Below are positions 1 through 64,000 of a DNA stretch of 64,000 nt, piece after piece. The notes under the pieces are model-generated. The model made no database searches. It was not told the origin of the DNA and was given only the letters and a program-made list of their open reading frames with translations. The stretch is from Panorpa germanica. Lineage: Eukaryota; Arthropoda; Insecta; Mecoptera; Panorpidae. Within the stretch, counting starts at the first letter, position 1; each line of letters opens with the position of its first letter. A program made the translations under genes and the position numbers. The DNA is taken from assembly GCA_963678705.1 (NCBI GenBank), contig OY783204.1, positions 6,083,834 through 6,147,833 on the forward strand, written 5' to 3'.

Positions 1-2523
1 GAGAGTGAAATGATTCTGAACAACGGAGGTATCCACCAGTCTTCCGGGATGGTCATCTTCAACATGTTTAATGAGGTTGGACAATCTTCCAGCCCAGCAG
101 CACGAATTAATGAAGCATTTAGCTCTCCATAGACAATCCTCTTCATGGTCGGACAGATCCACGATGTTAGTACGATGTCCGCAACCATACTGGCATTCGT
201 CTGATACATTGCTGTAACAAATCATCCCATAAATAAATGAAGATGTTAACATCTGAAATAATAATGAAATGGTGAATATATTATCTTCCCCTATACTTGG
301 CGCCGCAGAAATCAATTCCTAAAATGAAAATACCAAATACAAGATACCCAATCGTGCCATGGTGTTGTAAAGAAATACAAAATATAATGAGGTAAAGAAA
401 GAAAATGCTAAGAAAGTACAAAATACTTATAGGATTTTATACAATATAAGAAGGCTCGATATAAGAAAGTAATACACATTTCAAATAATTAACAATACAC
501 TAACCACGGACAATAAGAAGATAGCAGAACATTTCGCTAAATACTACAAAGAAATAGGAGGTGATGAAGATTGCAACCTGGAATTCATACGACATAGGGA
601 AGCACAAGAAATGAACGAAATTATATTTCAAAACTCAGAAAAACAAGAATATAATTTACCATTTCACATAAATGAGTTAGAAATTGTCATTACGAATCTC
701 AAAGATACTGCACCCGGATCTGACTCTGCGGTATTTACAATATAATGATTCAGCATTTAGACTTAGAAACAAAAATATATAGTGAAACTATTTAATAACA
801 TCTGGAACAGTAGCTGTTTCCTATACCTAAAGTTATACATATATTGAAACCGGGTAAAAACAAAGAAGAGTTATTCAGTTACCGTCCAATTTCATTGATC
901 AGAAACTTAATGAAATTATTAGAAAAAATGGTTGCCGAAAGACTGACTTGGATAACAGAAAGTCGCAATATATTAAACTCTTACCAAGCTGGGTTACAAC
1001 CACATCGCTCGACAAATGACAATTTAGTGGCACTAGTCAATTTGTATGCTGACGAACTGGTTATTTATATGAGATCATCCAACATAAAGATAGTGGAACA
1101 AAAATTACAGAAAGTCCTCAACAACCTGATTCTGTGATCTAACAAAAACGGATTGACTTTTTCAAATGAAAAAACTAAATAAATAATATTTATCAATATA
1201 TCTAATAGGGCTAATATGAACATGTATATTGCAAACCAACGAATAGCCCAGACTCACTAACACTCCATCTTAGGTTTAATACTCGTAATTGAGAACAAAT
1301 ATTCTTGGAAATCACATATTGATAAAATTAAGGCAAAATGTTTACAATCTTTAAATGTACTGAAAGTAATAATATCATCAAAAAACGCATGTGCTGATCG
1401 TATGACTATGTTAAACTGCAGTCGCAGCATCATACTATCCAAACTAGATTATGGATCAAAAATATACTATACAGCAAAGAAAAGATACTTGAAAAAATTA
1501 AATGTAATACAAAACTCAACCCTACGACTAGCTACTGGCGCTTTCAGGACTATCCCGATAACAAGTGTACAAGCCGAAACTGGAGAATTACCATCAGAAC
1601 TTAAAAGAAAACTAAATATTATGAGATATGCTATAAGGATTTTCACTACACCTAATAATCCAACACATGATATTATATTCTTTCCAAAGTATGAAGCAAA
1701 ATACAGGAAACGGAATACAATAATAAAACCACAGAGAATTCCAGTCTCTCACATAATACACTTAGACTTAATATAATGGTATAAAAAGGATATGGGGCAA
1801 ATTCAAAACTAGTGCTGGACAAAATAAGTAGCAACAAATTGAGATTGATTAAGGAAAATACAAAAAAATGGGAAACTTATTACCAGAACAACAGAAAATT
1901 TGAAAAATCAATCTTCAGACTACGAACAGGGCATACGAGATTGACGCATCAACACTTAATGAGTAAAATAACAGCTCCGCAGTGCAGCAACTGTCAGACG
2001 CAAATAACAGTGCATTATCTACTAGTAACCTGTCCACAATATCAAACTCAACGAACAAAACACAGCATCAGTGAACATGCTTTCAGACAATCCAATAGAA
2101 ATTCAAAAGTGCTCGAATTCCTAACTGATATAAACTTATTAAATCAAATTTAACTAACATAAAATAACTATAGGCGAACATGACCATGAACATGAACATG
2201 AATTTCGTAAAACATTTTTGTTAAACATCGACGGAATATTAAAGTTGATCAACAATTTTTTTTCATCTTATTGCTTTACTCTTAGACATTTGCTTTTTCT
2301 TACATTCTTATATTGTTAATAATTACCGGAGCAGGTTGTTCAACAACGACATTGGAAACTGGTCATCCCCACATTCTGCGGACGGCATTGATTCTCCAGA
2401 AACGGCATCTATGTGTTGCTGGCAATTCCTGCACAGCAAATGTCCACCACCACAGGTTGTGAACGGAGGACGCAAATGTATTTCACATTTTGGACAGGTG
2501 ATATTATTGGCTGTGGATGCCAT
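1..2523 (-). CDS. sina/SIAH-like E3 ubiquitin ligase, 5' two exons (3' end outside window)
   Basis: This two-exon gene is partial at the left edge. Exon 1 (2523-2327) starts with ATG and encodes a SIAH-type RING: Cys10-x2-Cys13, Cys24-x3-His28, Cys31-x2-Cys34 and a single late Cys51, so the last zinc pair is degenerate. It ends at a GTAATT donor (2326). Exon 2 starts at 211 after a TTGTTACAG acceptor and continues past base 1. Joining them keeps the frame (phase 2), and the next residues give the sina zinc-finger pattern CxYGC, DHEEDC, CxW and HxxxxH. Sina proteins are RING E3 ligases that bind targets through the C-terminal domain. The intron (212-2326) holds an antisense LINE. The degenerate RING may mean a diverged family member. 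I am confident in the family and moderately confident that it is expressed. Confidence 0.8.
485..2155 (+). pseudogene. I/Jockey-type LINE remnant inside the sina-like intron
   Basis: Broken pieces of one non-LTR retrotransposon ORF lie in order. The pre-RT linker, ending in a TAPGSD-like motif, is at about 500-730. RT fingers (KPGK, YRPISL, QAGLQ, ST-DNL) and a displaced LYADELVIY box are at 844-1137. The thumb/connection is at 1402-1776, and the C-terminal domain with RTGHTRLTH and a CxxC-H-C knuckle is at 1812-2153. The RT is internally deleted: the ST-DNL motif runs straight into the catalytic box, which reads YADE instead of YADD. I see no RNase H between the connection and C-terminal parts. 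A short CATGAA repeat follows at 2175-2200. The element is inactive. Confidence 0.8.
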
Positions 2524-2589
2524 TTTAAATTTACAGGAAATTTACCTTTTGAATTCTATCGTCTGCAATATATATGTTAGAGTTTATTA

Positions 2590-4488
2590 ATTAATGCGAA
2601 CATGCATGTACACAGTCCTTAAAGAAAATAAAAATTAAATTATTTGTAGTAATAGAATTAAGTTTTACTTCTCAGAAAATCAATTCAATCTTTTATGTTT
2701 CAATAATACCTCTCACATAAAAAAACTTATAATAATAATGAAATGTAAATAGGTAAAATGTAAATAAAATGAAGAAAGAAGGGCCAAAAAAAAGCCCGTG
2801 AAGTATTGATAAGAAAAAAATATATATAAAAACTTATTCTTTGTATATGTATATATGTTTTCTGTGTTCCAAGTAATTTTCGTAAATATTTCTATTATTT
2901 TACCATTTTCGTTTCCGTTGTATTGTCGTATGTGATAAGAGGTTATTTTATTATGAGTTTGATAAAAAGAAGAATATTTGAATATTAGTTGGTTTATGCG
3001 TATTTAATGTGGTTGGTGTTTAATTGGTACATCGATAATCCAGAACATTAGGGAATCGTTTCAAAAAAAATCGAAATTCGAGTTATACCATATGCAAAAC
3101 TGTATACTTTATCTGATTAAGATAACTCATGAATGCAACCAAATAAATTATATTGCAGATAAACTTGTATTGAATAAAACAAAATCGTAACGTTGTCTGC
3201 ATCATTAGAGAGTTATTTGCAAAATGTTCTACTAATGGTGCAAACTGTAATATCTCCTTTGTGTTTGTTGTTTTTCTTATATAATTCATAATTAAAATTA
3301 AAATTAAATGTATTAATTTTATAAAATACTATTTTATATAGGCTTCATTCTTCCAGTAGTTATAAATATGTTTTCTCCATGTCTATAGTTCTGTTAAAAC
3401 ATGAGTATAAACTTTGGACTTTTAAGTGCATTCCAAATTCAACATGATTGGCCAAATCCAAGTCAGATTAAATTACTACTGTACTAAACATAATGCTTTT
3501 CAAGCTAAACTTAATTCTAAGTTCAAGTTCGATATAATTTTATAGAATCTATTTACGTAAATACATTTTTTTTATTTGTAAAGCAATCTATTCAGTCTCA
3601 AGCCAAAAAATTGTTTGAGATGATTTCGAAGTGCTTTGCTCATTTCGTCACTTTTTATCACGGCAGCTAGTCAAAGACGAAGTTAATGTTTTTGCTGAGG
3701 ATTTAAGTCAATATTAAACCAGAAATTTGTTGTCATCGACAAATATCGAAGAACCCGCTGGCACTAACAATGTTAGATAACGGAGAATTAAAAAAAAAAA
3801 CTTTAAACTGGCGTTATCTCGAAAACCATGTGACTTTTACTAAGGTAATGTTAGGTTTATTCGATGCGTCTGAGACAGGTCTATCTACGGCGTTAGTTTG
3901 ACGTGTGACTTTTGAGACACCCTGTATTCCTCAATATACCAATGCGTGTATACAATTTGTTTAGATTGCGTTATATTGACTGTTGCTTGTCTAATGATTC
4001 ACGATTTTGTTAAATAACTTTCATGGTTATTCTATGTTCTTTAACATGCCCACTACGTTCCACAAGGACTACATTTTTACCTTTCTTTATTGTTTGTGGT
4101 TGAAAAATAATGTTGTGGGTAATTGGATGGAATTCTCTTTTTATAATAATTTCCATTTTACACTTAAAACTAAAACTAAATATTGTTTATTATTTTTTAT
4201 ACAATTATTTAATGATAAACTTTTTAAAATATTTTAACACTGCCTATCGAAATTTTGGGCTTTGTTTTTATTAATACTTTTTCAGCTGATAAAGAAAGAA
4301 ATCAAAACTTAAATTATTTAGAAATGTTGTACACACAAAAAAAAAAAATTAAAAAAAAAAAATTGGAAAATAAACAACACTACAACATTTCATTGTTTTT
4401 AACTGTATTCCTGTAAAGTAAAATGTTTCCGCTGTAATTTCTAAATTGTTTGACGCACAGCGTCAGTACAGACTTTATTGACTTTCTA
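2590..4488. other. AT-rich intergenic stretch, nothing recognised
   Basis: I see no supported gene or element here. The stretch upstream of the sina-like gene is AT-rich with poly-A runs near 4335-4365. Any promoter of that gene would lie in its first few hundred bases, but I see no clear core motif. Confidence 0.5.
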
Positions 4489-5621
4489 AATGGGCTTGTG
4501 TCCTATGTCTTAATTTCCACAAAAGTGTACTATATATTGATAAAGTGGGTTACTAGAACCGCAAATGTTCAATTAATTTTAATAACTCCTTATATGTTAA
4601 GAGGTATTAACAATTTAAAAAGACATTTTGTCTCTTTAATTATTAAAGGGATTCAACGTTATACACATTCCAAGTGCATGTGACATCACAATCCTTGTGT
4701 AAGGTTACCAACCTTACAGCTTATAAATCTCTGCTTTAAGTAATTATATCAAAATATCAAATATTATTTACAGCTATTTCAAGGAACAATAAAATTTCAT
4801 ATATTATGTCTGACTTAGCAGGGTTAAACAAAATAGAAACTTATTCTTTGATTTGACTTGATTATTTCGGCTGCCAACAGCTACAAAACATTACAACAGC
4901 ACTGACCTACTCAACAAATAACTGACGTTAATATGTATTTCACGTCATACAAATATAGCCGACCATATCTAACGCTAAAACTACAATGGGCTTCTGTCCT
5001 ATGTCTTAATTTCTACAAAAGTGTACTATATATTGATAAAGTGGGTTACTAGAACCTCAAATGTTCAATTATTTTTTACTAACTCTTTATATGTTAAGAG
5101 ATATTAACAATTAAAAAAGTCATTTTGTCTCTTTAATTATTAAAGGGATTCAACATTGTACACATTCCAAGTGCATGTGACATCACAATCCTTGTGTAAG
5201 GTTACCAACCTTACAGCTTATAAATCTCTGCTTTAAGTATTTATATCAAAATGTTAAATATTATTTACATCTATTTCAAGGAACACTCAAATTCCAATAT
5301 TATGTCTGCCTTAGCAGGGTTAAATAAAATAAAAACTTATTATTCTTTGATTTGACTTGATTATTTGACTACCAACAGCTACAGAACATTACCACATCAC
5401 TGACCTACTCAATAAATAACTGACGTTAAAATGCATTTCACGTCATAAAAATATAGCCGACCATTTTTAGCGCTAAAACTACAATTCAAACTTTTAATTG
5501 CTATATCTCCGTCAATATTTAGATATTTAATAAAATAGACACGCCAATACAAATTTAATAACATCAATTTCAATCAAAAATTGAAAAGTCGACCACTAAA
5601 AAATGAGGACACAAGCCCATT
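4489..5621. mobile_element. Non-autonomous TIR element with a 496-bp internal duplication
   Basis: The ends form a 15-bp inverted repeat, AATGGGCTTGTGTCC at 4489 and its complement ending at 5621. The interior contains two head-to-tail copies of one unit, starting at 4492 and 4988 (period 496). Both carry the same landmarks, such as GTCCTATGTCTTAATTT and AGCGCTAAAACTACAA-like blocks. There is no coding capacity. I could not define a clean target-site duplication, so the superfamily is open. A second, disrupted copy lies on the other strand at 9568-11206. Confidence 0.75.
4988..5485 (+). repeat. Second unit of the 496-bp direct duplication
   Basis: This is a close copy of 4492-4987. The first copy begins GGGCTTGTGTCC and the second GGGCTTCTGTCC. 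They differ by scattered substitutions and small indels along their length. Confidence 0.85.
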
Positions 5622-6227
5622 ATTTTGAAAATGCTATTGTACTGGAACCTACTTAGTTATATAGCACGGTATCTGTGGTGTACATTCAGCATGGTGACCG
5701 ACCGTGTTTGCTAAATTAGCATCCTATCACAAACCAGAAAACAGACATTATAGGACGTGGTGGAAAAATTACTGGTGAACATATTACTACTGCAGGGGTA
5801 AAGGGACTATAGGACACAGTTTGCAGTTTTAAAATCAAAATTATTTATAAATAAGACAGTTTATTATGAAATATTTATATAATTCAATATATATGCATAA
5901 CACATTTAAATTGTAAAGAATATATCTTATTAAATTAATTCAACACTCAATGTTTTAACGGTAGAATATTAAAATTAAAATTAAAAAAGTCAACGATCAA
6001 TAGGATGCTCTTGTTGAGTTGATTTCACAAAAAAGTGAATTAGCTTATGACAAGATAATAAGTGGAAACTTTTCGTGTAGAGAATTGAGAGAATAGTCAA
6101 ATTGTATCCTGTCAGGACTTTGAGTTGAATTTACCATCATACCATTGAACTTTTTATAGCTAATTCGGATTTTGATTTTTTATATAGGCTAAAATATATC
6201 TGTCATCTTTTTTTAATAAAAAAAATG
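5622..6227. other. Intergenic, nothing recognised
   Basis: AT-rich sequence with no supported ORF, between the TIR element and the 5' target-site duplication of the following LINE. Confidence 0.5.
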
Positions 6228-6243
6228 AATTACATAATGAGCG

Positions 6244-7471
6244 CATAATGAGAGTTAAACGTGTAAAAGACAAAAATTATGGTATTTAAAAAAGGGGGTG
6301 GAAAAAGGAGACATAAAAGGTGGAAATACAAGACAGAGGACATTGAGGAAGTAGAAGAATTTAAATATCTGGGCTACACTTTTAAAAAGAATAATGGAGA
6401 AGAGGCGCAGATAAGGGAGGTGGCAAAGAAGGCAGAGCAAGCAATGCGACGGGTATGGGACTAGGGGAAAAGGTATTTGGGGGGGACATACAAAAGAGAA
6501 TATGGATATTTGATAGACTGATAGCCAGTATGATGTTGTATGGAGCAGAGGTTTGGGGGTGGAAGGAACAAGAAAAGTTGGAAAGAATACAGGTGAGATA
6601 TATGAAATGGGTACCAGGGCTGGACAGGTGCACGCCAGGATACATGGTGATGGAGGAGCTAAAAAGGGATAAGATACGAATTAAAACAGGGGAAAGAGCA
6701 GTAAAATACGAGGAGAAATTGAACAGAGCGGAAAGCAAAATCTTAAAGAAAATAAGAGAGGATTACATAAAGAATGGGGGGGGAGGAGGTCCAAAAAAGA
6801 GAAAAGAATACTTTGAAAGGAATGGAATGGCGATCGAGGAGGCAGAGAGGAGAAGAGAAGGTGGCGCAAGTGTGGCAGAGGAGCTAAGGAGAAGGGATAA
6901 GGAGACACAGCAGCAGGAGAGAATGGGAAAAATAGAAAAAAGTAACTACAATAAAAGATATAAGAGGTTATGGGAAAATAATGTGCCTCAGTACCTTATA
7001 GAAAAGGACATAAAACACATAAGAAGAACAGCAAGGTTTAGATTGGGAAATGAGGAAAAAGGAAACAGATACTGGGAAAAGAGTGAAGAAAGAAAGTGTA
7101 GAATGTGTGGAGCGGAGGACGAAACACTGGAGCACATTAAGTTTGAGTGTAAGGAAAAAGTAGCGAGCGAAAGGAATATTGGCTAGCTATTAAAGGGAGG
7201 CAGTGAAGGAAAGAGGTGGATGGCGGAAATAGTAAGAAGGAAAGGAAAAACAGGAGAATAAATAATCTGGTGGAGAATAATATAGAGGGTCAAAAGAAGA
7301 AGAAGCAGAAAGCACTTTTGGAAGTAGGAAAGTCTAGAATATTTTAAGTTTAGTTTTAAGTTTGAATGTATATAGGAATGAAATGCATTAGAAATATAAT
7401 ACTGTAGATTGTAAAGCCGAAAGGCACACACAATTAATATATATAATAATAATATAATATAATATAATAAT
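6244..7471 (+). mobile_element. 5'-truncated LINE (family L, copy 1) with 16-bp target-site duplication
   Basis: This is the 3' part of an APE-type LINE family that occurs four times in the window. It codes in a purine-rich frame from the end of the RT (EEFKYLGYTFKKN, 6279-6464) through the C-terminal region (6455-7186), which ends in a CRMCG...ETLEHI...C zinc knuckle. A one-base deletion after the RT splits the frame. The 3' UTR ends with GATTGTAAAGCCGAAAGGCAC and an AT/TAA-rich tail. A perfect 16-bp repeat, AATTACATAATGAGCG, flanks it at 6228-6243 and 7472-7487, which defines both ends. It is dead on arrival because it lacks endonuclease and most of the RT. Confidence 0.9.
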
Positions 7472-7487
7472 AATTACATAATGAGCG

Positions 7488-8900
7488 TCCTCCCTATTCA
7501 ACTTTAGTTTATCGAACCTGAGAAACATGAGTGTCTTTATTTAAATAGTTCAAGTCATGTAAATTGATTGTAAATTGATTGATGGATTGTAAAATCATAC
7601 TTTAATAACACAACCTCCTCTATTTTCCCCAACGCTTTAAAATAAGTACTCCTAAACATAACTAGATAAAAATTACTGTATTAATATTGTTCTATGAAAT
7701 CTTCAGGCGTGAAGAAGCCTCACATTTGCCAATAATGTAATAAAACTTTTACAAAAAGACCGCATTTATATGCATAGCACAAATACGGTATTTAATTAAA
7801 ACTATTATAAATAATGAGTACGTTGTATAAAACATATTTAATCAAACCGTCAATAATTAATTCTTTAATAAACATAAAATTCACGAAAGAATTATTAAAC
7901 TTTTCAATCTGTGTGATTTGCTGTCATCTCAGATACATTAGAATATTTAAATTTTAATCGGTAATATTGTCCATTTTAGCAGAAAGTGAGAGAATCTATA
8001 TAAGAAATACATATGTTTTATTCGTACGAAGATGTAAAAGTTTTTACATTTTTCGAACAAAGGAATAGGTGAGCCTAATATTGCAAGCAAGTCATCTTGT
8101 TACAATTTCATTGACTGTCTACTACTCGTAAGTACAGACTTATATTTTCATTGCAATTTAATTAAATGCGTATGGAAAGGTCATAATTATGTATTTTTGT
8201 TATATGCATTGTTACTTATTGCATCCGTAAAATTCTTTACCATTCACATTTAGTTGGGTTAGAAAACCAAACGCTTGAGAACATAATTTATAGAATTTGG
8301 AGAATAACTATTTTTAAGAAAATCTCAATACATTAAAAGTTAAAGAAATTATGAAATAAGTACTTACATTGAGATGCATGTGTTTGATTTTAGTTATGAG
8401 ATTTACCTGGATTGTGGTTACGCTCGGTTCAGTCCAGTTCAGTCAGAAACTGTCAGAAACACTGACAAACTATTATCTCCTCTGTGACAAACAGGAAGCA
8501 CTGAACGACAAGGGATGGCGATCTGAGATCGATTATTCGAAGAATTGATTTTTTGAGTTGAAAAAATCAATTTAAACAACGGATCGATCCCGTATATAGA
8601 TCCCAAACACTTGAAAATCTTGATTTTTTTCTTAGAATGCAACTATACAAATATTTACATTTAGTTGAACCTTGAACGTACTTGTGAACGTACTCAAACA
8701 CAAAAAAATGACAGTGTTTTTGTAAATTCAATAGATGGCAATACCGGCTTTATCACTGGATTCAATAATGCATGTTCAAAGTCTCTGATATAAAAAATGA
8801 CAAGATGTCGCTAGCTGTCGTTTATGTCAGAGTAACGTATATCAAATATATAAACCAAACAAATATTAAGCATTGTTTTGCCTATGCAAGTTATGTAATA
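7488..8900. other. Intergenic, nothing coding recognised
   Basis: AT-rich sequence without a supported gene. At 8515-8580 there are short palindromic blocks (a GATC-rich segment and TTGATTTTTT...AAAAAATCAA) that could be the remains of a small inverted-repeat element. Confidence 0.45.
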
Positions 8901-8904
8901 ATAA

Positions 8905-9535
8905 CTAATTGAGAAGGTAAGTAATGACAGTAATTATTCAATGTTCAACCTTTTGTTTTTTAATTTGTAAAAAAAACTACTGCATTTCTGTATGTTGTAT
9001 ATTCATTTCATCATTTTTTATTTGATATAGAAGTTATTGAGGGTTAAAGTTGACCAAAAAATGTGAAATTAGACATCATTTCGATAAGGCTCCTGTAATA
9101 CTGACTTCCCAAGATTCAAACGAATTATAATGTATGCGATAGGTTTGAATATATGATAAAATAAAATTAATTTACAAAAGGATTAAATATATGATATCAA
9201 ATATTCAGAATGGGAAATGGAGAATATTACGCTGTAGATAATTGGAAAATAGGGATAATATATGGTAATTATTCGATATAGCTACACCTTTTGTTTTTTT
9301 ATTTGTAAAAAAACCACAGCACTTTTGTATGTTTTATTATGCTTGCTATATACTGAAAACATGTACAAATCAGTACGTAATATTTATTTTACTATTTTTA
9401 CTTAGAAATAGACGATATTGAGGATTACAGTTGAAATTTAAAAATTGAGAAGAAATTGAAACAGATGACAGATGACATTTCTTGCATAATACTGGCTTAT
9501 TTAGAATCAAACCAAATCAGTTTATTAGGATTCTT
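8905..9535. repeat. Diverged tandem pair of about 337 bp
   Basis: The landmark ACCTTTTGTTTTTT-ATTTGTAAAAAAA is seen near 8948 and again near 9287. It is followed in both copies by matching blocks (TTTGTATG, GATATTGAGG-like, TGACATTTC-like). The copies are strongly diverged and non-coding. I cannot assign them to a transposon family. Confidence 0.5.
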
Positions 9536-9567
9536 ACCATATGGTTTAAAAATGTAATATCAACGAT

Positions 9568-11206
9568 TTTTCAATTGTTGATTGAAATTAATGTTAATAA
9601 ATGTGTATTGGCGTTTCTATTTGATTGAATATCTAAATGTAGAAGGAGATATAGCAATTAAAAATTTTAATTGTAGTTTTAGCGCTAGAGATGGTCGGCC
9701 ATATTTGTATGAGGTGATTGCATTTTATACGTCAGTATTTGTTGAGTAAAGGGAAAGCATTTTTGATTATTTCTTTTATAAACAATAGACTTTTTTGCAA
9801 TATGTTTGTATATTATTTAACTAAATACTTATTTTTTACAACATTTTATCCCTTAAACCTAATTAGTACTCCCAAAAAAATAAAATCTCAACGCTTTACA
9901 GCCACTGATATACGATTTCTCATTATTACGTTTTACAACGTTCATATTATTGTTATATAAGACAGATAGAACTCATATAAGTTGTCAGAATTCGTTCCTC
10001 ATATTATACATACTCACTTACCTCCAACGCCTGTACTAAGTCGAAATAATCAAGTCAAGTCAAAGAATAAGAAGTTTTTATTTTATTTAACTCTGTTACG
10101 GCAGACGTCATATTGAAATTTTATTATTCCTTGAAATAGCTGTAAATAATATTTGAAATTTTGATATAGAAATACATATCACAGTAAACATTTCTGCAGT
10201 CCCATTTTCCCAGTCAATACTACTTCATTTCTATTACTTATCATGAGTTTTTTGTCTGGAACGTGTTCGTTTTCTATTCAGCCGTTCATAGGAAATACCC
10301 TTTTTATGAGCTACAGACATCGCAACGACGGCTCACTGCTGAATTAAAAGCGACTCCGGTTTATGATTTATGACCGGAGTTATAAACTTGACACTAGGTG
10401 AAGGCCTGTTGTCTTCGTCAGGGATGGCAGGGGTATAAAACTTAATGGAATTATACTTTTTAGAGTCTGCAAAATATAAATATTTAAATGAAGAATTAAA
10501 TAGATGTAATCTTTAGTACGGATCGTAATTTTTTTAATGAATATTATTTATCTTTAACAATACTCCCCAGTAAACAATTTGGTGAAGTGCCCTATTTGGT
10601 GAAGTTCGAGTCACTCGTACAATTCTATTCTAACGCTTTACAAGTTCTCTACCTGTCACAGATTTTGTGTTAGTTGTTAGAATTTTTTCATAATATTATT
10701 CTTTCTTTTTCCAACATCATTCATTAAGTATTTCTGTTTCTTTCCCACATGGATATATTTTTTTTAAGTTCACTTTCATCTCATTTATTCCAAAGTGAGA
10801 GAGAAACAAGATGCGGTTAGACAAGTAAAATATATTTTTCACCGTTACACTTGTATAGTATTTCATTCAGGACAGTATGTTTAAAGTATATGCTATCCTT
10901 TTTCAACAAATATTTCTTTAATGGTAATAGACAGACGCTATCTCCCTGAACTAAAAGCGACTTTTGTGTACCACTTTTGAACTATTAACGAACTTGCTAA
11001 GACTACATATATCAGATTTTATTTCACAAAATCTTGACAGGTAGGAAATAAATTTGAACTAAAATTGGTTTCTGTGTTGATGCTTCGAACTTGTAAAGCG
11101 TTAGTATTGAATTGTACGAGTGACTCGAACTTTACCAAACCATTCTACTTCACTAAATGTTTACTGGGATAGTACACTTTTCTAGAAATTAAGACATAGG
11201 ACACAA
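9568..11206 (-). mobile_element. Second copy of the GGGCTTGTGTCC TIR element, interrupted
   Basis: On the minus strand the right end begins GGGTTTGTGTCCTATGTCTT (ending at 11206), and the left part (9568-10175) matches the last part of the 4489-5621 element. This includes the blocks for GACTTGATTATTTCG and AGCGCTAAAACTACAA. The middle is replaced by unrelated DNA (10176-10560) and a MITE (10563-11169). The extreme left terminus, about 30 bp, is missing. The arrangement is an old element hit by later insertions. Confidence 0.65.
10563..11169. mobile_element. MITE with about 80-bp TIRs and TA target duplication
   Basis: Starting CTCCCCAGTAAACAATTTGG at 10563 and ending in the complement TGTTTACTGGGA at 11169, the two ends pair for about 80 bp. 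The pairing includes GTTCGAGTCACTCGTACAATT and the AACGCTTTACAAGTT block. TA lies on both sides (10561-10562 and 11170-11171), as expected for Tc1/mariner-type transposition. There is no ORF. A shorter relative lies at 29039-29294. Confidence 0.75.
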
Positions 11207-11336
11207 ACCCTTTTATATACTGGCTGTATATTTTATGAAAAATGACAATAACAAACTTAATATAAATTAGAATTAAGGATGAAGAAAATAATACATGTTT
11301 TGAATAAAGTAAATACAATATAATACTTAATACATA

Positions 11337-11907
11337 CTAGAGTATACCCCCGTCTAAAGCGACGACTGTCTTTTAAGTGTGAATTGAATTTCATTTCAAA
11401 TTTTAATTCCATTTTTGAATTGAAATATTAAACTTGTTTTATATTAATTTTACATATATTAACAAATCATTTTTCATATAAACTGACTAAAAAAATATAT
11501 GTTTTTAACAAAATAACTTTTTTTCATTAGATACCAAAGTTAGCCGATATACAAAATTTCAACTGTCTAGTAACATTTTTACTCTCGGCAACAACCGCCC
11601 TTGTGCCCCCAAATAAAATTCTTGAATTTCCAATTTATTTTTCTTGATAACATATTTCATTATAATGTAATCTAAAATTTGAGATTTCTCCAAAGTTTTC
11701 TAAACGCCCCCTTTTCCAATTTTTCAATTTCTAATTTTCAAAAAATGGTAGCATTGAACACCGTAATACACATGTCAAATTTAAACTTTGTATCTTTTAC
11801 GAATTAAATGGGAATTTACGAAGGAAAATGCGCGGAACCGTTTTCGGTTCCACCATACGACTCGCGTAAACATATAGATATACACTTAGAACATTATAAT
11901 ATAAGGA
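11337..11907 (-). mobile_element. Non-autonomous Helitron (type B)
   Basis: Read on the minus strand it starts TCCTTATATTATAATG (11907) and ends with a short GTCGTCGCTTTAGAC-like hairpin followed by GGGGGTATACTCTAG (11337). Helitrons start TC and end CTRR after a hairpin about 10 nt upstream, inserting between A and T. A T follows CTAG here. It is 571 bp without an ORF. It abuts another Helitron terminus at its 5' side. Relatives with the same ends are at 28862-29679 and 34660-35180. Confidence 0.8.
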
Positions 11908-12790
11908 TAAGCGCTTCGCCCCGTCGCTGAGCGACGTGTATATAGTATTTGAGCCTTTTTTTGAACTTTTTTTTTCTATGCACATACATATTTTTAATTT
12001 TTTTTAATTTGATTTTTGGGGCAATTGACTATCTCCTCCTACCCCCATCCCTCCCGTCCGATTTCATAGTACTATGCACCAAATATCAATCCACTACTGG
12101 ATGTAATTTGAATATCTAACATAGAGAGAACTATTTTGCCTATATGTAATACTCTACATTCTAAATATTATCGTTCTACCTCTATATTCTTCTTATATTC
12201 GGTATATCACCCACTGCCCTGATGTTACACTAAAGAAAATGTAGTTTTTTTATATTTTCGTTATTAATATGTCATTTTATATCTGCATTTGTCAAATTTT
12301 AGAACAGCGATCTATTTTGTTTGTATCTAAGAACATATATTCTAAATTATAGAGATTCGTTTGTATATATTCGATATTTCTGGTTTTTATCCCGCTGCAT
12401 TCGCTGCTACTGAAAATTTGTAGTTTTCTATGGTTTGTCTTTATTAATCATCTATAAAGGGCCCACGTCTATAATTTCAACGTTCCAGCTCTTTTGCGAC
12501 ATTGCCACATAAATTCGCACGGCTACTGAATTATAATTTTTGAGTTCTAATTACTGGCAAATATGCACAATTAGTGTATCTATACATTTCCAAGTTAATA
12601 TTTTCTTTATTCAATATTTATAGATTTACGGTCTAAACACCCGCCGCACTGGAAATTTGGAGTTTCAATTTATTTTTCTTAATTATTGTCTACAGTGAGC
12701 CTACCTTTCAAATACATTTTTTTCATATTCGTAGTACCTTTAAATCCAGAAAAATGGATATTTTTTGGAAGAGTTACCTAAAATAAAAAA
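11908..12790 (-). mobile_element. Helitron (type A) remnant with internal repeats
   Basis: The minus-strand 3' terminus reads GTCGCTCAGCGAC hairpin, then GGGGCGAAGCG and CTTA (a one-step change from CTAG), directly followed by the TC of the next element. Upstream, repeated blocks resembling TTCAGTAGCGGCG and CCAGTGGCGGCGGG occur every 240-250 bp. The same blocks occur on the plus strand at 33159-34320. The 5' end is not resolved. Confidence 0.6.
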
Positions 12791-12796
12791 TTAAGT

Positions 12797-13111
12797 TTAA
12801 AATGGGGAATTTAATACTTTTACAATTTCGTCAGATTCCAATATTTCAATAACTTCACTGTCACTTTCTAATAATTCTATTATTTTTACATCAGAATCTT
12901 CTTCCTGTATTTCAATGTTTTCGTGACATATTATAATTTCATCAGCATAATTCTCTATAATATTCTCGTATCTCTTCTTTTCTTCATCCGTTATATCCTC
13001 TGAGTCACAGTCATTTATATCAAAATCGTCGGCTATATCCTGCACATAACATCTATCTTCACTATCAATGTCGACGCGTATATCTCCCCAATCCAATAAC
13101 CATGTTATACT
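12797..13111 (-). pseudogene. Acidic ORF fragment without ATG, unknown
   Basis: A 315-bp open frame encodes an Asp/Glu-rich peptide with repeated ESDxE and IxEILESD motifs. It has no in-frame ATG between the upstream stop at 13112 and the acidic region, so it is either an internal exon or a captured fragment. I recognise no domain. It sits next to the Helitron remnant, which leaves gene capture possible but unproven. Confidence 0.25.
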
Positions 13112-13349
13112 TTACTTATTATTACTTCTGGAATATTCTTAAATCCGTTCATACTATTAAACTTTAGTTTGAACTAACAAAACATTACTCTGTAATTACA
13201 TCTCAACATTTTCTCTGTTTAAGTGACTTTTATACATGAATTTACCATCTTTAATAATCCATATTAAAGCCCTTACCTCCACCAACATAATCTCTTTGCA
13301 TATGCATAAAAATGTATAGGTGGGGATATATGAGTAATATTAACGACAT

Positions 13350-13645
13350 CATAATTACAACCAATAACAAGACTTATGCTAAGATCATATATAGACTACA
13401 CCTACAGATACATCTAGGAAACGAACATCAACGATTGGTTTCCGGATATTGACGAAGAATGCAATAACGACGTCATCATCTTCTCAACCAATAGCACCAC
13501 ACACATAATATATAATATCGATATCTCACTCTTTCACATTACTGCTTTCTCACTCATATGCTAGGATATTGTATTGACCGTACCTACAGATGAATGTAAT
13601 AATGACGTCATCATCTTCAAAGCCAATAGCAGCACAGATTATAAA
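13350..13645. promoter_or_regulatory. Three spaced CRE-like / CCAAT modules
   Basis: Three copies of one module lie about 120 bp apart: ACGACATCATAATTACAACC-AATAAC near 13352, ACGACGTCATCATCTTC...CCAATAG near 13468 and ATGACGTCATCATCTTC...CCAATAG near 13595. Each has a CRE-type TGACGTCA or near match 10-12 bp before a CCAAT box. The third is followed by ATTATAAA, which resembles a TATA box on the plus strand. I found no convincing downstream gene, so a transposon promoter or a degenerate tandem repeat is the likeliest reading. Confidence 0.35.
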
Positions 13646-13649
13646 TTTT

Positions 13650-14820
13650 ATAATGTTGATTTCCTTATAAGTTGACCTCAAATATTGTTTGCCTAGTACT
13701 GCCTTTTAAGGCAGGGATTGCTACGAAATTGGTTTTAAAATAACCAGGCACACTCCTGAATAATTATGTGGATAATACCTGGTTTTTATCCTTATTGTTT
13801 CAAATTGGTATTTTTCTGGAACCTATCTCTATCACTCATAATTATTACTTCATTGATTTCAATACAAATAAAAAAAATTAATTTCTTTCATTGTTGTTGG
13901 CAAAAATAATAGTAAAAATTAAAATTTTAATAGGATTCTAGAATGCGCTGAAACTATTCGTGTGTAGAATATGTGGTTACAATTTCATAAGGATCGGTTT
14001 AGTGGTTCCACAGAAATCACCATTTGCCACCGACCGAAAAAAAGTTGTTTTCAGCAAAACGCGTTTAAAGTTTTTTGTTAATGATAAATTAGGAAAACTT
14101 TGCTCTAGGCTGCTTCTGATTTGTTTTAGCATCTTTGAAAGATTGGGAGCTGGCTTTTGGCAAAATCGACTGCGGCCGATCAGAGTTTGATACCCATCAT
14201 ATCAATATATGTCCATCACTGGATCAAATCTTTCATTGAAAATGCAGGCTGCTATTTTACAAGCAATTTCAACTATTTTATTAGCATTAAATATGTGTTC
14301 AAGTGCCATACTCCAAACACATTTGCTAGACCTTTCGTTGTTATTTTGTGTATGCCCACCTAAAAATCATTCGAGCAACTCCGTTTCAAGACCGGTCGGG
14401 CGATCGCGCTCAGATAGTTGGTACTTAAATTTGGATGTAACATATAATAATTGGACGAAATGCAACAGTAGTACCTTATATGTTCAAAATCATTGTAAAT
14501 TGTTTGATGTAAATAGTTGTACTTGTCAGTTATATCCCCTCTATTCCCTCACCTTAAGACATCGCACAAACCAAAACCTTTTCTTTCAATCCTATTCAAA
14601 TACGCATTTCTTTATCTAGTCGAACAACCTACAAATATTTTTCGCTCCTTTATTCTTTACAAAACCCGTTCCTTTCCTGTTATAAACAAGACTACATTGT
14701 TTTAGATATAACAAGTAAAATAAAAACTAAATTTAATTTTGTATAAAAAATATAAGAAGAGCTGTAAGACACAAAACTTAACTTGGTAGTAATTATAATT
14801 TGTAGAAAATATAAAAGATA
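13650..14820. other. Intergenic, nothing recognised
   Basis: There are several short open frames (for example 14209-14619), but none resembles a known family, has repeated-domain structure or shows codon bias I can defend. I treat the stretch as non-coding. Confidence 0.4.
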
Positions 14821-14825
14821 TTAAA

Positions 14826-16200
14826 TTAAACGAAGTGTGCTGTTTCCTTAAAAAAATCGGTCCAAATTGGCTTACACCCAATTGAAAAGAACGTTGCCCC
14901 AAGATCATCAGCGAATCGACTCTTGACAACGTTACAATAATCTCTTCCTTTTACCTGACTTTTGATAATGAAATCTTGATTTCTCAAATTGAAGTTTGAT
15001 TTTTTGATTATATTAAAAATTTCATATGAAGTTAATTTCACTTTCATCTCAATTTCCAAATTTATTGATTCCTTTGCCTATTTATACAAAATTTCATTTT
15101 CTCTTATTCCACAAATTTTACGGTATAGTTTTTATTTATTATATTGAAATACAGCTCCTTAATTTTGCATGTCAAAATATCATTACTTGATTTGTAATCA
15201 TTAGAATTTAATTTTTTTAAAACACTTAAAGAATCCGTTATTATTTTAATTTTTTTTTTTATTAATACTTCACGGGCTTCTTAGGACCACGGTCCTTTAT
15301 TATAATTTTATTAGTGTTCATATTTTCCTTAATTTCCAATACTAAAAGTATATTGCTAATTTTTCTCCAGTATAAGAACTAACTTTGTTATTTAATTTAT
15401 ATTTTTCATATAATAAATGTATTTCTACATATATAGCAAATCCTGCATTATTTCTTTCTAAATCAATGGATGCATCTGTATATATTATTTTTGAAAAATT
15501 TGTATTAAATTGCTGCATTAGATTTAATTTTTTTTCCTTATTTATCGCATTATTAAATTTTTTAGATAATAATTGTGTGTTCATAAATAGGTTTAATTAA
15601 TGATTCAAAAGGAATAGTGTATATAGGAGATTTGGAATTTCTTTGTATATTTCGATCCTTTAATTTCATTTGTAACACTATTTATTAAAATAGGTTTATT
15701 CTTTTTGATCCAGTAAGAAGAGTTTTGAATAGAAGTAGATAATAACTTAATTTTATCAATAATTTGGAATTTCGATAATGATTCACATTTAACATAAAGT
15801 TTATCACTAAGGAGTTGATTTCTAAATTGCAATGGAGCTATATTAGATTCAGCTTGAAATATATGTGTTGGAGTTGAAGTCATGCAACCTAAAGCGATTC
15901 TTAAGCTTCTGTATTGTATTCTATCCAATTTTAATAATCTTGATTTGGAAGCTGTACTAAATAATATACTTGAATAGTCTAAATGTGAACTTATAACAGC
16001 TTGATAAATTTGCATTAAAGAGGTAGGATGAGCTCCCTATTTACTTCCAGCTAGACTTCTTAAAACATTTATTCCTCTATTGCATTTAAGTATATTTTAT
16101 CAATTTCAAAGCTCCAAGTAGATTTACAGTCAAACCAAATACCTAAAAAATTTCTTTATTTGATATAATAATATTTTTGTTATTATATATTATCCTCGGA
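14826..16200 (-). pseudogene. I-type LINE remnant with RNase H
   Basis: Minus-strand pieces are in coding order. The post-RT region with FLGIWFD-like and HLDYSSILF motifs is at 15605-16200. An RNase H start with IIYTDAS and an SSYTGE glutamate follows at 15342-15584. A degraded ITDSLSVLKKL (the next catalytic Asp) is at about 15150-15240, and a C-terminal piece is at 14826-15059. Several frameshifts and stops separate them. RNase H in a non-LTR element points to the I-related group. It is inactive. Confidence 0.75.
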
Positions 16201-16235
16201 TTTGATATAATTTTGTGTCCTTACATATATATTTA

Positions 16236-19063
16236 TTGTTAATTGTGTGTGCCTTTCGGCTTTACAATCTACCGTATTCTATTTCTTATTACATTTCATT
16301 CCTATCTTAACAATTCAACCTTAAAACTAACCTTACTAATTTTATTTAAAACTAATTATTTTCCTAAAACTAAACTTAATTTATTTATTACAACTAAAAA
16401 AATTATTTTAGACTTTTAGTACTTCCAAAAAGTGTTTTATGCTTCGTCTTCTCTTGACCCTCTCTCTTCATGTTCCCCATGCAAACTAGATAACGAGCTG
16501 AACCAGATAACTGGATTTTATATACAGACGACGGTCACTTTGCAGACAATTCAATTTACATTATTCTAGACCTTTTTATCTCCACCCGTACTTTCTGCTT
16601 CTTCTTCTCTTGACCCTCTTCCTTCATTTTCCCTAGTCTTCCTTCTGTACTGGTCTATTCCCTAGTCTATTTTTCTGGGCTGAAGTATACCTGTTTCCTC
16701 GCTACTTCTTTCTTTCTCCTGCTTCTCTTCATTGCCTCTTTTAGTACTTCCTTTCTCTTCCTGTTCCTTGTGCAACCCAGCCATCAGCTTATTTCTTCTC
16801 CTGTTTTTTCTTTCCTTCTTACTATTTCCGCCATCCACCTCTTTCCTTCACTGCCTCCCTTTAATAGCAGGCCAATATTCCTTTCGCTCGCTACTTTTTC
16901 CTTACACTCAAACTTAATGTGCTCCAGTGTTTCGTCCTCCGCTCCGCACACTCTACACTTTCTTTCTTCACTACTTTCCCAGTATCTGTTTCCTTTTTCC
17001 TCATTTCCCAATCTAAACCTTGCTGTTCTTCTTATGTGTTTGATGTCTTTTTCTATAAGGTACTGAGACACATTATTTTCCCATAACCTTTATATCTTGC
17101 ATTGTAGTTGCCTTTTCGATTTTTCCCATTCTCTCCTGCTGTTGTATTTCCTTATTCCTTCTCCTTAGCTCCTCTTCCACACTTGCGCCACCTTCTATTC
17201 TCCTCTCTGCCTCCTCGATCGCCATTCCATTTCTTTCAAAGTACTCCTTTCGCTTTTTTGGACCTCCTCCCCCCCCATTTTTTATGCTATCCTCTCTTAT
17301 TTTCTTTAAAATTTTGCTTTCCGCTCTGTTCAATTTCTCATCGTATTTTACTGCTCTTTCCCCTGTTTTAATTCGTATCTTATCCCTTTTTAGCTCCTCC
17401 ATCACCATGTATCCTGGCGTGCACCTGTCCAGCCCTAGTACCCATTTAATATATCTCACCTGTATTCTTTCCAACTTTTCTTGTTCCTTCCACCCCCAAA
17501 CCTCTGCTCCATACAACATCATACTGGCTATCAGTCTATCAAATATCCATATTCTCTTTTGTATGTCCCCCCCAAATACCTTTTCCCCTAGTCACCATAC
17601 CCGTCGCATTGCTTGCTCTGCCTTCTTTGCTACCTCCCTTATCTGAGCCTCTTCTCCATTGTTCTTTTTAAAAGTGTAGCCCAAATATTTAAATTCTTCT
17701 ACTTCCTCAATGTCCTCTGTCTTGTATTTCCACCTCTTTTGTCTTCTTTTTCCTCCCCCTTTTTTAAATACCATAATTTTTGTCTTTTCCACGTTTACCA
17801 CTCTAGTCCTTTCCTGTCTATATACCTCCCTAGCCGGTGTGCCATCTCCTGCAGCTCTCCTTCCCTTTTTGCCAACAGGACTATATCGTCAGCGTATGCT
17901 AAAGTCCATATCTTGTAGTGTCTTCCTATTAGCACATCCCCATCTTGTCCTCTTTCCATTACCCCCTCCAAGTCTGCTGTATATATCGCAAATAAAATGG
18001 GACTCAAAGGACAACCTTGTCTCAACCCCTTGTCTGTCCAGAATTCTTCTGATTCTTCACCCCCAACTCTTATTCTCATTCTTGTTTCTTTGTAAATTTC
18101 TTCAATACATTCCACTTTATCCTTATCTATTTTTTTCTTTCTCATGTACTTCCACAATTTCTGTCTGTTGACCATATCAAACGCCGCTTTAAGGTCGATG
18201 AACATTGCATATATCTGTCCTCCTTTTTCCTTAAGCTCTTTTTCAACTACATGGTTCAATGCGTATATATTGTCTAAAGTCCCTCGTCCCTTTCTAAAGC
18301 CTACTTGTGTCTCGGGAATTATTTCTTTTGCATTTACCTCTTCTTCCAGTCTTTCTCTCACAATCCCTGCATAAATCCTGTACCCTGTATTTAATAGTGT
18401 GATACCCCTGTAACTCTTGGCTTCATGCCTATTTCCCTTTTTATATATCGGAATTATTACCCCTTCTCTCCAGCTGTCTGGCAGGTTTCTTCCTTTCCAT
18501 ATCTTATTCATCGCTGTCAGTAATCCTTTCTCTATCCTTTCTTGTCCAGCTTTCCACGCTTCGTTCTTTAGTCCATCTCTACCTTGCGCTTTCTTTTCCT
18601 TGAGTTTTTTAATTTGTGTTTTTAGTTCCTTTAGTTCTATTTCATTTATTTTCTCCTTTTCTTTTATCCCCTTCTTTGTATTCTCGTTTCTTTTCTTTCC
18701 TCCTAGTACTCCCATAAAGTGTTTCGTCCACTCTTCCATTTTTATTTCCTTGCTTGGCTCTTTCCTTCGCTTTTTCTCCCTATTTATGTAATCCCATGCC
18801 TGCCTCTCCGTTGTTATTTCTCTAATTTCTTTTTCTATTCCTATTTTGAACTCATTCTTTTTATCTTTTATCTTATCGTTATATTCCCTTTGCTTCCTTT
18901 TAAAGTCTTCTTTACTTGATTCTCCTTTCTTCCATCTCTTTAGTTCCCTTTTTACCTCTTTTTTCCATTCTTTACATTCTTTATCCCACCATTTGTTTTC
19001 TCCCGTTCTATCAGATATTCTCCACCTTTTACCTTGGGTTGCTTCCTTCATCCTCTCTTCAAT
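16236..19063 (-). mobile_element. LINE family L, copy 2 (left arm of palindrome)
   Basis: This is a 5'-truncated copy. The 3' end carries the family terminus (complement of GTGTGTGCCTTTCGGCTTTACAATC, about 16244-16268). Upstream on the minus strand is an intact 418-codon RT block (17795-19051). It has GRDGLKNEAWK, YRGITLLNTGY, QVGFRKGRGTLDNI, FIDLKAAFDMVN, GLRQGCPLSP and the catalytic YADD. A two-base insertion near 17800, a TGA at 17589-17591 and a frameshift near 17072 break the rest, which includes the CRVCG...ETLEHI knuckle. The endonuclease is absent. Confidence 0.9.
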
Positions 19064-19099
19064 AAAATGGAGAGAAATGGAATAATGGAGAAATAGATA

Positions 19100-22000
19100 G
19101 AAATAAAAAATAGGATAAAGATAGGTTTCTGGAACGTGGCGAGATAAAAAGAAAAGATAAGGATTTCTGGAGATACATCACAAGTTGAGATGTGATTGGG
19201 ATGGTGGAAACATGGCTGGATAGCAAAGAATGGGAAGACAAACTACCGAAAAACTACAGATGGGTGTGCCAAGGTGCTGTTAGGGAGCATAAGAAAGGGA
19301 GAGCAAGAGGTGGAATTATAATGGGTGTACGTAGGGAGCTAAAAGAGGAAGAGGTACCAGACAGAAGAGATACAACAGTAAGGAGGACGGTAAAACTGAA
19401 AGAAGAGACATGGGAAATAGTAGCAATATACGGTAAAGGTAATATAAAAGAAACAATGAAAGAAATAAAAGAAATAATTAAGGATGAGAAACAGGAAAAC
19501 CTACTAATTCGAGGGGATTTCAACGCGAGAATTGGGGAGTTGGGAGAGATGGACGAAGTATGGCGGAATAGGAAAAATAAAAGAACAACGAAAGACAAAA
19601 CAATAAACGCCGAGGGAAAAGAACTAATGGAAATGCTAGAAGAGCAAGGATGGATAGTACTAAATGGGAACAAGGAAGGAGATGAAGGAGGAGAATATAC
19701 CCACGTGGGAAGCAGAGGGGATACAGTAATCGACTACGTGGTGACAACGCTGGGAGGAGGACAGAAGGTAGCAAGAATGAAAGTGATAGAGATGGTGGAC
19801 TCGGATCACCTACCGCTGGTGGTAGAGTTGGAGGCGAGGAGAGGTGAAAGAAATTGAAACGAATGGAAAGAGGGCAGCGATTGGACGGAGGAAAGAAGGA
19901 AGAAGTTTATGGTGGAATTGCAACAGAGATACGAGGAAGAAGGAGAAACGGACGAGATGGAGGAAAATGAAGAGAGGATGAAGGGAGCAACCCAAGGTAA
20001 GAGGTGGAGAATATATGATAGAACGGGAGAAAACAAATGGTGGGATAAAGAATGTAAAGAAACAAAAAAAGAGGTAAAAAGAGAACTAAAGAGATGGAAG
20101 AAAGGAAAATCAAGTAAAGAAGACTTCAAGAGGAAGCAAAGGGAATATAACGATAAGATAAAAAAAAAAGAATGAGTTCAAAATAGGAATAGAAAAAGAA
20201 ATTAGAGAGATAACAACGGAGAGGCAGGCATGGGATTACACAAATAGGGAGCAAAGGCGAAGGAAAGAGCCAAGCAAGGAAATAAAAATGGAAGAGTGGA
20301 CGAAACACTTTATGGGAGTACTAGGAGGAAAGAAAAGAAACGAGAATACAAAGAAGGGGTTAAAAGAAAAGGAGAAAGTAAACGAAATAGAACTAAATGA
20401 ACTAAAAACACAAATTCAAAAACTCAAGAAAAAGAAAGCACCAGGTAAAGATGGACTAAAGAACGAGGCGTGGAAAGCTGGGCAAGAAAGGATTACTGAC
20501 AGCGTTGAATAAGATATGGAAAGGAGGAGACCTGCCAGACAGCTGGAGAGAAGGGGTAATAATTCCGATATATAAAAAGGGAAATAGGCATGAAGCCAAG
20601 AATTACAGAGGTATCACACTATTGAATACAGGGTACAAGATTTATGCAGGGATTGTGAGAGAAAGACTGGAAGAAGAGGTAAAAGCAAAAGATATAATTT
20701 CCGAGACACAAGCAGGCTTTAGAAAGGGACGAGGGACTTTAGACAATATAAACGCATTGAACCATGTAGTTGAAAAAGAGCTAAGGGAAAAAGGAGGAAA
20801 GATATATGCAATGTTCATCGACCTTAAAGCGGCGTTTGATATGGTCAACAGAGAGAAATTGTGGAAATACATGAGAAAGAAAAAAATAGATGAGGATATA
20901 GTGGAATGTATTGAAGAAATTTACAAAGAAACAAGAATGAGAATAAGAGTTGGGGGTGAAGAATTAGAAAAATTCTGGACAGACAAGGGGTTGAGGCAAG
21001 GTTGTCCTCTGAGTCCCATTTTATTTGCGATATATACAGCAGACTTGGAGGGGGTAATGGAAAGAGGACAAGATGGGGGGGTGCTAATAGGAAAACACTG
21101 CAAGATATGGACTTTAGCATACGCTGACGATATAGTCCTGTTGGCAAAAAGGGAAAGAGAGCTGCAGGAGATGGCACATCGGCTAGGGAGATATATAGAC
21201 AGGAAAGGACTAGAGTTAAATGTGGAAAAGACAAAAATTATGGTATTTAAAAAAGGGGGAGGAAAAAGAAGACATAAAAGGTGGAAATACAAGACAGAGG
21301 TCATTGAGGAAGTAGAAGAATTTAAATATCTGGGCTACACTTTTAAAAAGAACAATGGAGAAGAGGCTCAGATAAGGGAGGTAGCAAGGAAGGCGGAGCT
21401 AGCAATGCGACGGGTATAGGGATTAAGAGAAAAGGTATTTAGGGGGGACATACAAAAGAGAATATGGATGTTTGACAGACTGATAGCAAGTATGATGTTG
21501 TATGGAGCAGAGGTTTTGGGGGTGGAAGGAGCAGGAAAAGTTGGAAAGAATACAGGTGAGATATATTAAATGGTTACTAGGGCTGGACAGGTGCACGCCA
21601 GGATACATGGATATGTAGGAGCTAAAAAGGGATAAGATGCGATTTAAAACAGGGGAAAGAGCAGTCAAATATGAGGAGAAATTGACCAGGGCGGAAAGCA
21701 AAATTTTAAAGTAAATAAGAGAGGATAGCATAAAGAATGGGGGGGAGGAGGTCCAAAAAAGCGAAAGGAGTACTTTGAAAGAAATGGAATGGCGATCGAG
21801 GAGGCAGAGAGGAGAAGAGAAGGTGGCGAAAGTGTGGAAGAGGAGCTAAGGAGAAGGGATAAGGAGATACAACAGCAGGAGAGAATGGGAAAAATCGAAA
21901 AAGCAACTACAATGCAAGATATAAAAGGTTATGGGAAAATAATGTGCCTCAGTACCTTATAGAAAAAGACATCAAACACATAAGAAGAACAGCAAGGTTT

Positions 22001-22783
22001 AGATTGGGAAATGAGGAAAAAGGAAACAGATACTGGGAAAGTAGTGAAGAAAGAAAGTGTAGAGTGTGCGGAGCGGAGGACGAAACACTGGAGCACATTA
22101 AGTTTGAGTGTAAGGAAAAAGTAGCGAGCGAAAGGAATATTGGCCTGCTATTAAAGGGAGGCAGTGAAGGAAAGAGGTGGATGGCGGAAATAGTAAGAAG
22201 GAAAGAAAAAACAGGAGAAGAAATAAGCTGATGGCTGGGTTGCACAAGGAACAGGAAGAGAAAGGAAGTACTAAAAGAGGCAATGAAGAGAAGCAGGAGA
22301 AAGAAAGAAGTAGCGAGGAAACAGGTATACTTCAGCCCAGAAAAATAGACTAGGGAATAGACCAGTACAGAAGGAAGACTAGGGAAAATGAAGGAAGAGG
22401 GTCAAGAGAAGAAGAAGCAGAAAGTACGGGTGGAGATAAAAAGGTCTAGAATAATGTAAATTGAATTGTCTGCAAAGTGACCGTCGTCTGTATATAAAAT
22501 CCAGTTATCTGGTTCAGCTCGTTATCTAGTTTGCATGGGGAACATGAAGAGAGAGGGTCAAGAGAAGACGAAGCATAAAACACTTTTTGGAAGTACTAAA
22601 AGTCTAAAATAATTTTTTTAGTTGTGATAAATAAATTAAGTTTAGTTTTAGGAAAATAATTAGTTTTAAATAAAATTAGTAAGGTTAGTTTTAAGGTTGA
22701 ATTGTTAAGATATGAATGAAATGTAATAAGAAATAGAATACGGTAGATTGTAAAGCCGAAAGGCACACACAAATAACAATAAA
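19100..22783 (+). mobile_element. LINE family L, copy 3 (right arm, longest copy)
   Basis: This is the most complete copy. The APE-type endonuclease starts at about 19117 (GFWNVA) and stays open from 19192 to 19857 with VETW, RGDFNARIG and SDHLPL active-site motifs. The RT follows at 20288-21419 with FIDLKAAFDMVN and YADDIVLL. The C-terminal zinc-knuckle region ends at 22231, followed by a 3' UTR and an AAT-rich tail. It is broken by a TGA at 19855, a one-A expansion near 20165, an 8-bp loss near 20490, a TAG at 21417-21419 and a T insertion near 21512. No gag-like ORF1 is present, so the 5' end is probably truncated too. Confidence 0.9.
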
Positions 22784-22789
22784 TAATAA

Positions 22790-23288
22790 TAATATTTATT
22801 TAGTTGGTAACACTGATCAGATATATTACAATTGCATTCTGCTCAGGTGAGATAATGGTGTATATACAACGGTATTGCAACGAGTAATGTTATAAGGAAT
22901 GACGGCCAACACAGTTGATATTTGGAGCTGACAGAACCTACTGTGCATAATGTTAAGTTGTTATAAAGTTAGATAAGAAGGAATTGTTAATTTCAATAAT
23001 AAACTTTAAATATCATTTCTTTGAGTTCAATTAAGATAGTATGATTTAAGTTAAACAGTGTAATGATTATAATGTGTATGTAAATTACTAAAATAAAAGA
23101 ATTTGTTTTCAGTAACAACACATAAGTTTGTTTAAAAAATTTCAATTGCTTTAAAATTTGATGTATTTTCAGACAATTTTATGTTACAAATATTATTTCA
23201 ATATACACTCTCACTAAAAACAAATTAATCCTGTAATTGCCTGTAATTAACAAACAACAATATCAAAGACAAATCAATGGTAATAATC
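22790..23288. other. Intergenic, nothing recognised
   Basis: AT-rich DNA between the LINE tail and the 3' end of the receptor gene. It probably contains the receptor 3' UTR on the minus strand, but I could not fix a poly-A site. Confidence 0.4.
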
Positions 23289-25001
23289 TTACAAGAAGAA
23301 GTTTATAATTTTAGCTATCAATTTAAATAAATAATACGCAACAACTGTTTCACCTAAAAGAGCAGCAAAGGCGAGCAACCACCCAATGGCCAGTAAGTAG
23401 AATGCAGCTTGCAGATGGCCAACAGTAAGTGTCACAAGACCGTCCTCTTCGTCACTGCTGTTTTCGTCAGCTTTATTATTAATTTGCTCATTTAGAAAAC
23501 TTAAAAAAATTCCACTTGACTGAAGGCGTTCCAATATCTTCTGAATAGCAGCATTCAGCTGTCTTTGATGGACGATCAAAACTAACGAAATTGTGTGGTT
23601 ACCATCCTTTAAACGGTAAAACAAGTCCCGGGTTCCGGAAACTCGTATTTCATCAGTGGTTGCTAATATGGCAACTTCGTCCAAAGTTCCTTTCTTTTTC
23701 ATGAAATTTATACGACCAGTAATATTTAAATAAGACAGCTCATAAATAGATCGGATGTTAATTTCGCTTTCAAATTTATTAGGAGAATTCTTAAACCAAT
23801 TGGCTTTAAAAGCAAGAATATTAGAATGAAATTTTAAATTGGAGTCCACCATTCCCTCTATAGTGTCAATTTGATTCTCGTAAATTGGAGTTGTTAAAAT
23901 ATTGATCCAATTGGAAAGGTACGCAGTGGATATATGCAAACTGTATATCACCAAAATAAGGAAGAACGTCCGGGAAAACGTTGTGCGAGGTTGATGGCTC
24001 ACGGAAGCACCAAGAAGAACACAAAATACATTTATTAATGAAATAATTAGAGATGTCTCTGCTGTATCTTCACGAGGGTGGATGGTGAAGCCAATCCAAA
24101 TCACTGCAGATAGTAAAAACACACAAAGAATCATCATCCAAGCAGAAGGTGTGAATATTAAAGTAAGACCCTTCCACTGAGGAGATAGTTTGGCTACAGG
24201 AACCCACCAATGATATGTCATCCAACTAAACGGATATACAATAAGTTCATCTGATAGACTCATGCCAACAGCAAGAGCGTTCTCTGTTGTATTGGTAACT
24301 TTCAAGTGCAAATAGTCTATTAGAAGTTTAAACAACTTGCTCGTGCTCGCTGGGATCTGTAACCTAAATGGATTATATTTTCGTATACTGATTTCTCGAT
24401 TAACTCCAAAGTTTATGCTATAGTTGTTTTCCTTTAAGTGGGTGACGCAAGATCCTTTATTTAGAATTGCTTTCATGTGGCACACTTTAAGAAGATGGTA
24501 TTCGTCTTCCACAAATAATGCCACTAGGTGGACTCCGAATGTGTCAGCTGCTTTTTCGACTTCATTTTGAACTTCTAAAGAAGTTACATTTGTTAATAAA
24601 ATGGCAAGTACTGTGTCTGAATGGTACAACAAGAAATCATATAACCATGTGTATTCATTCCATGTTGTAAGCACTGCAATACTACACTTGGTTTTCTTGC
24701 GATCCGATAGAAACTGTCTTACACTACCAGTGAATTCTATTGTAAAAGACATTTCTGCCATTAACGCCTTCGTCAAACTATTCACGTACTGAAGATGTTC
24801 AGGAGCCAAACTGTAATCCAGGAACATACGAATCACAATTTCATCTTCGCAGACATTGTCTACAACGTTCATTACAGAGTCAACATCAGGAAAACTGGTT
24901 TCATCAATTTTACCAATTGCATTGTTGATGGTCAACAACAAACTGAATATGAAGATCTCAATTAATGAATTTCGATTATTTAATGCGTTTTTAGGAAGCA
25001 C
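23289..25001 (-). CDS. Divergent ionotropic receptor (IR), chemosensory
   Basis: This is a 570-codon frame with the ionotropic-receptor layout. It has a hydrophobic leader-like start, an extracellular ligand-binding region, then TM1 (WMMILCVFLLSAVIWIGF), a pore segment (LINVFCVLLGASV), and TM2 with the family's TAxL...P motif (STAYLSNWINILTTP). The second ligand-binding half and a last TM (FYLLAIGWLLAFAALLGETV) follow. IRs are cation channels of sensory neurons related to glutamate receptors. The coding region has no intron here, as in many divergent insect IRs. The frame opens with GTG, not ATG. A stop lies nine codons upstream and the first in-frame ATG is codon 44 (24872). I therefore suspect a short first exon further right or a lost start. 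The body is uninterrupted, so it is probably functional. Confidence 0.85.
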   Translation of the reverse strand: MLPKNALNNRNSLIEIFIFSLLLTINNAIGKIDETSFPDVDSVMNVVDNVCEDEIVIRMFLDYSLAPEHLQYVNSLTKALMAEMSFTIEFTGSVRQFLSDRKKTKCSIAVLTTWNEYTWLYDFLLYHSDTVLAILLTNVTSLEVQNEVEKAADTFGVHLVALFVEDEYHLLKVCHMKAILNKGSCVTHLKENNYSINFGVNREISIRKYNPFRLQIPASTSKLFKLLIDYLHLKVTNTTENALAVGMSLSDELIVYPFSWMTYHWWVPVAKLSPQWKGLTLIFTPSAWMMILCVFLLSAVIWIGFTIHPREDTAETSLIISLINVFCVLLGASVSHQPRTTFSRTFFLILVIYSLHISTAYLSNWINILTTPIYENQIDTIEGMVDSNLKFHSNILAFKANWFKNSPNKFESEINIRSIYELSYLNITGRINFMKKKGTLDEVAILATTDEIRVSGTRDLFYRLKDGNHTISLVLIVHQRQLNAAIQKILERLQSSGIFLSFLNEQINNKADENSSDEEDGLVTLTVGHLQAAFYLLAIGWLLAFAALLGETVVAYYLFKLIAKIINFFL

Positions 25002-25029
25002 TGACTCTTGTACGTCTAATTCCTTTCAG

Positions 25030-25309
25030 AGCTAAAGAATTACTTTGAAAGGAAGACTTCTGTACACTTACGAAAGTGCGAAGCGAAGAACACCTAATGG
25101 ACGCAGTGCCGCATTTGAAATATTTATTGCGGCTGCTTATCGATCGACATACAGGAACTCCCGGAATTGTTTCTGACTAAATTTTTATTAGGTTTGTCTA
25201 AAAGGTAGCAAAATCACGTAAGGAAATGAGAGGAGGAGTAAGAAGTAGTAAGAAAGAGTGGGAAAGGAGAATTGCTGGTTGTGAAGAATACTTGAAAAAA
25301 TAGTGGAAA
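25030..25309. promoter_or_regulatory. Presumed upstream region of the receptor gene
   Basis: This should hold the promoter or a first coding exon of the receptor. An AG at the complement of 25026-25027 could be an acceptor, but I found no exon with ATG that I can defend. Confidence 0.25.
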
Positions 25310-26030
25310 AGATAAAGATTCTTCTTCTTCTTCAGTGGCTCGACAGCCCCGGGTGGGCCCTGTCCTTCTCAACAATTTTCTTCCAGGCCTCTCTTTTTTT
25401 GGCCATGGTCTTCCAATTGATCACTCTCAGAGCGGCGAAGTCCCATTCTAGGCAGTCAACACATCTGAGGTTGAGTTCTAGGACATTTGAGGCCTAGTTC
25501 TTGTTCCAGTGGGCTTGCCCAGGAATATTTTCCGTGTTGAACGTTCACTGTTTATTCTAATAATGTGGGCAGCCCATTTGATTCTTTGGATTTTTATGTA
25601 TTGCACAACGTCGGGTTCGCTGAAGGCGCGGTTGTAGATTGAGTTCTAGATTTGAGCGTCTGTGCCAAACACCATCGACTTGTGTTCCTCCAAAAATAGC
25701 TCTTAGTATCCGCCGCTCAAGGATACCCAGAGCATTTTCATCTTTTTGTATCGTTGTCCAAGTTTCTGATGAATATGTTAGTATAGGTCTGATTAGACAT
25801 TTATACTTTAGTTTTCCTTATAAATTTAGTTTTCCTTAATAGTTTAGTTTTCCTTTTAATTAAATTTGATTTTAAATACTTCTTTAATCCGTAAAAGCAT
25901 CTATTGGCAGCATTGATTCTTCTCTGTATTTCAGATGTAATATTGTTGTTAATGTTAACCTCAGAGCTTAGATATGTAAAGCTATCAACTTTTGCGAATT
26001 TATATGTACCAATTTGCAGGTAAGTAGCGG
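25310..26030 (-). pseudogene. RTE/CR1-like LINE 3' remnant
   Basis: The complement encodes broken but recognisable C-terminal LINE protein. It includes a LERRILRAIFGG-like segment followed by VWHRRSN, an IQRIKWAAHIIRI-like segment, and a final LRVINWKTMAKKREAWKKIV...AHPGLSSH block. A stop and CTT/AAG triplets follow. The last block is typical of RTE-type elements. Several frameshifts make it inactive. Confidence 0.65.
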
Positions 26031-26039
26031 AGAAGATAG

Positions 26040-26690
26040 AGATTAGATTGCTTTTTAGACATTGTGGAATGATAGAAAGGTTGACAAAATATTTGAAAGG
26101 AGATAGGAGAAGAGAAAATGGATGATGATTAGAGTATGGAACAAAGAATGGGTTTCTATACTTTTGTAATTGATGAGAGCTTAGCGGAGAAAGTCAATAA
26201 AAGAAAACTTAAGGGGTGGAAAAATGGAAGAAAATTAATTTTAAGGTGTTTTGAGATTATTTAATACCTACGTACGTTCGGTAACAAAGAATACTTATAG
26301 TCAAAATAAATAAAAATTAAGAATTCTAGCATATTTGTTATATATTCTAGGATCAAATTAGATTCAGTTAGAAGTTATAGACTTCTATATTTATAATGTT
26401 TCCAGTTTACCACTGGTGATAAAGTTACAATTTAATACACTAAAGTAATACATAACATTGATTACAAAATAAAAATGGAATATATATATTTTGATCGAAA
26501 TTAGTTTCACACGATTAAGTAAAAAGTTTTTCAATTTATTTGGAAATAAAAAAAAAAAATCCCAAATTTAAAAAAAAAATTTGGTCAAATAACGCATAAA
26601 TTGAAAATATTTTTTATTTTGATATAAAAAATATATTTTCTTAGTCAGTTTGTATGAAAAATTAATTGTTATTTTATGTAAAATTAATAT
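26040..26690. other. Degraded repeat DNA, Helitron-like near the right end
   Basis: 26540-26690 resembles the A-rich interior of the type-B Helitrons (blocks also seen at 41800-41950, such as GTCAGTTT-TATGAAAAAT). I cannot place the 5' end of that Helitron. 26040-26540 shows nothing I recognise. Confidence 0.4.
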
Positions 26691-27019
26691 AGCCCGGTAA
26701 AATTAAACCAAAAAATAAGAGTAAAGTTACATAAATTCCCACCTAGCTGAAAATCGGTAAGATTGTTTAAAATATCATTAAAAACAAAATTTGAAAACTC
26801 CCCATCTTTCCCCTGTACGGAAAAATTTTTATTCAAGGTCAAAGGTCAAAGAAATGAGTTTTTCGCGATTTTCAGCAAAACGGTAAGTTTTATCATAAAA
26901 ATACCTCAGACAAAAATTGTAGATCATAAAATTATCTACAAAAAATTTATTAATACTTTTTTCTCTACGAGCTACCGTTTTTGAGATATAACGATTCAAA
27001 AAGTTGTAATCGTCATAAT
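26691..27019 (+). repeat. Left terminal inverted repeat of the CXC element
   Basis: It begins AGCCCGGTAAAATTAAAC and ends near GTTGTAATCGTCATAAT. It pairs with 28431-28749 over nearly its full length, an unusually long TIR. Confidence 0.9.
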
Positions 27020-27065
27020 ATGCATGAGTACGCCACGTATATATACATCTCTATAGTTGTAATAT

Positions 27066-28253
27066 ATGTTAAAATATTGCACGAGAAATACCAAAGCTGC
27101 AGAACAGCGTCGTCGAACTTTAGCAACATCTTCATCAATTGATATTTTATTTGATGAAAATATGACAGTTCCAACCAGCCAACAAAAATTTCTTTCTAAT
27201 ACTCACAACAAGTCTCGGTTCATTTCAATGTTGAAGGAAAGATTTACTACGGAAAATATATTGGTAAGACAAGTTAATAATGATGCTGATGTATTGATAA
27301 TTGAAACAGCAATTGAGCAATTCAATTTGACAAATACAACTGTTGTTGTTGGTGAAGATATAGACTTACTCGTATTACTGACTGCTCGAACTCCAACTGA
27401 AAAAATTATTTTCTTTTTAAAACCAGGAAAAGCTCAACATCAATCGGAAATGTATTCATCAAAAAGTTTATCTACTTTTGCAAAGTGTCAAAATCATGTA
27501 CTATTTTTACACGCAATAACTGGCTGTGATACGACATCTGCATTTTACAGGAGGGGTAAAATAACAGTTTTCAAACTATTTGAGAAACAAAATTTAATTG
27601 AATGTGCTGAAGTTTTTAAAAATAGTAATTCTACTCGACAAGAAATTATTACTAACGGCATTCGCTTTCTTCTTTCTATGTACGGAGCTCTTAAAAAAAC
27701 TACCTGCTTAGATAAGTATAGATATGCATGTTTCGTTAAAAACACCAAAAGTAAAAAACAAGTACAATTAGCTTGTCTTCCTCCAACCTCAGTTGCTGCT
27801 CATCAACATCTTTTTAGGGTATATTACCAAGTTCAACAGTGGCTTGGTTATCAGCTAGACCCTACAGACTGGGGTTGGAAGTTGGTCAACAATTCATTAG
27901 AACCAGTGCACACTTTACTTCCACCTGCGCCGGAAAAACTGCTGAACTCGATTTTTTGCAACTGCAAAAAGGGATGCAGTGCTAAATGTGGTTGCAAAAA
28001 AGTCGGACTATTCTGTTCTCCGGCATGTACACATTGTCAAGGCCGGTTGTGCTCTAATATTGAATCACCAACAGTAGAGGATCCGTTTGATTCCAACGAG
28101 GCAACATGCGATACATCGCTATTAACGCAGTTTACATGCACTCAGGATGAAGATGAAGAAGAACAAGAAGAACAAGAACAAGAAGAACAAGAACAAGAAG
28201 ATCAAGAAGAAGAACCAGAAGAAGATTTTGAAAGTTACGACTCGGACGATTAA
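27066..28253 (+). CDS. CXC-domain protein with FEN/PIN-like nuclease motifs (element ORF)
   Basis: An intact 395-codon ORF starts at ATG. Residues about 75-165 show three acidic clusters in nuclease order: NNDADVLIIETAIE, VVVGEDIDLLVLLT and HAITGCDTTSAF-RRGK. I read these as the metal-binding Asp set of a FEN1/PIN-like fold, which is inference. Residues about 295-335 form a tesmin/TSO1-type CXC cluster (CNCKKGC, CGCKKVGLFCSPAC, CQG-LC), a zinc-binding DNA-binding motif. The tail is a low-complexity Glu/Gln run. Relatives that I remember as uncharacterised, widely repeated animal proteins continue further upstream. The N-terminus here, just inside the TIR, therefore looks truncated. No DDE transposase is visible. 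The role in mobility is unknown. Confidence 0.7.
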   Translation: MLKYCTRNTKAAEQRRRTLATSSSIDILFDENMTVPTSQQKFLSNTHNKSRFISMLKERFTTENILVRQVNNDADVLIIETAIEQFNLTNTTVVVGEDIDLLVLLTARTPTEKIIFFLKPGKAQHQSEMYSSKSLSTFAKCQNHVLFLHAITGCDTTSAFYRRGKITVFKLFEKQNLIECAEVFKNSNSTRQEIITNGIRFLLSMYGALKKTTCLDKYRYACFVKNTKSKKQVQLACLPPTSVAAHQHLFRVYYQVQQWLGYQLDPTDWGWKLVNNSLEPVHTLLPPAPEKLLNSIFCNCKKGCSAKCGCKKVGLFCSPACTHCQGRLCSNIESPTVEDPFDSNEATCDTSLLTQFTCTQDEDEEEQEEQEQEEQEQEDQEEEPEEDFESYDSDD

Positions 28254-28430
28254 ATTTCACTACTTTTTTTTAACTTAAATTGCTTTTATCTTTTCAATCT
28301 CTGCTAATATCCATTATTTTTCAATAGTTTCAAATTAAACAGGATCAAAACTGACCCGTGGAGTAGGTCTACTGGGGAATCCACGTTAAAAAAAACGCGC
28401 TAAGTACACTACCTCATAGGTGGCGAGAAA

Positions 28431-28749
28431 ATTATAACGATTACAACTTTTTGAATCGTTATATCTCAGAAACGGTGGCTCGTAGAGAAAAAAGTATTAA
28501 TAAATTTTTTGTAGATAATTTTATGATCTACAATTTTTGTCTGAGGTATTTTTATGATAAAACTTACCGTTTTGCTGAAAATCGCGAAAAACTCATTTCT
28601 TTGACCTTTGACCTTGAATAAAAATTTTTCCGTACAGGGGATAGATGGGGAGTTTTCAAATTTTGTTTTTAATGATATTTTAAACAATCTTACCGATTTT
28701 CAGCTAGGTGGGAATTTATGTAACTTCGAATGTCTAACTTGACCGGGCT
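28431..28749 (-). repeat. Right terminal inverted repeat of the CXC element
   Basis: This is the complement of the left arm. The blocks GATATAACGATTCAAAAAG, GGTCAAAGGTCAAAGAAATG and CACCTAGCTGAAAATCGG are present in both arms. Confidence 0.9.
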
Positions 28750-28861
28750 AATATAGGACGAGTTTATTTATTATTTCAATTTAAAAATGGAATTAAATTT
28801 TGACATGAAATTTAAGCCACACAGAAATACAGACGTCGCTTGCGACGTGGGTAAAAGCTAG
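28750..28861 (+). mobile_element. Helitron 3' end
   Basis: It ends GACGTCGCTTGCGACGT (hairpin) then GGGTAAAAG and CTAG (28858-28861), followed by T. This is the 3' part of the Helitron into which the CXC element inserted. Confidence 0.7.
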
Positions 28862-29679
28862 TATGTTTATATGTTTGGTAGTGAATTTTGTATGGTAGCT
28901 CGAAAACGGCTCCAGGGAAGTTTTTGAAAATTTCCTATTTAGTAGAGAAAGAAATTCTAAGACTTTTGGCGTCCCCGGATTTTTCCCTGAATTTCCTGGA
29001 AACCCGTAATTTTGGAAAAATTGGGCCCTTTTTTGCTATCCCGGTAAACAATTTGGTGAAGTGCCCTATTTAGTGACGTTTCTATCACTATTTCACTTCA
29101 ATTATAGTTCGCATCAACTTTATCTTCATTTGTACTCCGACAGGTGGAGTAATTTCGCCATTTGTAGGCGATAAAGTAGACATTTTATATGAAAAAATGT
29201 GAGAAACTAAACTATAAATGAACTCTTTCATGACAAAAAAATCATGACGCATCTTCAATATGATGTTAAAGTGACTCCAAAATGTTTACTGGGATATAAC
29301 TTTGTATTCGTAAAAGATAGAAATGTGAAATTTTGCGTGTGTTATACGCTATTAAATGTGAACATATTTCAAAACATCGAAATTGAAAATTTAATAAAAG
29401 GGGCCTCGAGAATATTAGGGAGCTCGTTAGGAAACTTTGGAGAAAGTCCAAATTTTTGATTGTGCAAGAATTGAATATAATATTTAAAAAAAAAAATTCA
29501 AAATTTCAAAATTTTATTTGGGGGCACAGAGGCGGTTTTTGCAGAGGGTAAAAATTGTGCTAGAAAGTTGAAATTTTTTATATAGGTTAACTTTGGTGCT
29601 AAAAGGGAATTAAAATTTGAAATTAAATTTAATGCACATACAAAAGACAGTCGTCGCTTGCGACGGGGGTATACTCTAG
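28862..29679 (+). mobile_element. Type-B Helitron directly abutting the previous one
   Basis: It starts immediately after CTAG with TATGTTTATATGTTTGG; the expected TC is not preserved. It ends with GTCGTCGCTTGCGAC, GGGGGTATACT and CTAG (29676-29679). The interior matches the minus-strand copies at 11337-11907 and 34660-35180. A MITE sits inside it at 29039-29294. Confidence 0.7.
29039..29294. mobile_element. 256-bp MITE, TA target duplication
   Basis: The termini TCCCGGTAAACAATTTGGTG and TGTTTACTGGGA match those of the 10563-11169 element. TA flanks both sides (29037-29038 and 29295-29296). The interiors differ, so these are separate deletion derivatives of one family. No coding capacity. 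Confidence 0.75.
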
Positions 29680-29689
29680 TAGTTATATA

Positions 29690-30000
29690 TTGATAAACAT
29701 TAAAAATTTACTCCAATACACCGTACTGAAAAAGTGAGCATTATTTGTGCGTGTTTTTTTTTTAACACTTTGTTCATGGAATCGGATTTGTGTTAGCGAT
29801 ATTTTGCCACGCTCTCAGCACAATCCTAGATCTGCTTTGGTCTTTTCTTAACATAAACAATGTCTAGATGCTTGTATAACTAGAAGGTTGAACGTTGTCT
29901 CGACAGATTCAAATCCTAAAAAGTCCTAATATTATTTAAATCAATAACAAAACTTAAACAGTATTTACACTCTGTATTATTACTCACTTGAATTACTTAA
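29690..30000. other. Intergenic, nothing recognised
   Basis: AT-rich DNA without a supported feature. Confidence 0.4.
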
Positions 30001-30019
30001 TTATACGCTTTGGCTTTTA

Positions 30020-31056
30020 TAATTTGAATCAACTGCTTAGGCCCATAATTCAATGTTTCTTTTTTCTGTTGATGCTGTCATTTATTATTATCATCAGTAA
30101 CATTTTTTATTTTTAATATATGTCTGACTTTCTCCTTTTTGTATTCTTTACCTACTTGATACATGGATTTTTTTTCTTCCTCTAAAACGGAACCAAAGGA
30201 TGATTGAGGCGGCCGTTTATAGTCTCTTCATGTATTTGTCTTATTTTATTTTTACATTGCCTTGATTGTATGTCAAAATCGTTGTACACCCCTGGATTTT
30301 CGTACAATTCCTTTAAAACCGTTTCATAGAGTTTAAAGTTTTATTTTGCTCCTTAGCCTTCTGTATCGTACAATGTTTGTAATGTTGTAGGATTTTAGGT
30401 TAAAATACTTTAATCCACCATTTAGTGCGGTCTTGAAAGAAGGCTCGTATTTTTATAGCTTGTATTATAAGATTAGGTAGTAGGTTCTTTGGGTTTATTT
30501 GTGATTGATTTCCGATTCAATTTCCAATAACCGCGGCCAAATATAAGTAATCTTGTATCAGTTTTCATTTGCCATATCAATGCTAGATGGTCAGATATGG
30601 CATTGGATATAACTAAGCATTTGTGAATAGATGGCTTGACATCTTTAGAAACATAAACTCTATTAATTCTTGATGCATGTTCGCTCCCCTAAAGTAAGTG
30701 AAGCACTGTTGAGTTTTATTCTTGCGGATCCAAATATCTGATAAAGATCTTTCTCCAGAACAGAAGTTTAGATTCCCAAGTTGATCTCTCTGGTTCAGCA
30801 TACAGTTGAAATCACCAGCAATGATTAGAGGCAGTCTAAAGTCTATATGTTTGACAATAGTTTCATTGGCAAGCTTTATGCGTTGTTGTCTAAATTTGGA
30901 TCTCGAAAAATTATATATATTTACTAATCTATGACCTTCAATAGTTATCGATAGGATACTTTCATCTTCTTCACATATGGTTGTAACGATAAAACCGGCC
31001 TTTAGCTGGGACCATCTAAATCCGGATTTATCGCTACAGTGTTGTAATAGTCTCAT
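30020..31056 (-). pseudogene. LINE endonuclease remnant
   Basis: 30613-31056 on the minus strand encodes most of an APE-type endonuclease domain, with IIAGDFNCMLNQRDQ as the central motif. After a frameshift near 30670 the frame continues with RINRVYVSKD and ISDHLALI (the active-site SDH) and then a YWKLN motif typical of the linker before RT. Further 3' (30020-30480) the linker continues with stops. This is a different LINE family from family L. Inactive. Confidence 0.75.
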
Positions 31057-31268
31057 TGGCTATTTAAGATCGTCATGACATCGGTTATGCGAAATTAATC
31101 AAATCGGGGAGTACGAGGTTACCTCGTTAGTTTAAATTAGTAAAAATTTTATCAAAGATTTATCTTATCGAATAATTATTAAAAAATAATGTACTTCTAA
31201 GGATGAAATTTAGTATGCAGGTTGCCAGTAAAGTATTAATTTGGAAAACTAATTGTTAAGAGATTAGT

Positions 31269-31742
31269 ACGCAGGGGGTGGAAGCGCAGGATTGCGCTAA
31301 ACGGGGGGGGGGTATAGGAAAGTGCTCTAATAAGCGATGATGTTCAGTTAAGCTGTAGTGTTGCAAGTGGGCGCATTATGGCAAAGGTGCAGATGATTAC
31401 AATTAAAAGTGCAAGAACGATACAGAGCATGGAGCCAAGAGGTGATTGATGTTTAGGGGCGGGGCAGTGGACATTGTTCAATACTGTGCTTCATTATGGT
31501 AAATGATAATTTTACGCAGCGGGGGCGCTGTAAAAGTACTCTAAGGACCGACGATGCTCAGGGAAGAAGCGATGCAGAGTGCTAAAAGTAGGAGGCGCTT
31601 CATGGCAGAAGTTTAGAGGAATCAAATTAAAAGTTCGGAAACGTAAGAGAGCATGGAGCCAAGAGGTGACGATTGGGGCTTATGGGCGGGGGCACTGGAG
31701 ACTGGTCAATACAGTGCTTTATTACTGTAAATAAAGGAATTA
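31269..31742 (+). repeat. GC-richer tandem pair, 245-bp period
   Basis: Two diverged units start at ACGCAG (31269 and 31514). Shared landmarks are GAGCATGGAGCCAAGAGGTGA, GGGCG-GGGCA-TGGA and CAATACTGTGCTT / CAATACAGTGCTT. The G-rich runs contrast with the AT-rich surroundings. There is no ORF. It may be a fragment of a transposon leader, but I cannot say which. Confidence 0.65.
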
Positions 31743-31761
31743 TAACAAAATAATATTTTGC

Positions 31762-33062
31762 ATTTTATTTGCGATATATACAGCAGACTTGGAGGGGGTA
31801 ATGGAAAGAGGACAAGATGGGGGGGTGCTAATAGGAAGACACTACAAGATATGGACTTTAGCATACGCTGACGATATAGTCCTGTTGGCAAAAAGGGAAG
31901 GAGAGCTGCATGGAAGGATGGCTCATCGGCTAGGGAGATATATAGACAGAAAAGGACTAGAGTTAAATGTGGAAAAGACAAAAATTATGGTATTTAAAAA
32001 AGGGGGTGGAAAAAGAAGACATAAAAGGTGGAAATACAAGACAGAGGACATTGAGGAAGTAGAAGAATTTAAATATTTGGGCTACACTTTTAAAAAGAAC
32101 AATGGAGAAGAGGCTCAGATAAGGGAGGTAGCAAAGAAGGCGGAGCTAGCAATGCGACGGGTATGGTGACTAGGGGAAAAGGTATTTGGGGGGGACATAC
32201 AAAAGAGAATATGGATGTTTGATAGACTGATAGCCAGTATGATGTTGTATGGAGCAGAGGTTTGGGGGTGGAAGGAGCAAGAAAAGTTGGAAAGAATACA
32301 GGTGAGATATATTAAATGGTTACTAGGGCTGAACAGGTGCACGCCAGGATACATGGCTATGGAGGAGCAAAAATGGGATAAGGTACGAATTAAAACAGGG
32401 GAAAGAGCAGTAAAATACGAGGAGAAATTGAACAGAGCGGAAAGCAAAATTTTAAAGAAAATAAGAGAGGATAGCATAAAGAATGGGGGGGGGGAGGTAC
32501 AAAAAAGACAAAATAGTACTTTGAAAGAAATGGAATGGCGATCGAGGAGGCAGAGAGGAGAAGAGAAGGAGGCGCAAGTGTGGAAGAGGAGCTAAGGAGA
32601 AGGGATAAGAAGATACAACAGCAGGAGAGAATGGGAAAAATAGAAAAAAGTAACTACAATAAAAGATATAAAAGGTTATAAGAAAATACTGTGCCTCAGT
32701 ACCTTATAGAAAAAGACATAAAACACATAAGAAGAACAGCAAGGTTTAGATTGGGAAATGAGGAAAAAGGAAACAGATACTGGGAAAAGAGTGAGGAAAG
32801 AAAGTGTAGAGTGTGCGGAGCATAGGACAAAACACTGGAGCACATTAAGTTTGAGTGTAAGGAAAAAGTAGCTAGCAAAACGAATATTGGCCAGCTATTA
32901 AAGGAAGGCAGTGAAGGAAAGAGGTGGATGGCGGAAATAGTAAGATGGAAAGAAAAAACAGAAGAATAAATAAGTTAGTGGAGAATAATGTAAATTTAAT
33001 TGTAAGTTGAAGTATTTGAAATGTATTAAGAATGTAGATTGTAAAGCCGAAAGGCGAACAAT
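31762..33062 (+). mobile_element. LINE family L, copy 4 (5'-truncated)
   Basis: It begins inside the RT just before the catalytic YADD (IFAIYTADLEG) and runs through the C-terminal region to the family 3' end GATTGTAAAGCCGAAAGGC near 33050. It shares with copy 2 the in-frame TGA after RVW (32167-32169). It has a frameshift at a G run near 32490 and a TAG replacing the knuckle codon near 32823. I could not confirm a target-site duplication. Confidence 0.85.
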
Positions 33063-33158
33063 AAACAATATTTCAGGATTATTTTCTATTTATCAAATAA
33101 CTTTTATTTATTCACAAATATTAAATACACGTCGCTTTGCGACGGGGCGAAGCGCTAG
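33063..33158 (+). mobile_element. Helitron type-A 3' stub
   Basis: It ends ACGTCGCTTTGCGACG hairpin, GGGGCGAAGCG and CTAG (33155-33158), followed by T. Only the last 90 bases or so remain next to the LINE tail. Confidence 0.7.
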
Positions 33159-34320
33159 TATATATATATATAGAGCGATATTTATATATATATCCGGTAA
33201 CAAAATCGTATATGGTATCTTCTAAACGGCGCCTACAAAGTTCTTCAAATTTTGGTATGATGTAATGGACGAATTTCTAAGACTTTCTACGTCCCTGAAT
33301 TTTCCCCTGAATTTCCGTGGAAAAACTTATACTGGAAAAACTGAAAAATTCGAAAAAATAATTTTGCTAATATCTGACGGACTAGAAAAGATAGAAAACT
33401 GAAATTTGGTATGTGTATTGAGATCATAATTGTGCACATTTTCCGATAGTTGGAAATTTGAAATTTGAGTTCAGTAGCGGCGCGAATTTCTGGGGCAATG
33501 TTAGAATAGAGTTAGGACGTTCAAATTTAATATGTAGGCTCGCTGTAGACAGTAATTAATGAAAAAAAATAAACAGCCCCAAATTTCCAGTGGCGGCGGG
33601 AGTTGAGACAATAAAAGCCAGAAATATTGAAAAAGAAGTATTTAAACTTTGGGTATGTATTAAGACACTAATTGTGCATGTTTGCCAATAATTGGATTAC
33701 CAAAATTTTAATTCAGTAGCGGCGTGATTTTTTGGGGGCAATGTCCCAACAGAGCTAGAACGTTAAAATTTGGAATGGGGGCCATATATAGAGTGTCATT
33801 AAAGATAGACTATAGAAATTTGCATTTTTCCAAAGGCGGCGGGCGCTGGGGGCCAAAAACCAGATATTTGAAATATATGGAGATGAAAGGCTATAGTTTA
33901 GAATATATATTCTTAGATACAAATAAAATAGATCCTCGTGCTAAAATTTAACAAACTTGTTCAGTAGCGGAGGTATGTGGGGGGTACTAATGCTAAAATA
34001 TAAATACAAAGCTGAAATTTAGTATGCAGATATAGATTGACATTATTATTACGAAAATATAAAAAAAACTACATTTTCTTAAGTGCAACATTAGAGTGGC
34101 GAGTGATAAACCGAATATAAGAACAATATAGAGGTACAACGATGATATTTTGCATGTAGAATATTAAATAGAAGCTAAATAGTTCTCTATAAGTCAGATA
34201 TTCAAATTACATTCAGTAGTAGAATTGGATTGATTTTTGGTGCGTTTGTTGTGCTGTGAAATCGAACAGGAGTGAGAGGTATAGGGGGGAAATAGTTAAC
34301 AGCCCCAAATATCAAAAAAT
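33159..34320 (+). mobile_element. Helitron-related array of about 245-bp units
   Basis: It follows directly on the CTAG terminus. The motif TTCAGTAGCGG(C/A) recurs at about 33468, 33712, 33957 and 34214 (TTCAGTAGTAG). A second motif, (C)CAGTGGCGGCGGG or AAAGGCGGCGGGCGC, lies midway between. The same blocks occur in reverse at 12060-12760. The 5' part matches the common Helitron start region (GTATATGGTATCTTCTAAACG). No 3' terminus was found. Confidence 0.6.
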
Positions 34321-34429
34321 AGAAAAAGTGAAAAAATAGAAACTATTTTATATAATAATATTTATAATTATAATTTTTAGAAACTACTAACGCATTTACT
34401 AATTTTATTAGAATGAATTACTTTGTTTG

Positions 34430-34545
34430 GACTATCTTAGAAGTAAATTCTCACAATAACGAGATGTGACAAGACGAGACGAGTCTAACACCGAGACGAA
34501 ATTTTTGAAAATCTCGCCTTATCTTGTCTCTTGTGAAGCCCTACA
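34430..34545. repeat. Short inverted-repeat segment
   Basis: ACAAGACGAGACGAGTC faces a partly complementary CTTATCTTGTCTCTTGTG, giving an imperfect hairpin. It sits between Helitron pieces and may be a tiny MITE. Confidence 0.35.
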
Positions 34546-34659
34546 ATTTTCAAGAAAATGCGCGGAGTCGTTTTCGAACTGCCATACAAAATTCGTACCA
34601 AACATATAAACAAATAGGAATATAAGAATATAAACATACACCTGGGTGATAATAATAAA
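34546..34659 (-). mobile_element. 5' fragment of a third type-B Helitron
   Basis: On the minus strand this follows the CTAG of the 34660-35180 element and contains the family's ATGTTTGGTACGAATTTTG and GTTCGAAAACGACTC blocks before breaking off. It is the truncated next unit of a head-to-tail series. Confidence 0.6.
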
Positions 34660-35180
34660 CTAGAGTAGACCCGTCACAAAACGACGTCTTTTTAGTGTGT
34701 ATGATTTGAATCCAACAAAATAATTCAAAATTTAATTTCAAATTTTAATTCTATTTTTAAATTGAAATATTTAACTCGTTCAATAATAAAAAAAAAGTTC
34801 ATCCAAAGAACTATTTTTACTCTCGGTAAAAACAGCACCCGTGCCCCCAAATACAATTTTTAAAATTTTAGATTTTAATATAATATTCAATTATTAAACA
34901 ATCCAAAATTTGAGCTTTCAACTGTCAACCTTTTACGGATTAACAGTTATACAGCAAAAAGTGCCCACTGTTTGTTACCAGTTTTTCCAAAATTATAAGA
35001 TTCCATGAAATTCCGAGGAAAATCCGAGGACGCCAAAAATGTTTAGAATTTTTTACTCTACGAAATAGGCAATTTCAAGAAAATGCGCGAGACCGTTTTC
35101 GAGCTATCATACAAAATTCGTACCAAACGTATTAGAAAAATAAGAATATAAATATACTCTTGGAACATTATAATATAGGA
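34660..35180 (-). mobile_element. Complete type-B Helitron, 521 bp
   Basis: It starts TCCTATATTATAATG (35180) and ends with an ACGTCGTTTTGTGACG hairpin, GGTCTACT and CTAG (34663-34660), followed by T. Its 5' TC lies directly after the CTAG (35184-35181) of a type-A element. The interior contains the G-rich GGGGGCACGGGTGCTG and A-rich blocks shared with 28862-29679. Confidence 0.8.
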
Positions 35181-35230
35181 CTAGCGGTTCGCCCCGTCGC
35201 AAAACGACATGTATATAATATTTGTGATTA
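35181..35230 (-). mobile_element. Helitron type-A 3' stub
   Basis: The minus strand reads GTCGTTTTGCGACG hairpin, GGGCGAACCG and CTAG. Only about 50 bases are recognisable. Confidence 0.6.
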
Positions 35231-36060
35231 AATAAAAGTTAGCGGTGTATAAATTTGTTGAAGATTGGTTTGGGGTTCCTTGCTCAAGTGGGTAGAGTAC
35301 GCTTGCACATTATTCTCTTAATACACACATTAATTTGGGTGCCGACCGAAGACCGAATTCAATGGAGTCTAAGTTAAACAAATTTTAAATCTGTAATATG
35401 TTTGTAAAAAACACTACAAAAAATGTAATCTGACGATGCGATTCGTTGCTTAGCTTAGTCCTTTTTAATACAGTACAAACTTATAGATTCATTTAAAATT
35501 TTATATTAATTCAAATTTTAAATTATTTCTTCATTCATATTTTTATCTTTTTTATTGGAATCACCCTAAAATATTTACTTTGGTTGAAGTCAAGATGGAT
35601 TTTTACCGATTCCGTACCCGACCTAATCCTCGAAGATATATCTGTATCTCAGAGGTATGTGACTTTGGCCTTTTTTATCGAAGTTGTATTATTACTACAT
35701 GATATGTATTCTTTTTTACTTTACCCAAAGGAATATAAGTTTTTGTCATAAATCAATTATTGGGAAAGTTACGATTCAAAAGAACATCAAGTCCAAATTT
35801 TCTGGACATCTTGCTGACAGTATTTATCCCTTGGTGGAGAGTAAATAATATTGATCATGTAATTCAAAGACTCTTGTAGTTGAGAAGTGAGAAGACTTGG
35901 GTAAGAGAACAAAACCAAATATAATCAAACTGCCTTCCTATAAAGTTTACTAAAATGAAGTAGTGACTTATATAACTAATAAGTAAGAAATAATTGGCAA
36001 ATGTTTTACAAATATAAATGGAAGAAAGAATCGAAAGACCAATTGATTTGCATTTAAATT
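35231..36060. other. Intergenic, possible weak SINE trace
   Basis: No gene. At 35275-35310 CTTGCTCAAGTGGGTAGAG resembles an RNA polymerase III A box, but no good B box follows at the right distance, so I do not call a SINE. Confidence 0.35.
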
Positions 36061-36062
36061 AA

Positions 36063-36068
36063 TTTATT
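36063..36068 (-). promoter_or_regulatory. Poly-A signal of the zinc-finger gene
   Basis: AATAAA on the minus strand lies 72 bases after the stop codon of the zinc-finger gene, a normal distance for a short 3' UTR. Confidence 0.6.
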
Positions 36069-36139
36069 CTTATATACATTACATTACACGTATTTTTTAG
36101 TGTTATTAGAATTATTTTAGAGTATTAGTAAAAATACAA

Positions 36140-37276
36140 TTAATGCTTTAACTTGTGTTTGTTTAATTTGCCGTTCTCTGCAAATGACTTCTTACAAATG
36201 TCACATGAAAAGGGCTTCTGTGTAGAATGAATTGTTTTCATGTGCACACTTAAGCAACTCTTTTGACTAAATAATCTATTACAAACGTCACAGTTATATG
36301 GCTTCTCTCCAGAATGTATTCTCTTATGTTTAGTTAAAGTACTAGCTTCAGAAAAGGATTTATTACACACACTACACGAATAAGGTTTTTCACCAGAATG
36401 TGTTCGCATATGTTTAGTAACTGATCCCTTTTCCGCAAATGATTTGTTACATATAACACAAAAATAAGGTTTCTCTCCAGAGTGCGTTCGTTTATGTTTA
36501 ATCAATGCATCTTTAACTAAAAAATATTTCTCACAAACTTCACAAAAATATGGTTTTACACCGGTATGTATTCTTTTATGTTTTCGTAATGTACTAGTGC
36601 ATGTAAAAAGTTTATTACAAATATCACACGTGTATGGTTTTTCACCAAAATGAGATCGTTTATGAGTAATACAATTACGTTTTTCGGAAAATGATTTATT
36701 ACATATATCGCATACATAAGGTTTCTCCCCGGTATGTGTTCGTTTGTGAACCGTTAAATGATTCGGTCGATTAAATGACTTGTCACAAATATTACAAAAA
36801 TACGGCTTCAGTCCAGAATGTTTTCGCAAATGAATGATTAATTTACGTTCACTAATAAACGATTTTGAGCAACTTTCACAAGAATATCGACGTGCTCCTA
36901 CGTGAATATTTTCATGTCTGAATAAACTGTACTTACTAGAATATGATTTATTGCAAATGCTACAAACAAACGTTTCAGAAGAACTATTAGTAATGACCTT
37001 TTTGCAATCACCTTTCGTTTCGAAATGTTTCTTTAAAAGTGTCTTGTCACTAAATACTTTACAACACGTTTCACAGCAGAGCCAGTTTGAATTTGTTTGA
37101 GCCAATGAGTTATCGTTTTGGGCAAATGGTTCTGTTACTTCTTCGACAGGTTCTTCTTTGATAGCGGTTTCTTCCTCATTCTCATTATATATAACAACAA
37201 CGTTTTCTCTAACTTCAACATTTTGTTCTGTTTCAATAAGTACTACATCCTCTTTCTTCACTAAGACTGTCTCCAT
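36140..37276 (-). CDS. C2H2 zinc-finger transcription factor, 10 fingers
   Basis: A 378-residue protein from the ATG at 37276. The frame is open five codons further but only with a TTG there. Residues 1-65 are acidic (many Glu, an IKEEPVEE patch), a plausible regulatory region without a visible ZAD or KRAB domain. Residues 67-91 form an atypical CCETCC...H...C finger. Ten tandem C2H2 fingers follow, joined mostly by TGEKPY/SGEKPY-type linkers, to the C-terminus. This architecture marks a sequence-specific DNA-binding, nuclear protein. An AG at the complement of 37297 (TTTTTATGCAG) could be an acceptor for a 5' UTR exon. AATAAA follows the stop. I cannot name an orthologue. Confidence 0.9.
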   Translation of the reverse strand: METVLVKKEDVVLIETEQNVEVRENVVVIYNENEEETAIKEEPVEEVTEPFAQNDNSLAQTNSNWLCCETCCKVFSDKTLLKKHFETKGDCKKVITNSSSETFVCSICNKSYSSKYSLFRHENIHVGARRYSCESCSKSFISERKLIIHLRKHSGLKPYFCNICDKSFNRPNHLTVHKRTHTGEKPYVCDICNKSFSEKRNCITHKRSHFGEKPYTCDICNKLFTCTSTLRKHKRIHTGVKPYFCEVCEKYFLVKDALIKHKRTHSGEKPYFCVICNKSFAEKGSVTKHMRTHSGEKPYSCSVCNKSFSEASTLTKHKRIHSGEKPYNCDVCNRLFSQKSCLSVHMKTIHSTQKPFSCDICKKSFAENGKLNKHKLKH

Positions 37277-37299
37277 TATGAGAGGAGACAACTACCTGC

Positions 37300-39430
37300 A
37301 TAAAAAATATTGCAACTTATAATTTATTACATTGATTTAACGTATTATAATACATTATATAATATACCCGCTAAACACAGTTACGTGTATTTAAGGTTTA
37401 CCTATATCATAACAAAAGCTATTACGTTAATGATTTTACTTTATATACAAAGTTACGTTTCTTACCTATTTTACTGCATTTTGAAATTTTTTAAATACTA
37501 TAGAAAAATAAAAAATAAATATTTACCTCACTATTCTTAACATCAATTTTAAGTGGCTTGTATAATATATATAGAAAGGATATATTTTTATTATTTGCTG
37601 AATCAATGTATTTTCTTTTCTTATTTTCGGTAAAAATAATTCTTCAATATCATGACACATCTGGAGGTTCATAATCTTGCCAAAACATATGCGCAGATAG
37701 CATGATTTACGTGCCTAATTTAAAATAGAAAATATATTAAATATATGAAAAGCATTTTATATTAAATTGGGTGAACACTTGAGATTCCGTTTGTTTTTCA
37801 AGTGATTCTGTCTTTATTCACACATTCTTTAATGTGTGTCATCAAAACAATAAATACAAACAATAAATGTTCAGTAGCAATGGAAGTGTGCAAATAATAT
37901 TGTAAATAGCACATTATTTGACCATATTTTCTGCGAACTATAAAGTACTGATTATTATAAATAAATAACAAACAAAAAATCAAATACCGTTAAATTATAA
38001 GGTGTTAAATACATGGATGTTAATGTTATAGAGAATTATGTTCGAGATATTTATGGAAACAAAATTTCATTATCTTTTACATACAAATACGGATTTTATA
38101 TAAAAAAAAAAAGAACTGCCTGTTTTTGTTTTGAACTTTTGAAGTATAAAAAGTTCTATAGACCATTAATTTATGGAAAAACAAGTGGTTGGAATTATAG
38201 AATTAATTATATGACAAACGAAAATGTGCCATGTGAAAATGTGAAATGTTGGCGTAAGATTAACTATCAGAAAGTCTTTAAAAGAAAAATATACATTGAA
38301 TAAAGAAAAGGTATTATCAATATTTACAATTATCTTCTAGATGCACCGGATATTTGATAAAGAGTGACACTTCTAATAACTTTATCAACCTTTTTAAGAT
38401 TAACAATAAAAGATATACAGTTAAAAAAAATAGTATAGTATGAAAGAAGGCGGATTGTAGTTATTATTGCCTTACTGGTTATATATAAAGGAATATGACA
38501 TGCAAAAAAGTAACATACCTTACTAAAGAAATAGCTATCAAATTCATATTTTACAATAATGGAAAAGCATATTATAAGGAAACCATATTAATTCCTGTGT
38601 TACGTCATTGACTGTCAATGACTACAGTGCTTTCGACTATTATTCAGAACTTGCCCTCGGCAGTTACTGTTAGTCATGGGAAAGCGTTAAGAAATATCAG
38701 CAATTTTTTAAATAGTAACCGCAAAATAGGATAATATATGTATAGATGTGCTTTTATATTTTTAATTAAGTATAATTTGACTTTTTTTATTTTAGAATTT
38801 GAGGCGATTCCAACAACAAGGTCATATTCGCCTGAAGTTAATAAATTTCATCTTTAATTGCTTAATTTTCTTTACCCCGTTTAGCAGGAAAAAACAGAGA
38901 ATACTTTACAAACACTGAAATAAAAAAAATTGTATAAAAAATCTTGGAAAAGGAACTAAATAATACTCCATTTTTAAATATCAAACTAAAAACCATTGCT
39001 GTTTCAATGAACAGAGCGGTCTAGGTTTGTATCTGTAAATGAGAAAATAAATTTCTGTAGGTGACGTTGATACTTGCTTCCTAATAATGTCGTACTGTGT
39101 ATTTACAACAGACTACAAAAGTCAAGACTGCGGATCTAAGAGAGGGCATATCGAGATATTAACCTTAAACTAACTTGTTACTTTTTCTGACTTAACTTTT
39201 TTCACCATTAAAAGTTATAACCAGGAAAAATTATACATATATTTTTTAATTCGTTGTATGTATCAGATAGGGGGGTCTTTAATGTTACAGCATTAGTCTC
39301 CAGTAGTAGTCTAGTTCGAATTAGGCTATATGCCTACTAATGTATGCCAAGGTACACTGCCCTTGTATCTCTGGTTAAAGTGAAACGATACGTGCCCATT
39401 TTTGAGACACAATGGCGATACTATACAGCA
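37300..39430. other. Intergenic, nothing recognised except one doubtful ORF
   Basis: AT-rich DNA. It should contain the promoter and 5' exon of the zinc-finger gene. No element termini were found. Confidence 0.4.
38013..38303 (+). CDS. Hypothetical 96-residue ORF
   Basis: An ATG-started frame rich in Tyr, Lys and Asn with three Cys near the middle and end. I recognise no family. Length and composition are compatible with chance in this AT-rich DNA; it could also be an exon. Confidence 0.2.
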   Translation: MDVNVIENYVRDIYGNKISLSFTYKYGFYIKKKRTACFCFELLKYKKFYRPLIYGKTSGWNYRINYMTNENVPCENVKCWRKINYQKVFKRKIYIE

Positions 39431-39436
39431 GGTCTC

Positions 39437-39988
39437 TATGGTCTTTTATTTACTTCGGGGTTACGAAACCCCGAGTTAGCTTAGTTCGGTACTTATTTTT
39501 GTATCGGGTTTTATGGTCCAAATTTAATCCCGAGTTAGTTAGTAGAGACGCAAACCATATTTTAAGAAATTCGAATATTTGTTTACAGTTGTAAATCCAT
39601 GGGAATGCAAGATTCAGTTTAATTATTGTTTTAAAAATGACGGATTTCTCAACTTAGTACTATATTTGTATAATAGCTGATCTTCCTCATCATCTGTTAT
39701 TGATAATTGATTAAGGTCACTCACAAAATTCATAATAAACAATAATTTAATATTATAACCTAAAATATTATAATAATGATAGCTAAACTGGCTGAGATAG
39801 CATGATATTTTATCTCTGTTGCACACTTACTCCGGGTTAAATATTATTACCTTGATTTATGACGGGATATCTTACTCCGTGATTTTAGTTCCGAGTTAGC
39901 GTTAACCCTTGATGATAAAACTCATTTTTCGTTTAATTCGGGAGTTAGCTATTTAGTTCGGTAGTAAGACGAACCATAAAACCGGGCC
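39437..39988 (-). mobile_element. PIF/Harbinger-like MITE, copy 1 (one end trimmed)
   Basis: This is a nearly identical inverted copy of 42871-43430. The right terminus CCGGGCC is followed by TAA. The left terminus lacks the last 14 bases or so. Inside, the minus strand holds a short ORF with an NFVSDLNQLSITDDEED stretch, identical in both copies. Confidence 0.7.
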
Positions 39989-40479
39989 TAAATCGTTTTA
40001 TTTAAGTATCTATAAACGCGAATCAAAATCGAAAAAAGCAAGACATTACATAAATTATGTATCTAGATTTTAAGCCTTATTCCACTGACTTTTAATGATT
40101 TTGGTACTGAAAAAAATGTTTTGAAAATGAATATTCCTATATTTTCAAATTCAATTCCAAATTTTATATGACTAATAATATTTTTAAGGGTTTGTCATAA
40201 TTTTAAAACATATATTATGGTTCTCAAACCTACGCTTAAAACTTTTTTTTAAATATATAGGACACTCACAGGATAATATTCCTCAAATATCTAGTAAACT
40301 ATAAATTCAGTATTTTCAATACTAGAGAATGAATACGAGTATTGCATATCTAATTTAAACATTTAAATATATTTTCTTAATAGTCAATTTATTATACAGA
40401 TTAGCTAAATGTTATGTAAATTTATATCATTTTCATTCATGATGATGTTCTCTTAATAAAAAAATAATATATTTGGAAC

Positions 40480-40705
40480 CATTAGGGCCATTTTTGGTGA
40501 GGGTAAGGTACTCAACGCTTACATATTTCGAACTTTAGAAATACAAGAATTGATAAAAGATGCATTGAGAAAATTGGAGAACCCAGTAGGGGACTTTAGA
40601 GAATGTTCAATTTGTAGATTGTACAATAATTTAATATCTAATTAATAAAAAAGAAATTAAATTTTTTTTTGGGGCACGAGGTCAGTTTATACCGATTGTA
40701 AAATT
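40480..40705 (+). mobile_element. Helitron-type fragment, left part
   Basis: Blocks such as GGGGACTTTAGAGAATG and TTTGGGGCACGAGG-CAGTTT match the interior of the 28862-29679 Helitron. The sequence is cut by a LINE and resumes at about 41690 (AGCTAAAAAGTTGAAAT-CTTTTATAGG). Confidence 0.55.
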
Positions 40706-41690
40706 TTTTTTTTTTTTTTTTTTTTTTAATATTTATTTTGTTTGTGCATCAACTTTTAGAAGTTATTAGCACTTATATTAGCACATATACAATTATTTAT
40801 AATATACTAGCTGTCCCGGCCACGCGTTGCTGTGACTAACGTTTTTGTCATATTACATTACATAGCGCCATCTATTGAATATTTACTCAATCTAGTCAAC
40901 AGAATATTTACTCAATCTAGTCAACAGATGTCGCCATCACCGTCGCCAGATGTCATATGTCATATACAGATAATTAATAGACAAATAATTTGCAATAAGA
41001 TAATAATAAATTGAGATGTAAGCTATCCTATCTTTCAAGTTGGATCAAACTGCACCCGGTGTACAAATTTGATTAAAATCGGTTAAGTAGTTTAGGAGTC
41101 CATCGCGGAGAGACAACGTCACACGTAATTTATATATATTAAGAAGATAATTTGTAATTTATAATTTACAATAATAAATATATTTAAAATAAGGACATTA
41201 GGTTTGTTTTGTTTATAAATTCAATAAGGTTTTTCAAATTTTCTTTGTTTTTATATATTAGTCTATATTCTTCAGGTATATTATATTCTTGTCTGAGCGA
41301 CGAGTATTTTGAGCAATGGAAAATAATATGCTTTACGGTTAGTTTGTTATTGCATTGTTCACATATTGGTTGTGGTTCTTTTTTAAATAAGTAAGTATGA
41401 GTATAATTTGGATGGCCTATCATGATTCTACATATTACTACTTCCAGCCTTCTATTAATTCCGTCTGGTAATTCTTGTTTGCAAATTAATGGTTTTACTT
41501 CCCTTAATTTGTTATCACTTTCTTCACTCCATTCTTTTTGCCATGAACAATTTATTATATTTTTGATTTTGTTCTTTAGATCTGAGCATGTAATTGTTGT
41601 TTCTTCTGGAATACGTCCTGAATAAATTGCTTCTTTAGCATAATTGTTCATTTCGTGTGATGCCGGTGTGAGAGGGAATCCATAAAAATT
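40706..41690 (-). mobile_element. LINE 3' end inserted in Helitron DNA
   Basis: A poly-T run at about 40709-40735 is the A-tail of a minus-strand insertion. The coding part, 41184-41651, is the C-terminus of an I-type LINE. It starts at the end of the RNase H (ASHEMNNYAKEAI), passes a WQKEW tether and ends with IGHPNYTHTYL and a CEQC...LTVKHIIFHC knuckle. The 155-residue frame is uninterrupted. A small Helitron split its 3' UTR. Confidence 0.75.
40807..41147 (-). mobile_element. 341-bp Helitron inside the LINE 3' UTR
   Basis: The minus strand starts TCTTCTTAATATATATAAAT (41147) and ends GGCCGGGACAG then CTAG (40810-40807), between A and T as expected. Its ends and interior (AAAATCGGTTAAGTAGTTTAG on the plus strand) resemble a non-autonomous Helitron type widespread in insects. 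A tandem ATTTACTCAATCTAGTCAACAG repeat lies at 40880-40927. Confidence 0.75.
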
Positions 41691-41951
41691 GAGTTTCTAT
41701 TTGCTTGATGTGGAGGATGTGTAAAATTTGAGCTAAAAAGTTGAAATCTTTTATAGGTGCTAACTTTGGTACCTAATTTACAAATCGTATTTTTTTCCAA
41801 ATTTTGAAAAAAATGTTAGTCAAATAATGCATAAATTTAGAAAATTAAAATTGTCAGTTTATATGAAAAATGATTCGCGTCAAATATTTCAATTTATAAA
41901 TGGAATTAAAATTTCAAATAAATTACGTTATTGAATTTAAATAATACATAT

Positions 41952-42225
41952 AGCCCGGTCAAAATAGACGATAAAATAGGGGTAGATTACCTATAATTCG
42001 CATAAAACTGAAAGTTGGTACAGACATTAAGATTATTACAAATAAAATCCTCACCGATCGCACATCTGCAAAGAAAATTATTTATGGTCAAAGGTCAATG
42101 AAAATTGTTTTTTCAATTTTTACAGTAAACGGTAAGTTTTATCAGAGAAATATATCAGACAAAATTTGTAGATCATGAAATTATCTATAAGATTTGTTCT
42201 TGTACTTTTTTTTTCTAAGATTATT
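41952..42225 (+). mobile_element. Single diverged arm of the CXC-element TIR
   Basis: AGCCCGGTCAAAATAGAC is followed by blocks colinear with the left TIR at 26691-27019 (AGTTGGTA, GGTCAAAGGTCAATGAAA, ACGGTAAGTTTTATCA, GTAGATCAT-AAATTATCTA). No ORF or second arm was found. It sits in Helitron-type sequence, like the intact element. Confidence 0.7.
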
Positions 42226-42249
42226 CGCTTGAACGGAGTCTACTAAACA

Positions 42250-42640
42250 GGTAATAACTTTAACAGGAAAAATTTCAATTTATGATGCAGAGCTGGTAGC
42301 TATTAAAGAAGGTATTTCAACAATTGAGAACAACAGATGGTCGAAAGCTCTAATATGCTTAGATTCAAAAGCAGTGTTTGAAGCATTGGGGAAGAATGGG
42401 ATTATCAGAAAAGCGGGAAATATAATGTATACAGTAAGAAGAAATCTAAATAGAATAAAGATGAAAGAATTCGATGTACAGTTAGTGTGGATTCCTGCTC
42501 ACAAAGGAATCACAGGAAATGTAAAAGCAAAACACGCCGCACAACAAGTAGCTAGAACAGTAGCAAGTGGAGAAATCAATATGATGTGGACTTATTGGCA
42601 AAAAGTAAAAACAAAGTGAAAGAGAAATGGTAAGGTATGT
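42250..42640 (+). pseudogene. LINE RNase H fragment
   Basis: It encodes ISIYDAELVAIKEGI (catalytic Glu region), CLDSKAVFEAL (Asp) and VQLVWIPAHKGITGNVKAK (the PAH-GI-GN motif). The N-terminal catalytic Asp segment is missing and the frame stops at 42619. It is a remnant of an I- or R1-type LINE. Confidence 0.7.
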
Positions 42641-42870
42641 GCAAAAACTACAATTTTGTATTACATTAAATAAAGAGACTAACAAACATCTTATTTTGAT
42701 GTCATACATACTTAAACTTACTTATTATGTGACCTTCAATATACACTCCTCGTCTATCCCTACAAGGCTCCATGCGAATCTTATTCCATTGTTCGAAACA
42801 CTGCTGAACCACATCAAGAATAGGTGTAAGGAGAGAGTGGAAAACAAAACCGAAATGTAAGAAACACTAA

Positions 42871-43430
42871 GGCCCGGTTTTATGATTCGTCTTACTACCG
42901 AACTAAATAGCTAACTCCCGAATTAAACGAAAAATGAGTTTTATCATCAAGGGTTAACGCTAACTCGGAACTAAAATCACGGAGTAAGATATCCCGTCAT
43001 AAATCAAGGTAATAATATTTAACCCGGAGTAAGTGTGCAACAGAGATAAAATATCATGCTATCTCAGCCAGTTTAGCTATCATTATTATAATATTTTAGG
43101 TTATAATATTAAATTATTGTTTATTATGAATTTTGTGAGTGACCTTAATCAATTATCAATAACAGATGATGAGGAAGATCAGCTATTATACAAATATAGT
43201 ACTAAGTTGAGAAATCCGTTTTTTAAAACGATAATTAAACTGAATCTTGCATTCCCATGGATTTACAACTGTAAACAAACATTCGAATTTCTTAAAATAT
43301 GGTTTGCGTCTCTACTAACTAACTCGGGATTAAATTTGGACCATAAAACCCGATACAAAAATAAGTACCGAACTAAGCTAACTCGGGGTTTCGTAACCCC
43401 GAAGTAAATAAAAGACCATAAAACCGGCCC
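42871..43430 (+). mobile_element. PIF/Harbinger-like MITE, copy 2 (complete, 560 bp)
   Basis: The termini GGCCCGGTTTTATGATTCG and (complement) GGGCCGGTTTTATGGTC form short imperfect TIRs. TAA flanks both sides (42868-42870, 43431-43433), the 3-bp target duplication of PIF/Harbinger elements. A 124-codon frame (43033-43407) has no recognisable domain and reads into the terminal repeat, so it may not be a gene. Confidence 0.75.
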
Positions 43431-43433
43431 TAA

Positions 43434-44220
43434 AAGGAAAAGAGAGTGGAATAAAATGGATGAAGGAGGTAAAACGCAGGAGAAGTGAAAATGAAGATAG
43501 AAGTGAGAAAGGATAGTGAAAAGATAATAAATAGACGGTTTGTGCAGAGGCGACATGGAAGGCAAGAGGGGAGAGACAAATAAGGAGAAAGAGGAAACGG
43601 TAAGAATTAAGGAGGAGTAAGGAATATGAAGAGAGAGGGCCAAGAGATGAAGAAGGAGTCTGAAGTCACTAGATCGTACTGAAAAAGATAAGAGGAAAGG
43701 AGAACAAACGGGAGGAAACTTAATGTTGATAAGAATGTTTATAAAAGGTAGGCAGCAAAAAGCGGACAGAGAAATTGCTGGCAGGTGACAGTAAGCGGTG
43801 CCGAAGCAAATCAAGGAGAGATAGGGAACACATTAGAGATAAAGAGGGAGAAATTTTTTGGAAGAAGACAAGAGAAGAAGAAGAAGATTTTTTTTTTTAA
43901 ATAAGAACTTAATAAGAGACTAATTACTTTAAGATAAAAATAGAAAATGCAATGTAAATGGTAGAATTATTATCGACGAATTAATATTGATTCACGTCGG
44001 TGAAGATAGCAGCGGATTCGATAGCAGTCGATTCGGACTAGTGTTGTAAATCAAAACTAATTCGGTGTTAAATCGAAATTCAAATTACATGGCTAATCGG
44101 AACATTTAAGCAAATATTTAAGTAATAATAGACTGTAGAAGTATTAAGTAACCTAAATATTATTATATAATGAATAAATTAACCAATTAGTGTCTTATAT
44201 TGCTGTTTTAATATAGGAAA
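43434..44220. other. Purine-rich tract, probable LINE 3' UTR derivative
   Basis: 43434-43900 is strongly A/G-biased on the plus strand and contains GAAGAGAGAGGGCCAAGAG. This resembles GAAGAGAGAGGGTCAAGAG in the 3' UTR of LINE copy 3 (22547). No open frame on that strand. 43970-44100 has short repeated GATTCG blocks. Confidence 0.4.
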
Positions 44221-45000
44221 ATAAAACGCAAACGAACATCTAAATAATCATAACTTTTTGATATTATTTTTTTATAAATAGGTTAACTAATATGTCTCTT
44301 AGGTAATTACAAAATTTCAGCCGTCACAAATTCTTATTTTCTACAAAAAGTGCAATTTAGTGAAACTATATACAGCTCTGTTTCATATCTGTGCGGCAAG
44401 TCATAAGAAGCTTAAAAATCTAAAAAAAATTATCATTTAATGAAATTATTTGTTTATAAATAGTTTAACTAATATGTCTCTTAGGTAGTTACAAAATTTC
44501 AGCCATCACAAATTCTTATTTTCTTCAAAAAGTGCAATTTAGTGAAACTATATACAGCTCTGTTTCATATTTGTATTGGCAACTTATAAGATGTCAAATT
44601 CAAAGATAACCTAAAAATTCAGTACGTTTATAAAATCTGGCAGTCGATTCAGTGACAGCTCTGTTCCATATCTGTGCGGCAACATATAAGATATTTAAAA
44701 ATCGTAAAAACCTCATTATGTAATAAAATTATTTTTCTATAAATAGCAATTGCAATTTATATAAAATTAAATTTGCAATAATATTGCAATTTAGTAAATT
44801 CCTATACAATGACAGCTCGGTTTCATATTTGTATAGGCAACTTATAAGATGTAAAATTCAAAGATAACCCAAAAATTCAGTACGTCTTTAAAATCTGGCA
44901 GTCGATTCAGTGAGCGCTCTGTTCCATATCTGTGCGGCAACTATAAGATATTTAAAAATCGTAAAAACCTCATTATGTAATGAAAGTATTTGAATGAAGA
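44221..45000. repeat. Tandem repeat with a 262-bp dimer period
   Basis: The block AGCTCTGTTTCATATCTGTG (or -TTTGTA) recurs at about 44371, 44552, 44655, 44813 and 44917. The last four form a dimer (103 + 159 bp) repeated once. A first pair has a period of about 181 bp. Shared neighbours are GTCTCTTAGGTA-TTACAAAAT and AAAATCTGGCAGTCGATTC. It is non-coding and may be subterminal repeat DNA of the large element to the right. Confidence 0.75.
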
Positions 45001-45430
45001 TAGTTTTAATTATTTAATAAGACTCTCTTGTCTCTTGCATTGACCTGTTCATATTGACAAATGAAAACGATAATACAGTCGTTGCTAGAAAACATAATAA
45101 ATTTTACTTTAAGAAATTGATTAAATAAATATGTCTGTTAAATAGTAACACAATTTTACTTTTTTATTTACTTTAAAAATTTTAATTTATTGAAACTAAT
45201 TACCATGACAGCTCGATTACTAATTAAACAGCTATCTTTTATTTAATTCTAGTTTATTCTTAGTATAGTCAGTGGTTGATTTTAGTACATTGTTTAAATA
45301 TGTTGTGCAATTATTTTATGTACTTTAAGCATCCCATTTATATTCCAATGTAATTGATCGGGTTTATTGTTTTTCTTGTAGAATCTGTAAATAGGGAATG
45401 TATACCATATATGAGTCTGTGTATTTATTT
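45001..45430. other. Intergenic, outer flank of the left inverted-repeat arm
   Basis: AT-rich with no ORF. The left arm may continue into it, but its partner on the right is hidden behind the copia/gypsy insertions and the window edge. Confidence 0.35.
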
Positions 45431-45904
45431 ATTTATATAAGTATGTATTTAAGTAGAAACTTCATGTTCTTACTGCTCAAACAAGTGTCCATTCACTTTA
45501 TTATTTTGTAAAAATAATTCCCGTATATCTAGGACATGAATATAAGGATCTGAAATTATATTCTGGTTAAATAAATAAAAAGAAAATTTTGATGAAATTA
45601 GTAAAGTAACTTACGGCTTTTTGACAATGATAAAATTCTTTCGTTGTATTTGTCTAAGGTTTTTATTTTTTTAGGGTCATTTTCCCATATTGGCGGAGTG
45701 GGCAAAGTTAACCATATAGCTCTAGATGAAGTTTCGCTTAGTATCTTTGCAATACTTGAAATATTGTAAGTAAATGCTTGATAGTGTTTTTCCTGAAAGC
45801 AAATTTGGTCGTATTTTATATTGTTATACATATAGCTATATTTAAGGTTACTTAATATAATGTTTTATGCTTACTTTCATAATGTCATTTATTCCGATCA
45901 TTAT
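45431..45904 (-). repeat. Left arm of a 474-bp inverted repeat (3' end of the BED-SGNH gene)
   Basis: It is the complement of 53064-53537 with only about three mismatches seen. It contains the end of exon 3 (IGINDIMK), exon 4 and exon 5 of the BED-SGNH gene with intact splice sites, but no upstream exons. The outer side runs on uninterrupted, showing the state of this sequence before the copia insertion in the other arm. Confidence 0.9.
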
Positions 45905-46480
45905 TCATCATTCGTCAATCAATTGGTTGCCGTAAATTAGGAAGCTAGCAGGTCGCCAATTAATTCATTGTAAACGTGAAACTGTTATCACAGTTACGCT
46001 CTTTATTCGGTAATCAATTGGTTGCCGTAAATTAGGAAGCTAGCAGGTCGCCAATTAATTCATTGTAAACGTGAAACTGTTATCACAGTTAAGCTCTTTA
46101 TTCGTCAATCAATTGGTTGCCGTAAATTAGGAAGCTAGCAGGTCGCCAATTAATTCATTGTAAACGTGAAACTGTTATCACAGTTACGCTCTTTATTCGG
46201 TAATCAATTGGTTGCCGTAAATTAGGAAGCTAGCAGGTCGCCAATTAATTCATTGTAAACGTGAAACTGTTATCACGGTTACGCTCTTTATTCGTCAATC
46301 AATTGGTTGCCGTAAATTAGGAAGCTAGCAGGTCGCCAATTAATTCATTGTAAACGTGAAACTGTTATCACAGTTAAGCTCTTTATTCGTCAATCAATTG
46401 GTTGCCGTAAATTAGGAAGCTAGCAGGTCGCCAATTAATTCTTTATAAACGTGTCAAACGAGTCAATATCATGAATAAAG
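45905..46480. repeat. Six-copy 95-bp tandem array
   Basis: CAATTGGTTGCCGTAAATTA recurs at 45920, 46015, 46110, 46205, 46300 and 46395, exactly 95 bp apart. Copies are nearly identical. They differ at TTCGTCAATC versus TTCGGTAATC and at CAGTTACGC versus CAGTTAAGC, partly in alternation. The array begins exactly where the inverted-repeat arm ends. Confidence 0.95.
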
Positions 46481-46556
46481 TAAGTCTGTTTTTTTAAAGA
46501 AAAATTATTTAAGGATTTTAAGGTTTCAAACATTATCAAAGTTCAAATATACAAGT

Positions 46557-49500
46557 TTATTTGAAATTCGACAAGAAATCAAAGCATGAAATGTAATTTT
46601 GAGGAGCTACGTATTTTACATCTAATGAAATATTTTTTAAACTTTTAATAATTGATAAATCGAAAGAAAATTTTGTAGTGTCTTCAATGTAATTATTTAG
46701 AGAATTTTCTTGCTTGTCTGATTTATCATCATGGTCACATATTATATTACGTATCCAATTTCTTATCGAAAACATGTCTCTTTCAGAAAACCGGGTGTTG
46801 TGTTGCGAATATACTATATAACCCCAAGCACATAAATGCGCCCCACAATTGTTACCGTAACTGTAATATCTATAACTTCCGATGGATCATCTTGATTAGG
46901 AACATCTTCTAATACATATAAGCTCCAATTGTGAATGGATAGTTTGTGGTAAACTTTGATAACAGCACCAATAAATGTTTTTACTTGATCCAAAACAGTA
47001 TCCCTTTTTTGTTTTAACTTTGCAGCAAGAGAATCAAGTAAAACTATGTATTGCTTTTTGAAATTTACTACCAATAAAACCCAGTGATTGTTTCTAACAA
47101 GCATAGGAATAAGCCAAATATTAAAATTTTTAAAGTTTTGTTTAAGTGCCCAATTGTAGAAGCTTACCCTTTTAAACGCTGGATAGAATTGGGTAGAAAA
47201 CGTTAGAACAGTAGATTCACTTTTATATTTTCTGCAGCATGCATATAAAAACGAATCAATAATGACATCATCTATTTGGTTATGATTTTCCAATGACTGC
47301 CATGACAGATTATCTATAATTTGACCATTAACAATTTTATTTATTTTGATTGTTGCAGTTATTTTATTTGTTTGCCATGGTGGTAATGCGTTATTTTGTT
47401 CAACGATATTGTTACCTAATGTACTAGGCAATTTACTATCATGTCTTTCTGAAGGAAAATAAATAGGAGTTTGACGTGAAATTGGGCGTCGTAACCACTT
47501 TTCTTCTGCAAATTCAGGATTTACACTTTCAGGAATTTACACTTTCTATTTTGAACCAATTTATTTGGTGGAAATTCAAACGAGAATAGGAGATCATGAA
47601 GAAATTCATTAAAAATTATTGGAAATATTTTTAAAGATTTACGCTTGTTTTTTAAAAATGTTACTTTAACTAGCCTGAACCAGCTTTCTACGCGTGCGTT
47701 GCTATCACGGGAGACCCCGAATTCGCTAATTAATATTCCTGTCCAAAGCGGCGCGTACGGCAGTCTGTCTTCGCACAAATAATTTACAAACTCCGGACAA
47801 AAATATTTATTACTATTATAGTTAGAGGCGGCCGCTTCATTAACTTTACTTATATTGTTTCTAATAATTGATTTAAAATGTAAATAAAACGGAGAACAAT
47901 GTTTTATAGTGTTGCTTAATTTTTTTGCTTCATCGTCATGAGAATCTATGTTAATGTTATTAATACTATTAAAGTCAACATTCTCATTAGTGTTCTCATC
48001 TATTTCCATTGTTTCATTATTGAACGCACTTACCAATATACTATATGACTTTAAAGCAACCTCTGTTTCAAATTTATTGTTAAAGAAAATTGAACAATGT
48101 TTAACATAATATTCTAAGTCTTTGAAACATTTTGTATTCAGTAACACACCAAATACCTTACCTAAAAACTTTTTCAATTCTTTATTATTATAAGTAATAT
48201 TATTTAAATGACCCATAGCTGTCTTCATTGAATGGTTACAGCAGTTGTTTATAATTGTAAAATCTAAATTTTTTAATGCAGTGCAATCATACTGTATTAA
48301 AACACTATAACATTTTTCCAAGTACTCTAACATAGACATATTGTTTAGAGCCCTTAAAAATGAATTCATTAACGCAAAGCTAAAATCCGTGGTTACCTTA
48401 TGAATTAAACGCGGCCGATGATTGGGGTAAATTTGTTAATTGTTGCGGCAAGACGTTACAATTTCCGTCTGAATTCCAAACAGAATCAGATAATTTACTA
48501 TATTTGTGAATATGTAATAAGACATCTTTATCTAAATCTATATCGGATTTCAGTTCACTTGCGACTTTACGAATGGTCGCTAAGTTCTGATTTTTGGTAT
48601 AATTACCAGAGAGCAATGAAGATTTTGGGGTCTGGCATATTTCATTAAGATGCACTATCTTTGGATTATCAATTTTTAATAGCTGTTTAATTCTAGTGCG
48701 TTCTTCATTACGGATTTGTCTCCTTTGACATTCATTTACTTGATGATAAAATGTTCCGATTTGTGTTACGTGAACACCGACGTTTGAATAATTACAGGGT
48801 TCGTCAATAATATCAAAATAGTATGCTGCACATGATTGAAATTTGCATACCGCTTTTCCATGAAAAAAATGACAATTAATTTTTCGTTTTCCAGATTTTA
48901 ATTTCCCATAGGTAAATTTAAGAACACAACGGCTATTAAATTTTGAAAATTCACGAGCAAAAATACTGGTCCAGCCAGTAGATAATCTGAGAGTAGGAAT
49001 AGTTTCCCTATAAACATATAATTTGTTCCAAATTTCAATGGAGATGTAAAAAACAAATTGGGAAGGAGGTATGGTATCCATGTTAGTTGTTACGTGATAA
49101 ATTATGTTGTTATCAATTACATTTTTCAGATCTAGTGATTTATTTATGTTGGTAACATTATCTAAAAACGGTTCAAGAGAATTTATTGTCGTGATTGGAG
49201 ATTTTAATAAAATATTATCTGTAGAAATCACATTAAAATTAGGGTTCTCAGAGTGTGAAGAACTTGTAATAATATTTGTATTCGTATTAATGTCTACTAT
49301 ATTTGATGATGATAATACTTCACTCACGGTTAAGGGTGTAGTAACTGTGTATTCAGGAACAGACGTATTTGACCATTTATTAAGCCGATTTATTTCTTCT
49401 AAAACTCCATTCAAGTCTTTCTTAATAATATTATATACATGAATTAACAAATTGTTACGTCTCTTTCCGGACGTGTTTATCTTAATTAAATCAAGTATAC

Positions 49501-49642
49501 GGCCACATAGGTCGGATTTATGGCTTCTTACCAATTTCAGATCAACTGAAGGTTGTTCAGGGTTTAAGCGAATTAGAGCTTGAGCTACTTCCGTAACGGT
49601 GATTTTTTTATTTTTAATATTGACTTTAGTAAACATTTCCAT
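46557..49642 (-). pseudogene. Transposase fused to a C48 (Ulp1-like) cysteine protease, broken
   Basis: One long minus-strand coding unit in pieces. 49642-48398 (ATG start) is the N-terminal part with a Cys/His-rich patch (CHFFHGKAVCKFQSC) and an RNEERTRIKQLL segment. After a frame change, 48400-47521 continues with VTTDFSFALMNSF, which I read as the second catalytic Asp. INNCCNHSMKTAM and RDSNARVESWF follow, as in MULE-like transposases. The region that should carry the first catalytic Asp is absent, suggesting an internal deletion at about 48398. A duplicated GTAAATCCTGA-type stretch near 47520 shifts the frame. 47431-46814 holds the protease with His (NHWVLL, 47086), Asp (47035) and Gln (VPNQDD, 46894). 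A one-base shift near 46875 precedes the Cys (NNCGAHLCAW, 46847). The tail runs to 46557. The product would cleave peptide or SUMO-type bonds and move DNA, but this copy is inactive. Confidence 0.75.
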
Positions 49643-49649
49643 CTTCTAT

Positions 49650-50064
49650 CTGAACTTTAATAGCTTAATAATTTCCAATGTATACTTTCTAAAAAAGATC
49701 GTAGAATAATTAAAACTTTGTATTTTAAAAATAAATGAAATTAATTATTTTAAAAACTTACCAACGTGTATTTAGATGAACAGGAGTGTTTGGACTTAAA
49801 TAATTAAATTCAATTTCTAAAGTAATCTTGAAAATTAACAAATGTTTAGATGTGAACTGTTGCACTATTAAATGTTAAATGAAAGATTTTCCCAACAATT
49901 TGAAAAAAAATAAATACTTCAGTTTTGGGCAATAAAAATTTACAAATTTGAATATTAAGCTTGAGTAATAAGTACTGTTTTATTGTATTGTACATTTTAT
50001 CTAATACATGTAGAAAAATATTATGTCTATTATTATGAAATTTTGTTAGTTTTATTGCCTAAGC
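49650..50064. promoter_or_regulatory. Upstream region of the transposase unit
   Basis: A good donor (complement of ACTTACCAACG, 49769-49779) suggests a 5' UTR exon around 49775-49800 spliced to the coding exon. The rest is AT-rich and includes the left part of a direct repeat. Confidence 0.35.
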
Positions 50065-50943
50065 CAACGGTTCTCAAAGTGAGCAATGAAGGCTCAGGGA
50101 GTTGGTTGAAGGCTCAACCAAAGCTTGGTTGAAAAATTAGTTAAATTTACTTACAAAATAATAAAGCAAACTTTTTATTTTTAAAATTACAACAAGTTTA
50201 TAATTTTTAGTCTTTCTTACTATCTAAGAAATACTTTCTTTCTTTTCGTTTTGAAAAATATTTTAATGAGAACTTGGATGGTTTGGTTTGGATTCAAAAC
50301 ACGTTCAAACCATCAGTCGATGAGTACTCCCTCAACATGAAGGAATAAGAAAATCTCATTGACCTCCAAGGTGACACTGGGCTTGAAATGAAGTTTAAAG
50401 AATCTTCTCTCACATGCTTCTGGATTGGTGTACAAAAGGAACACCCAATTTTGAGTGAAAGGACATTGAAAATACTCACTCTATTCGCCACCACTTATTC
50501 TTGTGAAACTGAGTTTTCTGCTCTAGCTGCCATGAAGAGTAAATATCGCTCAAGACTGAATGTGACCAAGGAACTCAGAGTAGAGTTATCAGAACTGACA
50601 CCGCGTTTCAAGAAACTATGCGCAGAAAAAAACAAGCACATCCTTCACACTGAAGCTCTTTTTATTATTATTGCTTTGAGTTACAAATAACAATTATGTA
50701 CTATAGTAGCTAAAATAATTAAATAAATTGTAATTGTTTGTATAGAATTTGTTGTTTGATTACGATTAAACTTATTGCCCCATTAGAGTATGCATAGAAT
50801 GTACAAAACTTAACCAAATAAAAATGGACTGTTAAATGTCAAATGCGACTCCCTTATAATATATAGTACGCTTACATGTAGGGGGCCCAGCTTACAGCTG
50901 GATTATGTAGTGGAGCTCGAAGTAAAATGTTTGAGAACCGCTG
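50065..50943 (+). mobile_element. hAT element (deleted) with hATC dimerisation remnant
   Basis: The ends CAACGGTTCTCAAAG and (complement) CAGCGGTTCTCAAAC are classic hAT termini. Flanks GCCTAAGC (50057-50064) and GCCTAAGT (50944-50951) are an 8-bp target duplication with one change. 50388-50690 encodes the hATC dimerisation block (LTCFWIGV, HPILSERTLKILTLFATTYSCE, FSALAAMKSKYRSRL) seen in Charlie/ZBED-type transposases. The catalytic core is missing. Confidence 0.9.
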
Positions 50944-51306
50944 GCCTAAGTAATAAAATTTACGGAATATTCGCTTTGTCGGCACTGGATTAGACTATGA
51001 CCTAGTTCGAACCTTGCAATTTTAAATTGGAAGGGTCAGTGACGATAGCTATATACATTTTAGTAAAATGAGTAACAAGTGTTTACTTAGTTAACAAGTT
51101 TTATTGCATTACACATTTTACCATTTTACAAGTTTCTTTTATTCTATTATTCTAATTTCTTTTATTCTAATATGTGTAGAAAAATATTATGTCTATTAAT
51201 ATGAAATTTTGTTAGTTTTATTGCCTAAGTAATAAAAGGAAACGGAATATTCCTTTTGTCGGCACTGGATTAGACAGGAAGAACTATGACCTAGTTCGAA
51301 TCTTGC

Positions 51307-51944
51307 TATCTTATGTACCGTACACATACGTGCGACTTAAACATGCGACACCCAACATTTATTGTAAGAAGTTGTGCAACACGTCCACACTAGTGTACGT
51401 CGGCAACTTAATACGTCGGAAGCTTTCATATTTCGAACGAACTTCTTCAACTTGCTCTACAAAAAAAAAAATTTACAAAAAAAGTAATAAAACTCAGTTG
51501 TTTAACAAGACCTCTGCTAACTCGTAATAAACTCAGTTTGACAAGGGTTTATTGTTCAGGTCTATTTCATTTGTCCATTTTCCATTATTTTTATTTATTT
51601 ACCAAACGCAACTAAAAATGAACGTCAACGCTCAATGAGATTATACTGGAGACTGTGTAGGTACTCGACCCTTTTGTTCGAGACATTCTTCAAAACCCTA
51701 ATTTATTTGATTTACCAACATATCTTTGGAACATTTTTGTTTCATAAAAATACTACTTGAAATTTTAAAAAATAGCAAAAGTAAGAGTTTTGTTAGTGTC
51801 GCATGTTAATGTCGCTAATCGTCGCTAGTCCGTACGTTAAAAGTACAACACATTTAGTACACTCATGTCTAAATAATGACAACTTATGAATGAAAATATA
51901 TAAATGTTGGATGTCGCATGTTAATGTCACACCAATCTGTACCA
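51307..51944. mobile_element. Unclassified insertion with inverted blocks
   Basis: This DNA interrupts copy 2 of the direct repeat. Near its ends TTAAACATGCGACACCCAACA (51337) faces the complement of TTAACATGCGACATCCAACA (51899-51923). It has GTCG-rich palindromic words and no coding capacity. The exact ends are unresolved. Confidence 0.4.
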
Positions 51945-52241
51945 ATCATTAAACTGCAAGGGTCAATTTCGATAGTTATATACATTATAGTAAAATAAGT
52001 AACACGAATGCTTAAATTAAATAGCGCAAAAGACCTCTTGCCCCAGATACCAGAAGGACGACCATATTTAATAAATAAGCTCATTATAAAATATCGAGTA
52101 GACGGAGATAGCATCAAATAGAGAAAAAAGTTTAACAAACTGCAGCACCAATACCTAATGTTTTTAATCAATTTCTATTTTTCACTCATTCTTTAAAGTA
52201 TAACAACATTTACCTTATTTTAAAATATTTTGATTATTACC

Positions 52242-53498
52242 ATGTCTGTGCGTTTTTCAGTTGGGTTGAGTAAGTTTTTCAAAATTAATGATAACCCGGA
52301 AGGGGAAGATCATACACAATTAAACAAAAATAAATTGTTGAACGCTGAATGTAAAATTTGTGCAACAAAATTTTTCATAAATATACAATACTCAAGACGA
52401 AATTTGTACTACCATTTGCAAGTAAGTTAAACTTTATTTAAATTTGAGATACCTAATGAAATATATTTTTAACAAACAAACTTGTCAACAAGCAAATCGA
52501 AAGCGAAACCATTGGCACAATTCAAACATGTGCCAATATATGTATACGTTATAAAATATAAATACAAAGATTTAATTTTGAAAACAAAAAGGTAATTAAT
52601 TTCAAAAAGGTTGCATAACGGCCAAAAAAGTAGGTTATTTATAATTTAATTAAAAAAATATTGAAAAATATAAATAGCATTTAATTATATTTTAGAGAAA
52701 GCATCCAAAAACTATAAATAAATTAAAGGATCTGGAAATTGAAAGCAAACTAATGCAGTCTGACGCTCTTAATAGTAATAATGTTCTCGTAAGTATAACT
52801 ACAAAACTTCTAAGTAATGTATGTATTGTAATTGTGTGTAATTGGATGCCGTAAAGTAACAACATTTATTTTAAATTTCCAAGTATTCTACATGGACTCT
52901 TTATGGAGACTCTTTTCTGGTAAGATATGCCAAAAAGATTTTATTTAAAAAAGAAATAGAATTTAACCACGTAGAATTCGCAAAAAGTGGTAGAAAATCA
53001 GTGAATTTAATGGATGATATCAAAAGAAAAAAGGGTAATCCCTTACTGACACAAAATGCCATTATAATGATCGGAATAAATGACATTATGAAAGTAAGCA
53101 TAAAACATTATATTAAGTAACCTTAAATATAGCTATATGTATAACAATTTAAAATACGACCAAATTTACTTTCAGGAAAAACACTATCAAGCATTTACTT
53201 ACAATATTTCAAGTATTGCAAAGATACTAAGCGAAACTTCATCTAGAGCTATATGGTTAACTTTGCCCACTCCGCCAATATGGGAAAATGACCCTAAAAA
53301 AATAAAAACCTTAGACAAATACAACGAAAGAATTTTATCATTGTCAAAAAGCCGTAAGTTACTTTACTAATTTCATCAAAATTTTCTTTTTATTTATTTA
53401 ACCAGAATATAATTTCAGATCCTTATATTCATGTCCTAGATATACGGGAATTATTTTTACAAAATAATAAAGTGAATGGACACTTGTTTGAGCAGTAA
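52242..53498 (+). CDS. BED zinc finger + SGNH/GDSL-hydrolase-like protein, five exons
   Basis: The exons are 52242-52421, 52696-52788, 52884-53093, 53176-53353 and 53419-53498. All introns are GT-AG, phases 0/0/0/1, giving 246 residues without a stop. Residues about 38-66 form a BED-type finger (CKIC...HLQRKH) split by the first intron. Residues about 95-170 carry SGNH-hydrolase blocks: LYGDSFL (block I, Ser nucleophile), AKSGRKSV (block II Gly) and MIGINDIMK (block III GxND). The C-terminal NGHLFEQ could supply the catalytic His, although the usual preceding Asp is not obvious. A DNA-binding finger on a hydrolase is unusual. The 3' half is duplicated in inverted orientation at 45431-45904. 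It may be cargo of the surrounding transposon. Confidence 0.75.
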
Positions 53499-53537
53499 GA
53501 ACATGAAGTTTATACTTAAATACATACTTATATAAAT
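53064..53537 (+). repeat. Right arm of the 474-bp inverted repeat
   Basis: It pairs with 45431-45904 from ATAATGATCGG to CTTATATAAAT. It starts inside exon 3 of the BED-SGNH gene and is cut at its outer side by the copia 5' LTR. Confidence 0.9.
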
Positions 53538-53886
53538 TGTTGTAATTATAAGTAAATAATTAGTTTTGTATTCACCGCCAATTATAAATATATATGTGTT
53601 ATCATAGTAAAGTAAGTTACCAGTGTAGATATTATTGTAGATACCATCGTAGTACCAGCACTAGGAACACACGAGCCATCTGAGATTGGTAACATTAACT
53701 AATAGTACCGAGAGTGCTTCGTCATGTTGTACAAAGTCGAGTAGTGCTTGTGAATCCAAACGTGATACGGATAGGACGCTCTTTGTGAAACCAGTGCTAA
53801 TACTACATATAGAATACTTTTTAATTAAACATACATCTTTTAATTTACTATCTTTTATTCAATCTCTGCAAGGATAGTTCCCAACA
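53538..53886 (+). repeat. copia 5' LTR
   Basis: 349 bp, TG...CA. The first 227 bases recur at 57682-57908. Confidence 0.9.
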
Positions 53887-53900
53887 GGTTATGGGCCCAG
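53887..53900 (+). other. copia primer-binding site
   Basis: GGTTATGGGCCCAG directly follows the LTR and matches the known copia-type primer site for a half initiator tRNA-Met. Confidence 0.8.
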
Positions 53901-54268
53901 ATTACGATCTTCTGCAACATCGATTAAAAGATATATTACAAGATATCAAGGTTTTGAGAAAAAAGTGAGGCAGCCATCTTGAAGAAAACGAAGGTGATAT
54001 TAATAAGTCCACATGTGCTTGTGAGACTATTTAGACATTAATATTGTGTTTGTGGTGAATGAAAAGTGATATTAATAAGTTCATCGAAACTATTTTGAAA
54101 TTAATATACTTTTTGGGCTGAAAAACGGTAACATTAATAAGTCCACACGTGCTTGTGAGACTATTTAGAAATTAATGAAAGGATTGTGTTCGAACATTAA
54201 GATTAATAAGTCCTCGTGTGTGAGAGACTATTTAGACATTAAGATTGTGCTCGATCGACAAGATTAAG

Positions 54269-55426
54269 ATGACCAACAGTATTAGCATCGTTAAGTTTGG
54301 TGGTAAGAACTACCAGCAATGGAAATTTCAAATGAAGTGCATATTGAAATCGAAGGGTGTGTACGAGTGTACAACAGGCACCGAAGTTAAACCAGGGGTT
54401 AACGCATCAGCTGATTTAGAAACGTGGATTCAAAAGGATGCAACGGCGATGTGCATCATAACCAGCTCGATGGAACTACAGCAAATAACGCTAATCGAAA
54501 ATTGTGAATCGGCCAAGGAAATAATGGACAAACTTAGCTCTATTTATGAGATGAAATCAGAAACGAACAAGATGTTAGTACACGAGAGGTTTCATCAATA
54601 CAAAATGGCACTCAACGAGACGATGGTGCAACATATTTCTAAAGTGGAAAATCTTGGCAAGCAGATACGAGAGTCAGGTGATACTCTCAGTGATACTGCA
54701 ATCATGACTAAAGTATTGAGTACGCTACCATCCAAGTATCGTAACTTTAGGCAAGCATGGTTGTCAGTGGAGGATTCGAAACAGAACATGGCCAACTTAA
54801 CTGGACGTTTGTTGGATGAGGAGGCGAATCTCACGAAATATGAAGAAGAAGAAGAAGTCGCTCTAACAACTACTAGGGCAGTACATACAGAAAGAAGGCA
54901 GATTAATAAGAAAATTGTGACGTGCTTCAAATGTAACCGGAAGGGTCACTACGCGAGGGATTGCAGAACAGTAATGATCAGTAGAAGAAATAAGCAAAAT
55001 GTCTCATGCTTTAAATGTAATCGGAAGGGTCATTACGCGAGAGATTGTAAAAGGATAACGAATCAATTCGAAGAAGAACCACACCAAAGTAATCACGGCG
55101 CCTTCAACGCAGAAATATGCAACCAGACTATCAGCAAAGAAGGTTGGATCCTGGATAGCGGAGCTTCAACCCATATGACATATAAACGGGAATTCTTTGA
55201 TACGTTTAGTGACTGTAAGGGACTCACCGTCAAACTAGGCAATAATGAAGAAGTACCTGTGGAAGGCATCGGCACCGTAAAGATTAAGAAATTAATTAAA
55301 GGTAGAAGCGTGGATGGATTGATTACAAATGTCTGGTATATACCCAAGCTAAGGAAGAACTTATTTTCTGAAGGAGTGATAACTAAAAAAGGGATGAAAA
55401 TAGTTAAGCAAAACGAGACAGCTTAA
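54269..55426 (+). pseudogene. copia gag and aspartic protease
   Basis: It starts at the ATG at 54269; the frame is open eight codons earlier only with TTG. The N-terminal half is a copia-type gag (FGGKNYQQWKFQM, LPSKYRNF). Two CCHC knuckles follow (CFKCNRKGHYARDC, twice), which is one more than usual and looks like a small duplication. The protease has WILDSGASTHM. A TAA at 55424-55426 ends the frame just before the integrase. The next frame is in phase with it, so a single nonsense change separates gag-protease from integrase. Confidence 0.85.
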
Positions 55427-56690
55427 ATATACGACCGTGGAATGTTAGTAGCCAGTGCAATCCGAGAATCAAACAACTTGTATAAGCTACAAATCGAAAC
55501 TGTAATTACCATGGAAGCACATACTACAGTAAGGTCAAATCTTCAAGTCTGGCACGAAAGACTAGGACATCTGAATGTTAAGACTCTTTGCGAAATGGTT
55601 TCGAAAGGGTTAGTGGAAGGAGTGGATATTGAAAATACCAACGAATTCTTCTGTGAAGGCTGTCAGCAAGGAAAACAACAGAAGTTGAAATTCGAGAAAC
55701 ACACCAAAACAGTGAGAAGACCTGGTGAAATCATACACAGTGATGTGTGCGGCCCAATGTCTGAACCATCTGTAAGTGGTTGTAGGTACTATGTACTATT
55801 CAAAGATGACCATACTGGTTTTAGAATGGTTTGGTTTATTAAACACAAGACAGACGTTTTACCGTGCTTTCAAAAATACGTAAAGATATGTGAAAATAAA
55901 TTTGGATACAGACCGCAAATTCTGAGAGTTGACAACGGAAAAGAATACTGCAACCGTGAGTTTCAAAGTTATCTTTCATGCAAAGGTATTTTAATGGAAA
56001 CTACGGCACCATATACTCCAGAACAGAACGGGAGATCTGAACGCGATAACAGAACAATTATGGAAAGTGCACGATCAATGCTTTACGCAAGCAAGAAACC
56101 AATGTACCTGTGGGCAGAGGCTGTAAATACAGCAGTATACATACTCAACAGAACGGCAACTAGACAGATTACAGATTCAACACCATATGAAGCCTGGATG
56201 AAAAAGAAACCGAACTTGAGCCATAGCAAAACTTTTGGTTGTGACGCATTCATGCATATTCCAGATGCACTTAGAACGAAGCTGGAAAGTAAAAGTAAGA
56301 AATTAATATTCGTGGGTTATGAAAAGGAATCGACAAATTACAGACTGTTTGACCCAACCACAAAGAAAATCAAAGTATCGAGAAATGTGACATTCAACGA
56401 AAATAACAACTTAGACAGAGAAAACCCAACCCAGATGTCGGAAATAGCAAATGAAAAGGAAAAAGGGGAGATCAACAATCAAGAAGAAGTGATTGAAAAT
56501 GAGACCACAGAATTAAGGAATGAAACTGAAGTCGACCAGGTAAATCGACCGAGACGTAATACGAGAAAACCAATACGTTATACCGAAGCCAACATTGTTG
56601 AAGCGGAAATACCAAACTCGTATGAAGAGGCGTTAAAGAGTGAAAATGGGACAGAATGGCAAGAGGCCATAGACGCAGAACTATTGCAAG
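55427..56690 (+). pseudogene. copia integrase and extreme start of RT
   Basis: In phase after the stop, the zinc-binding HERLGH...CEGC motif is followed by the catalytic core with HSDVCGPM (first Asp), RVDNGKEY (second Asp) and PYTPEQNGRSERDN (Glu). The GKLDGRAxxxxFVGY-equivalent region is followed by IPNSYEEALKSENGTEWQEA, the standard start of copia RT. There the copia sequence stops, at about 56684-56692. Confidence 0.85.
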
Positions 56691-57384
56691 AAGATGTGAA
56701 ACAAGTATTAGATTGGCTTGAAAATCACAGTGAAGTTTTTATTAAGAATAATACAGAAATTAGCAGAAAGATACAGGAGGCAAAAGTATTTCAAAAGTCA
56801 CATAAACATTTTGAAAATATTGCTAAGAACACATACACGAAAGCTGAGAGATTACTAACAGCAGTTGAAGAACTAACACAGACCAGTGAATGCAACGTAC
56901 AGGAGATTCACTGTGTAGCTCAGGAACCAGGAGAGAAGCTTCTACAAGAAATAAGGTCTATGGGAAATATAGACTCTACAGGCTCGATGTCAGCCGTAGA
57001 AGGAGCTGTGGAACGACTTGCTAAACAGCGTGGAGAACTTGAGGAATTCTGGGACACAAGAAAAATGCGACTTGATTTATGTTTAAGGCTACGACTATTT
57101 GAACGAGATGCACTAGATGCATGTTTCCAACTGGATATGTGGACTGAAGAACTGCAGCACAGCGAGTTATGGTACAGGTGCTGCTAGAACTTCTCCATGA
57201 ACGCGAAATGAATATAGTAAATTTAGCCAAGATGAAGCATGTTAAATTAAAGCAAGGTGTACAACTGAGTCAGGTTTAAAAGGACGCCGAGAAAATAATA
57301 AGGACCAGAAATCGAGAAGCTGTGTTACTAACAAGTTTCACAGTACTCAACAGTTTGCAAGATGCAGAACAATTTAAAGAAGGT
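56684..57384 (+). pseudogene. Captured Trio/Kalirin-type spectrin-repeat segment inside copia
   Basis: Where the copia RT should be, the frame runs on into DVKQVLDWLENHSEVF, QKSHKHFENIAKNTYT and AERLLTAVEEL. Then come a join near QEPGEKLLQEI, and EEFWDTRKMRLDL and LFERDALDA. After a second join and frame change near 57165 it reads LLELLHEREMNIV, VKLKQGVQLSQ and SLQDAEQFKE. These are successive spectrin-repeat segments of the Trio/Kalirin Rho guanine-exchange factors, in order but with two stretches missing. No intron is present, so the source was a spliced transcript. A TAA at about 57277 also interrupts it. It is not a functional GEF piece: it lacks the DH-PH domains. The identification rests on my memory of the family. 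Confidence 0.75.
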
Positions 57385-57615
57385 GACACAAATTATGGAA
57401 TGTATACGGAAGATATCTCTGATGCTGACTACGCCAATGCCAGAGACGCAAGAAATGTCTTAACGTTATGCAAGGGAGCTAAAACGCGGAACAGCAAACG
57501 TCAAGCATCAGTAGGACCTACAAGTATTGAAATTAACAGAAGTGTTAAATGTGAAGGACAATTAAATATAGACAATCAAAGTGCCTTTACACTTATAATA
57601 ATATCAGGGATTTAA
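57384..57615 (+). pseudogene. copia RNase H remnant
   Basis: The frame returns to copia: ISDADYANARDARN (the SDADYAGD region), NSKRQASVGPTSIEIN (equivalent to the SSKRQ...STTEAE block, with a changed end) and NIDNQSAFTLI. Internal deletions are evident and the frame stops at 57615. The active site is incomplete. Confidence 0.75.
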
Positions 57616-57681
57616 TATGTGTCAAAGACTGTTTAGATTTAAGGACTTTTCTATTTATAATAAGCTGTGAATATGGGGGCG

Positions 57682-57908
57682 TGTTGTAATTATAAGTAAA
57701 TAATTAGTTTTGTATTCACCGCCAATTATAAATATATATGTGTTATCATAGTAAAGTAAGTTACCAGTGTAGATATTATTGTAGATACCATCGTAGTACC
57801 AGCACTAGGAACACACGAGCCATCTGAGATTGGTAACATTAACTAATAGTACCGAGAGTGCTTCGTCATGTTGTACAAAGTCGAGTAGTGCTTGTGAATC
57901 CAAACGTG
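57682..57908 (+). repeat. copia 3' LTR, truncated
   Basis: It repeats the first 227 bases of the 5' LTR up to CCAAACGTG, where the gypsy LTR begins. The remaining copia LTR should lie beyond the right end of the gypsy element, outside the window. Confidence 0.9.
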
Positions 57909-58379
57909 AGTTAACTATACCCTAATTACTACATCATCATTATTGCATCATATTGCGCAATAGATAAAGTAAACTGTTACTATTTAAAATATAAATATTA
58001 TTCACGAAATATATTTATATTTTAAAACACACGACAGCAACTAATAGTCATCAACTATTAGATGTCACCTTTGAAAGATAAAGTAAACTGTTATAAATAT
58101 TATTCACGAAATATACTTCCTGTGAAAAACACACGGCAACAACTAATAGTCATCAACTATTAGATGTCACCTTGGAACATCAATAAGAATACAGTATAAA
58201 AACGGTATGAACTAAAGAAGAGGGGAGGAGTCTTATTAGAACTCTGACAACAGAACTCGGCTACTCTGTTACAACAAACTATTTAACCATTGTATTATCA
58301 TTATAATCAAATAAATAATTTGTATTCAAAATAAATTAAGTATTTTTTTTGTGTTAAGTATCGTTCCCAAAACTTAACT
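57909..58379 (+). repeat. Gypsy 5' LTR with internal duplication
   Basis: 471 bp. GATAAAGTAAACTGTTA(C/T) to AACTATTAGATGTCACCTT occurs twice (about 57964 and 58077, period about 113), a possible enhancer duplication. TATAAAAA lies at 58195 and AATAAA near 58312. Confidence 0.8.
58195..58202 (+). promoter_or_regulatory. TATA box in the gypsy LTR
   Basis: TATAAAAA, well placed before the GAACTCTGACAAC region that could hold the start site. Confidence 0.5.
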
Positions 58380-58400
58380 GGCGCAGTCGGTAGGATAACT
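58380..58400 (+). other. Gypsy primer-binding site
   Basis: GGCGCAGTCGGTAGGAT directly after the LTR, like the tRNA-Ser primer sites of 17.6/297-type elements. Confidence 0.65.
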
Positions 58401-58479
58401 CACTAGCCACCGTGACTAGTAAAAACGAAGTTTTTGAAAGCAGTTATTCCTAAAAAGAACCGAAAAGTGACACTAACTT

Positions 58480-58670
58480 GTACATACAACAGAACCAAGT
58501 TAGGAGTACCGAGTTAAACACTGTATATACAACAGAACCAGTGTCCGCAAACTACTGTATATACATCAGAACCAGTAGAACAGTGAAAAACAAAAGTGAA
58601 AAACAAAAGTGAAAACAAAAGTGAAAAACAAAAGTGAAAAACAAAAGTGAAAACAAAAGTGAAAAAGAAA
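58480..58670 (+). repeat. Leader microrepeats of the gypsy element
   Basis: TATACAACAGAACCAGT-type words occur three times (58483-58580). A run of AAAAGTGAAAAACA units then recurs about seven times (58583-58665). This is the untranslated leader before gag. The repeats could serve as RNA structure or merely slip during replication. Confidence 0.7.
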
Positions 58671-58841
58671 AACCAACTCTGCAACATACCGAACCAGAGC
58701 AGCCACAGGCACATCAGCAGTACGAGACTCCTGAGACCTACAAGAATGAGACTACTCATCGCAGTAACTCTAATGTAAGTCAGTTTTTGAATTTTAACAA
58801 TTTTCTTGCTTTTATCTATCCTATTCCCAAATATTTAATAT

Positions 58842-60161
58842 ATGAGCGAAAGTGATAACACCAGTGATTCTTCGAGTGATTACACCAATTTCGACTCTGA
58901 TCAATTTGACAGTGAATTATCATTTCAATTCGAAAAATTAAATATAAAAACAGACAATATGCCTAATCTCACGGCTGAACAAATTCTAGCTGAGGCTATG
59001 AACAGAATTCAGGAATTAGAAACGAGACTATCGGCGTTACAACAACGGACTCTTGTAGAGCAAGTCCAAATACCGCGACACGAATTAGTTCATCCCTTCA
59101 GAATGGACAATTCATTTTTCGTAAATATCAAACGTTACAATGGAAATACGGCACAATTATCCGACTTCTTAAAACAAGTAGGAACTATTGTTGAAATTTA
59201 CGAGGATGCACCCCCAACAATTCAAAAGTATATTGTTGAAACAATAATATCGAAATTAGAAGACAGTGCAGCTTACGTAACAGCTGGACGAAATATACAT
59301 TCATGGGAAGAATTAAAAACTATCCTAAAAGAAAACTTTGGTGACCAGCGAAACGAGACAACTCTAGTTTGTGAAATCGGGTTACTAGAGCAACAGTTGG
59401 AAGAAACTCCACAGGACTTTTATAACAAATGTGTCCACCACAAAGCCGCACTATTATCACATAGTCAAGAAAATGACGACCAAAGTGCGTATGAAGCCAA
59501 ATATAAATTGTATACAGATGTTATTCTTGTACAATTTACGAAAGGTCTAAGAGGTACCATAGGAGACAATATCAGAGCAAGAATGCCATCAACATTGGAA
59601 AAAGCATGGTCATTTGTTATCGAAGAACAAAATGTCAGGTATGCTCGAACTAGAATGGGAAATGAGAAAAATCGTAATCCATTGAGAACGGCGAGAACAC
59701 CTGAAAACAGTTTCCCTACTAAACAACAATATAAACCTATGCAAGTACAGCATAAACCATTTGTATCTCAACAACAACAGCAGCAACAAGTACCCAAATT
59801 TGTGTCTCAAAATGTGCCAAAACAGGCATTTGGTAATAAAAACACAAATAAACCTTTTAACAATTGGAGGCAAACAACACCTATGCAGAAACCACAGTTT
59901 CCTGCACCAATGACTAAACCACCCATGCCAAGACCACAGCAGTTTCCACAACAGAATACCCAAAGATGGTATGAACCAATGGAAACATCACAAATGACAC
60001 GAATAAATCACTTGGAATATCAAGTGAAAAATGAAAATGAACCCCAATATGACAAACCACAAGAATGTGAGGAAAATTATGAAAATCACGAGGAAATTGA
60101 ACAACCATCTAATGAAAATTACGAAGAAGAACAGGATTTTCAGGAAGGTGCCTCGGATTAG
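58842..60161 (+). CDS. Errantivirus-type Gag
   Basis: An intact 439-residue ORF from ATG. An acidic start is followed by a coiled-coil-like stretch (ILAEAMNRIQELETRLSAL), then a capsid-type region (RYNGNTAQLSDFL, YIVETIISKLEDSA, LRGTIGDNI). The tail is rich in Gln, Pro and Asn. No CCHC zinc knuckle is present, which is usual for this group. It forms the particle core. The stop overlaps the pol frame, which lies at -1. Confidence 0.9.
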   Translation: MSESDNTSDSSSDYTNFDSDQFDSELSFQFEKLNIKTDNMPNLTAEQILAEAMNRIQELETRLSALQQRTLVEQVQIPRHELVHPFRMDNSFFVNIKRYNGNTAQLSDFLKQVGTIVEIYEDAPPTIQKYIVETIISKLEDSAAYVTAGRNIHSWEELKTILKENFGDQRNETTLVCEIGLLEQQLEETPQDFYNKCVHHKAALLSHSQENDDQSAYEAKYKLYTDVILVQFTKGLRGTIGDNIRARMPSTLEKAWSFVIEEQNVRYARTRMGNEKNRNPLRTARTPENSFPTKQQYKPMQVQHKPFVSQQQQQQQVPKFVSQNVPKQAFGNKNTNKPFNNWRQTTPMQKPQFPAPMTKPPMPRPQQFPQQNTQRWYEPMETSQMTRINHLEYQVKNENEPQYDKPQECEENYENHEEIEQPSNENYEEEQDFQEGASD

Positions 60162-63100
60162 AAAATATTAAATTAAACACTAATAAAAATGCACCTTTAC
60201 CTTTTATATATATCGACGAATTAAAAGCTAAGTTTCTAATTGATACAGGATCATCAAGAACCTTAATAAAACCATCTCTTGCTTTTAAATATTATAATAA
60301 ATATGTAAAAGATGATGAATTTTCAATCACTACACCACATCAAACTACCAACCATAAATATACGGCAACAATCCCACTATTTCCTACTTTCAAAGAAAAC
60401 CAATATCACAAAATATATTTGTTTGACTTTGACAAGAAATTCCACGGTTTAATAGGCGTTGACTTAATTAAACAACTAAAAGGAAAAATTGATTTTGAAA
60501 ATAATATACTAAAAACACCGAAAACAAATATTAAAATATATATGGACAATGAAGAATTTATTAAATTAAATACATTAAAAATAAAAAATGAACATCTTAA
60601 TGAAGAAGAATCAAGAAATCTATATAAATTATTAAATTCATACAAAGACTTATTTCCGGCAGAAAATGAATTACTATCTTTTACTAATGTAACTAAACAT
60701 CATATTAGAACAACAGATGATGAACCCATCTATGTAAAAAACTACCCTTATCCAGAAATACATAGAAAAGAAGTTACACGACAGATAGAAAATATGAAAA
60801 ATCAAGGAATAATTAGAAACAGTCAATCACCATATAACTGTCCTATTATAATAGTCCCAAAGAAAATGGACAACAGTGGAAAAGCGAAAATAAGAATTGT
60901 TAACGATTATAGAAAACTAAACCATAAAACAATTGAAGATAAATTCCCGATACCTAATATAGACGGAGTACTTAGTAAAATAGGTAATTCAAATTACTTT
61001 ACAACCTTAGATTTACACAGTGGATTTCTACAAATAGAAATGCATTCTGACAGTGTAGAGAAAACTGCTTTCTCTACAGAAACAGGACACTATGAATACC
61101 TTAGAATGCCCTTTGGTTTAAAAAATGCTCCGGCGACTTTCCAGAGAACAATGAACCACGTCTTAGATGGACTAGTAAATAATATTTGCCTAGTGTATCT
61201 TGATGATATAATTATTTTTGGAACATCTCTACAAGAACATTTAGAAAACTTAAGGCATGTGTTAAATCGATTAAGAGATGCTAAGTTAAAAATTCAAATA
61301 GATAAATGTGAATTCTTAAAGAAAGAAACAGAATTCTTAGGACATATTGTAACATCAAATGGCTTGAAACCAAACCCTAATAAACTAGAAGCTATTAAGA
61401 AATTTCCTATGCCTATTACACCTAAAGACATAAAAAGTTTTCTTGGACTCTCCGGATACTATAGAAAATTTATAAAAGATTATGCGAAAATAGCTAAGCC
61501 ATTAACCCTATGTCTCAAGAAAGGACATAAAAATCTATATACACCTGAATACCACCAAGCATTCAATGTTTTAAAAGAAACCCTAATAAACGCACCAATA
61601 TTGATACGACCTAACTATGATAAACAATTTATTCTAACGACAGATGCTTCAAACATAGCAATCGGAGCAGTATTATCTCAGAAGGAAAATAATAACGACA
61701 AGCCTATAGCATATGCTTCTCGAACTCTCAATGAAGCTGAAAATAAATATTCAACAATCGAAAAAGAACTCTTAGCGATTGTATGGGCAACAGGATACTT
61801 CAGACATCATTTATATGGAAGAAAATTTAAATTGATAACTGATCACAGACCTCTTGTATGGCTTAAAGACACTAAGAACGTCTCTTCAAAATTAACAAGA
61901 TACCAAATCAAGTTACTAGACTATGACTATGAGATTGAATACAAACCAGGACAACAAAATAAAGTAGCAGACGCTTTATCAAGAGTCAGAATAAATGTTT
62001 TCCCTAAAACTGAAAAACCAGATGAAACCAGTTCACTCTTTAATAACCCAGATGTGACTATGGAGGATCTTCAATTTCTTGACGAAATACCCGACATAGA
62101 AGTTATACAAAATAACCCGGAACAACAACAAGAAATACCAGAACAAATAATTGATCTAACGTCTGAAGAAAATACTATTGATCAAACACCGGAAGAAAGA
62201 TCAATGAAAACACCACCAATAAGAGGAAGTTCAACTGTCTCTAACGCAACAATTCATTCACAACAAGAAAGCGATGAAGGAATACCTATATGTGAAAAAC
62301 CATTAGAATCACATCTACATCAGATACTTATAACATATACTTTTAAAGAACCACCTAAAACAATATTAATAAAAAGAGATACACAACAAATTTTTAAAAT
62401 ATCAGTAAAATATAAAAATAAAGACCAATTAATACAAGAACTTAAAAAATTAAATCCTAAAGAAAAATATTACGTACAAACTGCAGAAGACATATACAGA
62501 AACCTTATTATAGTTCGAAAGGAATATTTTCCAACGTTAAAACTCTACAGGTGTATGAAAAACGTTAAATACGTTAAAGACTTACAACAAAGAAAAAATT
62601 TAATACACGAATATCATACGGATATAACGAATCATAGAGGAATACCCGATTTAATCAAGAGATTAAAAGAAAAATATTTTTGGACTACCATAGAAAAAGA
62701 AATAAAAATATATGTGGACAATTGCAGATTATGCAAATCTAACAAATATGAGCGACACCCTACCCAAACTCATTTGAACATCACTGAGACTCCAAATAGA
62801 CCTTTTCAACTAATACACATTGATACATTTGTTATTGAAAGAAAAGAATATCTAACAATGATAGATCCCTTTAGCAAATATGCTATAATAAAAAACATAC
62901 TAGGTAAAAATAGTATAGAAATTGTAAACAAATTGATAGAAATACTATCCACAATACCAATACCTCAAACAATAATTATGGATCAAGGATCAGAATTCAT
63001 AAATCTTGGAGTAAAAGAACTATTGGCTACACATAAAATAAATACACATTTCACTACAGCAGGACATCACACCGGAAATAGTCCTGTAGAAAGACTACAT

Positions 63101-63601
63101 AGCACACTGATTGAACATTATAGAATAATCAAAGAAACTAATGATACTATCTCACCAGTGGAAATAATGAATAAATGTGTATTAGCCTATAACCATACCA
63201 TACATTCAACTACTGGTATGACTCCTTTAAGTGTATTATACGGATCAAACACACGCAACATATTTGATCTAGAAATAGAAAAGGAAATTACCCAGGACAA
63301 GATAAAAGATCATCTTGACAGCCTAGAGAGAATATACGACAAAATACACGAAGAAAACATTCACAAGAAAAATGTTACTATTAACAGAATTAACGACAAA
63401 ATAAAAGCTACTACATTTAATATAGGAGATTTAGTTTACATAAACAAAAATCTAAGAAATAAAGCAGATCCAATTAAAAAAGGACAGTATGTAATTCAAC
63501 AAATAAATAAACAAACAAACGTTATGAATTTAAAACATATACAAACAGGAAAACTTATAGCAAAACATGCAAAAGAAGTTACTAAAATAAAACACCTTTA
63601 A
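60134..63601 (+). CDS. Errantivirus-type Pol (protease, RT, RNase H, integrase)
   Basis: The frame is open from the gag overlap (-1 relative to gag). There is no ATG at its start, so ribosomal frameshifting near GATTTTCAGG (60135-60144) is the likely route. Protease FLIDTGSS lies at about 60235. The RT has FTTLDLHSGF and the catalytic YLDDI at about 61197. RNase H has TTDASNIAIGAVL and ATGYFRHHLYGR. Integrase has an HHCC finger (HEYH...CRLC) and the D,D,E core (HIDTF, IMDQGSEF, SPVERLH). No stop or frameshift was seen over about 1,150 codons, so it may be active. Confidence 0.93.
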   Translation, partial: GFSGRCLGLENIKLNTNKNAPLPFIYIDELKAKFLIDTGSSRTLIKPSLAFKYYNKYVKDDEFSITTPHQTTNHKYTATIPLFPTFKENQYHKIYLFDFDKKFHGLIGVDLIKQLKGKIDFENNILKTPKTNIKIYMDNEEFIKLNTLKIKNEHLNEEESRNLYKLLNSYKDLFPAENELLSFTNVTKHHIRTTDDEPIYVKNYPYPEIHRKEVTRQIENMKNQGIIRNSQSPYNCPIIIVPKKMDNSGKAKIRIVNDYRKLNHKTIEDKFPIPNIDGVLSKIGNSNYFTTLDLHSGFLQIEMHSDSVEKTAFSTETGHYEYLRMPFGLKNAPATFQRTMNHVLDGLVNNICLVYLDDIIIFGTSLQEHLENLRHVLNRLRDAKLKIQIDKCEFLKKETEFLGHIVTSNGLKPNPNKLEAIKKFPMPITPKDIKSFLGLSGYYRKFIKDYAKIAKPLTLCLKKGHKNLYTPEYHQAFNVLKETLINAPILIRPNYDKQFILTTDASNIAIGAVLSQKENNNDKPIAYASRTLNEAENKYSTIEKELLAIVWATGYFRHHLYGRKFKLITDHRPLVWLKDTKNVSSKLTRYQIKLLDYDYEIEYKPGQQNKVADALSRVRINVFPKTEKPDETSSLFNNPDVTMEDLQFLDEIPDIEVIQNNPEQQQEIPEQIIDLTSEENTIDQTPEERSMKTPPIRGSSTVSNATIHSQQESDEGIPICEKPLESHLHQILITYTFKEPPKTILIKRDTQQIFKISVKYKNKDQLIQELKKLNPKEKYYVQTAEDIYRNLIIVRKEYFPTLKLYRCMKNVKYVKDLQQRKNLIHEYHTDITNHRGIPDLIKRLKEKYFWTTIEKEIKIYVDNCRLCKSNKYERHPTQTHLNITETPNRPFQLIHIDTFVIERKEYLTMIDPFSKYAIIKNILGKNSIEIVNKLIEILSTIPIPQTIIMDQGSEFINLGVKELLATHKINTHFTTAGHHTGNSPVERLHSTLIEHYRIIKETNDTISPVEIMNKCVLAYNHTIHSTTGMTPLSVLYGSNTRNIFDLEIEKEITQDKIKDHLDSLERIYDKIHEENIHKKNVTINRINDKIKATTFNIGDLVYINKNLRNKADPIKKGQYVIQQINKQTNVMNLKHIQTGKLIAKHAKEVTKIKHL

Positions 63602-63609
63602 TTCCAGAG

Positions 63610-64000
63610 GTTGGACCATCGGGGCAACAGGAGACGTAATACAGAAAATTACTGACAATCCCGGACTATATCCAGTACAACTAGGAATAGCAACCAACAT
63701 AAAAACATATTGGAAACTCATAAAAGTCATAAACTACGCACCTTTGATTGAAAAAAGTAAAAACATAAATCTACAAGCAGAAACATTTTTACAAAAATAT
63801 ACATTAAAAATTGATAAAACACCATATAAAATATATCAAACTACTGTTAATGAAAATACTAAAAGAATAGAACAAATTGTTAATGAAATATTTACTACAC
63901 CTATTAATCGAATGAAAAGATCAATAGAACCACTAGGAAATATAATTAAAATTATATCAGGAAACCTAGATGCCGAAGATGGTAGAAGATATGACAATGC
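63610..64000 (+). CDS. Errantivirus-type envelope exon, partial
   Basis: A frame +1 to pol opens after TAA near 63592 and runs to the window edge without ATG. TTTAATTCCAG at 63599-63609 is a good splice acceptor, and errantivirus env is made from a spliced RNA. It holds a furin-like RMKR site, and soon after it the GNLDAEDG-type stretch that is typical of insect errantivirus envelopes related to baculovirus fusion proteins. The visible part is open. The transmembrane end is outside the window. Confidence 0.75.

Follow-up and report, generated by a model that had tools for sequence, protein, structure and literature searches.

Helper-dependent transducing retroviruses and defective genomes carry a host segment in place of a replication gene, are moved by a helper and recombine with it. 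Among LTR elements, the maize retroelement Bs1 has transduced an H+-ATPase and two other gene fragments (PMC13317346; PMC7264820), and maize gene-fragment captures comprise 425 elements and at least 189 captures (PMC2774510). LTR-mediated retroposition of mRNAs has been described in metazoans (Tan et al., 2016, via PMC9674220 and PMC5408686), and Pxyfem of Plutella consists of retrocopies of PxyMasc (PMC9674220).

The locus analysed here lies in a window of 64,000 nucleotides of the Panorpa germanica genome (the whole stretch of DNA studied; positions refer to it unless a contig is named). It is an LTR-retrotransposon transduction of a host mRNA, a known kind of event, in which a copia element carries a coding segment of trio. 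With its host segment in place of a replication gene, a helper and recombination, the element would be analogous to helper-dependent transducing retroviruses, but it is an intracellular copia with no env and no known effect on the host cell. As far as the cited portions go, the maize captures (PMC2774510) are the same kind of event, and Bs1 is alike in being an LTR element with host gene fragments (PMC13317346; PMC7264820), whereas the present case involves a single fragment, joined in frame to pol in a copia of an insect and present at no fewer than 51 loci, and an RT-bearing relative and two later recombinations are readable. LTR-mediated retroposition, on the same basis, likewise involves template switches that join LTR-element RNA to host mRNA at short words common to both (PMC9674220; PMC5408686), but the products described are retrocopies, whereas the Trio product became a mobile family that was probably re-joined to new 5′ halves. 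Pxyfem is similar in having an insect host mRNA fragment beside an LTR-element gag with a 4-nt word at the switch; in the part of the account that describes it, LTRs were not found and tandem copies lie on the W (PMC9674220), whereas here whole elements with target site duplications (TSDs) are present. What sets the present case apart is that the chimera multiplied to many copies, that pol enzymes were replaced in frame, that an RT-bearing sister can be seen and that the product was repeatedly re-joined. Among the titles and abstract openings of the matches listed in a literature search, whose coverage left most subscription papers outside, there was neither a Trio capture nor a copia element in which host mRNA takes the place of RT.

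The copia element occupies 53538–57908 on the plus strand, continues past the window and is recognized by its LTRs, primer binding site and gag, protease (PR) and integrase (IN) domains. A 5-bp TSD, TAAAT (53533–53537), precedes the 349-bp 5′ LTR (TG...CA; 53538–53886, plus strand), and directly 3′ of it lies a 14-base primer binding site, GGTTATGGGCCCAG (53887–53900, plus strand), which is identical in L002–L005 and which we take to be of the copia type, using an internal site of the initiator-Met tRNA. All following features are on the plus strand. Gag with two CCHC knuckles, protease (ILDSGAS) and Pol_BBD span 54269–55423 (PF14223, 1.3e-32; PF00098; PF22936), followed by gag_pre-integrase, the integrase core, an SH3-like domain and the first residues of reverse transcriptase (RT) at 55427–56679 (PF13976; PF00665 (rve), 3.2e-12; PF25597 (SH3_retrovirus), 1.8e-29). 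The 6-nt junction word ACTATT (56680–56685), common to the RT-bearing L071 and the older chimera L029, leads into the captured Trio spectrin-repeat coding segment (56686–57378), which is intronless, carries two deletions and comprises the end of exon X, exons Y and A–D and part of exon E. The 3′ capture junction (57372–57378) reads ACTTAAA in host trio, RT-bearing copia and L021/L044, with one base changed in the window. Beyond it, an RNase H remnant, read by eye against L067/L068, has lost the TTEAE block to internal deletions and ends at a stop at 57613–57615 (57379–57615); a purine-rich, polypurine-tract-like stretch, also seen by eye, lies at 57670–57681 ahead of the 3′ LTR. Only the first 227 bp of this LTR (57682–57908) are within the window, the other 122 bp lying past a gypsy insertion on contig C1. 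When joined across the gypsy element, the 3′ LTR is identical to the 5′ LTR over 349/349 positions, as the LTRs had seemed at first reading, and TAAAT is found on both flanks, its second copy lying after the 3′ LTR, beyond the window on C1.

The gypsy element (57909–64000, plus strand, running past the window) was inserted into the copia 3′ LTR later than copia itself, with a 4-bp duplication, CGTG. It is errantivirus-like by layout, with an RT match of 7.9e-37 and gag-like and protease matches below the Pfam cut-off, and it is also young, because its two LTRs do not differ over their first 193 bp. On the upstream side of the copia insertion, 52875–53490 holds short coding pieces with likely GT-AG introns between them, which by eye resemble an SGNH-hydrolase-type end (GDSFLVRYAKK, DPYIHVLDIRELF); two of the pieces were run against Pfam and gave no match.

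An open reading frame at 55427–57184 runs from copia IN into Trio, so the in-frame joining of Trio to the integrase and first RT residues stands as originally predicted. The predicted return to copia RNase H stands in part: the remnant is present, but in the window copy it is not reached in an open frame, which is broken by a TAA at 55424–55426 that closes the gag-protease frame and by a 157-nt frameshifting deletion. In sister copies, unlike the window copy, the frame is open from Trio into RNase H. In a Pfam domain search, RVT_2 was absent from the ORFs of the window and of L003. The gag, PR and IN are of copia type, in the RT-bearing L065 IN lies upstream of RT, as does the IN/RT border in L066–L068; the chimera is a derived, non-autonomous relative of Ty1/copia elements.

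The region first placed at 56684–57384 is confirmed as Trio sequence, with its borders corrected to about 56680–56685 and 57372–57378. On its own, the window's shortened piece matched PF25075 (0.00068) and Spectrin (0.036), both below the Pfam cut-off, and its best matches among PDB sequences were spectrin chains, with no Trio chain among them. The undeleted form in L021 matched PF23323 ('Kalirin-like, spectrin repeats') above the cut-off (E=1.4e-7), in agreement with the Trio/Kalirin-like character originally claimed, and the open 862-aa frame of L003 matched PF23323 (6.6e-7) in addition to rve, SH3_retrovirus and Pol_BBD. A search of 5.8 billion proteins with the L003 segment returned 55 matches, of which 54 carried PF23323 and one spectrin only, and the best was the Triple functional domain protein (Trio) of Zootermopsis (E=1.5e-114). 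A retroelement domain was present in none of these 55 matches, for which candidates were limited to 0.55–1.75 times the query length.

The source gene has been located in the same genome, on contig C20, where exons X, Y and A–E run in one direction: the end of X (to 6727606), Y (6727682–6727804), A (6758440–6758631), B (6758738–6758922), C (6763111–6763273), D (6765324–6765551) and the start of E (from 6765626). Two RhoGEF regions lie downstream on the same strand (6768267–6769410 and 6825956–6826424), and the spliced exons are colinear with residues 550–928 of Zootermopsis Trio at 81%. The captured stretch covers parts of these seven exons. The introns within its span, all GT-AG, measure 75, 30635, 106, 4188, 2050 and 74 bp, and all six are precisely absent from the element copies, which bears out the predicted origin from a spliced host transcript. 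Their clean removal is the strongest sign that the cassette derives from mRNA, and DNA-level capture of trio is ruled out by it.

The chimera is present at no fewer than 51 loci, host trio itself excluded, and has moved many times since capture. A DNA search with the Trio segment gave 88 matches at 40 loci, a lower bound, scoring having covered 40 of the 59 first-look candidates; eight loci came from searches with other parts, and three more were added, two of them, on C6, counted from search matches alone. Four loci on C5 (4.23–4.31 Mb) give like matches and probably represent a single copy that was duplicated. The TSD was exact in 10 of the 12 copies tested (window, L002–L005, L021, L025, L026, L028 and L031) and did not match in L022, where the 5′ LTR is incomplete, and L023 (4/5 bases). 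LTR pairs are identical in L003 (349/349), L004 (350/350) and L005 (350/350) and nearly so in L002 (347/349), while those of seven older copies differ by K=0.018–0.071; the younger chimera copies moved very recently. A stop-free frame of 1150–1206 codons crosses the chimera in six copies (L003, L004, L005, L006, L007 and L009), and stops or deletions are present in other copies, including that of the window.

RT-bearing relatives of the chimera have been found in the same genome. A 36-base pattern from the IN/RT border, with three mismatches allowed, occurs at 52 places (reversed control, 0): 25 precede Trio as in the window, eight are followed by 168 nt of RT and then Trio, and 19 are without Trio, of which 17 run on into RT and two are cut off by unrelated sequence. 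Among the latter 19, L067 and L068 have a frame open through RT and RNase H, the RT frame of L066 is open and breaks at RNase H, and that of L065 breaks before RNase H; of the other 15, 13 continue into RT at 90.8–100% over 321–360 nt, and two pass into unrelated sequence after about 150 nt. The RT of L068 matched RVT_2 at 4.9e-63. LTR identity between chimera and RT-bearing copies is 99.7% for L003–L067, 98.9% for L010–L066 and 97.7% for window–L068, compared with 96.5% for L003–window and 87.9% for L003–L021 between chimeras; a chimera's LTR can thus be nearer to that of an RT-bearing copy than to another chimera's. Because RT-less copies have identical LTR pairs, the best reading is that the chimera was mobilized in trans by the RT of an intact relative. 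Two arrangements of RT-bearing copies were also observed: L068, L072 and L073 (C1:3375167–3387885) have a spacing of 6341–6342 bp and identical RT starts, like a tandem array, and the fragments L075 and L076 (C5:15207190–15213110) lie 5 kb apart in divergent orientation, each interrupted about 150 nt into RT by one and the same unrelated sequence.

Three classes of chimera can be distinguished by their 5′ junctions. In class i, the IN zinc-finger region is joined to Trio exon X (junctions read in L027/L035, L029, L030/L044, L050 and L088); L047 and L051 are also without IN, with edges that differ from class i, and L053 and L056 have no copia sequence upstream of Trio within the stretch examined. 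Class ii (25 places by the pattern, window included) has IN and the first RT residues joined to Trio; later deletions close to the junction occur in a few of its copies, L028 and L031 among them, and L008 lacks part of IN. Class iii (eight copies by searches, of which L069 and L070 were read) has 168 nt more of RT and then Trio from window position 56834. In a nucleotide tree of the Trio segment rooted on host trio, five IN-less lineages (with L053 and L056) are successively basal and the IN-bearing chimeras are nested; several nodes are weakly supported, and the order of the classes therefore leans on the mosaic comparison. The class ii copy L021 and the class i copy L027 are similar in Trio (93.7%), the RNase H end (91.5%, 130 nt) and gag (89.5%), and less so from PR to the IN zinc finger (81.6%), in the leader (84.5%) and in the LTR (80.5%, 154 nt); the corresponding values for L021 and L029 are 92.0 (Trio), 93.6 (RNase H end), 90.5 (gag), 81.2 (PR to IN zinc finger), 73.5 (leader) and 77.5% (LTR). 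From gag to IN, the RT-bearing L065 is 93.9–96.9% identical to seven IN-bearing chimeras, against 82.7 and 87.6% (two pieces) to the IN-less L027 and 84.3% to L029. This mosaic similarity suggests the RT-bearing lineage as the most likely origin of the 5′ half of class ii, with IN regained, as opposed to a loss in each of five lineages; on the same table, plain descent was rejected for that half. The class ii event may be a patchwork, because L021 and L027 diverge less in gag (89.5%) than in PR (81.6%).

The junctions themselves bear on the mechanism. Two of them date to the capture and two to later recombination, and all four (4/4) hold a shared word: ACAATG at the capture 5′ junction (6 nt), ACTTAAA at the capture 3′ junction (7 nt), ACTATT in class ii (6 nt) and TACACG in class iii (6 nt). 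Random breakpoints, of which 200,000 were drawn in each of three comparisons, reach a shared word of 6 nt or more in 0.17–0.22%. The words were measured on present-day stand-in copies picked among several (the class ii parents L071 and L029 were picked for matching, and L068 has GAATTATC at that site), a selection that favours finding a junction word. Edges at 6–7-nt words common to trio and copia support the template switching originally proposed.

We consider it very likely that a host mRNA was captured by template switching, that the product was mobilized in trans and that it was later re-joined to new 5′ halves with IN regained. A spliced mRNA from trio of the host lineage and a copia RNA, presumably packaged together, would have been reverse transcribed together, with the polymerase switching template twice at shared words, once near RNase H (ACTTAAA) and once in the zinc-finger region of IN (ACAATG). 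The IN core, RT and part of RNase H would thereby have given way, in frame, to about 1.14 kb of Trio coding sequence, yielding class i. The RT-less chimera would then have lived on RT supplied in trans by copia with the same LTRs. Later switches at ACTATT (class ii) and TACACG (class iii), in an order that we infer, would have joined the Trio cassette to new 5′ halves (LTR–gag–PR–IN) from RT-bearing RNAs and restored IN. Younger copies carry a 249-nt in-frame deletion.

An intronless fragment would also result if a LINE had made a processed trio retrocopy that landed as DNA in a copia copy, the hybrid then transposing, and the present tests see only products. This origin is nevertheless highly improbable: the two ends of the Trio fragment lie within the coding sequence, both capture edges coincide with 6–7-nt words common with copia, copia has lost what lay between those edges, a loss that simple insertion does not bring about, and neither poly(A) nor a duplication was present at the Trio edges in the junction contexts examined, a subset of copies. 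The age of the capture raises another alternative, namely that Trio was caught in another species and the element arrived by horizontal transfer, since the element-to-host dS of 0.29–0.45 (longer copies) is older than the present copies. In a 19-sequence protein tree, sampled without close relatives of the host, flies, moths or wasps, host trio and the element group together at 100% support, separate from the 16 sampled Trio proteins and adjoining beetles (91), with a host branch near zero and an element stem of 0.2. Remnants as divergent as 43–70% aa identity, as expected for long residence, indicate that the family is old in this genome, and together with the tree they make such an arrival very unlikely. 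A chimera of the assembly is practically impossible and is refuted by independent loci, the copies lying at 51 or more loci on many contigs with matching TSDs and three junction classes. Capture by template switching from the host's own trio mRNA is thus the preferred reading.

A separate matter is whether selection keeps the cassette for a protein part that is useful to the element or the host. The Trio frame has been preserved at each shared rearrangement read, including the three 5′ junctions, the 3′ junction and the 249-nt deletion, and the Trio part of L002–L011 is without stops. All-pairs dN/dS is 0.46–0.62 for Trio and 0.13–0.50 for IN, with a simulated neutral value of 0.76 (ratio of proportions); this is a weak measure because Trio read one base off also gives 0.60–0.80. 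Since all-pairs comparisons are not independent, the test was repeated on 12 separate pairs. Trio then showed 116 silent, 261 replacement and 22 stop changes, against 101, 268 and 21 expected, a replacement ratio of 0.85 that was as low in 76 of 300 simulations, with stops as expected. For IN, 178 silent, 212 replacement and 21 stop changes were counted, against 107, 277 and 19 expected, a ratio of 0.46 that was as low in none of 300 simulations. Five deep pairs were mixed for Trio: L021–L027 was constrained (8/300), L003–L027 was borderline (30/300) and three showed no constraint (105, 142 and 184/300). Nearly all change in the protein tree falls on the element branch. Trio codons thus evolve almost neutrally and IN codons are constrained; the selection suggested by all-pairs dN/dS was not supported by the independent pairs, which were given more weight. 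A useful Trio protein is accordingly unlikely, and the cassette is most likely a near-neutral passenger protein sequence. Silent-site diversity in young copies is 0.081 in IN and 0.040 in Trio, as would fit if 5′ halves had been exchanged with the RT-bearing pool; recombination breakpoints could not be placed, the profiles along copy pairs being too even.

Gene capture by retroelements is usually known from its end products. Here, one genome holds the source gene, the recipient, the likely helper, four junctions and three successive classes, and this coexistence allows the steps of capture to be read and dated: a switch at a 6–7-nt word, loss of the enzyme, survival in trans and re-acquisition of IN. 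It suggests that an animal LTR retrotransposon can act like transducing retroviruses and keep the result through many rounds. A more speculative idea, to which we give little credence, is that the cassette is a self-perpetuating module, repeatedly given new 5′ halves (IN included) by its helper like a defective interfering genome, and may be kept for sharing the sequence of an essential host gene, a 'hostage' shield against silencing. Among the 838 21-mers of L003, 249 match trio cDNA at no more than two mismatches; small RNAs directed at the element could therefore strike trio as well, which raises the question of whether small RNAs against a family carrying the sequence of a conserved signalling gene spill over on that gene. 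The longest exact run between L003 and trio cDNA, 41 nt, lies within a segment that differs by about 20% overall and may reflect chance, constraint or gene conversion.

The two Trio stretches missing from the window were originally attributed to exon skipping or repeated switches, but they are later deletions, as older copies have both. The 249-nt stretch, missing in frame at 56927–56929 from the window and other younger chimeras by copy comparison, is retained in L021, L022, L023, L026 and others, and both of its breakpoints are inside exons rather than at trio exon borders, which likewise speaks against exon skipping or repeated switching. The 157-nt stretch, missing at 57168–57170 where a 3-nt repeat is found by the same comparison, is retained in L002–L019, and among mapped copies only the window copy has these breakpoints. 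Other deletions occur nearby in L020/L031 and L024/L025, that of L020 overlapping the 157-nt one of the window. L026 has, in addition, an insertion of about 370 nt within its Trio part, at about 4296–4824 of that copy.
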